Positions 1 to 62,725 of a stretch of DNA of 62,725 nucleotides are shown here, in pieces. This DNA comes from Oscillospiraceae bacterium. GTDB taxonomy: Bacteria; Bacillota; Clostridia; Lachnospirales; Lachnospiraceae. The stretch lies in contig JAETOO010000020.1 of assembly GCA_021771715.1 (NCBI GenBank), positions 1-62,725 on the forward strand. The letters run 5' to 3'. The position numbers and the translations under genes are program-made. The notes under the pieces were generated by a model that searched no databases, was not told the origin of the DNA, and was given only the letters and a program-made list of their open reading frames with translations. The first letter of the stretch is position 1. The number at the start of each line of letters is the position of its first letter.

Positions 1-216
1 ACCGTGTTGACCAGGTGCGTCCAGACCTTCCCAGGGAGCTGCTGCACGATGCTGGTGATCTTGCTGAGCATGTTGCTCATGGCCGACGAGGCATTGCTGA
101 GCATCTGCTGGCCCCACTGGACCAGCCGGGTGACGGTATTGACCAGGTGCGTCCACACCTTCCCAGGGAGCTGCTGCACGATGCTGGTGATCTTGCTGAG
201 CATGTTGCTCATGGCC
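1..216 (-). repeat. 132-bp in-frame tandem repeat in the tape measure gene
   Basis: Positions 1-84 and 133-216 are almost identical, with a period of 132 bp (44 codons). Each copy encodes a segment ending SKITSIVQQLPGKVWTHL. Only a few bases differ between the copies, so the duplication is recent. More copies may lie left of the window. Confidence 0.85.
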
Positions 217-1958
217 TGCTGGGCCTGGGCGATCATATTGCTGCCCCATGTCAGCAGGTTGTCGAGGACCATCTGGAAGATCTCGGCCGCCTTGTCCTTC
301 AGCGTGGCCAGCCCGTCAACGATCGCGGTGACGATCCGGGGGATGGCTTTACCGAGTTTGGACAGCAGCTCCGGCACGGCAGCGGTGATCTGCCCCCAGA
401 GGTTTTTCGCACATTCGAGGACCTGAGGAGCCGCCGCGACGAGCGCGTCAACGATGGCCACGATGATGTCAGGGATGGCCGCAGCCAGCTTGACGATGAT
501 GTCAGGAATGGCCTCGACCAGAGCCATCAGGAGGTCGATCCCGGCCGCCAGAATATCCGGGGCGGAAGCGGCCAGCGTGGTCACGATAGAGGTCACAATC
601 TCGGGCAGAGCAGCGACCAGCGACTTGATGACCACGGGCAGCGCGTCGACCAGAGCCATCAGAAGCTCGACCCCAGCCTCCAGGATCTTCGGGATGGAAG
701 AGACCAGGAACTTGACGATCGAGTCGATGATCTTAGGCAGAGCAGCGACCAAAACCGGCAGGGCGTCGAGGATCCCCTGAGCCAAACCGAGGATCAGATC
801 CAGAGCGCAGTCGAGGATCGCGGGCAGCTGGTCCAGGAGCGAGGTCGTGACATAGCTGATCAGCTCAACCAGAGCGGGCAGAAGCGACGGCAGCATGGAG
901 CTGATGCCGCTCACGATCCCCGTAAAGATCGAGGTGAGCGTGTCCAGGAGCGAGCCCAGCCCGTCCCCTTCGATGAAGCCCGTGATCGTCTGGACGATCT
1001 TGTCAGCGGTTCCGACAAAGTCAAAGCTCAGGACCGTCTCCTGGAGCTGCTTCAGAACACTCTGGCCAGCTGAAAGCACGGCAGGGACGATGGCAGCCAC
1101 CAGCCCGGGGATCTGTGCAATAATGGCACCGCCGAGGGCGGGAAGTGTCTCGGCAAAGCGCGGGATGATCTCGGCGAGGTTTTTGACGATATTGTCCGCC
1201 GCTGTGGCGAAAGCATCCGCCAGCTGGTCCGTGTCACCGGATCCGTTCATGAAGTTGTCCCAGGCGGCCTTGGCCGAAGCCATAGAGCCCTCCAGTGTGC
1301 TCGCGGCCTCTTTTGCTGTGGTGCCAGTGATCCCCATTTCTTCCTGAACGGCATGGATCGCCTGGTAGACGTCGTTCAGGTTGTTGATGTCGTACTTGAC
1401 GCCGGTCAGCTTTTCCGCATCAGCCAGGAGGCGCTCCATCTCTGTCTTGGTGCCACCGTAGCCGAGCTTCAGGTTGTCCAGCATCGTGTAATTTTGCTTT
1501 GCGAAGCCCTGATAGGCGTTCTGGATCATGTCCATGGACGTGCCCATCTTGTTCGCATTGTCGGCCATGTCTATGATGGCCATGTCGGCCACTTTGGCCG
1601 CTTCCTCAGTGTTTCCACCGAGGGACTGGAGCAGAGACGCCGAGAAGCTCGTGACCGTGCTCATGTAGTCGTTGGCGGACATGCCCGCCGTTTGGTAGGC
1701 ACGATCCGCCGACGCGATGACCGCGTCAGCTGCATCGCCGAAGAGCGTCTCCACGCCTCCGACGTTCTGCTCCAGCTGCCCCACACTGTCGAGGGCAGAC
1801 TTTCCGAGGTTGGCCAGAGCATCAACCGCTCTGGTCATCATCTGGCCGGTAAACACGCCCAGCGCTTGCTGGGCGACGCTTGCGACCTTGCCCATACCTG
1901 ACTGTAGACCGCCAGTGTCCAGGCTTGTATCAAATTTCAGAGTCCCGTCTGATGCCAT
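1..1958 (-). CDS. Phage tail tape measure protein (3' end outside window)
   Basis: The protein sets tail length and is threaded inside the tail tube. The open frame starts at ATG 1958 behind AGGAGGAGAAGG and runs off the left edge, so at least 652 codons are present and the C-terminus is missing. The N-terminal 200 residues are alpha-helical and alanine-rich (starting MASDGTLKFDTSLD) as in TP901-type tape measures. A long central stretch is strongly hydrophobic, with repeated LPxIVxxIV-type segments, as expected for a protein that inserts in the membrane during DNA injection. It follows the two tail assembly chaperone genes and overlaps the Gp15 gene by 29 nt. Confidence 0.9.
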   Translation of the reverse strand, partial: MASDGTLKFDTSLDTGGLQSGMGKVASVAQQALGVFTGQMMTRAVDALANLGKSALDSVGQLEQNVGGVETLFGDAADAVIASADRAYQTAGMSANDYMSTVTSFSASLLQSLGGNTEEAAKVADMAIIDMADNANKMGTSMDMIQNAYQGFAKQNYTMLDNLKLGYGGTKTEMERLLADAEKLTGVKYDINNLNDVYQAIHAVQEEMGITGTTAKEAASTLEGSMASAKAAWDNFMNGSGDTDQLADAFATAADNIVKNLAEIIPRFAETLPALGGAIIAQIPGLVAAIVPAVLSAGQSVLKQLQETVLSFDFVGTADKIVQTITGFIEGDGLGSLLDTLTSIFTGIVSGISSMLPSLLPALVELISYVTTSLLDQLPAILDCALDLILGLAQGILDALPVLVAALPKIIDSIVKFLVSSIPKILEAGVELLMALVDALPVVIKSLVAALPEIVTSIVTTLAASAPDILAAGIDLLMALVEAIPDIIVKLAAAIPDIIVAIVDALVAAAPQVLECAKNLWGQITAAVPELLSKLGKAIPRIVTAIVDGLATLKDKAAEIFQMVLDNLLTWGSNMIAQAQQAMSNMLSKITSIVQQLPGKVWTHLVNTVTRLVQWGQQMLSNASSAMSNMLSKITSIVQQLPGKVWTHLVNT

Positions 1959-2577
1959 GACCTTCTCCTCCTGCTAAAAGGGCGGCAGGGTTGCCGCCGT
2001 TCATGAGTAGAGAGTTCAGGTCACTTTCGAGCTGCTGCCGGTCAGCCGACTGAGGGAGCGCATAGACGCGCTTCAGGTGCTCATAGTGCTGCCGTTGCTC
2101 CTTGGACGCTTTTGCCGGGATCTTCATCGTGCGGTAGCCGATGATCTTGACCAGCTGAGTCTCTTCAGGGAGCGATCGAAAAAGCGCTCGAAACTGCCAC
2201 CAGTGGAGGGGGTGTCGCGCCAGGTCCAGGCCGTAGGCCTGCATAAACGCGGAGTAAATATAGTCGGCGTCATACTCGTAAGAAAAGGGCGGGTCTTTGT
2301 CGCTGTCCGTGGCGTCAGCCTCCGTCGTCTCAGCGGGATCCGCGCCGCAACGATAAAACCAGATCATTTGATTGATCGCCTCGTCGAGTACGCTGCCATC
2401 AAAAACGGTGCCCGGAAAATAGAGGTCCAGCGCGGTCCGGAGCTTTTCCAGATCGTCGAGCTGACCGTCTTGCAGGACTTCCTCGAAAAGGATCCCCGTG
2501 CGAAAGTCGGTAGTGATCGGGACCATCTGGCCCGCGATCTCGACCTCTTCGGGCAGGCCGTCGATCAGAAGGTTCAG
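1930..2577 (-). CDS. Bacteriophage Gp15-family tail assembly chaperone, probable CTG start
   Basis: Belongs to the Gp15-like family, found directly before tape measure genes and thought to act as the second tail chaperone (gpT-like). The first ATG in frame is at 2526, but 17 codons upstream also read as protein (NLLIDGLPEEVEIAGQ), matching the usual N-terminus of the family. No ATG, GTG or TTG exists in that extension. The most likely start is CTG at 2577, overlapping the TGA of the upstream chaperone gene as CTGA. An in-frame TAA just upstream makes a classical -1 frameshift fusion unlikely. The alternative is a shorter protein from ATG 2526. Confidence 0.75.
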   Translation of the reverse strand: MNLLIDGLPEEVEIAGQMVPITTDFRTGILFEEVLQDGQLDDLEKLRTALDLYFPGTVFDGSVLDEAINQMIWFYRCGADPAETTEADATDSDKDPPFSYEYDADYIYSAFMQAYGLDLARHPLHWWQFRALFRSLPEETQLVKIIGYRTMKIPAKASKEQRQHYEHLKRVYALPQSADRQQLESDLNSLLMNGGNPAALLAGGEGHGIRRDSEI

Positions 2578-2984
2578 TGCCTTTTACCCTTGCCGTGACC
2601 GTGCTGCTGGGAGACGAACTGCGCGGTCTGCATCTGCCGGGTGGCGGCCTGCTGGCGCTGGGTGTAGCGGTTGGTGAAGTCGTTGAGAGTCTTCCTCTCG
2701 CTGGCAGCCCACTCGCTGACCTTCTCGATGGCCTTCAGGTGCTCCATGACGTTCATCTTGCCGTGGAAGAGCCTGTCGGCCGTTCCGGATCCGAAGATCT
2801 CGTCGAAGCACACATTGACCACTTCACACTGGGCGCGGTAATTGGCCGCAGCGGTCGGGAAGTTCTCGCGCTTTTTGGCCTGAGCCGTGTCGCGCATTTT
2901 GATCATGGACTGCTCAAACTTCTCCATGAAGTCCGCATCCATCAGATCGCCTTCGAGTTTCACGTCGTTAATAATCAATTCCAT
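2574..2984 (-). CDS. Tail assembly chaperone (gpG-like)
   Basis: A 136-residue protein starting MELIINDVKLEG, located between the tail tube and Gp15/tape measure genes. That is the fixed position of the tail assembly chaperone that coats the tape measure during tail building. The sequence is charged and helical, with a Gln- and His-rich C-terminus (HGHGKGKRH). The stop codon overlaps the probable start of the Gp15 gene, so the two are likely translationally coupled. The family assignment rests on size, context and overall character rather than a catalytic motif. Confidence 0.75.
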   Translation of the reverse strand: MELIINDVKLEGDLMDADFMEKFEQSMIKMRDTAQAKKRENFPTAAANYRAQCEVVNVCFDEIFGSGTADRLFHGKMNVMEHLKAIEKVSEWAASERKTLNDFTNRYTQRQQAATRQMQTAQFVSQQHGHGKGKRH

Positions 2985-3014
2985 TATTCTGTTGTCCTCC
3001 TCTGGTCGGTGCTA

Positions 3015-3057
3015 TAAAAAGAGCACCAGCAGGCTGCACCGTTGCGCCTGCTGGTGC
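3015..3057 (-). terminator. Rho-independent terminator between tail tube and tail chaperone genes
   Basis: A 12-bp perfect stem (3023-3034 with 3046-3057) is followed on the minus strand by a T run (3016-3021). It sits just after the tail tube stop codon and probably lowers expression of the chaperone and tape measure genes relative to the abundant tube protein. Confidence 0.85.
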
Positions 3058-3110
3058 CTGGTCGCTCACTGCCCCATCGGGCCAGTAGTACGGAGCCAGT
3101 GTTTACTTGT

Positions 3111-3677
3111 TTAGTCGCCGGAAACGACGGGAGCGTCGTATTTGCCAGCGAAAGTGCCAGCCGTGAACTTTTTGCTCACGGTGTCAAATTTGCCCTGAAT
3201 GGGATCGCCGACCGCGTGAAGCGTGCCAGAGACGCTGATCTTCTCGCCACCTGCTCCGGAGTTATCGCTGACCTCATTGGCCACGGTAAACTGGCGGGCG
3301 GTGTATTCGGCCGATGTCTCGCTCGGGGTCCCGATCGGGTTGAAGATCTCCACCCGGACATATTTCAGCTGGGCCTCGTCGCCGGTGGCGTGGTCGCGCC
3401 CCATCTTCCAGAGCTTGTAGATCGCTTTCTGGGAAGGGATCAGGCGGGACTCGTAGGAGAACTCGGTCTCGTAGCCGGTGATGTCAGTCGAGGCCGTGAC
3501 CTCGTTGACATAGGTCTCGCTGTCGGTCTGGGCCCCGGGACTCTCGTCCAGGGTAGTGAAGCCGGTGCCCATGAGCTCGTAGGTGCCATCGATCTCGGCG
3601 TAGTCCGCGATGGCGTTCCGGAGCAGGGCAGCGCGGCTCTCGTCAAAGAGCTGAAGATCAAAAATTTTCTTTTTCAT
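3111..3677 (-). CDS. Major tail tube protein with N-terminal Prp-type processing motif
   Basis: A 188-residue protein. ATG 3677 was chosen because AAGGAGGCATAAGCGC precedes it and the in-frame upstream sequence is low-complexity Arg/Ser with no phage character. It sits between the tail terminator and the tail chaperones, the standard position of the tube protein. The N-terminus MKKKIFDLQLFDES matches the start of the phage's scaffold and capsid proteins; this LQLF/D motif resembles the LQFF/A site cut by the protease Prp in ribosomal protein L27. Removal of about 11 residues during assembly is predicted, not shown. Confidence 0.85.
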   Translation of the reverse strand: MKKKIFDLQLFDESRAALLRNAIADYAEIDGTYELMGTGFTTLDESPGAQTDSETYVNEVTASTDITGYETEFSYESRLIPSQKAIYKLWKMGRDHATGDEAQLKYVRVEIFNPIGTPSETSAEYTARQFTVANEVSDNSGAGGEKISVSGTLHAVGDPIQGKFDTVSKKFTAGTFAGKYDAPVVSGD

Positions 3678-3681
3678 GCGC

Positions 3682-4107
3682 TTATGCCTCCTTGTGATAA
3701 ATGAGTTCGATCTGTATCTGGTATCTGGCGTTCTGCATCGACTCGTCGAACATGTAGCCAGACGACAAAACAGCGAGCTGCTCCGGGTGCATCCCCTCAG
3801 GGAGCTCCGGGAAGTTGCCCGCTGTGCTCTGGGCCTCCACCCATGCCGCGAAGTCCTCATAGAAGGAGCTGTTCGCGATATTCTGGAGGCGGTCCATTCC
3901 GTAATACTCGCGGCTGCCAAAGTTGAACTGGTAGCGCCGGTCTGAGCTGCCGTCGATGTAGGTCTCGATCACGGGGTTGAAGATGCCGGTCTCGATGGTG
4001 TACTCTTGCGGCTGGTCGCCCAGGGCGTCCACGCGGAACACTCCGTCAGCCAGCAGAGGGCAGTCCAGGAAGAAGGCAGTCACGCCCTCAATAATTGACT
4101 TGACCAT
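3682..4107 (-). CDS. Tail terminator / minor capsid-type head-tail joining protein
   Basis: A 141-residue protein (starts MVKSIIEGVTAFFLDCPLL) directly upstream of the tail tube gene with a 4-nt gap. Position and size fit the tail terminator that caps the tube at the head-proximal end. The sequence is like the 'minor capsid protein' group seen in Clostridia siphoviruses. No catalytic motif is expected. The functional call is mostly from gene order. Confidence 0.65.
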   Translation of the reverse strand: MVKSIIEGVTAFFLDCPLLADGVFRVDALGDQPQEYTIETGIFNPVIETYIDGSSDRRYQFNFGSREYYGMDRLQNIANSSFYEDFAAWVEAQSTAGNFPELPEGMHPEQLAVLSSGYMFDESMQNARYQIQIELIYHKEA

Positions 4108-4119
4108 GCTTGGCCTCCT

Positions 4120-4497
4120 TTATTTGCTGTTGATCAGCCGTTCAATCTGTGCCCTGTGCGCGACTTTCATGCGTTCAAACCACATGCCGCCGCGCCTCGG
4201 GTCGTAAGACCGAGTCTGGCTGGTGTTGTAGTACTGGGCTCTGGCGTATGGCGCGATATACTGCACCTCGCCGGAGCCGATGACGGTGCCCAGAGTGCCT
4301 GAGCGCTCCAGCGCGCCGGTCCGTTTTGGGACCATCGGGGCGCAGAGTCGGAGCACCTCGCTGTCAATTTTCTCTTGCTTTAGGCTGATTACTTTGTTCA
4401 GCCCCGGGGCGCAGCCGTTGTTCCAGATTAGCTGGACCCGGCCGTTTCTTCCCTGAATGATGGCCCCTCTGGGGCTCCTGATCGGCTTAAATGCCAT
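4120..4497 (-). CDS. Minor capsid / HK97 gp10-like head-tail joining protein
   Basis: A 125-residue basic protein. The segment APMVPKRTGALERSG matches the conserved 'P-x-R/D-T-G-x-L' region of gp10-like tail completion proteins and the minor capsid 2 group. It lies in the connector cluster between the capsid and the tail tube. Start ATG 4497 has a weak ribosome site and sits 2 nt from the upstream stop codon, which suggests translational coupling. Confidence 0.7.
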   Translation of the reverse strand: MAFKPIRSPRGAIIQGRNGRVQLIWNNGCAPGLNKVISLKQEKIDSEVLRLCAPMVPKRTGALERSGTLGTVIGSGEVQYIAPYARAQYYNTSQTRSYDPRRGGMWFERMKVAHRAQIERLINSK

Positions 4498-4498
4498 A

Positions 4499-4939
4499 TT
4501 ATTCGCCCCCTATCCGCCAGTGCTTGACCGCTGCTGAGCCGCGGATCGTGTTGTCGGCGTATTCCTTCACCGTGATGACGTCCACGAACTCAGTGGCGGC
4601 CAGCTGCTTGACAGCAGCCTCGTCGATCGGATCCGTTAGGGAGGTTTCACATGCCAGGACAATGTCGCCTTTCTGAAGCGTCCAGTGTTGCCTGGCTTCC
4701 TCCTCTGTCATGGCCTTGAAGGCCCTCTCGTTTGCATGGATCCGGTCGTTCTGGACCTTTGCGTCAATCGGGATCCGGAGCTTATAGGTCAGACTTTCAG
4801 CGTGGGCACCATCCGTGGAGTGGCCGGAGCTTTTCGACTCGTAGTAAGAGGCACCGGAGATGCAGGTCGGAAAATAAACCTCACGCCGGTCAGCGCTCAG
4901 CCGCTTATTGAAGACTGTGATCGTAACCTGCACATACAT
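4499..4939 (-). CDS. Putative head closure protein
   Basis: A 146-residue protein (starts MYVQVTITVFNKRLSADRR). By position, between the connector and gp10-like genes, it is the head closure (stopper) protein that seals the head after packaging. It overlaps the connector gene by 41 nt. No strong motif was recognised, so the role is inferred from synteny with SPP1/HK97-type phages. Confidence 0.6.
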   Translation of the reverse strand: MYVQVTITVFNKRLSADRREVYFPTCISGASYYESKSSGHSTDGAHAESLTYKLRIPIDAKVQNDRIHANERAFKAMTEEEARQHWTLQKGDIVLACETSLTDPIDEAAVKQLAATEFVDVITVKEYADNTIRGSAAVKHWRIGGE

Positions 4940-5321
4940 GACAGCACCCCACCTTTCTGCTGAGCCAGCCGGTCGGCAGCAGGTAAAGCCTGACCGCCTC
5001 GGCGATCTTCTTCCGAAGAGCCGCCTCAGCGGTCTGACCGTCCTGGGCCTCAGTCACATAGGTGACAGAGTAGCCGTCATTGCTCTCGCTTTTTACACCA
5101 GCGGACCCGCCGGCGCCGTTGCTTTGTTTGCTGTTGTAGACGACCTCCGCCGCAGCGCACACCGCGAGCTTCACGCGGTTGTCCTCTTTGGCAAAGATGT
5201 CGCCGTTGATATAGGTGAGGTAGCTGATGGCCGCCTCAGCCTCCGCCTCGACCCTGGGGAAGTCCTTCTCCGGGATCAGGGTCCCGAAGGTCTCAGTGTA
5301 AAACTCATAAGAAACGTACAT
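4905..5321 (-). CDS. Head-tail connector (gp6-like adaptor)
   Basis: A 138-residue mainly helical protein immediately after the capsid gene, starting MYVSYEFYTETFG. The pattern of an initial Tyr/Phe-rich helix, an acidic middle (EAEAEAAISYLT) and a helix with LAVCAAAEVVY fits the phage head-tail connector/adaptor family that binds the portal ring. The C-terminal tail contains three Cys (GCCHVC), unusual for the family. It is in the same transcription unit as the capsid gene, with a 16-nt gap. Confidence 0.75.
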   Translation of the reverse strand: MYVSYEFYTETFGTLIPEKDFPRVEAEAEAAISYLTYINGDIFAKEDNRVKLAVCAAAEVVYNSKQSNGAGGSAGVKSESNDGYSVTYVTEAQDGQTAEAALRKKIAEAVRLYLLPTGWLSRKVGCCHVCAGYDHSLQ

Positions 5322-5337
5322 CAGCCATCACCCCCTC

Positions 5338-6591
5338 TTAGGCCTTGGCCGTGACGGTCGCGTCGCCGGTCTTCTCGCACTTGCTGGTGCTGTCAACCTC
5401 CACGATCACGATCTTGTCGCCGGTCTTTGCAGCGATGTCAGCGGAGCCGTCCCATGCCGTGTAGCCGCTCTTGCAGATCGCACCGATGGCGGGCTTGGTG
5501 ACGCTGGGGCCGGTCTTGTACTTGTAGCTGTTGCCGTCAGAGAGCGCCGGGCTCACGGTGATCTTGGTGTCGCCGCTGTTGGTGCCTGCAGCAGACGTAA
5601 CGGTCAGCGTGGTGCCCGTAGTAGCGGGAGCCAGGACCGCAAACGGGAAGCGTTTGGTCTTGTCCTGCTCCAGGGAGTTGATCGGGTTCGGGATCTCCCA
5701 GCCCAGACGCATGACAGCCCGCAGCGCGACCATGTCATTCTGCATCAGGTTGTAGGCGATGGTGCCGTCCGTGTTCTGGACCACGCCCTCGGTGAAGAGC
5801 TTGAAGGTGATGTCCTTGCGGATAGAGTAGACCAGCTGGGAGAAGTCACCAGAGATCAGCATCGCCTCAGTCTTGTCGAAGGCCCCATTACGCGGGAAGT
5901 AGATGGCAGAGCCATCCAGGCTGTAATTGCCGGACTGCTGCATGGAGTTCAGGAAGAGCGGGCGATCGTTCTGGTCCTTCAGTCCACGCAGCTTGGCCCT
6001 CAGGGAGATGTCAGCGACGTGACCGTTCACGAAGAAGCCGGACTCCTCCACCTTGGAGATGACGCCGCCCTCACCGAGCAGGTCGGTGAAAAGGTCGTTG
6101 CCCATGACCACGGAAGCGCCCGCAGTCTTCGCAGAAGGCACCAGGCCGTCGCGCCAGTTGGTCGGCCTGCCGTCTCCGAAGAGGATGGCCGCGTCGATGA
6201 CCTTGCCGAAGGCCTCCTGCACCCTGGGCTTCACCTCGCCCCAGATGTCGTAGTCAGCGTCGTCCAGGACCGCCTCGGGGATGGGCACGATGACCGCGAT
6301 CTCCTCGGCGTAGATGACCTTCTTGTCCCATGCCTGCTTGGTGGTCTTCTTCGCGCCGGTATCACCGTTCACAAAGTAGGCGATCGGCAGGGAGTCCAGG
6401 ACGGGGAGCTTGTTCTGGGCGGTGGTCATGTCTGCCAGACGGCGACCGACCGAGAGGACAGCAGACTGCTCGATGGCTCCCTGGATGATCTCTTTGGCCC
6501 TGTCCTCGGGGATCAGAGCCTCCGCGCCCGAGCGGTCAATGATCTGGGCGTCGGTGTCAAAAAGCTGAAGATTGAAAAATCTCTTTTTCAT
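5338..6591 (-). CDS. Major capsid protein (HK97 fold) with C-terminal extension
   Basis: A 417-residue protein that forms the head shell. Residues about 20-310 read as the HK97-fold core (e.g. EIAVIVPIPEAVLDDADYD, AILFGDGRP). The last 90 residues are rich in Thr, Gly and Ser and look like an added beta-sandwich or decoration segment (TTLTVTSAAGTNSGDTKITV). The N-terminus MKKRFFNLQLFDTDAQ carries the LQLF/D motif shared with the scaffold and tail tube proteins and is probably trimmed by a Prp-type protease. Ribosome site GGAGGTAAAACT precedes ATG 6591. Confidence 0.92.
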   Translation of the reverse strand: MKKRFFNLQLFDTDAQIIDRSGAEALIPEDRAKEIIQGAIEQSAVLSVGRRLADMTTAQNKLPVLDSLPIAYFVNGDTGAKKTTKQAWDKKVIYAEEIAVIVPIPEAVLDDADYDIWGEVKPRVQEAFGKVIDAAILFGDGRPTNWRDGLVPSAKTAGASVVMGNDLFTDLLGEGGVISKVEESGFFVNGHVADISLRAKLRGLKDQNDRPLFLNSMQQSGNYSLDGSAIYFPRNGAFDKTEAMLISGDFSQLVYSIRKDITFKLFTEGVVQNTDGTIAYNLMQNDMVALRAVMRLGWEIPNPINSLEQDKTKRFPFAVLAPATTGTTLTVTSAAGTNSGDTKITVSPALSDGNSYKYKTGPSVTKPAIGAICKSGYTAWDGSADIAAKTGDKIVIVEVDSTSKCEKTGDATVTAKA

Positions 6592-6617
6592 AGTTTTACC
6601 TCCATAAAGTGTTGATG

Positions 6618-7235
6618 TTAGCGTCGCGCTGCTCGACGGATGGCGTCATTGATGGCGTCGTTGGTGCCCTGGCCAGAGCTTCCGCCCTGCCCGGAGCCGT
6701 CCGTTCCGGTCTTCACCTTGTAGGTGCCGCCCCCGGTCGTGAAGCGCGGGTTTTCTTTCAGGTACTTGGCGACCGCCTTCTCGAAGTCCAGCTTGTCATC
6801 CGCCTGCATGAGGGCGCTGACCTTGAACATGACATAGTCAAGATCCTCCTCGCGGACGCCCTTGGCGCGGAGCGCGTTGCTGTTCTTCAGGGCCGCCAGC
6901 TCAGCGAGCGCGTCGTCGCGCTCTTTTGTGATGCTGTCAACGTTGGGCCTGCTTGCCGCCTGCTGGGCCTTGTAGGTCGCGATGGCCTTGGACACTTCTT
7001 CCTCGCTCATGCCCTGCTGCTTGAAGTAGGACGCGAGAGCGGCCTTCTCGGCGCGTTGTGCCCTGGCGTTTGCAATCTCCTCGGCCTGCTGGAAGCTGTA
7101 AGAGCCGCCCCCGCCGTTGTTCCCGGCGCTTGCTACCTGGCCGCCGTCACCAGTCCCGGCTGCTCCGCCCTGGCTGCCGCCAGCGCCGCTCTGACCGCCG
7201 TCGTCAAAGAGCTGAAGGTTGAAGCGTTTTTTCAT
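6618..7235 (-). CDS. Capsid scaffold protein (DUF4355-like)
   Basis: A 205-residue protein directly upstream of the capsid gene, the normal scaffold position. It has a Gly/Ser/Gln-rich N-terminal third, a long charged helical middle (residues about 50-140, predicted coiled coil), and an Arg-rich C-terminus (NDAIRRAARR) suited to binding capsid subunits. It begins MKKRFNLQLFDDGG, the same LQLF/D processing motif as the capsid and tail tube proteins. Trimming of scaffold and capsid at such a site by Prp is known for staphylococcal phages; here it is inferred. Confidence 0.87.
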   Translation of the reverse strand: MKKRFNLQLFDDGGQSGAGGSQGGAAGTGDGGQVASAGNNGGGGSYSFQQAEEIANARAQRAEKAALASYFKQQGMSEEEVSKAIATYKAQQAASRPNVDSITKERDDALAELAALKNSNALRAKGVREEDLDYVMFKVSALMQADDKLDFEKAVAKYLKENPRFTTGGGTYKVKTGTDGSGQGGSSGQGTNDAINDAIRRAARR

Positions 7236-7303
7236 GATTTATTCCTCCGTTTTTATAGTGTGCGTGAACACGTTCCGGCTCATTGAGGCAGAGCCGTCCG
7301 GCC

Positions 7304-7331
7304 ATAAAAAGAGCGCCCTGGCTGGGCGCTC
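7304..7331 (-). terminator. Rho-independent terminator upstream of the scaffold gene
   Basis: An 8-bp GC-rich stem (7311-7318 with 7324-7331) is followed on the minus strand by a T run at 7305-7310. The hairpin overlaps the stop codon of the protease gene. It separates the packaging/protease genes from the scaffold-capsid genes, which may therefore need read-through or their own promoter. Confidence 0.75.
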
Positions 7332-7626
7332 AAATTATCAGTATCGTGTTGTCGTAGCTGTCCCGGATCCGGATGATCCCGATGTACCAGGTGTCGATCA
7401 GGGCCTTGCCGATGGCGTTCACTTCCTCCCACTCGATCCGGACGTCGCCCGGATCATCGAGGGCTTTGATCGTCATGCCTGCAATAGCCTCCAGCCCTTC
7501 GATCAGGGTGAGGGTGAGAGCGGAGACCGCAGCGCAGACGATGTTCTGGCCCGGCGCTTCGCCGTTGGCCCTGGGCGCGTGACCCTGGACAGTTATGTGA
7601 TGAAGATCGAGGTGTACTTTGATCAT
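7330..7626 (-). CDS. prp: Phage-encoded Prp-like cysteine protease
   Basis: A 98-residue protein of the ribosomal-processing cysteine protease family. The signature is present: catalytic His in VQGHA (His16) and catalytic Cys in GQNIVCAAVSAL (Cys31). In Firmicutes, host Prp removes the N-terminal extension of ribosomal protein L27 after LQFF and also cuts phage capsid and scaffold proteins. This copy lies inside the head operon, directly before three structural proteins that begin with an LQLF/D motif, so it probably serves the phage. The family's usual Asp before Ile-Val-Cys is replaced by Asn28. Confidence 0.8.
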   Translation of the reverse strand: MIKVHLDLHHITVQGHAPRANGEAPGQNIVCAAVSALTLTLIEGLEAIAGMTIKALDDPGDVRIEWEEVNAIGKALIDTWYIGIIRIRDSYDNTILII

Positions 7627-7630
7627 AGGC

Positions 7631-7867
7631 TCACACCTCGATCGGCTTCATAAGCGGCAGCTCCGCCAGATGTTCCGGGGGAAAGAACTCAGCCGCGATG
7701 CCGTTCTCTTTGCTGACAGATACGGGCGCGACGTCCGGCTCTTCTTTTGTCTCAGCGTTGCGAAAGCTGAAGACCCACTTGTCCGGGAGTTCGCTCGCCT
7801 CCGATATTTCAAGCCCGGCGCCCATAAAATCAAGCGCCGCCTTCTTTGCCTGCTCTATTGTGACCAT
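7631..7867 (-). CDS. Probable immunity protein for the capsid-linked toxin domain
   Basis: A 78-residue acidic protein starting MVTIEQAKKAALDFMG at ATG 7867, behind AAAAGGAGGAATAAC. The pattern (N-terminal helix, WVFSFRN strand, PVSVSKENG turn, EFFPPEH near the C-terminus) resembles small Imm35/YrhB-type immunity proteins found beside papain-fold polymorphic toxins. It begins 2 nt after the minor capsid-toxin gene stops, an arrangement typical of toxin-immunity pairs. The family call is from memory of sequence pattern. The pairing is inference. Confidence 0.6.
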   Translation of the reverse strand: MVTIEQAKKAALDFMGAGLEISEASELPDKWVFSFRNAETKEEPDVAPVSVSKENGIAAEFFPPEHLAELPLMKPIEV

Positions 7868-7868
7868 G

Positions 7869-9767
7869 TTATTCCTCCTTTTGCTTAGCACATAGCTCTA
7901 TACGATCAGTAAAGTCCAGATTGTCGATCCGGACGAGTTCCGTCATGCCTGGCTTTATCATGCCCGCCGCAAAATAGCCCGAACAGTCCATGCTTCCGGA
8001 TTGTGGATCCACGAAAACAGTCTGCCCATCCACTTGCAGCGCGTTGAATACATGGCCGCCGCCAGACTTCCAGCGCACCCGGACGATGGCCCGGGCTCCG
8101 TCGCCCCAGTTTTGCATCTCTGACTCAATCGTGGCCCGACATGCCTTCCCGGTGCTCTTGTGTACGCTCGTAACCGTGGCGCCGTTATAGACAGAGAGCC
8201 AGCCGGTCCTCGCATTCATATAGGGGAGCTCGTCGACGCCGGTCAGTATGCGGGCCCTGGCTTCCACATTGTAGCCGCGCATCCTCGCCTCGAAGGCGGA
8301 GACGCAGCGCTGGCAGTTTAGGGTCCATTCCTTCGTGTAGAGCTTGAAGTTCGGGTTTGTCCCGGTCACGGCCTGCTGGGCCGTCATCGGCTCGCCCTTC
8401 TTCCAGCTCGCGGGCACGCCCGGGTCTCTCTTTATTGTACCAGATGCCGGGGCATTTTGTGAAGCCGCTCTTTGTGCGGCCCTTATATCGGCCTGGCGCT
8501 TTTTCTCCTGGCGCTCCTTCGCTCTGTTGATCTGCTCCGCCTGCCACTTTGCGTAGGTCTGAGGGCTGGGGGCGATCCGCCCCTGGGTGCGCCCGGTGTA
8601 GACCCGCTCCATCTGCTCCGGCAGTCCCATCGCTTTGCTGAAGCGCTTGTACTCGTCCAGCTGGGCCTGGTATTTGCACTGGGCCGTCGTGATGTCCTCC
8701 GGATCAGCCCCTCCGTCCCGGAGAAGCTGCACCTGCTCACGCCTTGCCCTCATGGCGGTCTCCATTTGCCGCTGCTTCTGGGTGGCCTCATAGGTCGTAT
8801 ATTCCCGGCCCCGGAAGCGCTTCGGCGTAGCTTCGCGGGCGTTCTGCTCTGCAAGCCATTCGTCCGTATAGAGTCGCTCACTGATGCCGGGGATGAAGGG
8901 GTAGTAGGTGTGGCGACAGTTCCAGCCCAGCAGTCCCGAGCCGGTGCCCAGGCCGCACTTGGTCGTCAGCTGCTCCTTAGTGTAGACCTTGCCCTGCCAG
9001 ACCGCGTGATCCGGTCGAGCGCCCGCGTGCCATGTGACCTCGAAGTATTGAGTCCCGAGGCGCTGGGCGTTCATGTCCGTGACCCGGCCGGTCAGCTGGC
9101 CGAAGCCGGTCAGCAGCGCCCGCCTGGCAGCGACGTCGATCCGGTTATGCCAGCCGCTCGCGTAGTCGATGCCGTAGTCGTTGCCCCCATCGCTGAAGGC
9201 GTGGTCTGTCCGCAGCCCGGAAGCCGTCATCTGGCCGACCATCCTCCGGATCAGTGTGTTGTAGTCATAGGCTCCGTTGGCCATGCCCGTGATCGCCTGG
9301 TCGAGATAGCCGTTGTAAACGTCAGCCAGCGGCGTGAACACTTTGCCGCCGTGTCCGTTGTCTATCATGAAGCCCATCGACTTCGTGATGTTGTAAAGCT
9401 CCTCGCTGGACTGATCAACGAGGGCGTTGGTGATCTGCTGGAGCTCGGGGTTCTGCTCATAGGGGGTGAACTCCTTGCCCACCTGCTCGTAGAGGCCCCG
9501 GTCCCGGGTGTATTCCCGATCAATAACCTCAGCGTAAAGCCTCCGGACCTCTGCCTCGTTTCCGTCCACTGCCTTCCGGATCAGGTTCTCGATGTCCTGG
9601 GTGCTGTTGCCCAGAATAATAAGGCGCTGGATCTGCCAGTCGGCCGAGTCTGTGATCGTCCCAGCTTTCCGGATCCTCCGGACGATGTCGTCCATGATGT
9701 CCTGCTCCAGCTGCCGGTATTTCTTTTCTATGCCTGCCGCCAGTAGGCTGTGGTAGCTCTCGTCCAT
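7869..9767 (-). CDS. Minor capsid protein (phage_min_cap2) fused to a papain-fold toxin domain
   Basis: A 632-residue protein. Residues 1 to about 350 match phage minor capsid protein 2 (HAGARPDHAVWQGKVY and GLLGWNCRHTYYPFIPG are the family signature). A basic, Gln/Ala-rich coiled-coil linker follows (about 350-460). Residues 471-632 form a distinct domain with a Cys pair in WTLNCQRCVSAFEARMRGY (Cys485, Cys488), a His in GGGHVFNAL (His572) and an Asp in FVDPQSG (Asp587). This is the Cys-His-Asp layout of papain-fold (Tox-PL/glutamine deamidase-like) toxins. It is analogous to the MuF-type polymorphic toxins of temperate phages, probably carried in the virion and delivered with DNA. The substrate is unknown. 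Confidence 0.82.
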   Translation of the reverse strand: MDESYHSLLAAGIEKKYRQLEQDIMDDIVRRIRKAGTITDSADWQIQRLIILGNSTQDIENLIRKAVDGNEAEVRRLYAEVIDREYTRDRGLYEQVGKEFTPYEQNPELQQITNALVDQSSEELYNITKSMGFMIDNGHGGKVFTPLADVYNGYLDQAITGMANGAYDYNTLIRRMVGQMTASGLRTDHAFSDGGNDYGIDYASGWHNRIDVAARRALLTGFGQLTGRVTDMNAQRLGTQYFEVTWHAGARPDHAVWQGKVYTKEQLTTKCGLGTGSGLLGWNCRHTYYPFIPGISERLYTDEWLAEQNAREATPKRFRGREYTTYEATQKQRQMETAMRARREQVQLLRDGGADPEDITTAQCKYQAQLDEYKRFSKAMGLPEQMERVYTGRTQGRIAPSPQTYAKWQAEQINRAKERQEKKRQADIRAAQRAASQNAPASGTIKRDPGVPASWKKGEPMTAQQAVTGTNPNFKLYTKEWTLNCQRCVSAFEARMRGYNVEARARILTGVDELPYMNARTGWLSVYNGATVTSVHKSTGKACRATIESEMQNWGDGARAIVRVRWKSGGGHVFNALQVDGQTVFVDPQSGSMDCSGYFAAGMIKPGMTELVRIDNLDFTDRIELCAKQKEE

Positions 9768-9771
9768 AATC

Positions 9772-11223
9772 TCACATCAGGATCCCGCCAGACTGGTCCG
9801 GGAGCTTCTGCTCGGCGACCTCTTCGGTCTCGCCGTACCACTTAGCGCGGTATTCTTGCAGGCTCATGGCCCCCATCGCGACGTCTTGGCGGTCTTCCTG
9901 CCTCTCTGTCTGCTTGTCTTCGATGATCGAGTCGTCGAAGTCGATGGTGATGTCAGTCTCCAGCACCAGCCCGGGGACGTTTGCCGTCTGGCCCAGGCGT
10001 ATGATGCAGCGGATCAGATCCGTCAGAGCGTCGCCCAGGATGATCTCATGCTTCCGGATCGTCCGGTACATGTCAGAGTTTTCACTGATGACCTGGGTGG
10101 CCGTTACGACCGACCCACGCTCAAAGCGGTAATACTGAGTGCCGAAGCCGCACTTAAAGCTCAGCAGGTTCAGGTCGTTGTTGATGGCCTGCTCATGCTC
10201 CTGGATCCTGAGGGTCGGGTTGACTTCGTGCATGGCCTCCTTGGTGTCTTTGAAGTAGTCCTCCGGCAGCTGGTAGAAGACTGAGTCGTGAGGATCAAAG
10301 ACCGGGGCGCCGTCCACATTGGTCAGCATCTCCGGCGAGACAAAGATCCGCTTCCGGCCCAGGGAGAACTCATTGGCATAGCTGTCATACTCCAGGTCGA
10401 GCTTGGCCAGGACGTCGACGCTGTTGGCAAAGAGCGAGATCCCCATCGGGTTCGAGTCGTCCTCGTCGACGTTGTTGGCGATGTTCAGCTTGTCGATGAC
10501 AAACTGGGGCTGATCGGATCCGGTCTCCACACGGGCCGCCAGGCCCTCAAAGTGGGGGATCTGGTTCCACTCCTCAGGCGTCAGCTCACGCCCGGCTCCG
10601 GACGTGCAGAGGACCACGCTGTTCTCGATGACGTACTGGAAGCCCAGAGACTCGCCGGTCGTTTCATCCTTCCAGGGTTCGAGCTTGTGGTGCTGGAACT
10701 GGGCATACTTTTTCCGCTTGTATGTCTTCTCAAAGACGAAGATGACCTCCGTGATCCGGGAGTTCTCCCAGGCAGTCGGGAAGATGTTCTTCGCCACGAC
10801 ATAGTCCAGTTTTACCTCAGCATTGACCACACGGCCCTGGTCGTCGATCTCCATGTTGGTCAGATACGGAACATAGGCCACGGTGCCGCAGGCCGCTTTC
10901 CGCTCCTGGTATTCGTTGCCCTGCACGGTGAAGTTGGCAGCGGTCAGCACGCTCTCGACAAAGGCCGCCGTGGTCTCGTCCTTTACCGTGATCTTGACGC
11001 GCTCATTCAGCAGCAGGTCGCTGATGTCCTCGCAGAGCTTCTTCGCCATGCTGAGGCTCTTCCTCTGGCAGCGCTCGTAGTTGCTGGCGCCGTGATAGAC
11101 CCGGTACTGGTGAAAGTTCCGCACGTTGGATCTGTACCAGCTGTCCCATGCTGCAATCTTTGTGTAGAAGGAGCTGTCGATGGTGTCAATCCCCTTCTTT
11201 TTGAAATACTCGAAAATGTTCAT
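9772..11223 (-). CDS. Portal protein (SPP1 Gp6-like)
   Basis: A 483-residue protein forming the dodecameric DNA gateway at the head vertex. It starts MNIFEYFKKKGIDTID, with the typical N-terminal YRxx region (WYRSNVRNFHQYRVY), a central clip/stem region, and an acidic C-terminus. It lies between terL and the minor capsid gene, as in all SPP1-like phages. Its start overlaps the terL stop codon (ATGA-type coupling). Length is usual for the family. Confidence 0.92.
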   Translation of the reverse strand: MNIFEYFKKKGIDTIDSSFYTKIAAWDSWYRSNVRNFHQYRVYHGASNYERCQRKSLSMAKKLCEDISDLLLNERVKITVKDETTAAFVESVLTAANFTVQGNEYQERKAACGTVAYVPYLTNMEIDDQGRVVNAEVKLDYVVAKNIFPTAWENSRITEVIFVFEKTYKRKKYAQFQHHKLEPWKDETTGESLGFQYVIENSVVLCTSGAGRELTPEEWNQIPHFEGLAARVETGSDQPQFVIDKLNIANNVDEDDSNPMGISLFANSVDVLAKLDLEYDSYANEFSLGRKRIFVSPEMLTNVDGAPVFDPHDSVFYQLPEDYFKDTKEAMHEVNPTLRIQEHEQAINNDLNLLSFKCGFGTQYYRFERGSVVTATQVISENSDMYRTIRKHEIILGDALTDLIRCIIRLGQTANVPGLVLETDITIDFDDSIIEDKQTERQEDRQDVAMGAMSLQEYRAKWYGETEEVAEQKLPDQSGGILM

Positions 11224-12587
11224 TTAATGACTCCTTCCGGCTCCTCGTCTTCTTTATCCTGCACGGGGAGGAAGTGCTTCAGCTTTGACCAGAGGCCCAT
11301 CACTAGGTAGCGGATGGCGTCCATGCAATGATCGGACAGCTTGACCGGCTTCTCCAGGCCCCGCTCAATACTCTTTTTGTCGTACTCGTACAGACCAAAC
11401 TCTTCCCGGGCGTGTTTCTGTCCAGGGTCTATGCTGAGCATGTCAAAGGTGAGGAGCTTCTGCACCCTGGAGATGCCCAGAGCGACGTCGTTCTCAGCGT
11501 CCCGGATCAGGACCGTGTAAGACGTCCCTCTGGCGGCTCTCTTGATCTCCTCCATCAGGCCCCTGGCTGAGGGGTCAATGTAGACATAGAAGAGGCCGCA
11601 GCTGTATCGCTCATGAAGGTCATCCAGGAAGCCCACAAAGTCCCCAGCGTAGTCGCTCGGGCTTTTCTGGGCCCCAGTTTCCCGGCCGCTGTAGTAATAC
11701 TCGGCCAGGCCCTCCAGCTTGTGCTTGGCCACGTTCAGCCCGGCCGCCTGGTAGGTGGTCGCGTTCTGCTGGCCATAGTCGACGCCCACGCCGATGATCT
11801 GAAAAGCGTCCTCTTTGGTCCGCCCGACGTGCCGGTCGCTGAACATGTAATAGATCAGCTCGTCGACGCCGATAGACTGGCCCAGCCAGAGCCAGCGCCA
11901 CTGGCGTTCGTCCACCTGGCGGAGGATCTCCGCCGACTCCAGCAGCTTCCGGCCGATCCACTCGGGGGGCACGTCTCTGTAGTCCACATGAACGTGGACG
12001 CAGTCGGGGCGCTGCTCCATCTTGCGGGTCCATACGACGACGGGAGCGTTGGGGTTCTTCGGCGGGTTGTAAAGGTAGAGCATCTGAAAGCCCTCGTCGT
12101 TGCCTCTGATGAAGGTCGCCTCAATGTTCTGAAGCTCGTCCTCGCCTTCGCCCTGCTCAAAGAACTCGTTCACCTCGTCGATCAGCACCAGCTTGATCGG
12201 CTTGCTCTCGTCGATGATGCCCTTGGTGTCGTCGATGTTGTCGGAGCCGGTGAAGTATATCGTGTTCCCGTTCTCCAGAAACGTGATCTCCATCGGGCTC
12301 ACGGTGATCTTGAAGAGCCGCTCGTCCAGGCCCAGCCGCTTGATGGCCCTCTTTATTTCCTTGTAGACCGTCTTCCGGAGCTTGTTGTGGCGCTTCCGGA
12401 TGACGACGGCGCTGCCGTCGATGTCCTGCACGATCTTAAAGACGGTCTCGATGGCCGCCTCGCTGGACTTGGTCCCAGCTCTTCCTGATGTCAGGATCTT
12501 GTGAGTGTGCTCGTCATCGTTGAACACGTCCCAGAACTTCTCAATAATCAGATCACTGATCCGGATCTGGCTGTCGCTTTGTGTCAT
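11220..12587 (-). CDS. terL: Terminase large subunit (PBSX type)
   Basis: The 455-residue ATPase-nuclease that packages DNA. Visible motifs: an adenine/Walker A-like segment SGRAGTKSSEA (residues about 34-44), a Walker B region ending in acidic residues (IKLVLIDEVNEF), the coupling segment YNPPKNPNAPVV, and a C-terminal RNase H-like nuclease with Asp in GVGVDYGQQ and YIDPSARGL. It overlaps terS by 35 nt and the portal gene by 4 nt. Length and order are normal for PBSX/SPP1-type terminases. Confidence 0.93.
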   Translation of the reverse strand: MTQSDSQIRISDLIIEKFWDVFNDDEHTHKILTSGRAGTKSSEAAIETVFKIVQDIDGSAVVIRKRHNKLRKTVYKEIKRAIKRLGLDERLFKITVSPMEITFLENGNTIYFTGSDNIDDTKGIIDESKPIKLVLIDEVNEFFEQGEGEDELQNIEATFIRGNDEGFQMLYLYNPPKNPNAPVVVWTRKMEQRPDCVHVHVDYRDVPPEWIGRKLLESAEILRQVDERQWRWLWLGQSIGVDELIYYMFSDRHVGRTKEDAFQIIGVGVDYGQQNATTYQAAGLNVAKHKLEGLAEYYYSGRETGAQKSPSDYAGDFVGFLDDLHERYSCGLFYVYIDPSARGLMEEIKRAARGTSYTVLIRDAENDVALGISRVQKLLTFDMLSIDPGQKHAREEFGLYEYDKKSIERGLEKPVKLSDHCMDAIRYLVMGLWSKLKHFLPVQDKEDEEPEGVIK

Positions 12588-13257
12588 TGATGATCGTCAC
12601 CTTCTTCACCTCTCCAGAGCCGCTCCCGAGTTTTGCCCTCAGCAGCTCCAGGCGAAGCCGTTGCTCCTCTGTGGCAGCCTCACCGGCAGCTCTCAGCATA
12701 TCGTCGTATTGTTTGATCAGCCCCCGGAGGGAGTCCATCGCCCGGGCCTGGGCCTTCATGAAGTTGGCCTGCTTATCCCATGCCTCCTGGACCTCCCAGC
12801 GCTCGCCGATGACGTTGCCGTCTTTCTCCTCAACCTTCTCGACCGTCTTGTCGTTCTGATCTTTGACATAGGCGATCTTCTGGGCTCTCACGATGGCCGC
12901 AAAGGCCAGCTGTATCTGAGCCCAGAGAAGATCCAGGGGAGAGGAGTCAGCGGTCAGGCCGACCAGCTCCAGCGTCTCCTCCGGCAGATAGCGGGAGAAG
13001 AAGCCGAACTTCTCCGCGTGCTTATTCCCAGGGGGCCCGGTGGCGTTTTTGTTCCCGGGCTGGCCGCCGCGTTTCCGAGCATTCGGTTTTTTCTTTCCCG
13101 AACGCTCGCTTTTTTCTCCGTCCCATTTATAGGTACACTTCCAGCGGCGGACGGTTCCCTCTGGAAGATCCAGCTTTTTCGCGATGTCGACGAGTTTGAG
13201 GCCCTGCCGGTAGAGCGCCAGGGCTTCGTCCGCCTTCGCGTTCTTCGCCTTGGGCAC
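12553..13257 (-). CDS. terS: Terminase small subunit, probable GTG start
   Basis: A DNA-recognition subunit of 234 residues. A helix-turn-helix is visible near the N-terminus (LVDIAKKLDLPEGTVRRWK), followed by a basic linker and a coiled-coil region. Two starts are possible: ATG 13296, which directly abuts a terminator hairpin and has no ribosome site, or GTG 13257 behind GGAGGTGAGGTC. The GTG start gives MPKAKNAKADEAL, which fits related proteins, so it is preferred. The gene opens the late packaging operon. Confidence 0.85.
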   Translation of the reverse strand: MPKAKNAKADEALALYRQGLKLVDIAKKLDLPEGTVRRWKCTYKWDGEKSERSGKKKPNARKRGGQPGNKNATGPPGNKHAEKFGFFSRYLPEETLELVGLTADSSPLDLLWAQIQLAFAAIVRAQKIAYVKDQNDKTVEKVEEKDGNVIGERWEVQEAWDKQANFMKAQARAMDSLRGLIKQYDDMLRAAGEAATEEQRLRLELLRAKLGSGSGEVKKVTIINDTKRQPDPDQ

Positions 13258-13297
13258 GACCTCACCACCTCCGCTATTCGTCGTTTTGGTGGCCATG

Positions 13298-13326
13298 AAA
13301 AAGAGCAGGCGGTCCTTCGCCTGCTC
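13298..13326 (-). terminator. Terminator hairpin just upstream of terS
   Basis: A 9-bp stem (13303-13311 with 13318-13326) is followed on the minus strand by TTTTT (13298-13302). It separates the methyltransferase and early genes from terS and lies downstream of a candidate promoter, so transcription into the late genes may require antitermination or read-through. Confidence 0.8.
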
Positions 13327-13344
13327 TCATCATTCCACGCTATC

Positions 13345-13350
13345 ATAATA
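13345..13350 (-). promoter_or_regulatory. Candidate late-operon promoter (extended -10)
   Basis: The minus strand shows TGTGCTATTATGATAG: an extended -10 element (TG-N-TATTAT) in an AT-rich gap between the methyltransferase and terS genes. The -35 region is weak (ATTGCAA lies too close), which would suit a promoter needing an activator such as the RinA-like protein encoded upstream. Confidence 0.45.
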
Positions 13351-13382
13351 GCACATTTATTTTTGCAATGTTCGCCGACTTT

Positions 13383-14132
13383 TCAAAAGTCCTCCAGCGC
13401 TCGCTCGTTTTCTTCCCGGATCCGGCTGCTGGCGATCTCAAAATACTGATCAGACAGCTCCATTCCAATGAAAGACCTCCCGGTCCTGACAGCCGCGACG
13501 CCGGTGCTGCCGGATCCCATGAAGGCGTCCAGGACAGTGCCTCCCGGGGGACAGATGGCCAGAAGCCTCTCCAGGAGCTCGACCGGCTTCTCCGTCTGAT
13601 GGAAGCGCTGCTTCGGGTTCACCATCGGGACATGATAGACGCCCGGCATGGCCTTGATGCCTTTGGCAGCCTTCCAGTCGATAGGGAGGTCGCCGTTGGA
13701 GCACCAGACCACATACTCGCAATCGTTCCGGAAGCGCCCCGGCTGGTTTCTGCTGGTGCCTTTGTCCCACACGATGACGCCCCGCCATACCCAGCCCGCC
13801 ATCTGGACGGCGTCGGTCATTGCCGGGAGGTTCCTCCAGTCCACGAAGATCTCCAGGATCCCGCCCTCCCGGGTTTTCTGCCTCAGCTCGCTGCACACCC
13901 ATCGCATGAAGGCCGTGAAGCTCCGCTGGTCCATGTTGTCACCGGAGAACGCTGGCAGCCTTGCAGCACCATCAAAATCCCGGTCGGTGTACTTGGCGGT
14001 AGTGTTGGCTTTGCGGTCGCCTGCATGAGTGCCGCCGCTGGAGTAGGGAGGGTCACAAAGCACCAGATCGACGCTGCCAGGCTCCACTTCCTTCATAAGC
14101 GTGAGACAATCCCCATGTAAAAGCTGGATCAC
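13383..14132 (-). CDS. Orphan DNA methyltransferase (N6-adenine/N4-cytosine, DPPY type)
   Basis: A 249-residue site-specific methyltransferase. The catalytic motif DPPY is near residue 28 (LVLCDPPYSSGG) and the AdoMet-binding motif FMGSGSTGVAA is near residue 215, the order of beta-class enzymes. The start is GTG 14132, overlapping the upstream stop as GTGA. No restriction endonuclease gene is adjacent, so it probably protects phage DNA against host enzymes or modulates expression. The target sequence cannot be predicted. Confidence 0.9.
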   Translation of the reverse strand: MIQLLHGDCLTLMKEVEPGSVDLVLCDPPYSSGGTHAGDRKANTTAKYTDRDFDGAARLPAFSGDNMDQRSFTAFMRWVCSELRQKTREGGILEIFVDWRNLPAMTDAVQMAGWVWRGVIVWDKGTSRNQPGRFRNDCEYVVWCSNGDLPIDWKAAKGIKAMPGVYHVPMVNPKQRFHQTEKPVELLERLLAICPPGGTVLDAFMGSGSTGVAAVRTGRSFIGMELSDQYFEIASSRIREENERALEDF

Positions 14133-14545
14133 GATAACACCTCCCCCAGATGGATGACGCCCTGCTTCCTGAAATAGTAGGCCCTCCGTGGGCTGTAATT
14201 GATCAGCGCTGCCACCTTCTCCATAGACACCCGGCCTATGTAGAACTCCGTGAGGACGGTCTTCTCGTTATCGTCAGGAAGCTGCTCGATCGCCTCGCCG
14301 ATCTCGATGATCAGCATGGCCTTCTCCTGCATCAGCACCTCGATCTGGTGCTCCAGCTCGTCCACTTTAGCCATGATCTTCGGGATCTTGTCCCTCGGTG
14401 AGGTCTGGACCTTGTCGAGGTCGTACCGGATCGCGCCCGGCAGCAGGCAGCTCCTCAGCTCTTCACACCGGAGCTGCTTCCGCTTGATGGCGTACTCCGT
14501 TTTCCGGATCCGCATAAGATAATCATAAGTCGCCTGCAGGTCCAT
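14129..14545 (-). CDS. RinA/ArpU-like late gene regulator (DUF1492-type)
   Basis: A 138-residue protein with a long N-terminal coiled coil (LQATYDYLMRIRKTEY, then DELEHQIEVLMQEKA) and a C-terminal sigma-70 region 4-like helix-turn-helix (YIGRVSMEKVAALINYSPRRAYYFRKQG). This layout is that of phage late transcription activators. ATG 14545 is chosen because it is 8 nt from GGAGGAGG. It is well placed to activate the late promoter upstream of terS. Confidence 0.75.
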   Translation of the reverse strand: MDLQATYDYLMRIRKTEYAIKRKQLRCEELRSCLLPGAIRYDLDKVQTSPRDKIPKIMAKVDELEHQIEVLMQEKAMLIIEIGEAIEQLPDDNEKTVLTEFYIGRVSMEKVAALINYSPRRAYYFRKQGVIHLGEVLS

Positions 14546-14870
14546 GGTCATCACCTCCTCCCAGAAGACTGTCCAGGGAGACGACGATCTTGTCGGTCCC
14601 CAGGGCGAAGCCCAGCTCTCTGTTGGCGCCCCGGGAGCCCTCCCAGTCGGGAAGCTGCACCAGGACGTCAGCCTTGGCCAGCAGCGCCAGATCTATGTCC
14701 AGGAAGTCCTCATAACTGGCGCCCTCGTGTAGCACCCCGATCATCTCAGCGGGATTGATGACCTTGTAGCCCATCGCTGCCAGTCTGCCCCTGGCCGTTC
14801 CGAAGATCTCCTGATAGTTGTCCACGCCCGTGATCGGGCCGCTTAGATATAAAATCATGCTTCTTTCCAT
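14523..14870 (-). CDS. DUF4406 / nucleoside 2-deoxyribosyltransferase-like protein
   Basis: A 115-residue protein starting MERSMILYLSGPITGVDNY. The SGPITG, NPAEM, DLALLAKADVLVQLPDWEGSRGA and ELGFALG segments are those of DUF4406, a family with the nucleoside 2-deoxyribosyltransferase fold. Such phage proteins may act on nucleotides or nucleotide-derived signals; the real substrate is not known. RBS GAAAGGAGCGAAGG precedes ATG 14870. Confidence 0.8.
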   Translation of the reverse strand: MERSMILYLSGPITGVDNYQEIFGTARGRLAAMGYKVINPAEMIGVLHEGASYEDFLDIDLALLAKADVLVQLPDWEGSRGANRELGFALGTDKIVVSLDSLLGGGDDHGPAGDL

Positions 14871-14943
14871 TCCTTCGCTCCTTTCTCATTATTCGCCCGA
14901 TCGCCAGGTCAGCGGTCGGGTCGCTGTAGCCCTCCCTGTTCAT
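14746..14943 (-). CDS. Small phage protein (DPTAD-type), overlapping DUF4406 gene
   Basis: A 65-residue frame starting MNREGYSDPTADLAIGRIMR. Short proteins with an N-terminal Y-x-DPTA-x-x-AI pattern are recurrent in this position of Clostridia phages. It overlaps the helicase stop at its start and the DUF4406 gene for its last 125 nt. The C-terminal part may be incidental. Function is unknown and the ribosome site is weak. Confidence 0.45.
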   Translation of the reverse strand: MNREGYSDPTADLAIGRIMRKERRNGKKHDFISKRPDHGRGQLSGDLRNGQGQTGSDGLQGHQSR

Positions 14944-16295
14944 CTCTGGTGCCTCTCTTTCAGTGCCGCCAGGAGTGCGGCCTGGCTCGTGTCTTTATGC
15001 TGTAGGGCCTGCATGGCCTCTTCGTCGACCGTGCCCTCGGCGATCAGGTGGTGGATGATGACCGGCTTCTCCTGGCCCTGCCGGTAGAGGCGGGCGTTGG
15101 CCTGCTGGTAGAGCTCCAGGCTCCAGGTCAGGCCATACCAGACGATCACATGGCCGCCCTCCTGGAGGTTCAGCCCATAGCCGACGCTGGCCGGATGCGC
15201 CAGGAGCACCTGGACCTTCCCGGCGTTCCAGTCCGCTATGTCCTGGGCCGTATTCAGGATCCTGGCGTCTTTGATCTTGCCCTGGATGGCCGCGAGGTCG
15301 TGTTTGTAGCTGTAGAAGACCAGGACCGGCCCATCCGTTGTGTCGATGATCTCGGCCAGGGCCTCCAACTTTGCGTCATGGATCCGGACGATGCTGCCGT
15401 CGACGGAGTAGACGCTGCCGTTGGCTATCTGGAGGAGCTTGGTCATGACCGCCGCCGCGTTCAGGGCCGCGATGTCCTCGTCCTCGATCTGGAGGAGCTG
15501 CTCGGACTCCATCGTTTTGTAGGCCCGCATCTCGGCGGGGGAGAGCTGCACCGGGATGATGTTGTCGATCCGCTCCGGCAGCTTCAGGTAGTCCGCCGCG
15601 CTCATGCTGATGCAGATGTCGCTGATCTTGGCCTCGATCTCTTTTTGTGCGTTCCGGTAGGGCTCCCACTTGTAAACGACGTAACCGTTCCGGGCCCCCG
15701 GCCGGAAATACTTTTCCCGATAGGCCCCCAGTGTCTTCCCCAGGCGCTCGCCCTGGTCTAGGAGGTACACCTCAGCCCATAGGTCCATCATGCCGTTGGG
15801 GCTTGGTGTACCGGTCAGCCCGACGACCCTCTTCACCAGCGGGATGACCTTCCGGAGGGCCCGGAAGCGCTTAGCCTGGGGGTTCTTGAAGCTGGAGAGC
15901 TCGTCGATCACGATCATGTCAAAGGGCCATCCCTTCCGGAGTCCCTGATAATACTCAGTCAGCCAGATCACGTTGTCGCGGCCGATCACATAGATGTCGG
16001 CCTCTGCCTTCAGCGCCCGGACCCGCTGCTGTTCGTTTCCCAAAACCTTCGAGATCCTCAGGTCTTTGAGGTGATCCCACTTTGCGTGCTCCCTGGTCCA
16101 GGTATCTTCGGCCACACGCTTCGGCGCTATGACCAGGACGCGGGAGACCTCGAAGCGGTCAAACATGAGCTCCTGGATCGCGGTCATCGTGATGACTGTC
16201 TTACCCAGGCCCATGTCCAGGAAAAGGCCGATCCTCGGGATGTCGATCACCAGCTGGGTCGCTCGTTTTTGATAGTCATGGGGTATGAACTTCAT
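14940..16295 (-). CDS. SNF2-like DEAD/DEAH-box helicase
   Basis: A 451-residue superfamily 2 ATPase. Visible motifs: I (LDMGLGKTVITMTA), II (VIDELSSFKN), III (GLTGTPSPNG), and VI (QANARLYRQGQ). It starts HDYQKRA, the usual Q-like motif. Many Clostridia siphoviruses carry this gene next to VRR-NUC and VapE genes, and it probably helps in phage replication or recombination. It overlaps the VRR-NUC gene by 4 nt. Confidence 0.92.
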   Translation of the reverse strand: MKFIPHDYQKRATQLVIDIPRIGLFLDMGLGKTVITMTAIQELMFDRFEVSRVLVIAPKRVAEDTWTREHAKWDHLKDLRISKVLGNEQQRVRALKAEADIYVIGRDNVIWLTEYYQGLRKGWPFDMIVIDELSSFKNPQAKRFRALRKVIPLVKRVVGLTGTPSPNGMMDLWAEVYLLDQGERLGKTLGAYREKYFRPGARNGYVVYKWEPYRNAQKEIEAKISDICISMSAADYLKLPERIDNIIPVQLSPAEMRAYKTMESEQLLQIEDEDIAALNAAAVMTKLLQIANGSVYSVDGSIVRIHDAKLEALAEIIDTTDGPVLVFYSYKHDLAAIQGKIKDARILNTAQDIADWNAGKVQVLLAHPASVGYGLNLQEGGHVIVWYGLTWSLELYQQANARLYRQGQEKPVIIHHLIAEGTVDEEAMQALQHKDTSQAALLAALKERHQR

Positions 16296-16696
16296 AGGGT
16301 GCCGCCTCCTTCCTCATACCGGTCCTTGCGGTCCTGCTTTCCGTAAACATCATAAAAGTCACTGTTGGGGAGGGGATAGTCAGCCCGCCAGTGTGCCGCC
16401 AGACTGTCGTCGGAATAGCGTTGCCTGACCTCTGCTATAAAGTCGCTGACGCCTCTGGTCCCGTACAGTGTGATCACCTTCACCCCCAACTCTCTCAGTT
16501 TTTTGTGCTGGTAGGCTTGTATCGAAGAGAGCCGTCCACATTCAGTCTTCAGCTCAACCATGATGATCCGACCTCCCGGAAGTATGACCAGGCGGTCAGG
16601 CACGCCATTATTTCCGGTGCTTGCAAACTTCAGTGCCTTGCCGCCGTATCGCTCCATGCACTCCCGAAGTGACCGCTCGTTGTCTCTTTCTCTCAT
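16292..16696 (-). CDS. VRR-NUC domain nuclease
   Basis: A 134-residue endonuclease of the PD-(D/E)XK superfamily. The VRR-NUC core is clear: GNNGVPDRLVILPGGRIIMVELKTE, with Asp of VPDRL and Glu-x-Lys of VELKTE as catalytic residues. ATG 16696 is chosen because ACAGGAGGATGAA precedes it. Viral VRR-NUC proteins are single-domain Holliday junction or flap nucleases. It lies beside the putative origin and the SNF2-like helicase. Confidence 0.87.
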   Translation of the reverse strand: MRERDNERSLRECMERYGGKALKFASTGNNGVPDRLVILPGGRIIMVELKTECGRLSSIQAYQHKKLRELGVKVITLYGTRGVSDFIAEVRQRYSDDSLAAHWRADYPLPNSDFYDVYGKQDRKDRYEEGGGTL

Positions 16697-16724
16697 TTCA
16701 TCCTCCTGTCCACAAGTCCGCATT

Positions 16725-16987
16725 TTTTCCCATAATGCGTGTATGCGTAGTCGCGTGAGCGCTTTTGCGGGCGTTTTATGCGTTGCGTTGTGGTAAATAT
16801 AATAAGTCTATATAGTCTTGTGGATAGTTGTGGATAGTTGTGGAAAAGCTCGGTATTTACAGCTTTTTCAGTGTCCACAACATTGTCCACAAGTTCAACT
16901 TGTGGATGTCCCTCGCTCTTTAGTGATGCCTCTTTCAGTGTCCACAAGTTCTATTCTTTGAAGTTGTGGATCATCCACTTGTGGATG
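16725..16987. other. Putative phage replication origin with nine DnaA-box-like repeats
   Basis: Nine TTGTGGA-type 9-mers cluster in 170 bp. Direct copies start at 16818, 16828, 16838 (exact 10-bp phasing), 16900, 16964 and 16979; inverted copies are at 16872-16880, 16884-16892 and 16939-16947. The first two contain TGTGGATA, one base from the DnaA box TGTGGATAA. An AT-rich stretch (GTAAATATAATAAGTCTATATAG, about 16794-16816) adjoins them and could be an unwinding element. The region lies between replication genes. The last repeats overlap the 3' end of the VapE-type gene. Confidence 0.6.
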
Positions 16988-19433
16988 TCCTCCGCGTGTA
17001 TATTCGCTGGTGGCCATACTCGGGGATCCGGGCCTCGCGTCCAGCATTTTCCCACTCCATGATCCTTGCCATAATGCCTGAGATCTCGTAGCCGTCCTGC
17101 CTTTTCCACTGGACTTTTGGCCGTCCGAAGCACTCGCAGAAGATCTCTCGGGCGCATACTCTCGTCCGTTGCATCGTGCCCTCGGCCTCCTTTGGATCCA
17201 GGACGTCCCGCTGCCGGAAGTAGTCCACGCGCTTGTCCAGACTCCAACTGTACCAATCAGAAGGCAGCAGCGTGTCCAGATAGTCGCGGACCTCGCCTTC
17301 GCGGTCGTCATATTCCAGCGCCGCCTGCTGGGCTTTTGCCGCCTCTTTTTCCATTTCAGCGTCCAGGAAGCTGTCCTCGCCCTCCGCTGTGTAGGCCATC
17401 GCCTCGGCCCAGATCTGGGCGCGGGTCTCCTCGGTCATGCCCCAGACGTTCAGACGGCCGCCGCCGTTCACGGTCACGGGCCAGAAGCGCCGGTTGCCGG
17501 TGGTGTCCCGGAGGAAGCCGGTGGTGCTGTTGGTGGTGCCGCAGATGATAGAAGTCCTCGGATGGCGTTCCACCACCCGGCCGTAGGCCGCCCGGTATTC
17601 ATCCACCTGGCGGCTGAGGAAGCCCTTCATCACGTCGATGTCGGCCTTCCGGGTGCCCTGCATCTCGCCGATCTCCATGATCCAGACGCCCCGGAGCTTC
17701 TCGGCGGCAGTCTTGTCCCGGGTGTCGGCCAGACTGAGGGAGTCACTAAACCACACCCCGCCCAGCTTCCGGAGCAGGGTACTCTTGCCGATGCCGGGCT
17801 TCCCGTCCAGGACCAGGACCGTGTCAAACTTGCAGCCGGGTTCCAGCACGCGCTGGATGGCTCCGATCAGGGTCTTCCTGGTGACGGCCCGGGTGTAGGG
17901 TGAGTCCTCTGCACCCAGATAGTCCACCAGCAGCGTGTCGACTCTGGGGACGCCGTCCCAGTCAGGCAGTCCCCTGATGTAGTCCCGCAGCGGGTTGAAC
18001 CGGCGCTGGTCGGTGACTATGGCCAGGGCCTTCGTGAACTTGTTTTCAGGAAACTGGACGCCATACTGGTCAGCCACCCAGCCGTAGAGCTGGGCGTCGT
18101 CCGCGTCGCGCCAGTATTTGTTCGGGCGCTTCCAGGGGAGCCTGCCCTTGACCTCGATCGCTCCGGACAGCTCATTGAAGCGGATGCCCTGGAGCGCCGG
18201 GTGATTTTTCAGGATCAGCACGGCGTTGGTGATGTTTGACCGGACGCCGCCCTCCTCAGTGCGGTCCAGCTTGGCTTCCCAGTCTTCGTCGACCTCTGGA
18301 AGCTCTTCGCCGAAGTCGAGGACGGCCCTGGCTTTTGTATCGTTGGCCAGCGTGATCCTGGTGCCAGGGTCTTCTGATGCGAAGGCGGCCATCGCCTTGT
18401 AGCTTGGCCGCTCCCGGCCGCTCTTGTCCTCCTTGCCGTCGTCCAGGTCGCTGAACTTATGGATCCGGACGAGGTCGAAGGCGTTGCAGAGTTGCCCACC
18501 TGCCGGATCCGTGCTGTGGTTTGAGTAGGCGAAGAGCTCTCCGTCATAGACGACAAGGCCCGCAGCCGTGGAGCCCGCCGCGTAGGTGTAGCGGTCGGGC
18601 TTCGCCGTCTGGGTGTAGATGTCCGGCAGGAACTTGGCGATCGCCTCGGTGATGTTGTACGTCCGGCAGAACGCGCCGACGATGCCCTTTTTCTCCAGAG
18701 GATCCCCCTGCTTGTCTGCCTGGCGCTTCCGGATCCCGGTCATCCTGGAGGACTCCGGCCAGTAGCTCGTGTCAGTCCAGTCCGGGTATTCTGCCAGGAC
18801 AGCGTCGGCCGATAAAAACGGCGCGTCGTAGTAGTTGAAGAAGGGCTCGACGCCGGTGCTGTTGCTTGGCCAGTACATGAGGCGCGTCGGCTGGAAGGTG
18901 GAGTCGTCAAAGAGGTCGATGCCGACCTTCTCGGCGATCTTCCTGGCGATGGCCTCGTATTCGTCCGGCGTGACTTCCCGATCCAGAGGCATGATCAGCC
19001 GGAAGCGTGGTGTCCCTGCTGAGTGCTTGTGCGTCGAGTAGACTGCCAGGGCGCTGTTGATCTCCAGGTTGTTCATGAGCGTGTCCCAGAAGTCAGCAGG
19101 AGGGAAGTCCAGGTCGAGGGTGAGGATCTGGCGGGCCAGGACGCTGCCGGTCTTTCTCCGGCCGTTTTCCAGATGCCCGCCGACGAAGCCGCCGATGTCC
19201 TTGATCCGGTCCTGCTGCTCCTTTGACATTTTCATGTACTCGGCGTGGGTCTCCGGTGTCTCCACGGACTTCGAGAGCCGGGCCAGAAGGGAGGACCAGA
19301 GGATCCGCTTGTTCTTCCATGCCGTCTCGAAGCGGCTCTTGCCGAGGGAGATCAGGAGCTCGCCGTTGTGCTTTATTCCGATGTTGTAGTCGGCCAGGTT
19401 CATGATCCGGGCCGTGTTGTCTTTATCGTTCAT
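16971..19433 (-). CDS. VapE-type primase-helicase (virulence-associated E family)
   Basis: An 820-residue replication protein. The N-terminal third resembles an archaeo-eukaryotic primase fold (LTLDLDFP near residue 110, STHKHSAGTPRFRL, then LMYWPS). The C-terminal half is the VapE ATPase with Walker A (LDGKPGIGKSTLLRKLGG) and Walker B (VWIMEIGEMQG). Together they would prime and unwind at the origin. The C-terminal codons run into the DnaA-box-like repeats. It overlaps the upstream coiled-coil gene by 11 nt. Confidence 0.9.
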   Translation of the reverse strand: MNDKDNTARIMNLADYNIGIKHNGELLISLGKSRFETAWKNKRILWSSLLARLSKSVETPETHAEYMKMSKEQQDRIKDIGGFVGGHLENGRRKTGSVLARQILTLDLDFPPADFWDTLMNNLEINSALAVYSTHKHSAGTPRFRLIMPLDREVTPDEYEAIARKIAEKVGIDLFDDSTFQPTRLMYWPSNSTGVEPFFNYYDAPFLSADAVLAEYPDWTDTSYWPESSRMTGIRKRQADKQGDPLEKKGIVGAFCRTYNITEAIAKFLPDIYTQTAKPDRYTYAAGSTAAGLVVYDGELFAYSNHSTDPAGGQLCNAFDLVRIHKFSDLDDGKEDKSGRERPSYKAMAAFASEDPGTRITLANDTKARAVLDFGEELPEVDEDWEAKLDRTEEGGVRSNITNAVLILKNHPALQGIRFNELSGAIEVKGRLPWKRPNKYWRDADDAQLYGWVADQYGVQFPENKFTKALAIVTDQRRFNPLRDYIRGLPDWDGVPRVDTLLVDYLGAEDSPYTRAVTRKTLIGAIQRVLEPGCKFDTVLVLDGKPGIGKSTLLRKLGGVWFSDSLSLADTRDKTAAEKLRGVWIMEIGEMQGTRKADIDVMKGFLSRQVDEYRAAYGRVVERHPRTSIICGTTNSTTGFLRDTTGNRRFWPVTVNGGGRLNVWGMTEETRAQIWAEAMAYTAEGEDSFLDAEMEKEAAKAQQAALEYDDREGEVRDYLDTLLPSDWYSWSLDKRVDYFRQRDVLDPKEAEGTMQRTRVCAREIFCECFGRPKVQWKRQDGYEISGIMARIMEWENAGREARIPEYGHQRIYTRRTSTSG

Positions 19434-19926
19434 GCTTTGCGACCTCCACGTCCTTCTTCAGCTTCTCGGCCTCTTTCTCGGCGCCGACGAACCGCCTCTG
19501 ATAGTCGCGGTAGAGAGTGAGCGCGTGCCGCTGCTGTTTCTTGACCTCTTTCAGCTGAGCCTTCAGCTCTTTGAGCTGCTGGCGGTAGCCCTGGCCGCCC
19601 CGCTTGCAGTAGGTCTTTACATACCGCTGGAGAGTGTCAACCTGCCGGGCCATCTTGTCGATCTCAGGCTGCAGCTCCGTTGCCTTTGTGTGGTAGTTTA
19701 CGGCCTGGTTGGCCAGATCGCTCCGGCCGTCCATGAGGGCCTGGGCGCGTTGACCGCAGTGCTGGACGACGACGGCCCGAAGCTCGTCCCGGTGCTCGTA
19801 GTCCTCGTCGATGATGCTGAGCAGTTTCCGAAGTCGGGTTGCATCGGTCGGGAAGAACGCGTCCAGCACGACGGTCATGTGCCCCATTCCTTGGTGGAAA
19901 GTGATATTGATAATTTTCTGATCCAT
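19423..19926 (-). CDS. Hypothetical phage protein with long coiled coil
   Basis: A 167-residue protein starting MDQKIINITFHQGMGHM behind a GGAGG ribosome site. Residues about 75-165 are highly charged, with heptad character (LKELKAQLKEVKKQQRH, EKEAEKLKKDVEVAKHE). No catalytic motif was recognised. It sits between the VapE and DUF6273 genes in the replication operon, and its stop overlaps the VapE start, suggesting coupled expression. Confidence 0.7.
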   Translation of the reverse strand: MDQKIINITFHQGMGHMTVVLDAFFPTDATRLRKLLSIIDEDYEHRDELRAVVVQHCGQRAQALMDGRSDLANQAVNYHTKATELQPEIDKMARQVDTLQRYVKTYCKRGGQGYRQQLKELKAQLKEVKKQQRHALTLYRDYQRRFVGAEKEAEKLKKDVEVAKHER

Positions 19927-19988
19927 CGGTTCCTCCTTGCTGGTTTATTGCCAGATGTCCGGGGCCGCGAGGGCCCCGGGATTGTCGA

Positions 19989-20558
19989 TCAGTAGATCAG
20001 GAAAGCCGGGCGGACGCCGAGGGAGTGCGAGGCGAGCCAGAGGGCGGCATTGCCAGCGGCGGCGACGCGGCAGAAGCGCGTCGCCGACCCTTTCCTCTTG
20101 TTCTGGAGCCAGCCCCATTCCCAGGAGCTGTCCCGGAAGGCGATCCGGTTTTTCCGGTCCTTCATGAGCGGCCACTGCTCGCAGCCGTCCGGCTCGAAGT
20201 AGTTGGCGTCCTCTTTCCCGAAGATCTCACCGAAGAAAGGGATCCGCAGCAGGTCGCCGTTGTCGAAGGGCTGCATCCGGTCGCGATATTCCGCGAAGAT
20301 TTTCAGCACCTCCTCGCTCTGGAGCGTCTTCCTGAGGTCGCTGGCCTCGTAGCCGCCCCGGTTGCTGTCTTCCGCGTTCATCGGGTAGGCCTGGTCGAGA
20401 TACTGGTCCAGAAGGAAGAGGGCGCCCGCCTGGGTGATTTTTTGGCAGGTTGCGGTGTACTTGCTGACATGGATCTGGTCCCCGACCATGATCTCCAGGC
20501 CCTTCGTGTTGGTCTTTCTGATGACTTCGATCGGCTGATTGCTCTTGTAGATAGGCAT
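19989..20558 (-). CDS. DUF6273-like protein in the replication module
   Basis: A 189-residue protein. ATG 20558 is chosen because AAGGAGGACACACAA precedes it. The C-terminus (RDSSWEWGWLQN through GVRPAFLIY) has the W-x-W and GVRPA pattern of DUF6273, a fold found in many Firmicutes surface and phage proteins and related to C-type-lectin/formylglycine-enzyme-like domains. Its role next to the DNA polymerase is unknown. No reverse transcriptase or AAC-rich variable repeat is present, so a diversity-generating target is not supported. Confidence 0.65.
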   Translation of the reverse strand: MPIYKSNQPIEVIRKTNTKGLEIMVGDQIHVSKYTATCQKITQAGALFLLDQYLDQAYPMNAEDSNRGGYEASDLRKTLQSEEVLKIFAEYRDRMQPFDNGDLLRIPFFGEIFGKEDANYFEPDGCEQWPLMKDRKNRIAFRDSSWEWGWLQNKRKGSATRFCRVAAAGNAALWLASHSLGVRPAFLIY

Positions 20559-20571
20559 TTGTGTGTCCTCC

Positions 20572-22545
20572 TTAATCTTTCTTGTAGAAGGGCGTCTCAT
20601 AGGTGTCGCCCTTTAGTGGGAGCCCCTCGGCCCAGTCAATCGGCTGGGCCATGATGGCATTGATCCTGCCGGGGGCCTCGGTGTCTGTGTTCGGCACGTC
20701 GACGATCATCTCGTCGTGGACGTGCATCACGATCTTGTAGCCCAGGGCGCTGACCCTGGTCATGGCCACGGCCAGGCAGTCCCTCGCGGTTGCCTGGACG
20801 ATGTTCTCGACCAGCTTCCCGCCATAGGTTTCGGTCTCTCCCCATTGCTTTGTCTCCTGGTTCACGCCCATGTAGGTGATGGAGAGCCGGCCGGTGTAGT
20901 CGTCCTGCTTCAGTCTGGTGTCCCAGTAGCAGAGCTTCCGGCCGCTTGGCAGCTGGATGAAGAGGTTCCGGTTGATGTAGCTGAAGGCGATGCCGTGGGC
21001 CAGGCGGACGGTCCGGTGCTCCTGGATCGCCGTCTTTGCTGCCAGCTCGCAGGTCCTCCAGAGCTTCACGACTTTGGGATTGGCTTCGCGCCATTGATCC
21101 ACGACGCTCTGAAGCTCGTCCTCCGGGATGCTGCCGCCTTTGTCCATGCGTTTCATGGCGCCGACGCCTCCCTGGTAGCCGCAGGCCAGCACGGCGACCT
21201 TGCCCTTCTGACGGAGGTGGCTGTTCTGTCCGTGCTTCTCGACCGGGACGCGGTACATCATAGACGCGGTCTCGCAGTAGATGTCCTTGCCCTGCCGGAA
21301 GGCCTCCAGGGTCCATTCCTCGCCAGCGATCCACGCCAGGACGCGGGCCTCGATGGCCGCGAAGTCGCTCACAACGAAGCGGCAGCCGTCCGAAGGGATG
21401 AAAGCCGTCCGGATCAGCTCGGAGAAGACGAAGGCCGTCTCTCCGAAGAGCGTGGCCAGCGTGTCAAAATCTCCGGCAGCAGCCAGCTCACGGGCCAGAT
21501 CCAGGTCTGGCAGGCTGTTTTTGGCGAGGTTGTGCGTCTGCACCAGGCGCCCGGCCCATCGCCCTGATCGGTTGGCCCCGTAGAACTGGAGGATCCCCCG
21601 GAGGCGGTGATCTTGGCAGACCGCCGTCAGCATTGTGCTGTACTTGGCCACGGAGGTCTTGCCGAGGGCGGTCCGGATCTCCAGCATCCTCCGGACACTG
21701 TCCGGGATGTCTGTCTGGAGCGTGGCCGCGATGGTGTCCTTTGTGACGCTGGTCATCGTGACGCCCTGCTTGGACAGCCATTTTTTAAGCTGGGCCAGGC
21801 TGTTCGGATTGGCCAGCCCCGTGAGCACCTTGGCTTCTTCCTGAAGCTCTTGGCGCCGCTGGGTGTCATACTCGACGATCTTCTCGACCATCGGGATGTC
21901 CAGCTTCACGCCGTTGTCGTTCATGTGTTGATCCAGAGCCCAGAGCTGCTGCTCTGACTCCGGCGTCTTGTATATGTCCAGCTGCCTGAGGATCTCCTGC
22001 TCGGTGACGACGTCCTGCCGGTTGTATTCGATGAAGAGCTTCCACTTCGCGGGGTCGTGCGCCGGAAGATTGCGCGTCCTCTGCCCGTTCATCCGTGTTG
22101 GCTTGCAGGGCTTTGAGAAGAACTGGATCAGGGCCTTGCCCTGGGGGTCCTTCAGCTTTTCCTCCGGTAGTCCCATAGCGATGCCGACGTCTGCCAGGTT
22201 GCCCGGCAGGCCCAGGGTGAGGGCCTTGATCATCGTGCAGCGCCATTCTTCCGGAGGCATTGCCGCGCCGGTCCACTTGGCCAGGCACGTCCGCTCGAAG
22301 TTCGCATTGAAGGCGGTCTTGATGATGTCCGGGTCGGTGAGCGCTTCGCGGAACTCGTAGAGCTCCGGGTCGAAGTCCCGGTCGACCGCGAGCGTGTCGA
22401 TCACATGGACCTCCGCCTCGTCGTCGAATTTATAGCCGATCAGCAGGATGTCGAAGTCGGGCGCCTCCGTGTAGGCGTAGACGCCCGACCCGGCCAGATC
22501 CACGGAGCTGTAGGTTTCAATGTCCACACCCATGACTCTGTGCAT
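20572..22545 (-). CDS. Phage DNA polymerase I-like (family A) with 3'-5' exonuclease
   Basis: A 657-residue replicative polymerase. The exonuclease motif I is at the N-terminus (MGVDIETYSS). Polymerase motif A is VSDFAAIEARVLAW, with B (about CGYQGGVGAMKRM) and C (HVHDEMIVDVP) following. No 5'-3' exonuclease domain is present, as usual in phage enzymes of this group. The start ATG 22545 lies behind GGAGAAAACAG. It is grouped with the DUF2815 and DUF2800 proteins, a constant trio in Clostridia phages. Confidence 0.93.
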   Translation of the reverse strand: MHRVMGVDIETYSSVDLAGSGVYAYTEAPDFDILLIGYKFDDEAEVHVIDTLAVDRDFDPELYEFREALTDPDIIKTAFNANFERTCLAKWTGAAMPPEEWRCTMIKALTLGLPGNLADVGIAMGLPEEKLKDPQGKALIQFFSKPCKPTRMNGQRTRNLPAHDPAKWKLFIEYNRQDVVTEQEILRQLDIYKTPESEQQLWALDQHMNDNGVKLDIPMVEKIVEYDTQRRQELQEEAKVLTGLANPNSLAQLKKWLSKQGVTMTSVTKDTIAATLQTDIPDSVRRMLEIRTALGKTSVAKYSTMLTAVCQDHRLRGILQFYGANRSGRWAGRLVQTHNLAKNSLPDLDLARELAAAGDFDTLATLFGETAFVFSELIRTAFIPSDGCRFVVSDFAAIEARVLAWIAGEEWTLEAFRQGKDIYCETASMMYRVPVEKHGQNSHLRQKGKVAVLACGYQGGVGAMKRMDKGGSIPEDELQSVVDQWREANPKVVKLWRTCELAAKTAIQEHRTVRLAHGIAFSYINRNLFIQLPSGRKLCYWDTRLKQDDYTGRLSITYMGVNQETKQWGETETYGGKLVENIVQATARDCLAVAMTRVSALGYKIVMHVHDEMIVDVPNTDTEAPGRINAIMAQPIDWAEGLPLKGDTYETPFYKKD

Positions 22546-22560
22546 CTGTTTTCTCCTCTC

Positions 22561-23106
22561 TTAGAAATCGTCCTCGTCGTCCTCGTAGCCGTCGCCGAAG
22601 TCAGTCTCGGCAGAAGCACGGGCAGCGCCCAGCCGCTCGTCGTCCTTGAGCTTCTGGATGTTGTTCAGGCCGACGCCGACGCCCTTGTTGCCGTTGGTGT
22701 TGAACGGGTAGAAGTTGATCGAGGCCCGGCCCCAGCTGCCGCTGTAGACTTCGTTCGGGTCGAGGATCTCGTTCAGATCCTTGTCCACGATGCCGGGCTT
22801 CTGGGTGCTGTTGGCGTTCAGGAAGAACATGCCCTCATACTCCGGAGCCTCGTCGGCCCGCTCGTTGTCGCCGTCACGCAGCGGGAGCTTCAGGTTGCCG
22901 GGCTTCTTGCCGCCCCACTTGGAAGCGATGCCCTCCTGGATGGCCTCCTCGATCGCGGCGCGGATCTTCTTGACGGTGGCCTTGTCATCCTTGGGGATCA
23001 GAAGGCAGACGCTGTACTTCGCGTCCTGGCCGCTCTGGAAGGCGCGGCTCTTGAAGATGTTGACATAGGAAAAACGGACCTTACCGGTAATGACTTTAGT
23101 GCTCAT
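22561..23106 (-). CDS. DUF2815 protein (probable ssDNA-binding protein)
   Basis: A 181-residue protein. ATG 23106 is chosen because AAGGAGGATAACATC precedes it and MSTKVITGKVRFSYVN is the normal family start. The family, always next to phage polymerases, is thought to be a single-stranded DNA-binding protein. The C-terminus is acidic and ends in aromatic residues (DDEDDF), as expected for an SSB tail that recruits replication partners. Confidence 0.85.
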   Translation of the reverse strand: MSTKVITGKVRFSYVNIFKSRAFQSGQDAKYSVCLLIPKDDKATVKKIRAAIEEAIQEGIASKWGGKKPGNLKLPLRDGDNERADEAPEYEGMFFLNANSTQKPGIVDKDLNEILDPNEVYSGSWGRASINFYPFNTNGNKGVGVGLNNIQKLKDDERLGAARASAETDFGDGYEDDEDDF

Positions 23107-23119
23107 GATGTTATCCTCC

Positions 23120-24298
23120 TTAAAATTGCGGGACGTTCTCGGCGTCCTCGGTGTTGTCAAAGTCAGCCTTTGCTGCTTCGGTCGTGTTGATTGCTTCGCG
23201 CTTGTCGCTCTCCGGGACCAGGACAGGCTTGCCTGCCGGTTTGATGATCAGGTCGCCCAGGGTCGTCGTGAGCTTTTTCTTGCCGACGAGCTTCTCCATC
23301 GCGGTGATGCCGTAGAGCTTGCGCTCGTAGAGCATGGCCTCGTCATAACCGGCAGCCACCAGGGTCTCGGCCACCTTGACATCGTCGGCATACTTCCGGT
23401 TGCTCCGGCCCTCGACGAGCTTCCAGCCGTCGAACTGTTTGCCCGCCAGGGCTTCCTCCAGGGCGTAGGCCTGGATGTCGCTGGTCCACTTCTGGATCTC
23501 CTCGGCGCGCCTCAGGACCTCGCCGATCTCCTCGTCCGTGAGGAGCGGGGGAGCCTTGAACTCGTCCTTTGCCAGCTCCAGATTGTACTCGGCCCGCTTC
23601 CGGCAGACCGCCTTCGCCGGGCACCAGCGGCACCAGTCGCCGCAGGCGGTGTAGTCCGTGCCATCCATCGCCATCCGGGCTTTCGGTGCAACTTCTTCCT
23701 CGGCCCAGAGCAGCAGCTTCTTCAGAGGGATCTCCTCGCCGCTCACATGGTCCAGCCGGGGCTGGATGATGGTCGTCCGGACAGTCTCAAAGTCATAGAG
23801 ATCCCCGAAGAGGGCAGAAGCGCCCAGGCCGTAGAGCCTCAGCTGGGGGTTGTTCTTGGCTTCCACTTTGACCCCTTTGCCGTACTTCAGGTCGATGACC
23901 TCGATCGTGCTGCCGCCGATGATGACGGCGTCAGAGGTCCCGAAGCCCTCCGGCACCCAGTTGTCCAGACTGAACTGCTGCTCGATCATGAGCTCCGCGT
24001 CCTCGCCTGCCGCTGCCAGATGCTCCTGGACGGTTTCAGCGTAGAAGTCGGTGGCCTCGTCCATCTCGCCGCAGTAGTATTCACTGGCCTGGATCTGGGC
24101 CAGCTCCTTGTCGTAGTTGCCCGCGTCGCCGAGGAACTTCCGGAGCTTCAGCTCGGCGAGTGCGTGGGCCAGGGTTCCTTCGTCCGCGTAGGCGCTCGAC
24201 CCGGGGGCCAGGAGCTGGTCGGCCAGTACAACGGATCCGGGGCAGTTGATCCACCGGAAAGCGCTCGATGCGGACAGTTTTGCATGTTTACTCGGCAT
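23120..24298 (-). CDS. DUF2800 protein (PD-(D/E)XK / Cas4-like nuclease)
   Basis: A 392-residue protein starting MPSKHAKLSASSAFRWINCPGS, which is the family N-terminus. A nuclease core is visible with Asp (GTSDAVII), Glu-x-Lys-like IEVIDLKYGKG, and a C-terminal Cys cluster (CGDWCRWCPAKAVC) that could hold an Fe-S cluster, as in AddB/Cas4-type enzymes. It probably processes DNA ends during phage recombination or replication. It overlaps the upstream gene by 11 nt. Confidence 0.85.
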   Translation of the reverse strand: MPSKHAKLSASSAFRWINCPGSVVLADQLLAPGSSAYADEGTLAHALAELKLRKFLGDAGNYDKELAQIQASEYYCGEMDEATDFYAETVQEHLAAAGEDAELMIEQQFSLDNWVPEGFGTSDAVIIGGSTIEVIDLKYGKGVKVEAKNNPQLRLYGLGASALFGDLYDFETVRTTIIQPRLDHVSGEEIPLKKLLLWAEEEVAPKARMAMDGTDYTACGDWCRWCPAKAVCRKRAEYNLELAKDEFKAPPLLTDEEIGEVLRRAEEIQKWTSDIQAYALEEALAGKQFDGWKLVEGRSNRKYADDVKVAETLVAAGYDEAMLYERKLYGITAMEKLVGKKKLTTTLGDLIIKPAGKPVLVPESDKREAINTTEAAKADFDNTEDAENVPQF

Positions 24299-24701
24299 TG
24301 AGGGCCTCCTTTGCTTTGCTCATGAGAGCGGGGAGATCAGCCAGAGCGACCTCGGTCAGCTTGTCCACACCGAAGCCCTTGATCAGCTCGCTGGCGATGT
24401 TCTTCCCGACCTTTTTGTTCAGCTGTGCCAGGGTCTTCCGGACCTCCACGCGGAAGTCTTCGGTCACTTCGGGAGCCGTGGGCGTTCCGGGTGCGGGAGT
24501 GTCTTCCATCAGATCGTCCTCAGCGGGCGCCTGGGCGGCCTCCTGAGCCTTTGCGGCCTTTTTCGTGTCCTTCTTTGCCCCGGTGCCCTTCGGCGCTTCC
24601 TGGGCCCCCTGGGCGGCCTCCTGAGCCGGTTTACTCGGGGACTGGATCCCCATGTAGGTCTGGAACTCTTCCAGAGTGTCAAAAGTAATTGTGATTTTCA
24701 T
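24288..24701 (-). CDS. Hypothetical early phage protein with Ala/Lys/Pro-rich linker
   Basis: A 137-residue protein starting MKITITFDTLEEFQTYMG. It has a short N-terminal beta-like segment, a low-complexity linker (residues about 20-80, rich in Ala, Gln, Lys and Pro), and a helical C-terminal part (VRKTLAQLNKKVGKNIASELI). The same arrangement is common before DUF2800 genes in Clostridia phages. Function is unknown. RBS AAAAAGGAGGACATTTTTCA precedes ATG 24701. Confidence 0.75.
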   Translation of the reverse strand: MKITITFDTLEEFQTYMGIQSPSKPAQEAAQGAQEAPKGTGAKKDTKKAAKAQEAAQAPAEDDLMEDTPAPGTPTAPEVTEDFRVEVRKTLAQLNKKVGKNIASELIKGFGVDKLTEVALADLPALMSKAKEALNAE

Positions 24702-24729
24702 TGAAAAATGTCCTCCTTTTTGCTATAAT
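24701..24729 (+). promoter_or_regulatory. Strong rightward promoter opposing the early operon
   Basis: TTGAAA (24701-24706), a 17-bp spacer, and an extended -10 TGC-TATAAT (24724-24729) lie on the plus strand. It is among the best sigma-A consensus matches in the window, yet points against the flanking genes. A GC-rich hairpin with a T run follows within about 20 nt of the predicted start. Confidence 0.7.
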
Positions 24730-24746
24730 TGATGTGTGTCTTCCTG

Positions 24747-24777
24747 GGCTCCGGAAACTTCTCCGGGGCCTATTTTA
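24747..24777 (+). terminator. Plus-strand terminator hairpin after the opposing promoter
   Basis: An 8-bp stem GGCTCCGG/CCGGGGCC (24747-24754 with 24763-24770) is followed by TATTTTATT. With the promoter at 24701-24729 it would produce a very short RNA of about 40 nt, or an antisense RNA to the lytic transglycosylase gene on read-through. Confidence 0.6.
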
Positions 24778-25432
24778 TTGAGTCCAAAGGCCTCACCTCC
24801 TCCGCGTTGTCATGTTCCTGCCGGAGCTGCTCAGCCATCTCGATGACGCTGCTGGCGTACCAGCTCAGCTCGCCGCGCTCCAGATAGGCAGCCATGTGGT
24901 CGCCTCCGCCGTTGTAGTACATCAGAGCCGTGCCCAGATCGTCATAGCGCCGGATCAGCTCGTCCAGGAAGTCCGCCGCGACCATCATACTCGGCCCGGC
25001 TTTCCAGAGGTCTGCCTCAGTCACTCCCAGGCGCTCCATCCGGTCTTCGTGCCAGTAGGTCGCGATCTGCATCAGACCGACGCAGTCACCGTTGACCGCG
25101 TCCAGGCTGTAACGGCTCTCATGAAATGCAACGGCTTCCAGAAGCTCAGGAGATAGGTCATAAGCCGCGCCAGCGGCTCGTGCAGCCTCTTCCACGTTGT
25201 CCGGGATGTTCGGGTCGTTGTAGGGCTCAGGAGGCGCTGTGGGCGTCTCTGGGGCTTCCTGGGTGGCCGTTATGGCCGGGGGCTCAGATGGCAATGAGAC
25301 GATAGCCTGCCTGTGTTGCTGGACGCTGTTCGCGTGTGCCAGCCCCGCCAGGAGCCCGATCGTGATGCCGAGTGCCAGACTGAGCAGCTGCCCCCGCAGC
25401 GTGTACCGGCGCCGCTTTTTTCTCTTCTCCAT
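24770..25432 (-). CDS. Membrane-anchored lytic transglycosylase
   Basis: A 220-residue protein with a basic N-terminus and one membrane segment (residues about 13-33, LLSLALGITIGLLAGLA), a Pro/Thr-rich linker, and a Slt-type catalytic domain: ELLEAVAFHESRYSL with catalytic Glu105, then GDCVGLMQI. It would cut peptidoglycan glycan strands. Unusually it lies in the early/replication operon rather than with lysis genes, so a role in wall remodelling during infection or lysogeny is possible. RBS GGAGGAAAATA precedes ATG 25432. Confidence 0.85.
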   Translation of the reverse strand: MEKRKKRRRYTLRGQLLSLALGITIGLLAGLAHANSVQQHRQAIVSLPSEPPAITATQEAPETPTAPPEPYNDPNIPDNVEEAARAAGAAYDLSPELLEAVAFHESRYSLDAVNGDCVGLMQIATYWHEDRMERLGVTEADLWKAGPSMMVAADFLDELIRRYDDLGTALMYYNGGGDHMAAYLERGELSWYASSVIEMAEQLRQEHDNAEEVRPLDSIK

Positions 25433-25517
25433 TATTTTCCTCCATGTTCTTCCGGATCGCGTCGTAGGCGGCCAGCGCCAGCATCGTCAGATCCGGACTG
25501 TTGTTTTCTCGTGACAT
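25284..25517 (-). CDS. Possible small phage protein overlapping the transglycosylase gene
   Basis: A 77-residue frame starting MSRENNSPDLTMLALAAYDAIR. The first 30 residues look like a real helical phage peptide. The rest overlaps the transglycosylase gene in another frame and has a composition that could be incidental. It starts shortly after the Cro-like gene. Function is unknown. Confidence 0.4.
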   Translation of the reverse strand: MSRENNSPDLTMLALAAYDAIRKNMEENNGEEKKAAPVHAAGAAAQSGTRHHDRAPGGAGTREQRPATQAGYRLIAI

Positions 25518-25533
25518 GTGTGTCTCTCTTTCT

Positions 25534-25556
25534 AAAACTGAATTTAATTCAGTTTT
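25534..25556. promoter_or_regulatory. Palindromic operator-like site A
   Basis: A perfect 23-bp inverted repeat, AAAACTGAATT-T-AATTCAGTTTT, covers the 3' end of the Cro-like gene. Eighteen bases (TGAATTTAATTCAGTTTT) recur at 26920-26937 in the repressor control region, which suggests a binding site for the repressor or the Cro-like protein. It could also act as a weak terminator. Confidence 0.5.
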
Positions 25557-25762
25557 TCGTCTAAAAAAATAAGTGCTTTTTCCTTCGGGGTAGTAATGCC
25601 CAGGAGCTCGCAGAGCTTGACGATCTCCTTCTGTCGAAAGTCTGACTTGTTTTCAATCTTCATGGTCAGTGCCGCCCGTGAGATCCAGAGTTGGCTGGCT
25701 ATATACGAGAGCTTCAGCCCGCTGGCTTCGATCTTCTCCCGGAGTAGCTTTGTATTGGTCAT
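25544..25762 (-). CDS. Cro-like small HTH regulator
   Basis: A 72-residue DNA-binding protein. The helix-turn-helix is near residues 18-40 (LSYIASQLWISRAALTMKIE), followed by KEIVKLCELLGITTPKEKALIFL. It resembles small phage regulators with a Cro or anti-repressor role. It is transcribed leftward with the early genes, opposite to the repressor. Its stop codon lies within a palindrome shared with the repressor control region, hinting at autoregulation. Confidence 0.8.
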   Translation of the reverse strand: MTNTKLLREKIEASGLKLSYIASQLWISRAALTMKIENKSDFRQKEIVKLCELLGITTPKEKALIFLDEKLN

Positions 25763-26601
25763 GACTTTCCTCCTTTTCTTCGTCTCTTTTTCTGTGACAC
25801 GGCGATCTTGATGTCGGCGATCTGATTGGCGGTCAGAGCACTCTCCTGATCATAGCCGTGGATGTGATGCCGGTTTTTGACCGCGTGCTGGGCCTTCGTC
25901 TCCAGGATCAGATTGTCGATCCGCCAGTCAAGCGTGTCACCGTTTGCAAAAGTCACCATGCTGCCTTCAGGGACCGGGCCGTTGTGCTCCTCCCATTCAA
26001 TGACGTGCTTCATCCGCCAGACGTTGGGCTCCGCGACTTTTTGCCGGTAATAGGGGTGGGAGCCTGGCCGGTTTCTGTGGCCGTGCCTCAGTCGGATAGT
26101 GCCGACCGGGGTGCCTCCATTGTGGGGCAGGTGTCCAGGCTTGAAGGTGGTCCTCCGGCTGGCAGCTTGTCCCTCCGGGCTCATGAACTCGTCCCAGGTC
26201 TTCCCCTTATTGACCGGGATGGATCCCTTCTCAAAGCGCCCCGTGAGGCCGCTGTCCAGCTTGTTCCGGTTGTAGTAGTTCTTCATCTGGTCCTTGGTGA
26301 AGCTGGTGCCAAAGCGGGCATTGAGTAGATCGGCCATTGACTGGTAGCCGGTCCCTTCGAGATGTTCCCGGATGAAGGCGTCCATCTCCGGCGTGGTGAT
26401 CCGCTTGTCGGGATATTTGCGCCCCAGTCGAGGCGCTGCATGGATCTTGTGGCGGGAGAACATGCTCTGCATCTGGTCGTAGGTGAAAGAGGTCCCGAAG
26501 CGGCTGTTGACCCGCTCCTGCATCTCCCGGACGCTTCCCTCATGCCCATGCTCTCGGACAAAGTCCGTTATTTCATCCGGATACTTCCACACCTTCTTCA
26601 T
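25759..26601 (-). CDS. HNH endonuclease with duplicated N-terminal DNA-binding repeat
   Basis: A 280-residue protein. Two related N-terminal segments (DFVREHGHEGSVREMQERV and AFIREHLEGTGYQSMADLL, each followed by RFGTSFT-x-DQM) look like a duplicated helix-turn-helix. The C-terminal half has an HNH_3-type core: VWRMKHVIEWEEHNGPVP, then FANGDTLDWRIDNL. It may be a homing-type or phage early nuclease. It overlaps the preceding small gene by 4 nt (ATGA). Confidence 0.85.
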   Translation of the reverse strand: MKKVWKYPDEITDFVREHGHEGSVREMQERVNSRFGTSFTYDQMQSMFSRHKIHAAPRLGRKYPDKRITTPEMDAFIREHLEGTGYQSMADLLNARFGTSFTKDQMKNYYNRNKLDSGLTGRFEKGSIPVNKGKTWDEFMSPEGQAASRRTTFKPGHLPHNGGTPVGTIRLRHGHRNRPGSHPYYRQKVAEPNVWRMKHVIEWEEHNGPVPEGSMVTFANGDTLDWRIDNLILETKAQHAVKNRHHIHGYDQESALTANQIADIKIAVSQKKRRRKGGKS

Positions 26602-26855
26602 TCAGTCCCCCCCTTTGTGTGGGTCTCCAGCATGACGGGGATCTGCTGGTGGCCGTTGTTGTAGCCGTACTCGTCCATGTGGACCATGGTCTTGAAGGCG
26701 AGCTCGCCGTTCTCGATGATCTGGGTGGCGATCTTTGTCATGCCCTCCGCCCGCCTCAGTTCTCTGTCAAGCTGGTCGTCTGTCAGATCTTCATCATTCA
26801 GACGCTCCAGCTGCTCGAAAAGGTGGTTGTTCAGGTCTTGCAGCGTGTTCTTCAT
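26598..26855 (-). CDS. Small early phage protein
   Basis: An 85-residue acidic helical protein starting MKNTLQDLNNHLFEQLERL at ATG 26855, behind AAGAGGAGGTAGAAGC. Proteins with this N-terminus and the IIENGELAFKTM segment are typical first genes of the early operon in Clostridia phages. Function is unknown. It is the first leftward gene after the control region. Confidence 0.75.
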   Translation of the reverse strand: MKNTLQDLNNHLFEQLERLNDEDLTDDQLDRELRRAEGMTKIATQIIENGELAFKTMVHMDEYGYNNGHQQIPVMLETHTKGGTE

Positions 26856-26919
26856 GCTTCTACCTCCTCTTATGTTACGCAAAATTGAATAGTATGCCGA
26901 GCTTTATATTTGAGAACTT

Positions 26920-26937
26920 GAATTTAATTCAGTTTTC
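26920..26937. promoter_or_regulatory. Operator-like site B in the lysogeny control region
   Basis: GAATTTAATTC forms an inverted repeat, and the surrounding TGAATTTAATTCAGTTTT is an exact 18-bp copy of the sequence at site A (25539-25556). It lies just downstream of the leftward early promoter, so binding there would block early transcription. Confidence 0.5.
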
Positions 26938-26944
26938 GAGTAAG

Positions 26945-26973
26945 AGTATAGCTCTGACTTGAAATAAAGTCAA
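26945..26973 (-). promoter_or_regulatory. Leftward early promoter with overlapping inverted repeat
   Basis: On the minus strand: TTGACT (26968-26973), 17-bp spacer, TATACT (26945-26950). An inverted repeat ACTTGA-N7-TCAAGT (26957-26975) overlaps the -35 element and is a likely repressor operator. Confidence 0.75.
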
Positions 26974-26991
26974 GTATGTTTCGCAAAAATA

Positions 26992-27020
26992 TTGAACTGA
27001 TTTCACTTTTATGCTAAAAT
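26992..27020 (+). promoter_or_regulatory. Repressor/integrase promoter
   Basis: TTGAAC (26992-26997), 17-bp spacer, TAAAAT (27015-27020) preceded by TGC. It drives the repressor-recombinase pair rightward, back to back with the early promoter about 20 bp away. Confidence 0.7.
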
Positions 27021-27043
27021 GAGCAGCGGGAGGCAAAGCAGCG

Positions 27044-27469
27044 ATGAAAGCAATTCATAAAAATATTAAAGATAGAAGAAAAGAGCTGGGATTGACCCAA
27101 GCAGAGTTAGCGAAGTTAGTGGGCTATGCAGATTGTAGCATGATTACTAAGATAGAGAAGGGGCTTGTTGACCTTCCCCAGAATAGGATTGAGGCTTTTT
27201 CTCAGGCACTTGGGATCGCTCCTGAGGAGCTGACAAGCTGGACAGAAGAAAAGAAAGCAGCCAGCTTTTCGTATTGCTTGGAGCAGCAGATGCGGCTCCT
27301 GGGCTGGGTCGTGCTGTACGATGCAGATGGCAATGTAATCCTCACCCATGACGGGGCTGAGTACGAGGTCACTGAGGAGAACATCAAAGAGCTGGAGAGC
27401 CGGGTGGCCTTATATATAGACTTCCTGCTGAATGACCTGGCAAAGAACTCCCGGAAGATAGGAGGTTGA
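27044..27469 (+). CDS. XRE-family phage repressor
   Basis: A 141-codon gene. The N-terminal HTH_3 domain is clear (KNIKDRRKELGLTQAELAKLVGYA, then ITKIEKGLVDLPQ). The C-terminal half (residues 70-140) lacks the LexA-type Ser/Lys self-cleavage motifs, so induction probably differs from lambda CI. It is expressed from the rightward promoter and is followed immediately by the recombinase, consistent with both being lysogeny functions. Confidence 0.87.
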   Translation: MKAIHKNIKDRRKELGLTQAELAKLVGYADCSMITKIEKGLVDLPQNRIEAFSQALGIAPEELTSWTEEKKAASFSYCLEQQMRLLGWVVLYDADGNVILTHDGAEYEVTEENIKELESRVALYIDFLLNDLAKNSRKIGG

Positions 27470-27474
27470 CGCTT

Positions 27475-28935
27475 ATGCTGGGCGCTATTTATGCGAGATA
27501 CTCTGCAGGACCAAACCAGACGGACCAGTCCATCGAGGGCCAGGTCGCTGACTGCCAGGCTTATGCAGAGAGAAACGGGATCCAGATCGTTGAAATATAT
27601 GCCGACCGGCACATCTCAGGGAAGAGCATCGTCGGCCGGAATGAGTTCCAGAGGATGCTGCACGACGCGGAGCAGCATCGCTTCGAGTGCGTGATCGTCT
27701 GGAAGATCGACCGCTTCGGGCGTGACCGGCAGGACATCGCCCTCAGTAAAATGAAGCTGAAAAAGGCGGGCGTCCGTTTGCTGTATGCTGAGGAGTCTGT
27801 CCCGGAGGGTCCGGAGGGGATCATCCTGGAGAGCGTTCTGGAAGGCCTGGCCGAGTATTACTCCGCAGACCTCCGGCAGAAGATCGTCAGAGGCATGAGG
27901 GAGACCGCGAAAAAGGGACAGTATTGTGGGGCGCCGCTGCCGATCGGCTACACGGTGGACGACGAGAAGCACATCATCGTCGACGAGGAGAAGGCTGCCG
28001 TTGTCCGGGAAGCCTTCCGGATGCACAACGCCGGGGCCCAGACGAAGGAGCTGGTCGAGCTCTTCCGAAAGCACGGCGTCACTGGCCAGCGCGGGAAGCC
28101 GATCACCCAGGCCGTGATCTATCGGATGTTACGGAACGAGAAGTACCTCGGCCGCTTCGAGATCCAGGGGGTTGAGATCCTGACGGATCCCATCATCGAC
28201 CTGGCCACCTTCGAGGAAGCGGCCAAACACTTCGGGACGCCGCGCAATAACGCGGCAGGGAGGGCAAAAGTGGACTATTTGCTGAGCTGTAAATGTTTTT
28301 GTTCATACTGCGGGGCGATGCTGAACGGGGAGTCCGGCACCAGTAAAACGGGGAAGGTGTACCACTATTACAAGTGCGGCGCGAAGAAGCGCGGCGAGAA
28401 GTGCGAGCTGAAGCCGATCCCCCGGGATCACTTCGAGGATCGGGTCATTGAGGCCACGGTCGAGGACATGCTGACCGAGGACATGATCGAGAAGCTCACG
28501 GTCCGGATCCTGGAGATCCAGGAGCAGGAGGACGCTCTGGATCCGGCCGCAGCATACCGGAAGCAGCTCGACTCAAACCGGAAGCGCCAGCGGAACATAT
28601 TGGACGCCATCGAGGAGGGCACCGGGGCCCGGGGCCTTGCCGGTCGCCTGGCGGAACTGGAAGCCGAAGAGGAGGAGCTGCTCGTGGAGATCGAGCGGGC
28701 AGAAATGAAAAAGCCCCGGCTCACCAGTGAGGCGGTCGGGGCTTGGCTTCGTTCGTTCAGAAATGGGGACACAAAAGACGCCGCCTTCCGGCAGCGTCTC
28801 GTTGACACGTTCATCGCCCGGATCGAGGTCAGAAACGGCCAGGCGATGATCTTCTACAATATACAAGAAAAAGGACCGCACTCAAAAGTTCGAGTACGGC
28901 CCGAATGGTGGAAGCAATGGGACTCGAACCCATGA
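27475..28935 (+). CDS. Large serine recombinase (phage integrase) ending inside tRNA-Val
   Basis: A 486-residue site-specific recombinase. Domains in order: resolvase catalytic domain (IYARYSAGPNQ, nucleophilic Ser near residue 10; VWKIDRFGRD), recombinase domain (about 150-250, GYTVDDEKHIIVDEEKA), zinc ribbon (CKCFCSYCGAM and CGAKKRGEKCELK), and a C-terminal coiled coil. ATG 27475 lies 9 nt behind GGAGG. The last codons (WWKQWDSNP) and the TGA stop read the tRNA-Val gene backwards, so the attachment site overlaps the gene's 3' end. Confidence 0.95.
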   Translation: MLGAIYARYSAGPNQTDQSIEGQVADCQAYAERNGIQIVEIYADRHISGKSIVGRNEFQRMLHDAEQHRFECVIVWKIDRFGRDRQDIALSKMKLKKAGVRLLYAEESVPEGPEGIILESVLEGLAEYYSADLRQKIVRGMRETAKKGQYCGAPLPIGYTVDDEKHIIVDEEKAAVVREAFRMHNAGAQTKELVELFRKHGVTGQRGKPITQAVIYRMLRNEKYLGRFEIQGVEILTDPIIDLATFEEAAKHFGTPRNNAAGRAKVDYLLSCKCFCSYCGAMLNGESGTSKTGKVYHYYKCGAKKRGEKCELKPIPRDHFEDRVIEATVEDMLTEDMIEKLTVRILEIQEQEDALDPAAAYRKQLDSNRKRQRNILDAIEEGTGARGLAGRLAELEAEEEELLVEIERAEMKKPRLTSEAVGAWLRSFRNGDTKDAAFRQRLVDTFIARIEVRNGQAMIFYNIQEKGPHSKVRVRPEWWKQWDSNP

Positions 28936-28981
28936 CCTCCCGCTAGTCAGGCGAGCGCTCTCCCAGCTGTGCTATGCTTCC
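28906..28981 (-). tRNA. tRNA-Val (anticodon GAC), site of prophage integration
   Basis: A 76-nt tRNA with encoded CCA. The acceptor stem is 7 bp (GGAAGCA/TGCTTCC), the D-arm is GCAC-AGCTGGGA-GAGC, the anticodon stem is CTCGC/GCGGG with loop CTGACTA, and the T-arm is ATGGG-TTCGAGT-CCCAT. The anticodon is GAC. Two oddities lie on the phage-proximal 3' side: a T-G wobble pair in the anticodon stem (GCGAG would pair perfectly) and pyrimidine T37 beside the anticodon. Both fit a 3' half supplied by the phage. Confidence 0.93.
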
Positions 28982-28989
28982 ATACCGAC

Positions 28990-29017
28990 ATTATAGCAGA
29001 CATTGGAAAAAAATCAA
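28990..29017 (-). promoter_or_regulatory. tRNA-Val promoter
   Basis: On the minus strand: TTGATT (29012-29017), 16-bp spacer, TGC-TATAAT (28990-28995), about 8 nt before the tRNA 5' end. It lies on the host side, so the tRNA remains transcribed after integration and its transcript runs into the recombinase 3' end in antisense. Confidence 0.75.
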
Positions 29018-29045
29018 CAGAAATTTTCTGATATGGAGGAAAGAG

Positions 29046-29576
29046 ATGAAAATTTTAGTAGTGGTAGATATGCAGAATGATTTTATCGACGGAGCGCTTG
29101 GCACGCCGGAGGCGGTGGAGATTGTCGACCGTGTGCGTGCGAAGGCGGAGCAGTATCAGAAAGACGGCGACTGTGTGATCTATACGCGCGATACTCATCC
29201 GGAGAACTATCTGGAGACGCAGGAAGGGAGAAAGCTGCCGGTCGTGCACTGCGTGAAGGGCACAAGGGGATGGGAAATCGCGGACAAGGTGTACCTGCAG
29301 GGCTGCGAGGTCCTCGATAAGCCGACCTTCGGGTCTATTGCGCTTGCAGAGCGCGTAGCATCGCTGTGTGAGGCAAATGAGGTGGCGTCCGTCGAGCTCA
29401 TCGGGCTCTGCACAGATATCTGCGTGATCTCCAATGCGCTGCTTTTAAAGGCGAGACTGCCGGAGCTTCCGATTCTGGTGGATGCATCGTGCTGCGCCGG
29501 GGTAACGCGCGCGAGCCATCAAAATGCGCTGGAGGCCATGAAAATGTGCCAGATCGAGGTGTATTCGGAGGAGTAA
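29046..29576 (+). CDS. pncA: Nicotinamidase / isochorismatase-family amidase
   Basis: A 176-residue enzyme that hydrolyses nicotinamide to nicotinate for NAD salvage. The catalytic triad is visible: Asp8 (VVVDMQNDF), Lys92 (VLDKPTFGS), Cys126 (LCTDICV). A metal-ligand His lies in TRDTHPENY. ATG 29046 follows GGAGGAAAGAG. It is the first host gene after the prophage. Other isochorismatase-like hydrolases share this fold, but the motif set fits nicotinamidase best. Confidence 0.87.
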   Translation: MKILVVVDMQNDFIDGALGTPEAVEIVDRVRAKAEQYQKDGDCVIYTRDTHPENYLETQEGRKLPVVHCVKGTRGWEIADKVYLQGCEVLDKPTFGSIALAERVASLCEANEVASVELIGLCTDICVISNALLLKARLPELPILVDASCCAGVTRASHQNALEAMKMCQIEVYSEE

Positions 29577-29721
29577 GGGAGGACGTCTATTTCATTTACT
29601 TGTTCTTGTTCCTTTTTTTGCATTTTTTCCTTCCCAGCGGACCTGTCGGAATTTCCGACAGGTTGATTGCTCATCCATATTAGATTATATAAACCATTTC
29701 TCCATAAAAATTATTGATGTA

Positions 29722-30060
29722 TCAATCTATGTCATTTAGTGACATATCTAACAATGCCGCAACTTGATCTCTTCGCCCATAGATGACTGCCGTGACCCAT
29801 ACAGCTTTCTTTTCCTCGTCAATCAGATAGTAAACAAGAAAATTCTTAACAGGCATTTTACGGATTCCTACCCTGTGCCACGATTCTTCCTTCGTGAGAG
29901 GGTATCTTGATGGCAAAGAATCCAGTTTCCCAATTTCACATTGCAGAGTATCTGCCCATTTTCGTGCGGTTTCCGGCTCCAACAGAGTTTTGGAAATATA
30001 TTGCACCGTTTCTTCAATTTGCCCGATTGCCTGTGCGGTCAACCTCACCTCATACTGCAT
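29722..30060 (-). CDS. RelE/ParE-family toxin
   Basis: A 112-residue toxin of a type II pair. The pattern (MQYEVRLTAQAIGQIEETVQYI, LPSRYPL near the middle, then KNFLVYYLIDEEKKAVWVTAVIYGRRD at the end) is the ParE/RelE fold. RelE-like members cleave mRNA at the ribosome and ParE-like members poison gyrase; this one looks closer to ParE. The start may be ATG 30060 or TTG 30066, which overlaps the antitoxin stop. Confidence 0.85.
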   Translation of the reverse strand: MQYEVRLTAQAIGQIEETVQYISKTLLEPETARKWADTLQCEIGKLDSLPSRYPLTKEESWHRVGIRKMPVKNFLVYYLIDEEKKAVWVTAVIYGRRDQVAALLDMSLNDID

Positions 30061-30062
30061 AC

Positions 30063-30359
30063 TCAAATACCCTCTCGGATTTTGGCAAAGGCTTCGTCAA
30101 TGGGCAGACCCTCGCCAGACTTTGCCTGATTATATCCCTTTTCCATTATTGCGTTAAACTGTGCGTCAGTCAGGCTATCTCTTGTGGGCAGCTTCGGTAC
30201 GGAAAGGGAAAACGGAACGCTGCCCGTCATAATGATTTGTCTGTACAAGGTATCAATCAGAACGGAGACCGGCAATCCAATCCTATCCAAAACCGCCTCC
30301 GCTTGCCTTTTAATTTCAGGCTGTACACGAGCCGTTACATTTGCACTTTTTGTTGCCAT
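30063..30359 (-). CDS. RelB/DinJ-family antitoxin
   Basis: A 98-residue antitoxin starting MATKSANVTARVQPEIKRQAE. The N-terminus is a ribbon-helix-helix DNA-binding domain, and the family signature LPVSVLIDTLYRQII follows. The C-terminal helix would bind the toxin. ATG 30359 is preferred because AAAGGCAGG is 8-9 nt upstream. The gene precedes and nearly overlaps the toxin gene, the usual order. It probably represses its own operon. Confidence 0.87.
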   Translation of the reverse strand: MATKSANVTARVQPEIKRQAEAVLDRIGLPVSVLIDTLYRQIIMTGSVPFSLSVPKLPTRDSLTDAQFNAIMEKGYNQAKSGEGLPIDEAFAKIREGI

Positions 30360-30499
30360 AATATGCACCTGCCTTTCTGCTTTTGATTATGCCATATTGT
30401 ATGGCTAATTGCAATACAATATTCGAAACTTTGTAAACAACGCAGTTGCAGGTTAATATACCATTCATTTTTCAGCATAAAATCAAAAAGCAGAGAGCC

Positions 30500-31357
30500 T
30501 CACACCCTCTGTTTTTTCTTATCCATCACCTTACAGAACACAATTGCTACCGCCGTGCTCACCGCCGTTGCAGCGATTCCCGGGCCCACAATCGCCGTGG
30601 GGTTGACGCTCCCGTACTGGCTGCGGTAGGCAATTACGTTGACCGGGATGAGCTGCAGGGAGGAGATGTTCAGGATTAGGAACGTGCACATCTCGTTGCT
30701 GGCAACGCCGCGGGGCATGGCTTTTATGATTCCAAGTCGCATTGTTTTCGATGCAGTTCTGGGCTGCCCCGTTTCCGGCACATCGGCTGCTGTTCGCATC
30801 TTTTCTGATGTAGCTCTGGACCGTCTCATTTCCTGCGCGGCAGTCATATTTTCCCTCCTCCGTTCTTCCATTTTCTGCGCGGCAGTCACATGTTCCTTCC
30901 TCCGTTCTTCCATTTCCTGCGCGGCAGTCACCTTTTTCTTTCCCCGTTCTTCCATTTCCTGTGTAGCAGTCACATGCTCCTCTCTCCGCTCCTTCTCGAG
31001 TTCCGCGAGGCTCTCCATTGCCTTCAACCCTGCCGGGGTGGCGGCCCAGCCGAGACCGAGAAAATTGGCGACGAAATTCAGCGTGATGTGCTCGACTGCA
31101 GGGTGGTTGTCGGGGATGTGCGGGAAGAGGAAGCGGACCAGGGGACGGATTCGTCCGGAGATCGACTGGACGAGCCCTGCGCTTCGGGCGATCTCCATCA
31201 GGCCCATCCAGAGGGCCATCACGCCGAGCATGGTGATGCACAGGGAAACAGCCTCCTTCGAGGAGGTGAGGACAGCCTCGGAGACGGCGTCGATATTTCC
31301 GGTGAGCGTACCGTAGAGGATGCCGGCCAGAATCATAATGCCCCAGATATAATTCAT
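30500..31357 (-). CDS. spmA: Spore maturation protein A-like, with an 80-residue repeat insertion
   Basis: A nucleoside-recognition/Gate-domain membrane protein required for spore core dehydration. The N-terminal part (MNYIWGIMILAGILYG, ITMLGVMALWMGLMEIARSAGL, NFLGLGWAATPAGLKAM) and C-terminal part (SNEMCTFLILNISSLQLIP, GPGIAATAVSTAVAIVF) match SpmA. Between them about 80 residues are inserted, consisting of four 14-residue units (x-HVTAAQEMEERR). SpmA is normally near 200 residues; this one is 285. No spmB follows. ATG 31357 follows GGGAG. Confidence 0.83.
   Translation of the reverse strand: MNYIWGIMILAGILYGTLTGNIDAVSEAVLTSSKEAVSLCITMLGVMALWMGLMEIARSAGLVQSISGRIRPLVRFLFPHIPDNHPAVEHITLNFVANFLGLGWAATPAGLKAMESLAELEKERREEHVTATQEMEERGKKKVTAAQEMEERRKEHVTAAQKMEERRRENMTAAQEMRRSRATSEKMRTAADVPETGQPRTASKTMRLGIIKAMPRGVASNEMCTFLILNISSLQLIPVNVIAYRSQYGSVNPTAIVGPGIAATAVSTAVAIVFCKVMDKKKQRV
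30828..30995 (-). repeat. Four 42-bp in-frame repeats inside spmA
   Basis: Units begin at 30828, 30870, 30912 and 30954, an exact 42-bp period, each encoding about TAAQEMEERRKEHV. The repeat keeps the reading frame and expands a loop between two membrane domains. Confidence 0.9.
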
Positions 31358-31905
31358 AGAAACTCCCAATAGATTAGCCGGACTAGGCAGACGCGCACGA
31401 GCAGCTAATCACAGCAGAATGTTTTCCCTATAAATGTATGCCGCGCGGAAGAGGACTATGCTCCGCGGAAAGGAATACCGTTTCCTGTACAGAGAAGCTA
31501 TGGAAGATAGAAGAACTATGCGGTATAAAATAGCCTCCGTGCACAGAGAAACGATTGGATAGCAGGCCGCGGCTCAGAGGAATGGTGATTGGAGTGCACC
31601 TGTGCCTGAAAGGTCATCAAAGTGCAAAAGACCGTGATAAAATGTGCAAAAAGGTATTTCCCATTTTGAGGATTAATGATAAAATACAGTTATGTAGCGC
31701 GGACAATTAAGAGAAAGTGTGCGTTTACAGGGGACAGGTTCAGAAGGGGAATATTTGAAGACTTGCAGGGAAGGGGATTGCACCCGGAGGAATGCAGGTT
31801 GAGAATATGACGCCTAAAAAGATGCGTATCGCATTCGGAAGAGCGCAGGGAAGTGTATGACGCCTTGCGGAATGCGCGACAAAGATATAATAAGGAGGAA
31901 ACGAC
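31358..31905. other. 548-bp intergenic region between spmA and yjjI
   Basis: No convincing gene on either strand. Contains the divergent upstream regions of spmA (leftward) and yjjI (rightward). A possible -35 TTGAGG lies at 31666-31671 but without a good -10. The last 30 bases supply the yjjI ribosome site AAGGAGGAAACGAC. Confidence 0.6.
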
Positions 31906-33450
31906 GTGAGAGAAATTGACATGAAGCGTGTGAATGACACGCGGGATCAGATGCTTGCGACGGTGAAGAGTCCGACGCTGACGCATGAGCAGAAGGTAGC
32001 GACGATGGCGAATCTGGCGGATTCGATGCTGGAAGTGCTGGATCTGCCGGAGGGGCTGGATGAGCTGATGACGGACACGATCAAGACAAAGTGTATCTGT
32101 GATCTTGCGGAGGGGCATGCCCCGCTGCGGCCGAGGTATATCATTCCGGATTACGGAAAGTTTATGAGAGAGGGAAGCAAATTCCTGCAGCTGGAGCCGC
32201 CGAAGGATATCTATGAGGCGATCAATTCTCTGCTGATTTTCTATAAGCATGTGCCGAGCGTGACGAATTTCCCGGTGTATGTCGGCGCGCTGGATGAGCT
32301 GCTGGAGCCGTTCATGGACGATGTGGATGAGGCGCAGGCGAAAAAGCTGATCAAGCTGTTCCTGACACACATGGACCGCACGATCCTGGATTCGTTCTCC
32401 CATGCGAATGTCGGACCGGTGGCGACGAAGGCCGGCCGGCTGCTGCTGGAGGCGGAGGCAGAGCTGGAGCATGCGGTGCCGAACGTGACGATGAAGTACG
32501 ATGAGGATCTTACGAGCGACGAGTTTGCGCTGCTCGGCATCAAGGCGGCGCTGAAGAGTGCAAAGCCAAGTTTTGCAAATCATAAAATGTTCAAGAGCGA
32601 GCTGAACGAGGACTACGTGATCGCGAGCTGCTACAACGGACTGAAGTACGGCGGCGGCTCCTACACGCTGTGCCGACTGATCCTCGGAAATATCGCGAAG
32701 CGCTCGAAGGATCTGGATGACTTTTTTGAGCACCAGCTGCCGTACGTGTGCCAGGTGATGGCGGACTACATGGACAGCCGGATTAAGTTCATCGTCGAGG
32801 AGAGTGGATTCTTTGAGAACAATTTCCTCGCGAAGGAGGGCTTCATCCACAGAGATCGCTTCACGGCGATGTTCGGAATGGTGGGACTCGCGGAGTGCGT
32901 GAACTATCTGATGGAAATGCAGGGCAAGACCGGCAGGTACGGCCACGACGAGGAGGCGGATGCGCTGGGCGTTAAGATTATGGACCAGATCGAAGCGTTC
33001 AACCAGGCGCATGTGAACCCGTACTGCGAGGTGACCGGCGGACACTTCCTGCTGCACGCGCAGGTCGGCATCGACAGCGACATGGGAATTTCCCCGGGAA
33101 CGAGAATCCCGATCGGTGAGGAGCCGGAGGAGCTGATCGACCACCTGAGACACTGCGAGAAGTTCCACAAATACTTCCCGTCCGGGACGGGCGATATCTT
33201 CCCGATCGACACGACGGTGCATAAAAATAATGAGTTCTTGCTCGACATCATCAAGGGCTCGTTCCGCGAGGGGATCCGCTACCTGTCGTTCTACGCGGCG
33301 GACAGCGATGTGATCCGGATCACAGGGTATCTCGTGAAGCGCTCTGAGATCGAGAAACTGGAGCGCGGCGAGAATGTCCTGCAGGATACGACGGCGCTCG
33401 GCATGGGCGCAAAGCACAACAGCCGGATTATGGAGCGGAAGGTGCGCTGA
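31906..33450 (+). CDS. yjjI: YjjI-family glycyl radical enzyme
   Basis: A 514-residue oxygen-sensitive enzyme starting at GTG 31906 behind AAGGAGGAAACGAC. The C-terminal glycyl radical loop is recognisable (RITGYLVKRSE, Gly near residue 471). The segment NPYCEVTGGHFLLHAQVGID holds a candidate thiyl-radical Cys; this is a guess from position. It is followed by its matching activase. Known GREs include pyruvate formate-lyase and class III ribonucleotide reductase; the YjjI reaction is not established to my knowledge. In enterobacteria the pair lies beside nucleoside genes, as it does loosely here. Confidence 0.9.
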   Translation: MREIDMKRVNDTRDQMLATVKSPTLTHEQKVATMANLADSMLEVLDLPEGLDELMTDTIKTKCICDLAEGHAPLRPRYIIPDYGKFMREGSKFLQLEPPKDIYEAINSLLIFYKHVPSVTNFPVYVGALDELLEPFMDDVDEAQAKKLIKLFLTHMDRTILDSFSHANVGPVATKAGRLLLEAEAELEHAVPNVTMKYDEDLTSDEFALLGIKAALKSAKPSFANHKMFKSELNEDYVIASCYNGLKYGGGSYTLCRLILGNIAKRSKDLDDFFEHQLPYVCQVMADYMDSRIKFIVEESGFFENNFLAKEGFIHRDRFTAMFGMVGLAECVNYLMEMQGKTGRYGHDEEADALGVKIMDQIEAFNQAHVNPYCEVTGGHFLLHAQVGIDSDMGISPGTRIPIGEEPEELIDHLRHCEKFHKYFPSGTGDIFPIDTTVHKNNEFLLDIIKGSFREGIRYLSFYAADSDVIRITGYLVKRSEIEKLERGENVLQDTTALGMGAKHNSRIMERKVR

Positions 33451-33484
33451 GCAGAAAATATACGTGAGTGGGAGGAATCGGGGC

Positions 33485-34324
33485 ATGAAGGTGCCTGTAA
33501 ATAAGATCATTCCCTTCAGCGCGGTAGACGGTCCGGGGAACCGGACCGCCGTCTTTGTGCAGGGGTGTAATTTTAACTGCCGCTATTGTCACAACCCGGA
33601 GACGCGGAATCTGTGCAAAAATTGCGGCGAGTGTGTGGAAAAGTGTCCGAAGCACGCATTGTATGTGGAAAACGGAGAGGTTCGCTTCCGGCCGGAGCTC
33701 TGCTGCGGCTGTGATACGTGCATCAAGACGTGCCGCTTCGGCTGCAGCCCGCGTATCCAGTACCTGGATGCTGGGGAGGTGTTCGAGCGGATTAAAAAGC
33801 AGATGCCGTACATCCGCGGGATCACGGTGTCCGGCGGGGAATGTACGCTGTATCCCGACTTTCTCAGGGAGCTGTTTGTCCTGTGCAGGGAGGCCCATCT
33901 GGGAACGCTGCTTGACAGCAACGGAACACTGGACTTTGAGGCATATCCTGAGCTGCTTGACGTGACGGACGGCGTCATGCTGGATGTCAAGGCGTGGACG
34001 GACGAGGACCATCACACCGTGACGTCGGTGTCGAATGAGATGGTTCTGAAAAATATGCGCTATCTGGCTTCACAGGGGAAGCTCTTTGAGGTGCGGACGG
34101 TGATCGTGCCGGAGCTGTTTGACTGCAGAGGTACGGTGCGGGAGACAGCGACGCTCGCCGCGCAGTATCTCGACAAGGGAAATATCCGCTATAAGATCAT
34201 CAAGTACCGCCCGATGGGCGTGCGGGAGGAGTACGCGCATTACCGGGTGCCGGATCAGGCGTTTCTCGAGGAGCTGGCGGAGCTGGCACGGTCGTGCGGC
34301 ATGACGGACGTGCTGATCGTGTAA
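33485..34324 (+). CDS. yjjW: YjjW-family glycyl radical enzyme activase
   Basis: A 279-residue radical SAM protein. The CX3CX2C-type cluster site is near the N-terminus (GCNFNCRYCHNP). Two extra ferredoxin-like clusters follow (CKNCGECVEKCP and CCGCDTCIKTC), then the GGE-type SAM motif VSGGECTLYP. It generates the glycyl radical on YjjI. ATG 33485 lies behind GGGAGGAATCGGGGC, 34 nt after the yjjI stop, so the two form an operon. Confidence 0.92.
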   Translation: MKVPVNKIIPFSAVDGPGNRTAVFVQGCNFNCRYCHNPETRNLCKNCGECVEKCPKHALYVENGEVRFRPELCCGCDTCIKTCRFGCSPRIQYLDAGEVFERIKKQMPYIRGITVSGGECTLYPDFLRELFVLCREAHLGTLLDSNGTLDFEAYPELLDVTDGVMLDVKAWTDEDHHTVTSVSNEMVLKNMRYLASQGKLFEVRTVIVPELFDCRGTVRETATLAAQYLDKGNIRYKIIKYRPMGVREEYAHYRVPDQAFLEELAELARSCGMTDVLIV

Positions 34325-34493
34325 GAAGGTAGGTCTGAATCGGTTATCCTATAAGAAACGGAGTCCGTGTCGGCGATTGTATAAGGAGACGATTTCGAGA
34401 ATCGGTGATACGTTCGGGGCGGAACAGCCAGGCGGCGAGGCGGAACGGATAAAATAGGATAGGTCGATCATTCAGAGGGCTGAGGAAGAAGAG

Positions 34494-34604
34494 AAAACTG
34501 AGGGTGCTGCAAAGTTGCCGGCAGCTACAATGACTGGTATGCGGTCAAACGCATAGGTATCAGTCATTGTAGAACTGCTGCACTTTGCAACACCCTCAGT
34601 TTTT
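34494..34604. repeat. 110-nt near-perfect hairpin (MITE-like or bidirectional terminator)
   Basis: Left arm from 34494 and right arm ending at 34603 pair along almost their whole length: a 13-bp outer stem (AAAACTGAGGGTG/CACCCTCAGTTTT), a 9-bp TGCAAAGT-type stem, a 12-bp CTACAATGACTG/CAGTCATTGTAG stem and an inner TATGCG/CGCATA stem. T runs flank both sides. It lies between the convergent yjjW and regulator genes. The rest of this roughly 300-bp gap shows nothing. Confidence 0.8.
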
Positions 34605-34625
34605 ATATTTATAAAATCAGAAAAC

Positions 34626-36533
34626 TCACCGCAACAGCCCCGGATGCACCCGGTTGATGTAGGCCTCGAGGGAGGTCTTGTCGACGAGGGCCGGCACGAC
34701 GCCCTGGCGCTGGACGCAGAACGAGGCGGCGCAGGTCGCGATGCGGATCGCGTTTTCGATCGACACCCCTTCGATCAGGTAGGCGGCGAGCGCGGAGATA
34801 AAGGCGTCCGCGCCTCCGGTCGTGTCGACCGCGGTGACGTCGACGGCGGGGAAATGCTGTGCGTTCTCCAGCGTTTTCAGGTAACAGCCGTCATGGCCGA
34901 GCGTGATGATCACGGTTGGGATGCCGAGGTGGAACAGGTAGTCTGCCTGATCCTCGACCCGCGTCAGTCCGGGGCAGAGGGAGGCGGCGACTCTGCGGTT
35001 CGGCACCAGGATATCCGTGTGCTGGATCAGCGCCTCCGGCAGCTGCTTGAGGGCAGCGGGGTTCACGATGTTCTTGGCCCCGTAGCTGTGGCTGATCCTG
35101 GCAGCCGCGATGGTCGCCTCGAGCGGAACCTCCGTCGAGAGCAGGCAGTAGCCCGCGTTCTGGAAGAGGTGGCGTCTCTGGCGGATTCGCTCGCACGACA
35201 GATGGGCGTTGGCGCCGGGCAGGATCGTGATCGCACTCTCACCGTTCTCATCCGTGTAGATGTACGCCTTTCCGGTCTGCATCCCCATGTCGCGGAAGAC
35301 TCCCTGCGTCGAGAGCCTCTCGTTGCTCAGCGTGTGTATGACGTAGTTGGAGTCCATATCACTGCCGATGTTGGCGATCAGTGACACCTCGCAGTTAAAC
35401 CGGGCCGCGCCGATCGCCTGGTTGGCCCCCTTGCCTCCGAGCGTGACCGAGAAATCGAGGATCCGGGTCGTCTCGCCGGGCTGCGGTACGCCGTCGACGT
35501 TGAAGGTGTTGTCAATGTTGATACTTCCGACCACGACAATTTTTTTGGAGCGGAGGGACGGCGGGAGATCCACGCTGTCCGTCCGGTTGAACTGGCAGTC
35601 GGGGGTGAACAGATACCGGTCGGAGGAGGCCGGGTCGCAGGCGGTCTCACATGTCTCGATCAGAAGCTCGCAGATAAAATGGCCGAATTCGCCGTACGGA
35701 ATCTCGATGCCTGAGATGTGCGGGAAGGATTCGGCGCTTCCGATGTCATTTTTCAGGCTAACGAGAGAGAAATCCGAGGGGATCTTGTAGTGCAGGTGAT
35801 CGAGCTGCTCGTAGAGCGAGAGGGCGGCGGCATAGTGGCTGCTGACGATGCCCGTTGCCCGGTTGGCCATGAGCTGCGAGCAGCAGTCCTCATCGCTGAT
35901 GAAGCATTCGAGCTGCGGATCGTAGGGAATCTGGTTGTCGTACAGACATTTGCGGTAGCCCTCGAGCACCATCTCCGAGCGGTAATTGTTCCGCTTCATC
36001 AGACAGGCGATCCTGCTGTGGCGGAAGTCGATCAGTTTCTGGGTCAGGGCATAGCCCATGTGGGTGAAATCAATCTGGTAGGACGGCTGCAGCGGCGCGC
36101 GCCCGTGGTAAAAAACGGGGATGCCGCATTCCGTGAAGTAGTGCGTGAATTCTGCGCTTGCGGCGTCGACCGGTTCCCAGAGGACTCCGTCCACCTTCTT
36201 CTGGCAGATGGACGTGATGTGCTTCAGCTCCGTCTGCAGATCGTTCTGGCTGTCAAACACCAGCACTCCGTAGCCGTGTGACTGTGCGGTGCGGATGATG
36301 CCGCTGACCAGCTGGTTCGCTTTCCCGAGGGAGCGGCGCAGGACGGCAATCAGGAAGGTCTTTGCGTGCGAGGTGCTCTTGACCGCCCCGTAGGGAGTAT
36401 AGTTGTATTCCTTGACAATTTTCAAGACGCGCTCGCGGGTCTCGGGATGGATGCTCTGCGCTTTGTTGTTCATAATCTTCGACACCGTGGAGGTGGACAC
36501 CCCTGCGAGCTTTGCAATTTCGCTGATCGTCAT
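34626..36533 (-). CDS. LacI-type repressor fused to a ribokinase (PfkB) domain
   Basis: A 635-residue fusion. Residues 1-60 are a LacI HTH (TISEIAKLAGVSTSTVSKIMNN). Residues 60-325 form the periplasmic-binding-like sensor. Residues about 330-635 are a complete ribokinase fold with NID (VVGSINIDNT), GGKGANQ (LGGKGANQAIGAARF) and the C-terminal active site DTTGGADAF, where the usual GAGD anion-hole is rearranged to GGAD but the catalytic Asp is kept. It is divergent from the nucleoside/sugar operon, whose promoter carries LacI-type half-site palindromes. It probably senses ribose or a nucleoside product, perhaps coupled to phosphorylation. Confidence 0.92.
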   Translation of the reverse strand: MTISEIAKLAGVSTSTVSKIMNNKAQSIHPETRERVLKIVKEYNYTPYGAVKSTSHAKTFLIAVLRRSLGKANQLVSGIIRTAQSHGYGVLVFDSQNDLQTELKHITSICQKKVDGVLWEPVDAASAEFTHYFTECGIPVFYHGRAPLQPSYQIDFTHMGYALTQKLIDFRHSRIACLMKRNNYRSEMVLEGYRKCLYDNQIPYDPQLECFISDEDCCSQLMANRATGIVSSHYAAALSLYEQLDHLHYKIPSDFSLVSLKNDIGSAESFPHISGIEIPYGEFGHFICELLIETCETACDPASSDRYLFTPDCQFNRTDSVDLPPSLRSKKIVVVGSINIDNTFNVDGVPQPGETTRILDFSVTLGGKGANQAIGAARFNCEVSLIANIGSDMDSNYVIHTLSNERLSTQGVFRDMGMQTGKAYIYTDENGESAITILPGANAHLSCERIRQRRHLFQNAGYCLLSTEVPLEATIAAARISHSYGAKNIVNPAALKQLPEALIQHTDILVPNRRVAASLCPGLTRVEDQADYLFHLGIPTVIITLGHDGCYLKTLENAQHFPAVDVTAVDTTGGADAFISALAAYLIEGVSIENAIRIATCAASFCVQRQGVVPALVDKTSLEAYINRVHPGLLR

Positions 36534-36622
36534 AAATGATTTGCTCCTTTTCCCGATTTTCTATCAAAGTTCTGCTTTATCATGGATCCAGGGGACGGAT
36601 GTTCCGGCTCCTGTATTCCCCT

Positions 36623-36651
36623 ATTATGCCCTCACAGGCATTTTTTGTCAA
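36623..36651 (-). promoter_or_regulatory. Promoter of the LacI-ribokinase gene
   Basis: On the minus strand: TTGACA (36646-36651), 17-bp spacer, CATAAT (36623-36628). A near-consensus sigma-A promoter about 90 nt upstream of the start codon. Confidence 0.75.
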
Positions 36652-36680
36652 TCAAATGCGTGTTCGGGAACAATGTGCAT

Positions 36681-36696
36681 AAGAAAACGTTTTAAT
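36681..36696. promoter_or_regulatory. LacI-type operator O1 (upstream)
   Basis: AAGAAAACGTTTTAAT contains the CG-centred palindrome AAAACGTTTT typical of LacI/GalR operators. It lies between the divergent promoters, about 35 bp upstream of the operon -35. Confidence 0.65.
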
Positions 36697-36728
36697 AAAC
36701 TTTTTTTCAAACAAAATTGGAAAAAGTG

Positions 36729-36757
36729 TTGACAGAAATGGAAACAGGTTGTAATAT
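36729..36757 (+). promoter_or_regulatory. Promoter of the nucleoside/sugar operon
   Basis: TTGACA (36729-36734), 17-bp spacer, TAATAT (36752-36757). Flanked by LacI-type operators on both sides, so looping repression is possible. Confidence 0.8.
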
Positions 36758-36765
36758 AAATACAC

Positions 36766-36794
36766 AAGAAAACATTTTAAGAAAACAGTTTCCT
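36766..36794. promoter_or_regulatory. LacI-type operators O2/O3 at the transcription start
   Basis: AAGAAAACATTTTAAG (36766-36781) and the overlapping AAGAAAACAGTTTCCT (36779-36794) repeat the sequence of O1 with one to a few changes. They cover the predicted start of the operon transcript. Confidence 0.6.
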
Positions 36795-36977
36795 AAAATT
36801 ATTTACGGAACGGAAGGGTTGAGAACGTCCATTGATGACATACCGCGGGAAAAATGCCTTCCATCGGGCAACGAGTAGATATCTGCGTTTTGCATGGATG
36901 GTTGACCTTGCTGTGTGTCGGCGGCGCACGTGTCGCATCGGCTAAAGCGGGGCGCAGAGCTGCCGCGGGACATTTGA

Positions 36978-37112
36978 CCGGAAGCAGGTCAATAAAGGAT
37001 CCGGACAGGGACATTGATCCGGAAGCAGGTCAGCAAAGGATCCGGACAGGGGCATTGATCCGGAAGCAGGTCAGCAAAGGATCCGGGCAGGGACATTGAT
37101 CCGGAGCAGGCT
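36978..37112. repeat. 41-bp tandem repeat in the operon leader
   Basis: Units starting at 36978, 37019, 37060 and a partial at 37101, each CCGGAAGCAGGTC-x-x-xAAAGGATCCGG..., period exactly 41 bp. It lies in a roughly 440-nt untranslated leader between the operon promoter and the first gene. Apart from this array and the operators, the 36534-37205 gap shows no coding sequence. Confidence 0.87.
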
Positions 37113-37205
37113 CCGCAGAGACCAAAGAGGGATCGATGTCGGGCGGTTCCGGGAGCAGCCGGCAGGTGCGTGGAGGTTCTCATGCAGCGGGAAGAAAGGA
37201 GAATT

Positions 37206-38183
37206 ATGGACAGCGAAAAGGCAAAAAAGGAATGGGAGGCGGCGACGAGCGCCAGAGTGGAAGGGGCTCCTGTCGACCATGCGCGGCTGATCAGGAGACT
37301 GGAGAAGCCGCAGGGCAGAGTCGATGTCGTGCTCGACACAGACACCTACAATGAGATCGACGATCAGTACGCGCTCGCTTACCTGATCCGGTCGGATGAC
37401 AAGCTGAATCTGAAGGCGATCTATGCGGCGCCGTTCTTTAATGACAAGTCGAGCGGGCCGGCGGACGGCATGGAGAAGAGCTACCAGGAGATCATGAATG
37501 TGCTGACGCTGCTGGAGCGCGAGGACCTCAAGGAGATGGTCTACCGCGGATCGACGGAGTACATGCCCTCTGAGAGCGAGCCGGTCATCTCGGATGCGGC
37601 GAAGGATCTGGCAGAGCGCGCGATGCAGTACACGGAGGAGCATCCGCTGTACGTCATCGCGATCGGAGCGATCACAAACGTATCGTCCGCACTGGTGATG
37701 AAGCCGGAGATTAAGGACCGGATCGTCCTGATCTGGCTGGGCGGAAATGCCGTCAACTGGCCGCACAACAGGGAGTTCAACCTGTTTCAGGATGTGGCGG
37801 GCGCGAGAGTCGTGTTCGGCTGCGGCGTGCCGCTGGTACAGCTGCCGTGCATGGGCGTGGTGTCCGCGTTCACGACGAGCGGCCCGGAGCTGGAGCATCA
37901 CCTGCGCGGCAAGAACAAGCTGTGCGACTATCTGATCGACGTGACGACCGAGGAGGCGCGCGTCTGCTACGGCGGATCGACGTGGACGAGACCGATCTGG
38001 GATGTCACGGCGGTGGCGTGGCTGCTGGACGGAGACTTTGAGGAGGACTGCCTGATTCACAGCCCGATCCCGGAGTATGACGACCGCTATGCGTTTGACA
38101 ACAACCGTCACTTCATCAAGTATGTGTACCATATCAAGCGCGACAATCTGTTTGCAGATCTGTTCGAGAAGCTGAAAAAATAA
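37206..38183 (+). CDS. Nucleoside hydrolase-like protein
   Basis: A 325-residue protein of the inosine/uridine-preferring nucleoside hydrolase superfamily, which releases a base and ribose from a nucleoside. The Asp-rich calcium/ribose site is LDTDTYNEIDDQYAL; this variant (NEIDD instead of PGxDD) marks a divergent subgroup. Further family segments: AIGAITNVSSAL, LIWLGGN and the late WDVTAVAWL. ATG 37206 follows AAAGGAGAATT. It is the first gene of the operon. The true substrate is uncertain. Confidence 0.82.
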   Translation: MDSEKAKKEWEAATSARVEGAPVDHARLIRRLEKPQGRVDVVLDTDTYNEIDDQYALAYLIRSDDKLNLKAIYAAPFFNDKSSGPADGMEKSYQEIMNVLTLLEREDLKEMVYRGSTEYMPSESEPVISDAAKDLAERAMQYTEEHPLYVIAIGAITNVSSALVMKPEIKDRIVLIWLGGNAVNWPHNREFNLFQDVAGARVVFGCGVPLVQLPCMGVVSAFTTSGPELEHHLRGKNKLCDYLIDVTTEEARVCYGGSTWTRPIWDVTAVAWLLDGDFEEDCLIHSPIPEYDDRYAFDNNRHFIKYVYHIKRDNLFADLFEKLKK

Positions 38184-38267
38184 GAATGGTTTTACACCGC
38201 AGGTTCCGCAGCAGGGACAGCGGCTTGAGTAACACTACAACCCATCACAAGAAAAGGAGAGACAGAA

Positions 38268-39557
38268 ATGAAGTACAGAAAAATGGTAGCATTTGGTCTG
38301 ACGGCTGCTATGGTGGCTGGCATGACGATCACCGGCTCCGCTGAGGAGAAGGAGACAGTTACACTGAAATGGGTATCGCAGGGCGTCGGAGAGACCGGCT
38401 GGGAGGGTATCACCGTGCCGATTCTCGAGAAGTTCGAGGAGCAGACAGGCATCCATGTAGAGGCAGAGTTCTATGCATTCAACGATCTGTTCGAGGTTAT
38501 CGAGACGAAGTGCGCGTCCGGCAACGCAGATTTCGACGTAATGAGCGTGGACGTGACCTACGTGTCAAAGTACGGTTCCAGCGGGTACCTTGAGCCGCTC
38601 GACGGTTACTTCACCGACGAGGAGAAGGCGAAGTGGGACGACGCATCCTACACGGCTGGCGTATGGGATGGCACGATGTACGCGGCTCCGGAGAACACCT
38701 CCTGCCAGGAGCTCTTCTACAACAAGACGCTGCTCGACAAGGCAGGCATCACGCTCCCGGAGAATGGACCGGACAACCGTCTGACGTATGAGCAGGTGGC
38801 GGATCTGGCAAAGCAGGCGCAGGAAGCGCTCGATCCGGACGGCAGCCAGGGCATCATCGGCCTGGATTTCCAGCAGGTAAGCCGTATCTACCAGATGAAC
38901 ATGCTCGCGAACTCGATGGGCGGCGCGAACATCAGCGAGGACGGATACTCTCTGGACGGCGTGGTAAATACCGAGCCGTGGATCAAGGCGATGACCTGGT
39001 ATCAGGGACTGGTAAATGACGGTATCGCATCCAGAGGCTACGATGCAGATCAGCTTGGAGATTTGTTCTACTCCGGCAAGATGGTATTCATGGTAGGCGG
39101 TACCTGGACACCGTCGAACATGACGTGTGAGGATGAGGTCGGCTGCACGTACGCTCCGTGCTTTGAGGGCTACGAGGATCAGGTAGCGACCTCGACCGGC
39201 AGCTGGTATTTCGGTATCAACGCGCAGTCCGAGAACAAGGACGTAGCGGCTGAGTTCATCAAGTTCTTCACGCTCGGCGAGGGCAGCGATATGTGGCTTG
39301 AGATCAACGGCGACGTGCCGAGCCGTCTGGACAAGCAGAATGAGATCGCAGAGAACCCGGATGCGAACGATACGATGAAGATCGCAGCGTACGAGGCAGC
39401 GAACACCGCTTATCCGCGTGCCGTGACTCCGGTATTCGGCGAGTACTCGTCCGTTCTGGATCAGGCGTGGGAGGATGTGCGTAACGGCGCAGACGTTGAG
39501 GAGACTCTGAACTACGCAGTGGAGCAGTTTGACGCGGCAGTGGCAGCGAACAAATAA
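38268..39557 (+). CDS. ABC transporter sugar-binding protein lacking a lipobox
   Basis: A 429-residue family 1 extracellular solute-binding protein. The N-terminal signal peptide (MKYRKMVAFGLTAAMVAGMTITGSAEE) has no Cys at the cleavage site, so it would not be lipid-anchored; most Gram-positive binding proteins are lipoproteins. The mature part shows the normal pattern (YNKTLLDKAGI, FYSGKMVFMVGGTW). It is followed by two permeases. The cargo is probably a nucleoside or ribose-containing compound, by context. Confidence 0.88.
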   Translation: MKYRKMVAFGLTAAMVAGMTITGSAEEKETVTLKWVSQGVGETGWEGITVPILEKFEEQTGIHVEAEFYAFNDLFEVIETKCASGNADFDVMSVDVTYVSKYGSSGYLEPLDGYFTDEEKAKWDDASYTAGVWDGTMYAAPENTSCQELFYNKTLLDKAGITLPENGPDNRLTYEQVADLAKQAQEALDPDGSQGIIGLDFQQVSRIYQMNMLANSMGGANISEDGYSLDGVVNTEPWIKAMTWYQGLVNDGIASRGYDADQLGDLFYSGKMVFMVGGTWTPSNMTCEDEVGCTYAPCFEGYEDQVATSTGSWYFGINAQSENKDVAAEFIKFFTLGEGSDMWLEINGDVPSRLDKQNEIAENPDANDTMKIAAYEAANTAYPRAVTPVFGEYSSVLDQAWEDVRNGADVEETLNYAVEQFDAAVAANK

Positions 39558-39578
39558 AGAACAATAGCTGTGGAAACT

Positions 39579-39610
39579 GGGCGGCGGCGGGAAGTCGCCG
39601 CCCTTTCTTT
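39579..39610 (+). terminator. Terminator/attenuator after the binding-protein gene
   Basis: Stem GGGCGGCG (39579-39586) with CGCCGCCC (39596-39603), followed by TTTCTTT. It would limit permease transcript relative to the binding protein, a common arrangement. Confidence 0.75.
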
Positions 39611-39804
39611 GAAAAACGGGAAGATACCGTGTTATCGTTTGCGGCCGGAGATACCGCGGATTGCAGTGGATGGCCAGAGCCGGTGAGGTTGGTTCAGCAT
39701 GGGGAAAGGCAGAGGAGCGGCACTGGCAGGATTTCGGCAGCCGGAGGGGATTCGGAGGATGCTCTTCGACATAGGACGGGCGGGAAGAAAGGAGAAGTAC
39801 GAAT

Positions 39805-40662
39805 ATGGGCGGTATTCATATAAAGAACAGATGGCTTCCATACGTGATGATAGCCCCGACAGTCATTTTGATCTGTGTATTTAAGATTTATCCGATTATT
39901 GCAAGCGTCATACAGGCGTTTCTGTCAAAGGACGGGATTCCGACGTTTGACAACTATAAATTTCTGTTTGCGGACAAGACCTTCTGGAATTCTCTGAAGG
40001 TGACATTAAAGTTCAATATTATTATCATTCCGGTTCAGATTGTGATATCATTTATTATGGCGTTGCTCGTGAATGCGAAGGTAAAAGGAATTGAGGGCTT
40101 CCGCACGGCTCTCTACCTGCCGTTCTGTGTCTCCCTGACGGTGTCCACAGTCATCTGGCAGATGCTCCTGAATATAAATAACGGTGTTATGAACAGCTTC
40201 CTCAGCCTGTTCGGTGTGCGGCCGATCGGTTTCCTGATCGACAAAAAGTGGGCGCTGCTCTCGATCATCCTGATCTCCTCGTGGAGAGGCTGCGCGTACT
40301 GGATGATGTTTTTCCTGGCTGGTCTGAAGGGAATCGACCGGTCGGTCTATGAGTCGGCGAAGATGGACGGCTCGGGCTTTTTCAGCACGCTGTTCCGGAT
40401 CACGATTCCGCTTCTGAAGAACACGTCGCTCTTTGTGCTGGTGGCAAATACGACGGCGAACTTCCTTCTGTTCGCGCCGGTACAGATTGCGACCGAGGGC
40501 GGCCCGCAGGGCAGCACGGATCTTCTGATGTACGAGGCGTACAAGGCGGCATTTGTTTACTCGAACCGCCAGCGCCAGGCGTGTATCGTGACGATCCTTC
40601 TCGTGATTGTCATCGGAGTCTGTGTGATTCAGAACAAGTTTATGACGGAAAAGGAGGCGTAG
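39805..40662 (+). CDS. ABC sugar permease (MalF/UgpA-type)
   Basis: A 285-residue inner membrane protein with about six membrane helices (first: LPYVMIAPTVILICVFKIYPIIASV). The EAA loop for ATPase contact is visible as ESAKMDGSGFFSTLFRITIPLL. ATG 39805 follows AAAGGAGAAGTACGAAT. It pairs with the next permease. No ATPase is encoded in the operon, so a shared MsmK/UgpC-type ATPase elsewhere probably energises the transporter. Confidence 0.9.
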   Translation: MGGIHIKNRWLPYVMIAPTVILICVFKIYPIIASVIQAFLSKDGIPTFDNYKFLFADKTFWNSLKVTLKFNIIIIPVQIVISFIMALLVNAKVKGIEGFRTALYLPFCVSLTVSTVIWQMLLNINNGVMNSFLSLFGVRPIGFLIDKKWALLSIILISSWRGCAYWMMFFLAGLKGIDRSVYESAKMDGSGFFSTLFRITIPLLKNTSLFVLVANTTANFLLFAPVQIATEGGPQGSTDLLMYEAYKAAFVYSNRQRQACIVTILLVIVIGVCVIQNKFMTEKEA

Positions 40663-40665
40663 GAG

Positions 40666-41514
40666 ATGTCGAAAAAGCAGAAAAAAGCAATCGGAACGAT
40701 TTTGCTCTACCTTGTGTTGATCTTGTTTGTGTTTGTCGCGCTGTTCCCGATCCTCTTCTGTCTCTCCGCGTCGCTTCGGACGCAGGAGGATCTGTTCCAG
40801 AACATGCTGCCGTTTACCTTGCGCGCGCTGATTCCGACGAAGCTGACCTTTGAGAACTACGTGATCATCTTCACGCAGTACGAATTCTGGCGGCCCATTA
40901 TGAACACACTGATCGTGACGGGACTGACGATTTTCTTTGGTTGCCTGATCAACTCGATTGCAGGCTTCGCATTTACCTGCTTTGACTTCAAGGGCAAGAA
41001 GATTCTGTATGCGCTGGTGCTCGTTTCGTTCATGGTGCCGTTTGAGTCGATCGCGATCCCGCTGTACGATGTGGCGAGCAAGCTGAAGATGGTGGACACG
41101 TACGCGGGCATGATCGTCCCGGCGATTGCCGACGGACTCGTCGCGTTCCTGTTTATCCAGTTCTTCAAGGATATCCCGGTGGCTCTGATCGAGGCGGCGC
41201 GCGTGGACGGTGCGTCCTGGCCGAGAATTTTCGCGAGAATCATTATGCCGATCTCGGTTCCGGTCTTTGTGACGGCGGGGCTGATGATCTTCATGAACCA
41301 GTGGAATTCCTACATGTGGCCGTTGCTGGTGGCGCGGTCGAAGGAGATCCGCACGATTCAGATCGCAATCAGCGCATTCAGCGGCGAGCGTGCAATCAAG
41401 TGGACCTATATCTATGCCGGGTCCCTTGTCTCTGCAATTATACCAATCTGCCTGTTCCTTCCGTTCCAGAAGTACTTCGTGGAGGGAATTACCGCAGGCA
41501 GCGTGAAGGGGTGA
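40666..41514 (+). CDS. ABC sugar permease (MalG/UgpE-type)
   Basis: A 282-residue partner permease starting 3 nt after the first. The membrane helices begin with ILLYLVLILFVFVALFPILFCLSASL. The EAA loop is IEAARVDGASWPRIFARIIMPI. The C-terminal segment FLPFQKYFVEGITAGSVKG is the signature end of MalG-type permeases. It is co-transcribed with the ribokinase gene 4 nt downstream. Confidence 0.92.
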   Translation: MSKKQKKAIGTILLYLVLILFVFVALFPILFCLSASLRTQEDLFQNMLPFTLRALIPTKLTFENYVIIFTQYEFWRPIMNTLIVTGLTIFFGCLINSIAGFAFTCFDFKGKKILYALVLVSFMVPFESIAIPLYDVASKLKMVDTYAGMIVPAIADGLVAFLFIQFFKDIPVALIEAARVDGASWPRIFARIIMPISVPVFVTAGLMIFMNQWNSYMWPLLVARSKEIRTIQIAISAFSGERAIKWTYIYAGSLVSAIIPICLFLPFQKYFVEGITAGSVKG

Positions 41515-41518
41515 TACG

Positions 41519-42451
41519 ATGGAGAAAAAGAAGATTCTGGTGATTGGAAGCCTGAATATCGACATGGTAATCAATGTGGATCACACGCCGGTGACGGGCG
41601 AGACAATCCTGAGCGACCACATGGCGATGGTGCCGGGCGGCAAGGGGGCGAACCAGGCGTGCGCGGCGGGCTGTCTTGGGGCTGATGTCGTGATGCTCGG
41701 CGCGGTCGGCGAGGACGCGTACGCGGATATGCAGCGGGAGAGCCTCGGAAAGGCGGGCGTGGATGTGTCGTATCTTGTGAGGAAACAGGATGTGTCAACG
41801 GGGTTGGCGGTCGTGACCGTGAACCGCGACGGAGACAACAGCATTGTCGTGATCTCCGGCGCGAATATGGCGCTGACTCCGGCTGACATCGACGCGAACG
41901 AGTCGCTGATCCGGGAGTGTGAGCTCGTGATTCTGCAGCTTGAGATCCCGCTGGACACGGTCTGCTACGCCGCGAAGCGGGCGAAAGAGCTGGGCAAGAA
42001 GGTAGTCCTCGATCCGGCTCCGGTGCCGAACGACTTTCCGGAGGAGCTGTACCAGTACGTGGACATCATCAAGCCGAACGAGACGGAGCTCGCGCGGCTG
42101 ACCGGCATGGGAAGCGGCGATGCGGATATCGCCCCGGCGGCATCTCTGCTGCGCGGGCGCGGGGTGAAGAATGTGCTGGTGACGCTCGGCGAGAAGGGCG
42201 TGTATCTGGACTCGGAGGAGTGCGGCAGATGCATGATCCCGGCTCACAAGGTCCGTGCGGTCGACACGACGGCGGCCGGGGATTCGTTTACGGCAGCGCT
42301 GGCGATGATGCTGATGCAGGGAAAGGATATCCGGGAGGCGGCAGAATTTGCGAACTGCGTCTCGGCGATCGTCGTCACGAGAGAAGGTGCGCAGTCGTCG
42401 ATCCCGACGCTCGAGGAGGTCATAAAGTACCGCGAGGGACTTGCATCGTGA
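41519..42451 (+). CDS. rbsK: Ribokinase
   Basis: A 310-residue PfkB-family kinase phosphorylating ribose to ribose 5-phosphate. Motifs: VIGSLNIDMVINVD, VPGGKGANQACAAG near the N-terminus, and DTTAAGDSFTAAL at the active site. The usual GAGD is AAGD here, a common variant with the catalytic Asp kept. With the upstream nucleoside hydrolase it would take ribose into the pentose phosphate pathway. Its own family domain recurs fused to the operon's regulator. Confidence 0.9.
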   Translation: MEKKKILVIGSLNIDMVINVDHTPVTGETILSDHMAMVPGGKGANQACAAGCLGADVVMLGAVGEDAYADMQRESLGKAGVDVSYLVRKQDVSTGLAVVTVNRDGDNSIVVISGANMALTPADIDANESLIRECELVILQLEIPLDTVCYAAKRAKELGKKVVLDPAPVPNDFPEELYQYVDIIKPNETELARLTGMGSGDADIAPAASLLRGRGVKNVLVTLGEKGVYLDSEECGRCMIPAHKVRAVDTTAAGDSFTAALAMMLMQGKDIREAAEFANCVSAIVVTREGAQSSIPTLEEVIKYREGLAS

Positions 42452-42470
42452 GGTAAGAAGACAGGCAGGG

Positions 42471-42576
42471 ACAGCCTGCAGGTGGTATCAGAGTGGGCTT
42501 TTGCTGCAGGGAGACGGCCGGGGGGACGGGCTCCTGGGCGAGGAAGCTGTGATTGGACCGCCTGCAGGCTGTTTTT
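42471..42576 (+). terminator. Long-range inverted repeat between rbsK and the dehydrogenase gene
   Basis: Perfect 12-bp arms ACAGCCTGCAGG (42471-42482) and CCTGCAGGCTGT (42561-42572), followed by TTTTT. The loop is about 78 nt, so it may be an attenuator rather than a simple terminator. Confidence 0.5.
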
Positions 42577-42627
42577 GGACAAGATTAAAGAGAGCGTGAA
42601 AACTGAAAATTTAGAAAGGAGAAGCGT

Positions 42628-43515
42628 ATGAAGCTTGGATTTATTGGATTGGGGATTATGGGGCGGCCGATGGTGAAGAATCTGCTGAAGGCCGGAGTGG
42701 AGGTACTGGCGACGGATCTGAACCAGGATGCGGTGCAGGACGTGGTCGCTGCGGGTGCTGTGGCGGCGACGTACGCCGAGATCGGTGCATCGTGCGACAC
42801 CGTGATCATCATGGTGCCGAACGGGGCGATCACGAAGGCGATCCTGTTCGGAGAGGGCGGCGTGGCGTCGACGGTGCGGCCGGGCTGCATCGTGTGCGAT
42901 ATGAGCTCCGTGACGCCGGTAGAGTCGCGGGAGTGCTATGAGCGTCTGAAAAAGCTGGGTGTCGGGTTCGTGGACGCGCCGGTATCGGGCGGCGAGCCGG
43001 GGGCGGTTGCCGGGACGCTCGCAATCATGGCGGGCGGCGAGCCGCAGGACTTTGCGTCGCTGAAAAAATATTTTGATATTCTGGGCTCCTCGGCGCTGCT
43101 GATCGGCGGGCCGGGCAGCGGAAGCGTGGCGAAGCTCGTGAACCAGATCATTGTCAACAACAATATCGCGGTGGTCTCCGAGGCGTTTGTCTTTGCCGAG
43201 AAGGCCGGGGCGGATCCGGAGAAGGTCTACCAGGCGATCCGCGGCGGGCTGGCCGGGAGCGCGGTCATGGACGCGAAGGTGCCGATGATCCTCGATCGGA
43301 ACTTCAAGCCGGGCGGACCGATCCGCATCAACCACAAGGATATCAAGAATGTCGTCGAGACGGCGCACGCGATCGACGTGCCGATCCCGTACACGGCACA
43401 GCTCTACGAGATCCTGCAGTCACTGAAGATCCACGGCCACATGGAGGACGACCACAGCGGAATCGTGCAGTACTTTGAGGCGCTCGCGGACGTAAAAGTG
43501 GAGAAGAAGAGCTGA
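42628..43515 (+). CDS. 3-hydroxyisobutyrate dehydrogenase-family oxidoreductase
   Basis: A 295-residue NAD(P)-dependent beta-hydroxyacid dehydrogenase. The Rossmann motif is GFIGLGIMGRPMVKNL. The substrate-binding segment is DAPVSGGEPGAVAGTL, and the catalytic Lys lies in VAKLVNQIIVNNNIA. Family members include tartronate semialdehyde reductase and the tetronate dehydrogenases (LtnD, PdxA2 pathway). Pairing with a DUF1537 kinase favours oxidation of a four-carbon acid sugar, but no matching isomerase or decarboxylase is encoded nearby. Confidence 0.87.
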   Translation: MKLGFIGLGIMGRPMVKNLLKAGVEVLATDLNQDAVQDVVAAGAVAATYAEIGASCDTVIIMVPNGAITKAILFGEGGVASTVRPGCIVCDMSSVTPVESRECYERLKKLGVGFVDAPVSGGEPGAVAGTLAIMAGGEPQDFASLKKYFDILGSSALLIGGPGSGSVAKLVNQIIVNNNIAVVSEAFVFAEKAGADPEKVYQAIRGGLAGSAVMDAKVPMILDRNFKPGGPIRINHKDIKNVVETAHAIDVPIPYTAQLYEILQSLKIHGHMEDDHSGIVQYFEALADVKVEKKS

Positions 43516-43599
43516 CGGGCGAAAGCAGGCAGGTGCGAAGATGGAACGTTTGACGATCGAAGGCTGTAAACACGGGAAAAAAGAGACGGAGGAGGATCT

Positions 43600-45018
43600 A
43601 TGGGGCGGAGTGCGGATATTCTGAATACATACAAAGAGATTGATGAGGCGTGGATTGACGGGTTGCTGGCGGCGGAGATCGCGGCGAACCGGAGGAAGCT
43701 CGTGGTGCTGGATGACGATCCGACGGGAGTGCAGACGGTGCACGATATCTCGGTCTACACGGACTGGGACTATGAGAGCATCCGGCAGGGCTTTCTGGAG
43801 GAGAACAACCTGTTTTACATTCTGACAAATTCCAGGGGGTTCACGCAGGAGGAGACGATGCGTGTGCACCACGAGATCGCCGAGGTCACAGACCGGGTGG
43901 CGAAGGAGCTGGGACGCGACTATCTGTTTCTGAGCCGCAGCGACAGCACGCTCCGTGGGCATTATCCGCTGGAGACACAGCTCTTGCGGGCAGACTATGA
44001 GAAGAACACGGGCCGTGTCATCGACGGGGAAATCCTCTGCCCGTTTTTCAAGGAGGGCGGCCGGTACACGATCGACAACGTCCACTACGTCAGGTACGGG
44101 AATGAACTGATCCCTGCAAACGAGACGGAGTTTGCAAGGGATAAAACGTTTGGCTATACGGCGGCGACGCTGCCGGAGTATGTCGAGGAGAAAACGCAGG
44201 GCGGCTGCCGTGCGGCGGATGTGACCTGTATCTCCCTGGAGGCGCTCCGCGCTATGCAGATCGACCGGATCGAGGAGCAACTGCTCGGTGTGCACGATTT
44301 CGGGAGGGTGATCGTCAACGCGGTCGATTACGCGGATCTGAAAGTATTCTGTGTGGCGCTGTACCGCGCGATGGCAAAGGGCAGAGTGTTTATGTTCCGC
44401 ACGGCGGCGGCACTTGTCAAGGTGATGGGAGGCGTGACCGACCAGCCGCTGCTGGAGCGGGAGCAGATGACGGATGCAGGCAATCCGAACGGCGGGATTA
44501 TCGTGATCGGCTCCCACACGGAGAAGACGACCCGGCAGCTTGAGGCGCTCAAGGCGCTGTCAGAGATCGACTTTATCGAGCTGAATGCGACGCTCGTGCG
44601 GGACGAGGCAGCATTTGAGCAGGAGCTGGAGCGCTGCCTTTTGAAGGAGGAGACCGGCATCCGCGCAGGCCGGACCGTCTGCTGCTATACGACGCGCGCA
44701 CTGATCACGGCGGACACCGGGGACCGGGAGGACGAGCTGCGGCTGTCCGTAAAGATATCCGACGCCGTGCAGTCGCTGGTCGGACGGCTGAAGGTGACGC
44801 CGCGCTTCGTGATCGCAAAGGGCGGCATCACGTCGAGCGATGTCGGGAAGAAAGCGCTCGGCGTAAAGCGCGCCAACGTGCTCGGCCAGATCGAGCCCGG
44901 CATCCCTGTATGGCAGACCGGAGCCGAGAGCCGCTTCCCCGGCATTCCCTACGTGATCTTCCCGGGAAATGTCGGCGAGGACGGAACGTTGCGTGCGGCG
45001 GTGGAGAAGCTGAGCTGA
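43600..45018 (+). CDS. Four-carbon acid sugar kinase (DUF1537/OtnK-like)
   Basis: A 472-residue ATP-dependent kinase. N-terminal substrate domain: VVLDDDPTGVQTVHDI and FLSRSDSTLRGHYPLE, both family signatures. The C-terminal nucleotide-binding domain includes VIGSHTEKTTRQ, FVIAKGGITSSDVG and VIFPGNVGEDGTL. Known members phosphorylate erythronate, threonate or 3-oxo-tetronate. It is the last gene of the operon. ATG 43600 follows GGAGGAGGATCT. Confidence 0.9.
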   Translation: MGRSADILNTYKEIDEAWIDGLLAAEIAANRRKLVVLDDDPTGVQTVHDISVYTDWDYESIRQGFLEENNLFYILTNSRGFTQEETMRVHHEIAEVTDRVAKELGRDYLFLSRSDSTLRGHYPLETQLLRADYEKNTGRVIDGEILCPFFKEGGRYTIDNVHYVRYGNELIPANETEFARDKTFGYTAATLPEYVEEKTQGGCRAADVTCISLEALRAMQIDRIEEQLLGVHDFGRVIVNAVDYADLKVFCVALYRAMAKGRVFMFRTAAALVKVMGGVTDQPLLEREQMTDAGNPNGGIIVIGSHTEKTTRQLEALKALSEIDFIELNATLVRDEAAFEQELERCLLKEETGIRAGRTVCCYTTRALITADTGDREDELRLSVKISDAVQSLVGRLKVTPRFVIAKGGITSSDVGKKALGVKRANVLGQIEPGIPVWQTGAESRFPGIPYVIFPGNVGEDGTLRAAVEKLS

Positions 45019-45071
45019 GAGAGCGATGAAGATAGCGAGCTTTGTGAAAGTCTGCGCGGCAGTGGGAGGGA

Positions 45072-45099
45072 TAAAAAAGAGCCTGCCGCTGCAGACTCT
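45072..45099 (-). terminator. Terminator after the type III toxin gene
   Basis: On the minus strand: stem AGAGTCTGC/GCAGGCTCT (45091-45099 with 45078-45086), followed by TTTTTT. One mismatch within the stem. It closes the leftward toxin unit. Confidence 0.7.
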
Positions 45100-45140
45100 T
45101 AAATTCCCATAATGTCATGAAAATAAGAAAGTGTGGAATA

Positions 45141-45572
45141 TTAATATTTTCTGGCAAAAGCTCTCGGATGCATTGGGGCCGTTCCGTTTATGTGCCTGAT
45201 ATATGTATCCACGTAGTCATGAACTTCCTGGACGATAGTTGGAAGGTTCTTCATCATTTCATTGTATTCGTCCTGATCGACGATGGCGGCCGTGGATGAA
45301 TCAAAATAATCCTTGTCTTTGATGATTACAATCTTTGAATAATCCAGACCTGATTTCGTTTTCTTTGAACGTGCCGTTCCGGTGAACATAAATGCGTTTT
45401 TGTGTCCTAGGGAAGAACGGAATGGAACACAAATAAAGTAGTCGTCGTGCGATTCAATCAGCAGGCAAGTATAGGGACGCCCGTGTTTGTGCATTAGTTC
45501 AGGGTATGTAGCAGAAGGGTAGTCCTGGGTGAATTTTGATGATAGGAGTGATAATGCGGAATCATATTCCAT
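45141..45572 (-). CDS. Type III toxin (ToxN/TenpN/CptN-type endoribonuclease)
   Basis: A 143-residue protein starting MEYDSALSLLSSKF at ATG 45572, behind GAGGTG. The run RPYTCLLIESHDDYFICVPFRSSLGHK, then GLDYSKIVIIKDKDYF and DQDEYNEMMKN, has the features of CptN/TenpN-like type III toxins: a compact, basic, sequence-specific RNase. The decisive evidence is upstream: two tandem RNA repeats, a promoter and a terminator in the canonical type III order. The RNA would bind and silence the toxin. Subfamily is uncertain. Confidence 0.8.
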   Translation of the reverse strand: MEYDSALSLLSSKFTQDYPSATYPELMHKHGRPYTCLLIESHDDYFICVPFRSSLGHKNAFMFTGTARSKKTKSGLDYSKIVIIKDKDYFDSSTAAIVDQDEYNEMMKNLPTIVQEVHDYVDTYIRHINGTAPMHPRAFARKY

Positions 45573-45592
45573 TTTGCGACACCTCACAGCAT

Positions 45593-45628
45593 AAAAAAGC
45601 GAGGTCGACCAGTTGGAGTCAACCTCGC
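45593..45628 (-). terminator. Terminator between RNA antitoxin and toxin gene
   Basis: An 11-position stem with one mismatch (45618-45628 with 45599-45609) is followed on the minus strand by TTTTTT (45593-45598). It sets the high RNA-to-mRNA ratio that type III systems need. Confidence 0.85.
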
Positions 45629-45638
45629 CGGGAGTTTT

Positions 45639-45744
45639 CTTCGCTCGGTCAATTTTTATTTTACCGATGTGTCGGAACCGTCACACATCATCTTCGCTCG
45701 GTCAGTTTTTATTTTACCGACGAGTCGGAACCGTCACTCGTCAT
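45639..45744 (-). repeat. Two 53-bp antitoxin repeats
   Basis: Copy A is 45639-45691 and copy B is 45692-45744, period exactly 53 bp, 48 of 53 bases identical. Differences concentrate in the two arms of the hairpin and preserve pairing. Confidence 0.92.
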
Positions 45745-45780
45745 CATTTAGCGAAGGAAAGAAATACTTCTTTCACTTAT

Positions 45781-45809
45781 AGTATATGCGAAAGAGGGCT
45801 TTTTATCAA
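45781..45809 (-). promoter_or_regulatory. Promoter of the type III TA locus
   Basis: On the minus strand: TTGATA (45804-45809), 17-bp spacer, TATACT (45781-45786). The predicted start lies just before the leader that can pair with the repeats. Confidence 0.8.
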
Positions 45810-46034
45810 GAGCGGATATGACAAATTATGAAAAATTTTTTGAGGTATGAAGGAAAAAGCAATCATTTTTTTAAGTGGTTATATGGTTGACAACTGGTAA
45901 CGGTGGTAGGGTATAATGAAGAAGAACTCATTGATTTTTCTTGATTTGTGCGGTGTGATACGGTATGTGTGCGCTGCGGCGGGAAGCGGCGGTGCAACGG
46001 AGCGGAGAGAAGGGATGATTTGGGAGGTAGACGT

Positions 46035-48326
46035 ATGAAGCAGGAATATATAGAAAAAATCTATGCCGGCTGGCTCGCGAAGGTGATCGGGATCCGGCTG
46101 GGGGCGCCGATTGAGGGGTGGACGTATGAGAAGATTCAGAACATTTACGGAGAGCTGGATCACTACCCGGTCGATTATCAGGAGTTTGCGGCGGACGATG
46201 ACAGCAATGGGCCGCTGTTTTTCCTGCGGGCGTTAGAAGACCGAAAGTACCGGTGCAGTCGGTTGAAGCTGGGCCATGCTCAGGGGAGCACAGAATTTGC
46301 GGACTGCGCAGATAATGATCAGCAGGTACAAGGAAGCAGAGAATCCGGAAGCAGAGAAGACAATGACCTGCGGGCGCAGGATGTGGCGGAGGCGCTGTTG
46401 AACTATGCGCCGTATGAGCACGGCTTTTTCTGGTGGGGCGGGTATGGCATATCGACGGAGCACACGGCGTACCTGAATCTGAGAAACGGGATTCCGGCGC
46501 CGCGAAGCGGCAGCATCGAGCAGAACGGTGCGACGATGGCCGAGCAGATCGGCGGGCAGATCTTTATAGACACCTGGGGACTGGTATCCCCGGGCAACCC
46601 GGAACAGGCGGTGCGCTATGCGAGGGAGGCCGCGAGCGTCACGCACGGCGGGAACGGGATCTACGGAGGCATGTTCGTGGCTGCCTGCATCAGCTGGGCT
46701 TTCGAGGAGCACGATATTCGGAGGATCATCGAGAAAGGACTCGCCTACATCCCGGAGGATTGCGAGTACACGCGCGCAGTCCGCGCGGTCATGCAGTTTT
46801 ACGAGGAGCACCCGGAGAACTGGAGAGCGTGCTTCCGGTACATTTTTGAGAATTTTGGCTACGACCGCTACCCGGGCAACTGCCACATCATCCCGAACAG
46901 CGCGGTGATGATCCTGGCGCTGCTCTACGGGGAGGGCGACTTCTCGAGGACGCTCAATATCTGTAACATGTGCGGCTGGGATACGGACTGCAACGTCGGC
47001 AATGTCGCGACGATTATGGGAGTGCGGAACGGGCTGGACGGCATCGACTATGAGAAGTGGAGAAAGCCGGTTCACGATTTCCTCGCGTGCTCGAGCGTGG
47101 TCGGCTCGCTGAATATTATGGATATCCCGTTCGGGGCGACGTACATCGCGAAGTTGGCGTATGCGGTTGCCGGGGAGGAGATGCCTGAGCCGTGGAAGAC
47201 GATTGCGGAGCAGCGGATCGACAGCTGCCATTTCGAGTACCCCGGTTCGACGCACGCGATCCGGATCCGGGTGGATAGCCCGGGCGGGAATGCGTGCAAA
47301 GATGATACGCGGAAGGTAGCAGGAACGGATGAACTGGGTGAGAAATTTAGTGAGTGTGAGGTGCAAAATACAGAGGAGACTGCTTACACGGGGAAGCGTT
47401 CTCTGAAGTTCCTGGCGTACCATGTGGAGCCGGGGGAGAATATCTACGTGTACCGCAAGACGTACTATGAGCCGAAGGACTTCCACGACAGCCGGTATGA
47501 CCCGAGCTTCTCGCCGCTGATTTATCCGGGGCAGGTGCTGCACGGGAGCGCCTATCTTCCTGAGTACGGCTCGGATGCGCTGGTGAGCCTGTACGTGCGC
47601 GACGCGCACAGCGGGCGGATCTGGGAGAGCGAGCGGTGTGAGCTGACAAAGGGAGCGTGGAAGGAGCTTTGCTTTGCGATCCCGGAGATGGACGGGGCGC
47701 TTCTGGATGAGATGGGCTTTTGCTTCCATATAAAGGGGGAGACGCTGCAGAGCTTTGACTTTGTCGGAATGATTGACGATCTGTACGCGGACGGCGAGCC
47801 GGAGTATTCGGTCGAGCTGGCGAAGGAGCGGACGGAGCGCTGGGCAGGGCTGCACGAGGAGATCAGCCAGTTCACACGCCTCAAAGGACTGATGTACCTG
47901 GAGGGTGGGCAGCTGCATCTGTCCTGCGCGGACTTTGCGGAGGCGTATACCGGGAGACATGACTGGAAGGACTACACGGCAGAGTTCACATTTACCCCGC
48001 TGACCGGCGAGCATCACATGGTGAATGTCCGCGTGCAGGGAGCGATCCGCTCGTATGCGTTCGGGCTGCTCCCGGACGGGAAGGCGGCGCTTCTGAAAAA
48101 TCAGAATGGCTACACGGTGCTGGCGGAGTGCGGATTTGCATGGAAGGCCGGGACAGAGTACACCGTGAAGGTCACGGTGAAGGGAAATCAGATCCGGGCG
48201 GAGATAGATGGGTGCCGGCTGGAGGCAACGGACACGGAGGGTGCGTACCTGCAGGGTGCAGTCGGAATCGCACTGCAGGACGGCAGCCACTGCAGCCTTA
48301 GCAGAATCCGGATCGGGAGGGCGTAA
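46035..48326 (+). CDS. ADP-ribosylglycohydrolase-family protein with C-terminal sugar-binding-like domains
   Basis: A 763-residue protein. The N-terminal half has the ADP-ribosylglycohydrolase signature: EFAADDDSNGPLFF and the late GWDTDCNVGNVATIMG for the two metal ions, plus the subfamily run YGISTEHTAYLNLRNG. The C-terminal third has no catalytic motif and looks like a concanavalin/DUF1080-like beta-sandwich. Two low-complexity insertions occur: about residues 66-102 in the catalytic domain and near 415-445. Members near sugar genes may act as glycohydrolases. ATG 46035 follows GGGAGG. Confidence 0.82.
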   Translation: MKQEYIEKIYAGWLAKVIGIRLGAPIEGWTYEKIQNIYGELDHYPVDYQEFAADDDSNGPLFFLRALEDRKYRCSRLKLGHAQGSTEFADCADNDQQVQGSRESGSREDNDLRAQDVAEALLNYAPYEHGFFWWGGYGISTEHTAYLNLRNGIPAPRSGSIEQNGATMAEQIGGQIFIDTWGLVSPGNPEQAVRYAREAASVTHGGNGIYGGMFVAACISWAFEEHDIRRIIEKGLAYIPEDCEYTRAVRAVMQFYEEHPENWRACFRYIFENFGYDRYPGNCHIIPNSAVMILALLYGEGDFSRTLNICNMCGWDTDCNVGNVATIMGVRNGLDGIDYEKWRKPVHDFLACSSVVGSLNIMDIPFGATYIAKLAYAVAGEEMPEPWKTIAEQRIDSCHFEYPGSTHAIRIRVDSPGGNACKDDTRKVAGTDELGEKFSECEVQNTEETAYTGKRSLKFLAYHVEPGENIYVYRKTYYEPKDFHDSRYDPSFSPLIYPGQVLHGSAYLPEYGSDALVSLYVRDAHSGRIWESERCELTKGAWKELCFAIPEMDGALLDEMGFCFHIKGETLQSFDFVGMIDDLYADGEPEYSVELAKERTERWAGLHEEISQFTRLKGLMYLEGGQLHLSCADFAEAYTGRHDWKDYTAEFTFTPLTGEHHMVNVRVQGAIRSYAFGLLPDGKAALLKNQNGYTVLAECGFAWKAGTEYTVKVTVKGNQIRAEIDGCRLEATDTEGAYLQGAVGIALQDGSHCSLSRIRIGRA

Positions 48327-48355
48327 GCTTCGTCAATGAGCTGATGCAGAAAGAG

Positions 48356-48409
48356 AATCTTACAGAATTTGCAGTGTGAACCGTTTGCTGCAATTCTGTA
48401 AGATTTTAT
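48356..48409 (+). terminator. Terminator after the ADP-ribosylglycohydrolase gene
   Basis: A long stem, AATCTTACAGAATT..GCAG with CTGCAATTCTGTAAGATT (48356-48374 with 48388-48405), is followed by TTTTATAAT. One bulge. Confidence 0.75.
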
Positions 48410-48530
48410 AATTTGGGCACGAAAATGAAACATGCTGTGAAGTTTGCATAGTTTGTTCAAATCTGGCAATCCTATCATTAAATCAGCGTGAGGCAATATC
48501 TGTGGCGATGCAGCTGCGGCAGGACGGTCG

Positions 48531-48730
48531 CATCAATAGCTGCGGCGGAAGAAAATCCGTGCGGGCTGAGGGGCCGTCAGGGCGGGCCACATCAATGGCT
48601 GCAACGGAAGAAAATCCGTGCGGGCTGAGGGGCCGTCAGGGCGGGCCACATCTTTGACTGCAACGAGAGAAAATCCGTGCGGGTTGAGAGACCGTCGGGG
48701 GCGGGCCACATCTTTGACTGCGGCGGAAGA
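48531..48730. repeat. 59-60-bp tandem repeat upstream of the SpoIIQ-like gene
   Basis: Units start at 48531, 48590, 48649 and 48709 (partial), each CATC-x-x-x-GCTGC followed by GAGAAAATCCGTGCGGG and ending GGCGGGCCA. The first two are nearly identical. No coding role is evident in the 48327-48868 gap, which otherwise holds only the terminator above and the downstream gene's ribosome site. Confidence 0.9.
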
Positions 48731-48868
48731 GCCCCCGCATGTCGGCTGAGATGGCAGTACCGCTGCCGGAGGCTGCGCACACGGAAGCTGCTGCCACGCT
48801 GAGACGAATCAAGGATACGTGGGCAGGCGTCATGGTCCGTGTTCACGGAAAAGGATGAGGTGAATGAT

Positions 48869-49864
48869 ATGGATATGAGAGATTTCAAGGAGTTTTTCAG
48901 AAAACGCAGTACGATCTGGACGCTCAGCCTGTGTATGACAGGAATCATCGTGCTTGGCGGGATTGCTGCGGTTGACCGGTCACGCAGAGGAGACGACGAG
49001 CAGCAGGTGCAGAGCGAGCTTGGCGAGTATGCGCTTCTCCCAGAGGAGGCGAAGGATGTCAATGACACGCTGGATACGCCGCTTGACGAGGAGGACGCGG
49101 ATGCGGCCGAGGTGTCCGGCAGCGGTATGGATGGCCGGATCGGCGGCGCGGATGTGCAGCCGGCGGACGACGCGGCGGCGCAGGCGGGAGCCGATGAGGA
49201 CAGCCAGGCGGTGAGCGCGGACGGCGTATCCGCAGCTGCGGACGGTTCGGCGGACGGGACGGCTGCGGATGGATCAGCTGCAGATGAGGCGGCTGCAAGT
49301 GCTGCGGCGGGAGACGGCGCGGCCTCAGCGGGTATCGCAGGCGCGGACGGTGCGGATAGCCAGGAGAGCGCGGCGGTGTCGTCCACGGGCGTCGTCTCAG
49401 GACAGTCATTGATCTCGGAGCAGGCGCTGCTCTCGGAGGGGATTGCGTTCGCGGCGGAGCAGGAGTCGCTTCTGTGGCCGTCGGCGGGATCGATCCTGAT
49501 TGATTACAGCATGGATGGCAGCGTGTATTTTCCGACGCTGAATCAGTACAAGTACAATCCGGCGCTTGTGATCGGCAGCGACGCAGGCAATCAGGTGCTC
49601 GCGGCGGCGAAGGGCATTGTAGAGTCCATCTACGTCGACGAGGAGACCGGCACGACGCTGGTGATGAATATCGGTAACGGCTACCGGCTGACGTACGGCC
49701 AGCTCAAGGAGCTCGCGGTCGCGGAGGGTGATGTCGTCGAGGCAGGCGCGGTGATCGGGTACGTCAGCGAGCCGACCAAGTACTACACGAAAGAAGGCAG
49801 CAACCTGTACTTTGCAATGACAGAAAACGATCAGGCGGTCGATCCGATCCTGTATCTGGAGTAG
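48869..49864 (+). CDS. SpoIIQ-like degenerate M23 peptidase protein
   Basis: A 331-residue protein with one N-terminal membrane segment (ILSLCMTGIIVLGGI region), a very long Ala/Asp/Gly-rich acidic linker (about residues 50-185), and a C-terminal LytM/M23 fold. All zinc ligands are replaced: the usual HxGxD region reads NPALVIGSD, YGHL is YGQL, and HLHFE is NLYFAM. It is therefore inactive, like SpoIIQ of many Clostridia, which tethers the forespore to the mother cell through SpoIIIAH. ATG 48869 follows GAGGTGAATGAT. Confidence 0.75.
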   Translation: MDMRDFKEFFRKRSTIWTLSLCMTGIIVLGGIAAVDRSRRGDDEQQVQSELGEYALLPEEAKDVNDTLDTPLDEEDADAAEVSGSGMDGRIGGADVQPADDAAAQAGADEDSQAVSADGVSAAADGSADGTAADGSAADEAAASAAAGDGAASAGIAGADGADSQESAAVSSTGVVSGQSLISEQALLSEGIAFAAEQESLLWPSAGSILIDYSMDGSVYFPTLNQYKYNPALVIGSDAGNQVLAAAKGIVESIYVDEETGTTLVMNIGNGYRLTYGQLKELAVAEGDVVEAGAVIGYVSEPTKYYTKEGSNLYFAMTENDQAVDPILYLE

Positions 49865-50332
49865 CGGCAGGGAGCAGAAGCTTCGGCTGATCGCGGTCAA
49901 GTGTGGCGGAGTATGAATGTTTCCTGGCAGAGCAGCCGCGGTGCATATGCTGAGGCGGGTTTTCGGATATGCACCAATCTGCAGGAGACGTATACTATAT
50001 AAAGAGAAAACCGCAAACCGGGCTCTGCCGGGACGATGCAGGCGCTTTGGGAGCACCGTTTCGGGGCGGTTTGGAGAGAGACGCAAGAGAATCCGCAGCC
50101 GGATATGAAAAATAGCGTTACCCTTCCTGAGTGAAATACAAAACAGACGGCTGCTTCAGATCGGATCGAAGGCTGACAGTAATTTTTCAGCATTCGCATT
50201 CGGCTCCCGCAGCAAGTTCGCGGATGGCGGGAATAAATCACGGCGTTCGGCCTAGGCCGGGCGCTTTACATAAAACGGGAAAAATTTACATTTCATTAAT
50301 AGAAAAAGTAAGCGTTTTTTACATTTTGCGTG

Positions 50333-50338
50333 TATAAT
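50333..50338 (+). promoter_or_regulatory. Candidate promoter of the phosphodiesterase genes; 49865-50456 gap otherwise empty
   Basis: A perfect -10 TATAAT at 50333-50338 with TTTACA-like sequence upstream at a short spacing. The -35 is poor, so an activator or another sigma factor may be involved. No gene was found in the remaining roughly 590 bp between the SpoIIQ-like and phosphodiesterase genes. Confidence 0.45.
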
Positions 50339-50456
50339 AGCAAAGGTCGGAGTTCACGCAGGAATAGCGGCGGGAAGGACGGCATATATATGAGGAGGTG
50401 TCGGATCAGGGGGAGACGGATCCGGTGCAGCCATCAATGGCAGGAGGGGACGGAAT

Positions 50457-51188
50457 ATGAAGACAAAGATATGGGCACACAGAGGAGCGTCCGGCTACGC
50501 TCCGGAGAATACAATCGAGTCGTTTGAGCTCGCGGTCAGCCAGCAGGCGGACGGGATCGAGCTGGATGTGCAGCTGACGAAGGACGGGGAACTGGTCGTG
50601 ATTCACGATGAGTCGGTCGACCGCGTCAGCGACGGAACCGGGTATGTGAAGGATTATACGCTCGCAGAGCTGAAGCGGCTGAACGTGAACAGGCCGCACC
50701 CGGAGTACGCGAAGGTGCAGATTCCGACGCTGCGCGAGGTGTACGAGGCGGTGAAGGAGAGCGGCATTACCGTGAACGTGGAGCTGAAGACCGGGATCTT
50801 TTTCTATCCGGGCATCTGTGGAAAGGTGCTGGAGCTGGCTGAGGAGCTGGGGATGGAGGATCGCGTGTGGTACTCCTCCTTCAACCATATGACGCTGGTA
50901 TCGTTAAAACGGATGAATCCGAACGTTCGGACCGGCGTGCTCTACAGTGACGGCTGGCTGAACGTCGCGGAGTATGCGTCGCGGATCCAGGCGGACGCAC
51001 TGCACCCGGCCTTCTACAACGTGCAGTATCCATCGTTTATGAAGGATGCCAGGGAGCACGGGCTGGCGGTGCACCCGTGGACGGTGAACGACCGCGCGGC
51101 GCTGGAGTATATGGCAAAGGAGCACGTCGACGCAGTGATCACAAACTATCCGGACCGGGCGCGCAGGGTGCTCGCAGAGGTGGAGTGA
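50457..51188 (+). CDS. Cytoplasmic glycerophosphodiester phosphodiesterase
   Basis: A 243-residue GDPD-family enzyme releasing glycerol 3-phosphate from phospholipid head groups. Motifs: WAHRGASGYAPENT (catalytic His), GIELDVQLTKDGELVVIHDE (metal ligands and second His), NVELKTG and HPWTVND near the end. No signal peptide. It is followed by a second GDPD gene 60 nt downstream. ATG 50457 is behind AGGAGGGGACGGAAT. Confidence 0.92.
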   Translation: MKTKIWAHRGASGYAPENTIESFELAVSQQADGIELDVQLTKDGELVVIHDESVDRVSDGTGYVKDYTLAELKRLNVNRPHPEYAKVQIPTLREVYEAVKESGITVNVELKTGIFFYPGICGKVLELAEELGMEDRVWYSSFNHMTLVSLKRMNPNVRTGVLYSDGWLNVAEYASRIQADALHPAFYNVQYPSFMKDAREHGLAVHPWTVNDRAALEYMAKEHVDAVITNYPDRARRVLAEVE

Positions 51189-51248
51189 ACTCCATAAATA
51201 GCGTTTCTCCATAAACAGGATTTACAGAGCGGAAAAGAGGCACATACG

Positions 51249-52094
51249 ATGAGAGAGATGGGATGGCTGCTGGGGGCAGCCGGTGCATATATTGTGGCGA
51301 TCATGCCGCGGATGCGGCATCGGGCAGAACGGATGAACGGTGTGTTTTACGCGCACCGCGGACTGCACAGCCAGGAGAGGGGAATACCGGAAAATTCGAT
51401 GGCCGCGTTCCGAAGGGCGGTGGAGGCCGGCTACGGGATTGAGCTGGACGTGCAGCTGTCAAAGGATGAGCGCCCTGTCATCTTTCACGACGTTACATTG
51501 AAGCGCGTCTGCTCCGTGGACGGCCGCGTGAGCGATTACACGTATGAGGAGCTGAGACAGTTTCCGCTTGCAGGGACCGGGGAGCGGATTCCGCTGCTTT
51601 CCGAGGTGCTCGACCTGGTGGACGGGCGGGTGCCGCTGCTGGTCGAGCTCAAATGCCCGGATTTCCGGGCGCTGGTGTGCAGGCGGGCGGATGAGGTGCT
51701 CTCAGATTACCGCGGTGAGTACACGGTCGAGTCGTTCAACCCGTTTGCGTTGTACTGGTACCGCAGGCATCGTCCTGACATTTGCCGCGGACAGCTGGCG
51801 ATGAATTTTCAGCGGCAGGAGGGGCATTACGGACTGGACCGCTTTGCGGCGCGCCATCTGCTGACGAATTTTATCGCGAGGCCGGACTTCATCGCGTACG
51901 ATATCCGCGACAAGGAGGCGGTGTCGAAGAATCTGTGCAGGCGGCTGTTTCACTGCCCGTCTGCAGCCTGGACAGTGCGGTCGCCGGAGCAGCTCAAGAG
52001 GGTGCGGCCGTACTATGACTCGTTTATCTTTGAGGGGTTTCGCCCGGCAGCGGTGCGCGCGGACAGGGATCGCGGGGATGTCTTGAACGCATAA
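51249..52094 (+). CDS. Membrane-anchored glycerophosphodiester phosphodiesterase
   Basis: A 281-residue paralog with a short N-terminal membrane segment (GWLLGAAGAYIVAIM). The active-site motifs are present: YAHRGLHSQERGIPENS, GIELDVQLSKDERPVIFHD, VELKCPD and the late AWTVRSPEQ. It shares an operon with the preceding gene but is clearly divergent in sequence, suggesting different substrates or cell location. Confidence 0.9.
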   Translation: MREMGWLLGAAGAYIVAIMPRMRHRAERMNGVFYAHRGLHSQERGIPENSMAAFRRAVEAGYGIELDVQLSKDERPVIFHDVTLKRVCSVDGRVSDYTYEELRQFPLAGTGERIPLLSEVLDLVDGRVPLLVELKCPDFRALVCRRADEVLSDYRGEYTVESFNPFALYWYRRHRPDICRGQLAMNFQRQEGHYGLDRFAARHLLTNFIARPDFIAYDIRDKEAVSKNLCRRLFHCPSAAWTVRSPEQLKRVRPYYDSFIFEGFRPAAVRADRDRGDVLNA

Positions 52095-52098
52095 AGCG

Positions 52099-52124
52099 TT
52101 TCAGAACGATCAAATGTTCTGAAA
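52099..52124 (+). terminator. Hairpin after the second phosphodiesterase gene
   Basis: A 9-bp stem TTTCAGAAC/GTTCTGAAA (52099-52107 with 52116-52124), but only a weak T run follows. Possible terminator. Confidence 0.5.
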
Positions 52125-52200
52125 TTCCACTTTCACAGTCAGAATAGCCGTGAACCGCATCCCTACGAAAATATTTTTGTGCATTTTTTATAAAATATCC

Positions 52201-52229
52201 TTGTGAATCGGCCAAAAACGCGCTATACT
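52201..52229 (+). promoter_or_regulatory. Promoter of the phosphofructokinase gene
   Basis: TTGTGA (52201-52206), 17-bp spacer, TATACT (52224-52229). About 100 nt of leader precede the start codon. Confidence 0.7.
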
Positions 52230-52335
52230 ATCACCATCGAAAACGAAAACGTGATGATTCAGGAGACTGCAGACCCGAAGGTACGGCGGAACCTCCGGAT
52301 TGTCGCTGAAAATCTAAGAAAGAGGGATATGACCT

Positions 52336-53409
52336 ATGAAAAGAGTAGGACTGTTGACGAGCGGCGGCGACTGTCAGGCGTTGAATGCGACGATGCGTGG
52401 TGTGGTAAAAGGACTTTCTTCGAACCTGCGGGAGCTCGAGGTGTACGGCTTTATGAACGGCTATAAGGGGCTGATTTACGGCGATTACCGCCTGCTGACC
52501 CCGCGCGATTTCTCCGGTATCCTCACGAAGGGCGGCACGATCCTCGGATCGTCGAGACAGCCGTTCAAGCTCATGCGCGAGCCGGACGAAAAGGGACTGG
52601 ACAAGGTGGAGGCGATGAAGCAGAATTATTACAAGCTGCGCCTCGACTGCCTCGTGATTCTCGGCGGCAACGGCACGCAGAAGACGGCCAACCTGCTGCG
52701 CGAGGAGGGGCTGAACATCATTCATCTGCCGAAGACGATTGACAACGACATCTATGGCACGGACATGACCTTCGGCTTCTACAGTGCGGTGAATATCGCG
52801 ACGGATGCGATCGACTGCATCCACACGACGGCTGCTTCGCACAACCGTGTCTTCATCGTGGAGGTCATGGGCCACAAGGTAGGCTGGCTGACGTTGTACG
52901 CGGGCATCGCGGGCGGCGCAGACATCATCCTGCTGCCGGAGATCCCGTACGATATCAAGAAGGTCATCGAGGCGATCGACCGCCGGACGAAGGCCGGCAA
53001 GGGCTTCACCGTGATTGCGGTGGCTGAGGGCGCGATCTCGAAGCAGGACGCGAAGCTGAGCAAGAAGGATTACAAGAAGAAGATTGAGGCGAAGAAGTAC
53101 CCGTCTGTAGCCTATGAGATCGCGGAGGAGATCAAGGCGGCGAACGGACCGGAGGTCCGCATCACAGTGCCGGGTCACACACAGCGCGGCGGCAGCCCGT
53201 GCCCGTATGACCGTGTCCTCTCGACCAGAATCGGCGTGACGTGCGCGCAGATGATCCTCGAGGAGCAGTACGGCTACATGGTCGGCATCGTGAACGGCAA
53301 GATGAAGAAGGTGCCGCTCGCCGACGTGGCAGGCAAGCTCAAGACCGTATCTCCGAAGGACCAGATCATCCAGGAGGCAAAGTTCATGGGAATCAGCTTC
53401 GGCGACTGA
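52336..53409 (+). CDS. 6-phosphofructokinase (atypical phosphoryl-donor site)
   Basis: A 357-residue glycolytic kinase. N-terminal GGDCQALNA corresponds to the nucleotide loop GGDxPGxN. ILGGNGTQ has Gly where PPi-dependent enzymes have Asp, which favours ATP, while LPKTIDNDI has the Lys typical of PPi-type and atypical ATP enzymes in place of Gly. The mixed G/K pattern belongs to the group III 'mixed-substrate' phosphofructokinases, so the donor cannot be fixed by sequence alone. Later motifs: VEVMGHKVGWL, PGHTQRGGSP. Confidence 0.92.
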   Translation: MKRVGLLTSGGDCQALNATMRGVVKGLSSNLRELEVYGFMNGYKGLIYGDYRLLTPRDFSGILTKGGTILGSSRQPFKLMREPDEKGLDKVEAMKQNYYKLRLDCLVILGGNGTQKTANLLREEGLNIIHLPKTIDNDIYGTDMTFGFYSAVNIATDAIDCIHTTAASHNRVFIVEVMGHKVGWLTLYAGIAGGADIILLPEIPYDIKKVIEAIDRRTKAGKGFTVIAVAEGAISKQDAKLSKKDYKKKIEAKKYPSVAYEIAEEIKAANGPEVRITVPGHTQRGGSPCPYDRVLSTRIGVTCAQMILEEQYGYMVGIVNGKMKKVPLADVAGKLKTVSPKDQIIQEAKFMGISFGD

Positions 53410-53628
53410 TGCAAAGGATGGCGGGAGGATGACTGTGAGACAGAGGACTGACTGGCAGGATGACCGACAGCCGGAGCAAAAGTGTGCTATGTAGGATAGA
53501 GAACAGAATACACAGGGCGTTGCAATATGCGGCAATGCTGCAGACATGGATATTTGGCGGATTGGCCGGATATCACAGAGTGCGGCAGGCAGCATTTGCA
53601 GCGCTCTGTTTTTTTGCGCTGTGTATGC

Positions 53629-54438
53629 TCAGCGGTGCAGCGGTTCCTTGTTCTCGGCCCTTATCCGCAGGCGGAACCAAAATTCCGGTCTGCCTTTGAT
53701 GTATGCGACGCGGAGCAGGAAGGCTGTGCTGTCCCCGGTCAGCCTCAGGCGGTGCGCTTCGGCGAAGTCCTTCAGGGGCAATAGCTGTTCGGCCGGGATG
53801 CAGTCCAGAGAATTGAGCCGGATCAGCCGGGTCAGATAGAGGCCCGGAGGGCAGCAGACGGCGTGCTCCGGGATGGAGAGGGCGTACTTTCGGATGACAG
53901 TCCCGTATGTTCCGATGCCGGCCTGGCAGGGGACGCAGGGAGACTGGCCGAGCTCCGCAGGATCCCCTGTGATCCGCAGCGCTGTCGTGTGCAGCATGAG
54001 CCGGTCCAGCCACTGCTGTTCGTCCGCCTTTTTCTGCCGCTCAAACTGATAGAGGTCGTACCGCGCGTCGGCCACGTGCAGCATGCTTACGCGCTGTTCC
54101 GTGTCAAGGCAGGATTTCAGGTGGTCTGCCATCATATTCAGCAGATACAGCTGCTCCTGCAAAGCGGCGATTTCCTGCTGAAGGCTTGCGATCTCTTCCT
54201 GATAATCCTGCAGAAGTCCCTCCACGGAATGCGTGCTGAAAAGCGTGGAAATCGAGGACAGAGAAAGGTGATTCTTCCGCAGTCTGCGGATATAGAGAAG
54301 AATCGTGAGATCCTCCACAGAGTACTCATAATAGCCATTGCTTTTGTTCCGGGCCGGCATCAGCAGGCCCTTGCTGCGGTACATGCGGATCGTTTCGGGA
54401 TTACAGCCGGACAGCGCTGCGAGCTCATGTATTTGCAT
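53629..54438 (-). CDS. MerR-family regulator
   Basis: A 269-residue activator. The N-terminal MerR HTH is clear (MQIHELAALSGCNPETIRMYRSKGLL, then NGYYEYSVEDLTILLYIRRLR). A long dimerisation coiled coil follows (residues about 70-110, QEEIASLQQEIAALQEQL). The C-terminal ligand domain has two Cys in SPCVPCQAG and two in AVCCPPG but no known metal motif. It is divergent from the flavoprotein reductase gene, whose promoter has the MerR-type 19-bp spacer. Confidence 0.9.
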   Translation of the reverse strand: MQIHELAALSGCNPETIRMYRSKGLLMPARNKSNGYYEYSVEDLTILLYIRRLRKNHLSLSSISTLFSTHSVEGLLQDYQEEIASLQQEIAALQEQLYLLNMMADHLKSCLDTEQRVSMLHVADARYDLYQFERQKKADEQQWLDRLMLHTTALRITGDPAELGQSPCVPCQAGIGTYGTVIRKYALSIPEHAVCCPPGLYLTRLIRLNSLDCIPAEQLLPLKDFAEAHRLRLTGDSTAFLLRVAYIKGRPEFWFRLRIRAENKEPLHR

Positions 54439-54480
54439 AAAAGATCGTCTCCATATGATAAAATTTTATCAAACCATGTA

Positions 54481-54511
54481 TTGACTCTGTATTCGATACA
54501 GGGTTTATGAT
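54481..54511 (+). promoter_or_regulatory. MerR-type promoter of the flavoprotein gene
   Basis: TTGACT (54481-54486) and TATGAT (54506-54511) are separated by 19 bp, the overlong spacer that MerR activators untwist. The spacer holds the dyad CTGTAT-TCG-ATACAG (54487-54501). Confidence 0.85.
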
Positions 54512-54598
54512 AAAGATAGCACAGACAGAGAAAAAGGTCAAAGGGCTGTGCTGCAAAAGGCATGGCGTTGATAATAAAAAATGGAGGAGGCAATTGTT

Positions 54599-56674
54599 AT
54601 GAGCAACAAGGAGAGCAGGAACTCACAGCTTTCCCGCCGCGATTTCCTGAAGGGAACGGCAGCAGGCGCACTGGGCTTGGCAGCGGCAGGCGTGCTGGGA
54701 GGAATCCCGGGCGCGGCAACGGTGAAGGCAGCAGGCACGTACACGCCCGGTACCTACAGTGCTACGGCGGTAGGAATCGGTACGGTGACTGTGACCATGA
54801 CATTTGATGAGGAGAGTATCCTGGATGTCGTGGTGGACGTATCGGAGGAGACGCCGACCATCGGAGGAATGTACGGGGAGGATCTCGCGAAGCAGATCCT
54901 GGATGCGCAGGGCGCAGAGATCGACGGCATCAGCGGTGCGACGACGACTGCGACGGCTGCGTCCAAGGCGGCTGCGGCATGTATCGCGCAGGCGAAGGGC
55001 GAGACGGTAGAGATCTCCACAAATGCGGCGTCCGAGGAGTACGAGGTGCCGTCAGAACTCACGGCGGAGGAAGTAGAGGCTTCTGCGTGTGAGCTGGGTG
55101 CGGTGACACCGGACGAGGTAAAGGAATTTGATGTAGTCGTAGTCGGCGCAGGCGCAGCAGGCGTCCCGGCGGCAGGCTTTGCGGCTGAGGCGGGAGCTTC
55201 CGTGGCGCTGCTGCAGAAGGAGGCGAGCGTTGTCTCCCAGGGCAACTGCGGCTCTGCAATTATCAAGTCCAGATCTACGGAAGCAGGTCTGATGAAGTGG
55301 GTACATCACACGAACTGTCTGGATGACTGGCGTGCGGACACAAAGCTTCTGAGAGCGTATGTGGACCACTCGGAGGAGGCTCTGATGTGGTATCTGAACC
55401 GTGCGGGACTGACGACAGAGACCGAGTACGGCGACGGCAGCAAGGTCGACAGCAACGAGAAGTGCAGTGAGCTTCTGAATGACGGAAACGGCCTGTTCGC
55501 GTACATGAGTACCAGCCAGGATCTGACCGGCATGTGGAGCGACCGCATGGATTCCTATGATTACGGTGAGGACCACTGCTACTTTATGGCTCCGTGGATT
55601 GGGCCGAAGCCGCAGAATGTCGGAAATGCGCTGCAGAAGGTGCTGGACAATGTGGCGGCTGCCAACCCGAACCTGGAGGTCTTTTACAGCACGCCGGCAG
55701 TGCAGCTCGTGAAGGACGGGGACAAGGTAACCGGCGTGATCGCGAAGGATGCAGACGGAAAATACATTCAGTTCAATGCCGCAAAGGGCGTCATCCTGGC
55801 GACCGGCGATTACATGAACAATGATGCGATGGTGGCGCGGTGGTGCCCGGATGTCGCAGACTATGACAAGAAGCAGTACCACAAGACCGGCGACGGACAT
55901 GTTCTGGCTCTAAGTGCCGGGGCGAAGATGGAGCCGCTCGGACATACAAAGATGATGCATGACTTTGATTCCGGCCTGATGTACGAGGAGCCGTTCCTGT
56001 ATGTCAATATGGACGGAGAGCGCTTTACAAATGAGTACACGGGATTCGTGTATATGGGCAATGTCCTGAAGCATCAGGGAAGATTCAGCGGAAGCAATGT
56101 GGATGCGAACCATCCGGACGGATCAAAGGGCTGGTATTGTACGATTTACGACAGTGATTATGAGAACTGGCCGGCAGAGGAGTTTGTCAGCGGCATGGTT
56201 CCGGCGGCTGCAATGCAGAAGTATATCCCGGGCGCGGTAGAGAACCCGGAGGGCGTGTTCACGAATCTGATCGACAGCCACTGCTGCGATACGCTGGAGG
56301 AACTGGCGGAAGAGCTCGGAATCCCGGCGGATGCGCTGAAGGCCTCTGTAGACCGCTACAATGAGCTCTGCGAGGCAGGCAGTGATGCAGATTTCGGCAA
56401 GCCGGCTAAATTTATGCATCCGATTAAGACGGCGCCGTTCTGGGGCGTGCGCAAGCACATCCGCGTTTCCTCGATCGACTCGGGCGTCATGACAAACGAA
56501 AACGGACAGGCGTTAAATGCGGCCGGAGAGGTAATCGAGGGCCTGTACTGTGTCGGCAATCTGGGCGGGCCGTTTTACGGCGGCGCAGACTATCCGTTCC
56601 ATCAGACAGGTCTCTCTCTGGGACGCTGCTACACCTTCGGCATGCTGGCAGGAAAGCACGCCGCATCTAAATAA
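54599..56674 (+). CDS. Tat-exported FMN/FAD reductase (flavocytochrome c / fumarate reductase-like)
   Basis: A 691-residue periplasm-side flavoprotein. A twin-arginine signal is at the start (QLSRRDFLKGTAAGALGL). An FMN-binding domain follows, with the covalent-FMN motif DGISGATTTATA near residue 110. A FAD-binding reductase domain then begins with DVVVVGAGAAGVPAAGFAAEAG. The layout matches fumarate and urocanate reductases and similar acceptors used in anaerobic respiration. No haem motif is present. ATG 54599 lies behind GGAGGAGG. The substrate is not predictable. Confidence 0.92.
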   Translation: MSNKESRNSQLSRRDFLKGTAAGALGLAAAGVLGGIPGAATVKAAGTYTPGTYSATAVGIGTVTVTMTFDEESILDVVVDVSEETPTIGGMYGEDLAKQILDAQGAEIDGISGATTTATAASKAAAACIAQAKGETVEISTNAASEEYEVPSELTAEEVEASACELGAVTPDEVKEFDVVVVGAGAAGVPAAGFAAEAGASVALLQKEASVVSQGNCGSAIIKSRSTEAGLMKWVHHTNCLDDWRADTKLLRAYVDHSEEALMWYLNRAGLTTETEYGDGSKVDSNEKCSELLNDGNGLFAYMSTSQDLTGMWSDRMDSYDYGEDHCYFMAPWIGPKPQNVGNALQKVLDNVAAANPNLEVFYSTPAVQLVKDGDKVTGVIAKDADGKYIQFNAAKGVILATGDYMNNDAMVARWCPDVADYDKKQYHKTGDGHVLALSAGAKMEPLGHTKMMHDFDSGLMYEEPFLYVNMDGERFTNEYTGFVYMGNVLKHQGRFSGSNVDANHPDGSKGWYCTIYDSDYENWPAEEFVSGMVPAAAMQKYIPGAVENPEGVFTNLIDSHCCDTLEELAEELGIPADALKASVDRYNELCEAGSDADFGKPAKFMHPIKTAPFWGVRKHIRVSSIDSGVMTNENGQALNAAGEVIEGLYCVGNLGGPFYGGADYPFHQTGLSLGRCYTFGMLAGKHAASK

Positions 56675-56688
56675 GAACTTTGCAGGAG

Positions 56689-56720
56689 GGGCTGCCGCAG
56701 GAAATGCGGCGGCCCTTTTT
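56689..56720 (+). terminator. Terminator after the flavoprotein gene
   Basis: An 11-bp stem with one G-T pair (56689-56699 with 56705-56715), followed by TTTTT. Confidence 0.9.
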
Positions 56721-56812
56721 CCAAGGGGAGAAAATAACCGCCAGTTTTTCCTATAGAACGGTCACCGGAAACCTGTAAGTAAAAACCGGTACCATTTTCC
56801 CGGATTGTATGC

Positions 56813-56935
56813 TATACTCGTGGCAGGCGGCAGGGAATGCGGCGGAGAAGTCCTGTTCCTGCCGCGCAGCCGCTTGCCAACATGCAGTCAGATCAGCCTG
56901 GGCGGCTATTTTTGTGGGAGAATGGAGGCACGGCA
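56813..56935 (+). promoter_or_regulatory. Promoter and structured leader of dnaX
   Basis: An extended -10 TGC-TATACT (TATACT at 56813-56818) starts a roughly 115-nt leader. The leader contains a 10-bp stem GGCAGGCGGC/GCCGCTTGCC that competes with GCGGCAGGGAA/TTCCTGCCGC. The region occupies the spot where many Firmicutes encode the SRP RNA, but the required GGAAGGAAGCA core is absent. Confidence 0.45.
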
Positions 56936-56936
56936 A

Positions 56937-58652
56937 ATGGGCTATACTGCGTTGTACAGGAAATTTCGCCCGGATACGTTTGCGGACGTGAAGGGGCAGG
57001 ATCATATCGTAAAGACCTTGAAAAATCAGATTAAGGCGGACCGGATCGGGCACGCGTACCTGTTTTGCGGGACGCGGGGCACCGGGAAGACCACGATCGC
57101 GAAGATTCTCGCGAAGGTCGCAAACTGTGAGCACCCCGTGGACGGGAACCCGTGCAATGCGTGCGCGTCGTGCCGGGCGATCGCGGCCGGGGCCTCGATG
57201 AATGTCATCGAGATTGACGCTGCGTCGAACAACGGAGTCGACAATATCCGTGAGATCCGGGAGGAGGTCGCGTACCCGCCCACGGAAGGGCGGTATAAGG
57301 TCTACATCATCGACGAGGTGCATATGCTCTCGATCGGGGCGTTCAACGCGCTTTTGAAGACGCTGGAGGAGCCGCCCTCCTACGTGATCTTTATCCTCGC
57401 AACGACGGAGGCACACAAAATCCCGGTCACGATCCTCTCCCGGTGCCAGCGGTATGATTTCCACAGGATCAGCCAGGATACGATCGAGCGGCGGCTTGCA
57501 GACTTGATGGAGCAGGAGCACGTCGAGGTGGAGGAGAAGGCGCTGCGGTATATCGCAAAGAAGGGGGACGGCGCGATGCGGGACGCGCTGAGTCTGCTCG
57601 ACCAGTGCATCGCGTTTTACCTCGGGGAGCGGCTGACGTATGACCGGGTGCTCGAGGTGCTCGGCGCGGTCGACACGGAGGTGTTCAGCGAGCTGCTGCG
57701 CAAGCTCCTTGGAGAGCAGATCGCGGATGCGGTGGGGCTGCTGGACCGGCTGATTCTCGACGGGCGCGATCTGACGCAGTTTGTCAGCGATTTTACGTGG
57801 TATCTGCGGAACCTGATGCTGCTCAAGGCGTCGGAGGACATGGAGGACGTTCTGGACGTGTCGACGGAGAACCTGGTGCAGCTGCGCGAGGAGGCGGCGC
57901 TGATCCGCAATGACACGCTGATGCGGTACATCCGGATTTTTTCGGAGCTGGCGAACACGATCCGCAATTCGGTGAACAAGCGCGTCATGCTGGAGATGGC
58001 GCTGATCAAGCTGTGTATGCCCGAGGCGGAGAAGGATGAGCTCTCGCTCGTGGAGCGGATCCGGAAGCTCGAGCGGCGGCTGGAGCAGATGACGGCAGGC
58101 GGATATGCAGGCGATGCAGGAGCGAGCGGGTATGCGGGCGATACAGGTGCCGGCGGATACCCGGACAGCGCGGACGACGGGAGATGGGATCCTTCTATGT
58201 ACGGCATGGGCGGCGGTGCGGACGCGTATGCGGCGGACGGGGCCGGGTACGGTGCGCCGGGCGGCGCAGAGGCCGGGATGGCGTACCCGAAGGCGGCGCC
58301 GGAGGATCTGAAAAAGGTGAAGGCGATGTGGAAGAACATCATCGTCGAGACGTCGAACCCGTTCCGCCTCGCGCTCGCCTCGGCGGAGGTGAAGTACAAT
58401 GCCGCGGAGGCGGAAGATAACCGGCTGTTCGTCGTCTTTGCGGATTTTCTCGCGGAGCGCTACATCAACAGCGCAGACCGCAAGCGGGAGCTCGAGAGTA
58501 TCATCGCCGACAAGACCGGCAGGCAGGTCGAGGTCAAGTTCATGCTGGCGGCCGACGAGGGGATCCAGCGCCAGAAGCTGGCGGCGATTGATATTGATGA
58601 AAGAATCCGCGAATTTATTCATACAGATATAGAAATCGAGGAAGAAAGCTGA
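56937..58652 (+). CDS. dnaX: DNA polymerase III subunit gamma/tau
   Basis: The 571-residue clamp-loader ATPase. Walker A is GTRGTGKTTIAKI, the zinc module is CEHPVDGNPCNACASC, Walker B is IIDEVHML, and sensor/SRC motif is LATTEAHKIPVTILSRC. A Gly/Ala/Tyr-rich low-complexity linker with a loose repeat (GYAGDAGASGYAGDTGA) lies at residues about 380-455. The C-terminal tau-like domain follows. ATG 56937 (MGYTALYRKFRP) is chosen over upstream ATGs because GGAGG is 8 nt before it. It starts the dnaX-ebfC-recR cluster. Confidence 0.95.
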   Translation: MGYTALYRKFRPDTFADVKGQDHIVKTLKNQIKADRIGHAYLFCGTRGTGKTTIAKILAKVANCEHPVDGNPCNACASCRAIAAGASMNVIEIDAASNNGVDNIREIREEVAYPPTEGRYKVYIIDEVHMLSIGAFNALLKTLEEPPSYVIFILATTEAHKIPVTILSRCQRYDFHRISQDTIERRLADLMEQEHVEVEEKALRYIAKKGDGAMRDALSLLDQCIAFYLGERLTYDRVLEVLGAVDTEVFSELLRKLLGEQIADAVGLLDRLILDGRDLTQFVSDFTWYLRNLMLLKASEDMEDVLDVSTENLVQLREEAALIRNDTLMRYIRIFSELANTIRNSVNKRVMLEMALIKLCMPEAEKDELSLVERIRKLERRLEQMTAGGYAGDAGASGYAGDTGAGGYPDSADDGRWDPSMYGMGGGADAYAADGAGYGAPGGAEAGMAYPKAAPEDLKKVKAMWKNIIVETSNPFRLALASAEVKYNAAEAEDNRLFVVFADFLAERYINSADRKRELESIIADKTGRQVEVKFMLAADEGIQRQKLAAIDIDERIREFIHTDIEIEEES

Positions 58653-58704
58653 TACAATGGTAGCAATTCAGGACTAAACAAAGAAAACAGCAGGAGGAGT
58701 TTTT

Positions 58705-59055
58705 ATGGCAAAGCGTGGAGGTTTCCCGGGCGGTATGCCCGGCAATATGAATAATCTGATGAAGCAGGCGCAGAAGATGCAGAAGCAGATGGAGGAGAAT
58801 CAGAAGGCGCTCGAGGAGAAGGAGTTCACGGCTGCCGCAGGCGGCGGCGCGGTGGAGGTCACGGTGTCCGGCAAGCGGGAAGTGCTGAAGGTAAAGCTGA
58901 GCGAGGAGGCTGTGGATCCGGATGACATCGAGATGCTGGAGGATCTGATCGTCGCTGCGACGAACGAGGCGCTGCGCCAGGCGGAGGAGGCAGCCGCGTC
59001 CGCGATGTCGAAGCTGACCGGCGGCCTTGGAGGACTGGGAGGCTTCGGATTCTGA
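58705..59055 (+). CDS. ebfC: YbaB/EbfC-family nucleoid-associated protein
   Basis: A 116-residue DNA-binding protein. The N-terminus is Gly/Met/Gln-rich ([19 protein letters not shown]). The conserved part is [25 protein letters not shown], then [20 protein letters not shown]. It nearly always lies between dnaX and recR, as here. RBS CAGGAGGAG precedes ATG 58705. It overlaps the recR start by 1 nt. Confidence 0.95.
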
Positions 59056-59651
59056 TGGATTACTACGGGAGTCTGATGTCGAAGCTGATCGAGCAGCTCT
59101 CGGCACTGCCGGGCATCGGCGCGAAGTCCGCGCAGCGCCTGGCGTTTCATATCATCCATATGCCGAAGGAGCAGGTCGACCAGCTCACCGGCGCGATCCA
59201 GAATGCGCGCGAGAACATCTGCTACTGCAAGGAGTGCTGCACGCTGACAGACCAGGAGCTGTGCCCGATCTGCGCCAATGAGCAGCGCGACCACAGGACG
59301 ATCATGGTCGTCGAGAATACGCGCGACCTTGCGGCATATGAGAAGACCGGAAAGTACGAGGGCGTCTACCACGTCCTGCACGGCGCGATCTCCCCGCTGC
59401 TGGGCATCGGACCGGCGGACATCAAGCTGAAGGAGCTGATGCTGCGGCTTCAGGGCGATGTGAAGGAGGTCATCATCGCGACCAACTCGAGCCTGGAGGG
59501 CGAGGCGACCGCGATGTATCTGAGCAAGCTGATCAAGCCCGCCGGGATCAAGGTCAGCCGCATCGCGAGCGGCGTGCCGGTCGGCGGAGATCTGGAATAT
59601 ATCGACGAGGTGACGCTGCTGCGCGCGCTCGAGGGGCGGGTGCAGCTGTAG
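59055..59651 (+). CDS. recR: Recombination protein RecR
   Basis: A 198-residue recombination mediator acting with RecF/RecO at gaps. Order of parts: helix-hairpin-helix ([16 protein letters not shown]), a C4 zinc finger ([18 protein letters not shown]), then a Toprim domain ([18 protein letters not shown]). Its ATG overlaps the ebfC stop codon (TGATG). Length and motifs are standard. Confidence 0.96.
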
Positions 59652-59720
59652 CCGGAATGCCGCATAGCTATCCGGTGGGCACGCGGTTATCCAGTGGACG
59701 CGCAGTTATGCAGTGGAGCA

Positions 59721-59839
59721 CATGAATATGTAGTGGGGCATACAGATAGGTAGCGAAGCGTATGGATATGCAGTGGAGTATACAGATAGGTAGCGAAGCG
59801 CATGGATATGCAGTGGAGTTACAGATAGGTAGCAGAGCA
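59721..59839. repeat. 40-bp tandem repeat downstream of recR
   Basis: Units 59721-59760, 59761-59800 and 59801-59839 follow x-ATGGATATGCAGTGGAG..ACAGATAGGTAGCGAAGC, with degenerate copies on both sides. No coding function seen in the 59652-59968 gap apart from this and the terminator. Confidence 0.87.
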
Positions 59840-59907
59840 CGCAGATATGCGGCGGTGAATAGGGATCAACAGAGGTGAATAAGGATAAAATAGAGAGATA
59901 AGAAATT

Positions 59908-59965
59908 CAGGCAGTCCGGTTACAGCGGGATGGAACGCTGTGCCGGGCTGCCTGATTGTTTTTTT
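59908..59965 (+). terminator. Terminator downstream of recR
   Basis: CAGGCAG-x-CCGG..ACAGCG pairs with CGCTGT-x-CCGGGCTGCCTG (59908-59927 with 59936-59954), followed by a T run (59957-59965). It ends the dnaX-ebfC-recR unit and faces the convergent yyaC gene. Confidence 0.8.
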
Positions 59966-59968
59966 GCG

Positions 59969-60697
59969 TCAATGCACCGTGCCTTCTGCGCAGACCGTGC
60001 CGTTGCGGGGGCAGACGCCGAGGATGCAGGCGCAGATTTCCTCTGCCATCTCCATGACGGTCGAGAGCCGCGCGGTCTGCAGGGAGAGGTACGGGTGTTG
60101 CCCTTCGGTGTTTGTGATGCCAGTGATCGAGATATCCCCCGCCGGATCGAGCTCCTTGTTGACGCCGGCGCCGGGTCGCAGGCCGTGCGGGCGCAGGGAG
60201 ATACAGCCGATCCGCCAGTCGGGCCCGAGCGAGGCGTCCACGGCGATGACCGGGGCGCCGGGGTGGCGTGACGGGATCTGCCGTGTGTAGAGCGGGAGAT
60301 TGAGCGCGTGCACCGGAGATGTGAGCGTGCCGTAGACCGGAAACGGGCACCCGGAGCGCACGAGCAGCGAGCCCACCATCGGCCCCAGGCTGTCCCCGAT
60401 CAGGCGGTCCGTGCCGATGCAGAGGATCACCGGGGCAGGCAGCGCCGGGCGGATACCCTCTGGCGTCAGTCGTACTGCGTCGGAGGGTGGGTTTGCCGAA
60501 GCGGATGGCGGTCGTACTGTGTTGGAGGGTGGGTTTGCCGAAGCGGATGGCGGTCGTACTGTGTCGGAGGACAGGGAGGTCGCGGTAAAATGCGAACCCG
60601 TCGGATGTATAGAAAATGTTTCAAGCAGTTCGGCCAGCGCGGCTTCGTGCAGAGGGACCGCGTCAGCAGACGCCGCGGAGAATCGCGTTACTTTCAT
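59969..60697 (-). CDS. yyaC: Spore protease YyaC-like, with repeat insertion
   Basis: A 242-residue DUF1256 protein of the GPR-like spore protease fold. Family segments: PVILCIGTDRLIGDSLGPMVGSLL, VYGTLTSPVHALNL, IAVDASLG and GAGVNKELDPAGDISITGI. An N-terminal insertion holds two copies of TVRPPSASANPPS, a 42-bp in-frame repeat. The family is typically about 200 residues and conserved in endospore formers. ATG 60697 precedes MKVTRFSAAS. The ribosome site is distant. Confidence 0.87.
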   Translation of the reverse strand: MKVTRFSAASADAVPLHEAALAELLETFSIHPTGSHFTATSLSSDTVRPPSASANPPSNTVRPPSASANPPSDAVRLTPEGIRPALPAPVILCIGTDRLIGDSLGPMVGSLLVRSGCPFPVYGTLTSPVHALNLPLYTRQIPSRHPGAPVIAVDASLGPDWRIGCISLRPHGLRPGAGVNKELDPAGDISITGITNTEGQHPYLSLQTARLSTVMEMAEEICACILGVCPRNGTVCAEGTVH

Positions 60698-60770
60698 AAG
60701 ATCAGCATGTCCTTTCGTTGAGATCAAATATCCAGGCAGGCATGGCTGCTTGGCTCGCTGCTCGCGGGAA

Positions 60771-60827
60771 TAAAAAAGATAACGGACAGGTCCCGGCCAT
60801 ATTGGCCAGGGCGCGATGCCGTTATCT
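60771..60827 (-). terminator. Terminator between the RdgB-like and yyaC genes
   Basis: On the minus strand: outer stem AGATAACGG/CCGTTATCT (60819-60827 with 60777-60785), inner hairpin GGCCAATATGGCC, then TTTTTTATT. It ends the RdgB-like transcript. Confidence 0.82.
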
Positions 60828-60851
60828 CATTTTATCCTCTTTTCGGGGAGG

Positions 60852-61493
60852 TTATGCAGTCAGTCCCAGGGATTCTTTCAGAAACCGGATGACCTGCATC
60901 CAGTACGGATCCTGCAGCGCAGTTTCTTCCGTCACGTCATACAGTTCATTGTCTTCTTCCACAAAATAGGTCAGCGTAGTCCGGTTGAGTGAAATGGAAT
61001 CCAGCGGCCAGCCCTCGTGTCGTTTTTCGCAGGGGCGGTCGACCATGTAGAAGGCGTCTGCCCGGACGGTATCCGGGTCCTCCAGGAACGAGTAGATCTG
61101 TCCGCTGCGGTAGACGGCCAGCCCGTTCAGATAAAAGGCCGTCACCCTCCCGCCCAGCGAGTGAACGAGATCCGTATAATATCGGAGCATCTCCTCGTCG
61201 TCCATCCGCGCGCCTCCGAGCGGCGTCCGCACGTGCAGTCCCGGCTGTCTGGGGTCGTCGAGCGGCAGGCCGGCGAAATACAGGCCCGAATCATTGCAGA
61301 TCACCGTGTCAAAATACTTCCCGTAAAAGCGTGCTTTCAGAATGGCATTTTCCTCCGGCGTCCGACCGGTCTCCTCGGGCTCGTCATGGATATCGAGATC
61401 CCGGAGCGTACAAAAGGTGACATCACATCCGTCCAGGAATTCCTCGAAATGTTTTACCTTAGATGGATTGGTTGTGCCTAACAGAATTTTCAT
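60852..61493 (-). CDS. RdgB/HAM1-like nucleotide pyrophosphatase
   Basis: A 213-residue protein starting MKILLGTTNPSKVKHFEEFL, the usual HAM1 N-terminus that binds triphosphate. The central SGL motif is NDSGLYFAGLPLDDP, where canonical RdgB has SGLxVDALxGxPG. Canonical enzymes remove dITP and XTP. The divergent middle suggests an altered substrate or a paralog. ATG 61493 lies behind GGAGGGCGGAAG. Confidence 0.8.
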   Translation of the reverse strand: MKILLGTTNPSKVKHFEEFLDGCDVTFCTLRDLDIHDEPEETGRTPEENAILKARFYGKYFDTVICNDSGLYFAGLPLDDPRQPGLHVRTPLGGARMDDEEMLRYYTDLVHSLGGRVTAFYLNGLAVYRSGQIYSFLEDPDTVRADAFYMVDRPCEKRHEGWPLDSISLNRTTLTYFVEEDNELYDVTEETALQDPYWMQVIRFLKESLGLTA

Positions 61494-61638
61494 CTTCCGC
61501 CCTCCTTTTCCCTCCAAGTATAGCACAGTCACAGGTTCTGTGGAACACATATTTCGGACAAGCGATCTTTGCAGTCTTTTGCACATTTAGGCAGCGGAGT
61601 GATTTTGTTACGGGAACTTCACGCTGACCGGGCGCGGC

Positions 61639-62511
61639 CTACGACATCTGGAACATATTCCGGTACTCGGAGGGCGTGCAGTGTTTCTCCTTCTTGAAGC
61701 AGCGGTTGAAGGACGCGATGCTGCCAAAGCCGGACTGAAAGGCCGCCTCGGCGATCGAGATCTCCGGGTTGCCGAACAGCAGGATCGCCCGCTGGATCCG
61801 CTGCTTTGCGAGGTAATCGCTGAAATTGGTCTGCGTGTACTCCTTGAAGGAACGGGAAAAATGAAACTTGCTGATCCCGACGTAGTCCGCGACCTCATCG
61901 AGCGAGAGGTCGCGCTCACAGTTCTGCGCGATGTAGCAGCACGCCTTCGAGATCGTCTGGAAAGTCTGGAGGCGCGGCGCATTGAGCTCGAGCTGGTTCT
62001 CCGCGCTGGCACGGCAGTAGTCGTAAAAGGTCAGCAGGATGTTGTAGAAGCAGAGCGTCATGCGCAGATTGTTCAGCGGGGTCTGACTGTGCGTGATGTC
62101 GTAAATCTGGTGCATATAGTCCGCGATCTTCTGTGCCGGGGCATCCGGGGCAGAGCTGTCCACGTAGTGTCTGGAGAGCACCTTGTTCTGCATCAGGATG
62201 AGGTCGGAAAACAGATTGAGCAGGTAGCCGTAATACTGAACGATCAGGTAGGGCGGCTCGGCGTGGATCGTGGAGTGCAGCTCCCCGGGCCAGACAAAGA
62301 GGATGTCGCCGCTGTTCAGGCGGTAGTCCTTCTGCTGCACACGGAAAAGAGTCCCGTCCGAGGTGGACAGAATGATCTCTCCGACCGTGTGCCAGTGCGT
62401 GGGGAAACTGACCGGGGAGTGGATAAAGGAGGTATTGAGACTGTATTCATGCTCAAACTGCAGATTTTCGTAGAAAAACTGGTGGTTCTTTTTTGTGTTG
62501 TTCGTGTTCAT
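61639..62511 (-). CDS. AraC-family transcriptional regulator
   Basis: A 290-residue regulator. The N-terminal cupin is visible (FPTHWHTVGEIILSTSDG, then YRLNSGDILFVWPGELHST). The C-terminal double helix-turn-helix follows (LSLDEVADYVGISKFHFSRSFKEY, then ISIAEAAFQSGFGSIASFNRCFKKE). It probably controls a carbohydrate operon outside the window to the right. ATG 62511 is behind GAAAGGAGCTGCGTC. Confidence 0.92.
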   Translation of the reverse strand: MNTNNTKKNHQFFYENLQFEHEYSLNTSFIHSPVSFPTHWHTVGEIILSTSDGTLFRVQQKDYRLNSGDILFVWPGELHSTIHAEPPYLIVQYYGYLLNLFSDLILMQNKVLSRHYVDSSAPDAPAQKIADYMHQIYDITHSQTPLNNLRMTLCFYNILLTFYDYCRASAENQLELNAPRLQTFQTISKACCYIAQNCERDLSLDEVADYVGISKFHFSRSFKEYTQTNFSDYLAKQRIQRAILLFGNPEISIAEAAFQSGFGSIASFNRCFKKEKHCTPSEYRNMFQMS

Positions 62512-62725
62512 GACGCGCAGCTCCTTTCCTCAAAAACAGCAAAAAATGATAATAGTTTGGAATAAAAGCGATAAGCCGGAAAAATAAAGTATCCTGCCGA
62601 TTATTTTACAATATACACACAATTAGTGCAAGATTGAAAGTAAAAACGAAACAGAAAAAGGAAAAGTGCATAAAAAGCAGAAGATAAAATTGTGAATAAT
62701 TGACATAACATTGTAAACAAGACTA
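62512..62725. other. Upstream region of the AraC gene and a possible rightward promoter at the window edge
   Basis: AT-rich intergenic DNA. A -35 element TTGACA on the plus strand (62700-62705) would place its -10 beyond position 62723, outside the window. No complete gene is seen. Confidence 0.4.

Follow-up and report, generated by a model that had tools for sequence, protein, structure and literature searches.

In the published type III toxin-antitoxin systems the toxin cuts a repeat RNA and the resulting pseudoknots block the toxin, as described in the available portions of PMC5086642 and PMC4627078. The TenpIN system of Photorhabdus luminescens, whose family is represented by the NCBIfam model NF047358, consists of tandem RNA repeats followed by a terminator and the toxin, and the locus described here shares both this order and the toxin family; it differs in that its toxin is truncated and in that the clostridial subfamily features two 51-54-nt units and a leader-tail clamp. 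CptIN of Eubacterium rectale (PDB 4RMO) has, in the accessible part of PMC4627078, a 45-nt unit with a one-base loop 1, whereas the TenpI unit found here has about 52 nt and a two-base loop 1 in the unit alignment; the CptIN toxin also appears to belong to a different sequence family, with no sequence match to the toxin found here. For ToxIN and AbiQ (PDB 4ATO, 2XD0, 7D8O and 4GLK) the available text of PMC5086642 gives ToxI/AntiQ units of 34-36 nt that are repeated 2.8-5.5 times; these toxins likewise show no sequence match to the one described below.

The locus is found on the minus strand of the window (the whole 62,725-nt stretch of DNA that was analysed) and is best explained as a chromosomal TenpIN type III system in which the toxin has been truncated, probably recently, and the RNA antitoxin is intact; antitoxin units without a toxin occur elsewhere, and those on phages are most likely decoys. 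This reading is given a probability of roughly 75%. The genes around the locus are involved in sugar metabolism. An earlier note on this DNA placed the locus in the same window as a prophage, and the prophage is real; it occupies 5341-28981 and encodes head, portal and terminase proteins, a helicase and a polymerase, and its serine-recombinase-type integrase gene ends at a tRNA-Val (28906-28981). Location of the locus inside the prophage is ruled out, as the tested phage genes lie at 5.3-28.9 kb, ending at the tRNA-Val, and the locus stands approximately 16 kb beyond the prophage end.

In order along the minus strand the locus contains a promoter, a leader, two 53-nt repeats, a terminator and an RNase-like open reading frame; the earlier note had listed the same parts, with a 17-bp promoter spacer and a 143-residue frame, and each was recovered. 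The putative sigma-70-type promoter TTGATA-17-TATACT (45781-45809) agrees with the consensus at 10 of 12 positions; two promoter-like sites occur in the region against about 1.0 expected per shuffle, which is near chance level, so support for the promoter comes mainly from its position. The leader is predicted to fold into a hairpin, GAAAGAA/TTCTTTC (45757-45774), and similar hairpin-like leaders are visible in relatives. The repeats (45691-45743 and 45638-45690) are 91% identical. A rho-independent terminator with a 13-bp stem containing seven G-C pairs (45598-45629; 0.5 expected) separates the antitoxin from the toxin frame (45141-45572). The 221 nt of 45570-45790 are predicted to fold better than their own shuffles (z -4.3; 0 of 200 shuffles).

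The window protein is, judged by profile and gene order, a TenpN toxin belonging to the TenpIN family by descent. In the profile search against toxin families proposed in the earlier note it scores 155.5 bits against NF047358 (cut-off 90), the query being residues 2-143 and the match covering profile positions 1-129 of 141, and TenpIN is its only NCBIfam match; the tandem upstream repeats and the terminator before the toxin, both features of TenpIN membership, are present as well. Pfam and PADLOC searches with the toxin returned no match, nor did a sequence search of PDB chains, including the CptN, ToxN and AbiQ structures. The predicted model of a full-length homolog, P0004, displays the ToxN fold, and five solved type III toxins top its structural comparison; Foldseek alone gave no match under 0.001 for this model, and no TenpN structure is among the PDB matches from sequence, Foldseek or structural comparison. 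The type III identity put forward in the earlier note is supported by these comparisons and narrowed by the profile to TenpIN.

Near-homolog loci (toxin identity of at least 35%) each carry at least one antitoxin unit, that of L103 being detected only through covariance search; the exceptions are L051 and L092, in which only 17 and 3 nt of contig are left upstream. Homologs without upstream repeats, which the earlier note regarded as evidence against its proposal, are thus absent among near relatives, these two contig-edge cases aside. The unit is not seen at four distant homologs (L093-L096, 25-29% identity). Plasmid records include 38 with toxin matches, all below 60% identity (26-32% in the 20 listed), and none with a match for the unit DNA. 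The genome of the window encodes a second, distant TenpIN-like toxin (L002:1501-1911, minus strand, equivalent to C47:24049-24435) that scores 48 bits, under the cut-off; an apparent terminator and promoter lie upstream, and no R1 unit is found there.

The earlier note considered the locus complete; this does not hold, as the stop at 45141-45143 (TAA) is, from comparison with homologs, premature, and removes the conserved last helix of the toxin. The stop falls within the NF047358 match, which extends to position 140 of 141 when read across it; the 13 in-frame codons that follow (45099-45140, minus strand, closed by the old stop) resemble the C-terminus of homologs, with one difference from P0001. 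The product of 143 residues compares with 154-180 aa in 114 of the 120 listed homologs; intact toxin copies are present in relatives, and none of the 14 other over-cut-off family matches among 294 genomes has an internal stop. The lost segment, from residue 144 on, includes the last helix of the predicted model (148-155), and T147, L148, Y150 and F151 are nearly invariant across homologs. The five type III toxins align with the P0004 model through residue 156 or 157, which MazF chains do not. Without its last helix the window toxin is most likely inactive, so the antitoxin gene is what would remain, and both antitoxin units have retained their pairs; phage resistance, which the earlier note associated with such systems, is doubtful for this locus because the toxin is truncated. 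As the codons past the stop are still homolog-like, with a single difference, the truncation is probably recent.

The codons before the stop appear to be under strong purifying selection, with dN/dS of 0.04-0.06 against five near homologs (dS is saturated, 1.3-2.7); in a comparison with four of these, 22 synonymous and 4 replacement codons are found in the window alone. This would fit either a recent stop or a short form that works. The latter explanation, in which a shortened and perhaps weaker TenpN makes the locus a functional TenpIN with an attenuated toxin, gains from the retention of all residues that are invariant in homologs before position 143, from an L013 toxin that is 8 residues short at its end, and from P0027, a divergent protein 80% identical to the window toxin with the same last residue, which may mark a stop or the end of its 1.7-kb contig. 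It is nevertheless considered unlikely, given the near-invariance and predicted helicity of the missing end, the structural alignment of type III toxins through it and the little-changed codons past the stop. A sequencing or assembly error in an intact TenpIN could be entertained for a draft assembly of 54 contigs in which the rest of the locus is well kept; this is very improbable, as the protein ending at this stop (called with an inner start) forms a cluster of three member sequences on nine contigs.

The RNA antitoxin is supported by covariation to fold as a pseudoknot. The unit has an H-type arrangement of a 7-bp stem 1 and a 5-bp stem 2, the latter formed between the hairpin loop and the 3' tail. 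Unit 1 (45694-45745, minus strand; 79.8 bits with covariance model R1) has a predicted stem 1 of GACGAGT/ACTCGTC and unit 2 (45641-45692, minus strand; 79.6 bits) one of GATGTGT/ACACATC, and both have CGGTT/GACCG as stem 2. The structure-based covariance search suggested in the earlier note finds just these two copies in the window (E approximately 5e-17); both copies helped to build the model, and the match is consequently a measure of uniqueness rather than of significance. An alignment of 61 of the 104 distinct units shows stems 1 and 2 paired in 99.3% of 732 cells and two-sided changes at 6 of 12 pairs, a count equalled by 8 of 500 shuffles; covariation scores 0.358, compared with 0.113 for the shuffles, none of 500 of which equals it, and slid versions of the structure fall far below. 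These shuffle controls keep relatedness in place, and their fractions are not probabilities. Stem 2 alone has two pairs changed on both sides, in 6 cells (equalled by 6 and 0 of 500); further pair types are no better than shuffles (369 of 500). A nested hairpin between GGT after stem 1 and ACC in the tail is favoured by plain folding and is paired in 91.3% of cells; it was rejected because it shows no two-sided change, against two such pairs in the loop-tail stem 2. Searches of Rfam release 15 gave no match to the unit.

These results bear out two observations made from the window alone, that four of the five differences between its repeats make up two compensatory pair changes within a single hairpin (columns 6/25 and 8/23, the fifth difference lying in a loop) and that RNA structure is under selection; the hairpin corresponds to stem 1 of the covarying pseudoknot. 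Among units from near-homolog loci, 153 of 157 have stem 1 fully paired. The compensatory changes are also, by their distribution among relatives, old: two units is the usual array size, stem 1 differs between units 1 and 2 in 36 of the 71 two-unit loci, and 24 of the 71 have the two stems of the window in the same order, so that these changes would have been inherited in many species. Another combination occurs in nine two-unit loci; in eight of these nine, and in L028, stem 2 also differs, with both sides changed. One TenpIN locus (L076:2016-2382) has no fewer than six units. Elsewhere a single unit (L070:3879-3930) appears to be a recombinant of its clade's unit 1 in the 5' part and unit 2 in the 3' part; it contains a stem 2 mismatch, and the adjoining toxin match stops at residue 141.

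The leader heptamer CTTCGCT (45750-45756) is, as pointed out in the earlier note, complementary to AGCGAAG, a sequence that here follows each repeat (45692-45698 and 45639-45645), and it does seem to close the structure; covariation, however, favours mainly the tail of the last unit as its partner rather than that of each repeat. Pairing between the leader segment immediately ahead of unit 1 and the sequence directly after stem 2 of the last unit was scored at 81 loci. The mean helix score was 17.46; exchanging tails between loci gave 14.69 over 100 permutations, with a maximum of 15.41, and shuffling the leaders gave 11.8. Arm sequences vary from clade to clade (CTTCGCT/AGCGAAG, CTTCATCA/TGATGAAG, TTCATCAC/GTGATGAA, TCAGCT/AGCTGA and others), and in at least 6 of the 81 loci (L019, L027, L029, L036, L039 and L049) the helix is weak or lies in a different register. 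The better partner of the leader in the 71 two-unit loci is the last tail in 48 and the first in 8, with 15 ties; the window is one of the ties, its unit 1 tail matching the leader as well as its unit 2 tail does. Equal pairing of the leader with every repeat was abandoned in favour of this last-tail preference, which suggests that the clamp, formed in the window by 45750-45756 and the arm after unit 2 at 45639-45645, probably encloses the entire array.

In an intact system of this kind one promoter would produce a short RNA, following the type III scheme, in which the leader would pair with the tail of the last unit as a clamp around two H-type pseudoknots; read-through of the terminator would supply some toxin mRNA. 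TenpN, predicted to be an RNase of the ToxN fold, would cut the RNA into units, and the pseudoknots would in turn block the toxin. In the window copy the toxin, lacking its last helix, would most likely be inactive with the antitoxin gene still present; elsewhere the unit is found without a toxin, in two-unit arrays of conjugative elements and singly within phage tRNA arrays. The family, the anatomy, the covariation of pseudoknot and clamp, the truncation and the distribution of toxin-less units are observed, and expression, processing, loss of toxicity and decoy function are inferred.

Unit number and toxin state are associated among 96 classed loci, comprising the window copy, a set of 80 loci and 15 picked from genome scans, excluding eight duplicates, the distant or contig-edge loci L092-L102 and most of L104-L111. 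Loci with one unit have an intact toxin in 3 cases, a broken one in 9 and none in 3, compared with 66, 7 and 4 for loci with at least two units (Fisher p 1.1e-6, or 4.7e-6 omitting the classes without toxin, for loci that are not independent); of the remaining loci two are at contig edges and two lack a detected unit. Covariance searches find two units in L065 and L170 and one in L103, changing the counts to 2/10/3 versus 68/7/4. One unit accompanies an intact toxin in L066 and L169; the classes are doubtful for L046, where only the N-terminus is present, and for L030, in which a separate array of two units lies 2 kb upstream. The association is compatible with an antidote kept at full length as long as the toxin is functional, and equally with a loss of repeats after the death of the toxin.

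Units were found in 19 of 294 genomes of relatives and in 6 of 391 genomes drawn from the class, the window's own included in each. Seven of the 19 have no toxin behind the units (G010, G036, G098, G112, G146, G166 and G174, the sequence behind the G174 unit being partly masked). The orphan array of G036 is flanked by TrbL- and PrgI-like conjugation genes, and the surroundings in G010 are the same at 92-96% identity; L011, L010 and L012 have an intact toxin at this same site. The G036 and G010 arrays look like natural toxin deletions that retained both units. A different toxin downstream of such orphans was also considered and discarded for L115 and L117, where a convergent, TrbL-like gene comes next; downstream of the other orphans lie further ORFs.

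Viral contigs were searched with a DNA pattern from the loop and A-rich stretch of the unit, giving 25 contigs, and a looser pattern added two for a total of 27; because the pattern fixed the loop and the A-stretch, their conservation in viral units is no evidence. A single unit lies within a phage tRNA array in 19 of the 27, in four array families. In families A (6 contigs) and B (10 contigs) it stands between tRNA-Phe and tRNA-Lys (in L156 the tRNA-Phe is cut by the locus end), in family C (2 contigs) between tRNA-Leu and tRNA-Gly, and in family D (1 contig) beside tRNA-Gly. The family A array also holds a tmRNA gene in L142, L144 and L152. Among the other viral contigs, L176 and L177 have a single unit with no tRNA within 16 kb; in L149 the sole unit has a partly broken stem 2 and adjoins a PHROG 3314 protein that also follows the family B array; L158, L165 and L166 each contain two or three units; and in L150 and L159 a toxin accompanies three and two units, respectively. 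One unit is therefore found in 22 of 27 viral records. A first profile scan of the viral contigs that found no toxin was discarded, having missed that of L159; the search of whole records, which may be fragments, finds the toxin in 2 of 28 (the 27 viral records and MT835481.1) and the unit in all 28. INPHARED phages gave no toxin match and one record with a degenerate unit, MT835481.1.

The toxin that accompanies the units of L150 and L159, as in host loci, and the inclusion of prophage contigs in IMG/VR could indicate that viral matches are pieces of host chromosome misplaced in viral contigs. This is very improbable, since terminase and portal genes follow the array in the two contigs tested (L142 of family A and L143 of family B), and 19 units are surrounded by phage tRNAs and are not preceded by a host-type promoter. 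The family B terminase shares 38% identity with its counterparts in SPbeta and phi3T and 46% with that of a faecal phage.

The single phage units are most likely antitoxin decoys that would neutralise TenpN, by analogy with a described phage case taken up below. Of 18 distinct viral units 17 have a fully paired stem 1, in several stem sequences, although its outer five pairs were left open by the search pattern; the pattern likewise left open the 3' strand of stem 2, which is standard save in L149 and a family B branch (L151 and L153), each of which has lost one stem-2 pair. These losses are among the points that would suit a different explanation, in which the units are passive passengers of tRNA arrays or serve another RNA function; arrays of families C and D also hold skipping-rope RNA (RF02924; L148:773-842 and L154:11103-11175), hence they collect other RNAs, and the decoy reading is drawn from sequence. 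Some of the phage units are framed by complementary arms, and these pass a shuffle test in family D only (p 0.01); p is about 0.1 in A and 0.08 in F, and B, C and E fail. Such passengers are a possible but less likely account, in view of the pairing of stem 1, the tRNA-Phe/tRNA-Lys slot shared by families A and B, and the toxin's rarity in these records. The framing arms are unrelated to the host clamp, and predicted folds close them in A, D and E and partly or not in B, C and F.

The evidence leans slightly towards a broader form of the decoy proposal, in which phages of gut Clostridia, SPbeta-like ones included, would carry a single TenpI pseudoknot in the tRNA array, in some cases with its own clamp stem, and use it as a ready-made TenpN decoy during infection; the toxin-less two-unit arrays of conjugative elements would serve the same end, and the window locus would be a chromosomal step towards an orphan antidote. 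If the phage decoys work, they would be a ready-made RNA counter-defence on many phages, would point indirectly to a natural role of clostridial TenpIN against phages, and would provide a motive to seek other non-tRNA guests in phage tRNA arrays. The relatives supply a pseudoknot backed by covariation, a clamp and a covariance model through which the antitoxin can be found without its toxin, and it is this toxin-independent search that brings up the apparent decoys. An antitoxin unit outside its system, above all in phage tRNA arrays, would be unexpected for specialists and is directly testable. Among the matches listed in a literature search covering mainly open-access journal papers, none reports a TenpI unit from a phage tRNA array.

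Some related phage strategies have been described. In the accessible part of PMC9964418 a cyanophage carries three antitoxin genes and many tRNAs, the antitoxins concerned being proteins; phages that escape ToxIN through deletions, including those of tRNA genes, take a different route in the portion of PMC5449768 available. The closest parallel is the pseudo-ToxI of phage PhiTE, which, in the available text of PMC3475682, consists of 1.5 repeats between two genes and suppresses ToxN after expansion. As described there, PhiTE resembles the carriers of phage TenpI units in bearing a type III antitoxin-like RNA while lacking the toxin; it has no full unit until expansion, whereas the TenpI units are single and full, with both stems, occur mostly in tRNA arrays of at least four families, and would act against TenpN. 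Compared with known systems the window locus is a new TenpIN member with a truncated toxin, moderately interesting alone, and the phage TenpI units would, by analogy, be PhiTE-like decoys in a new genomic setting.
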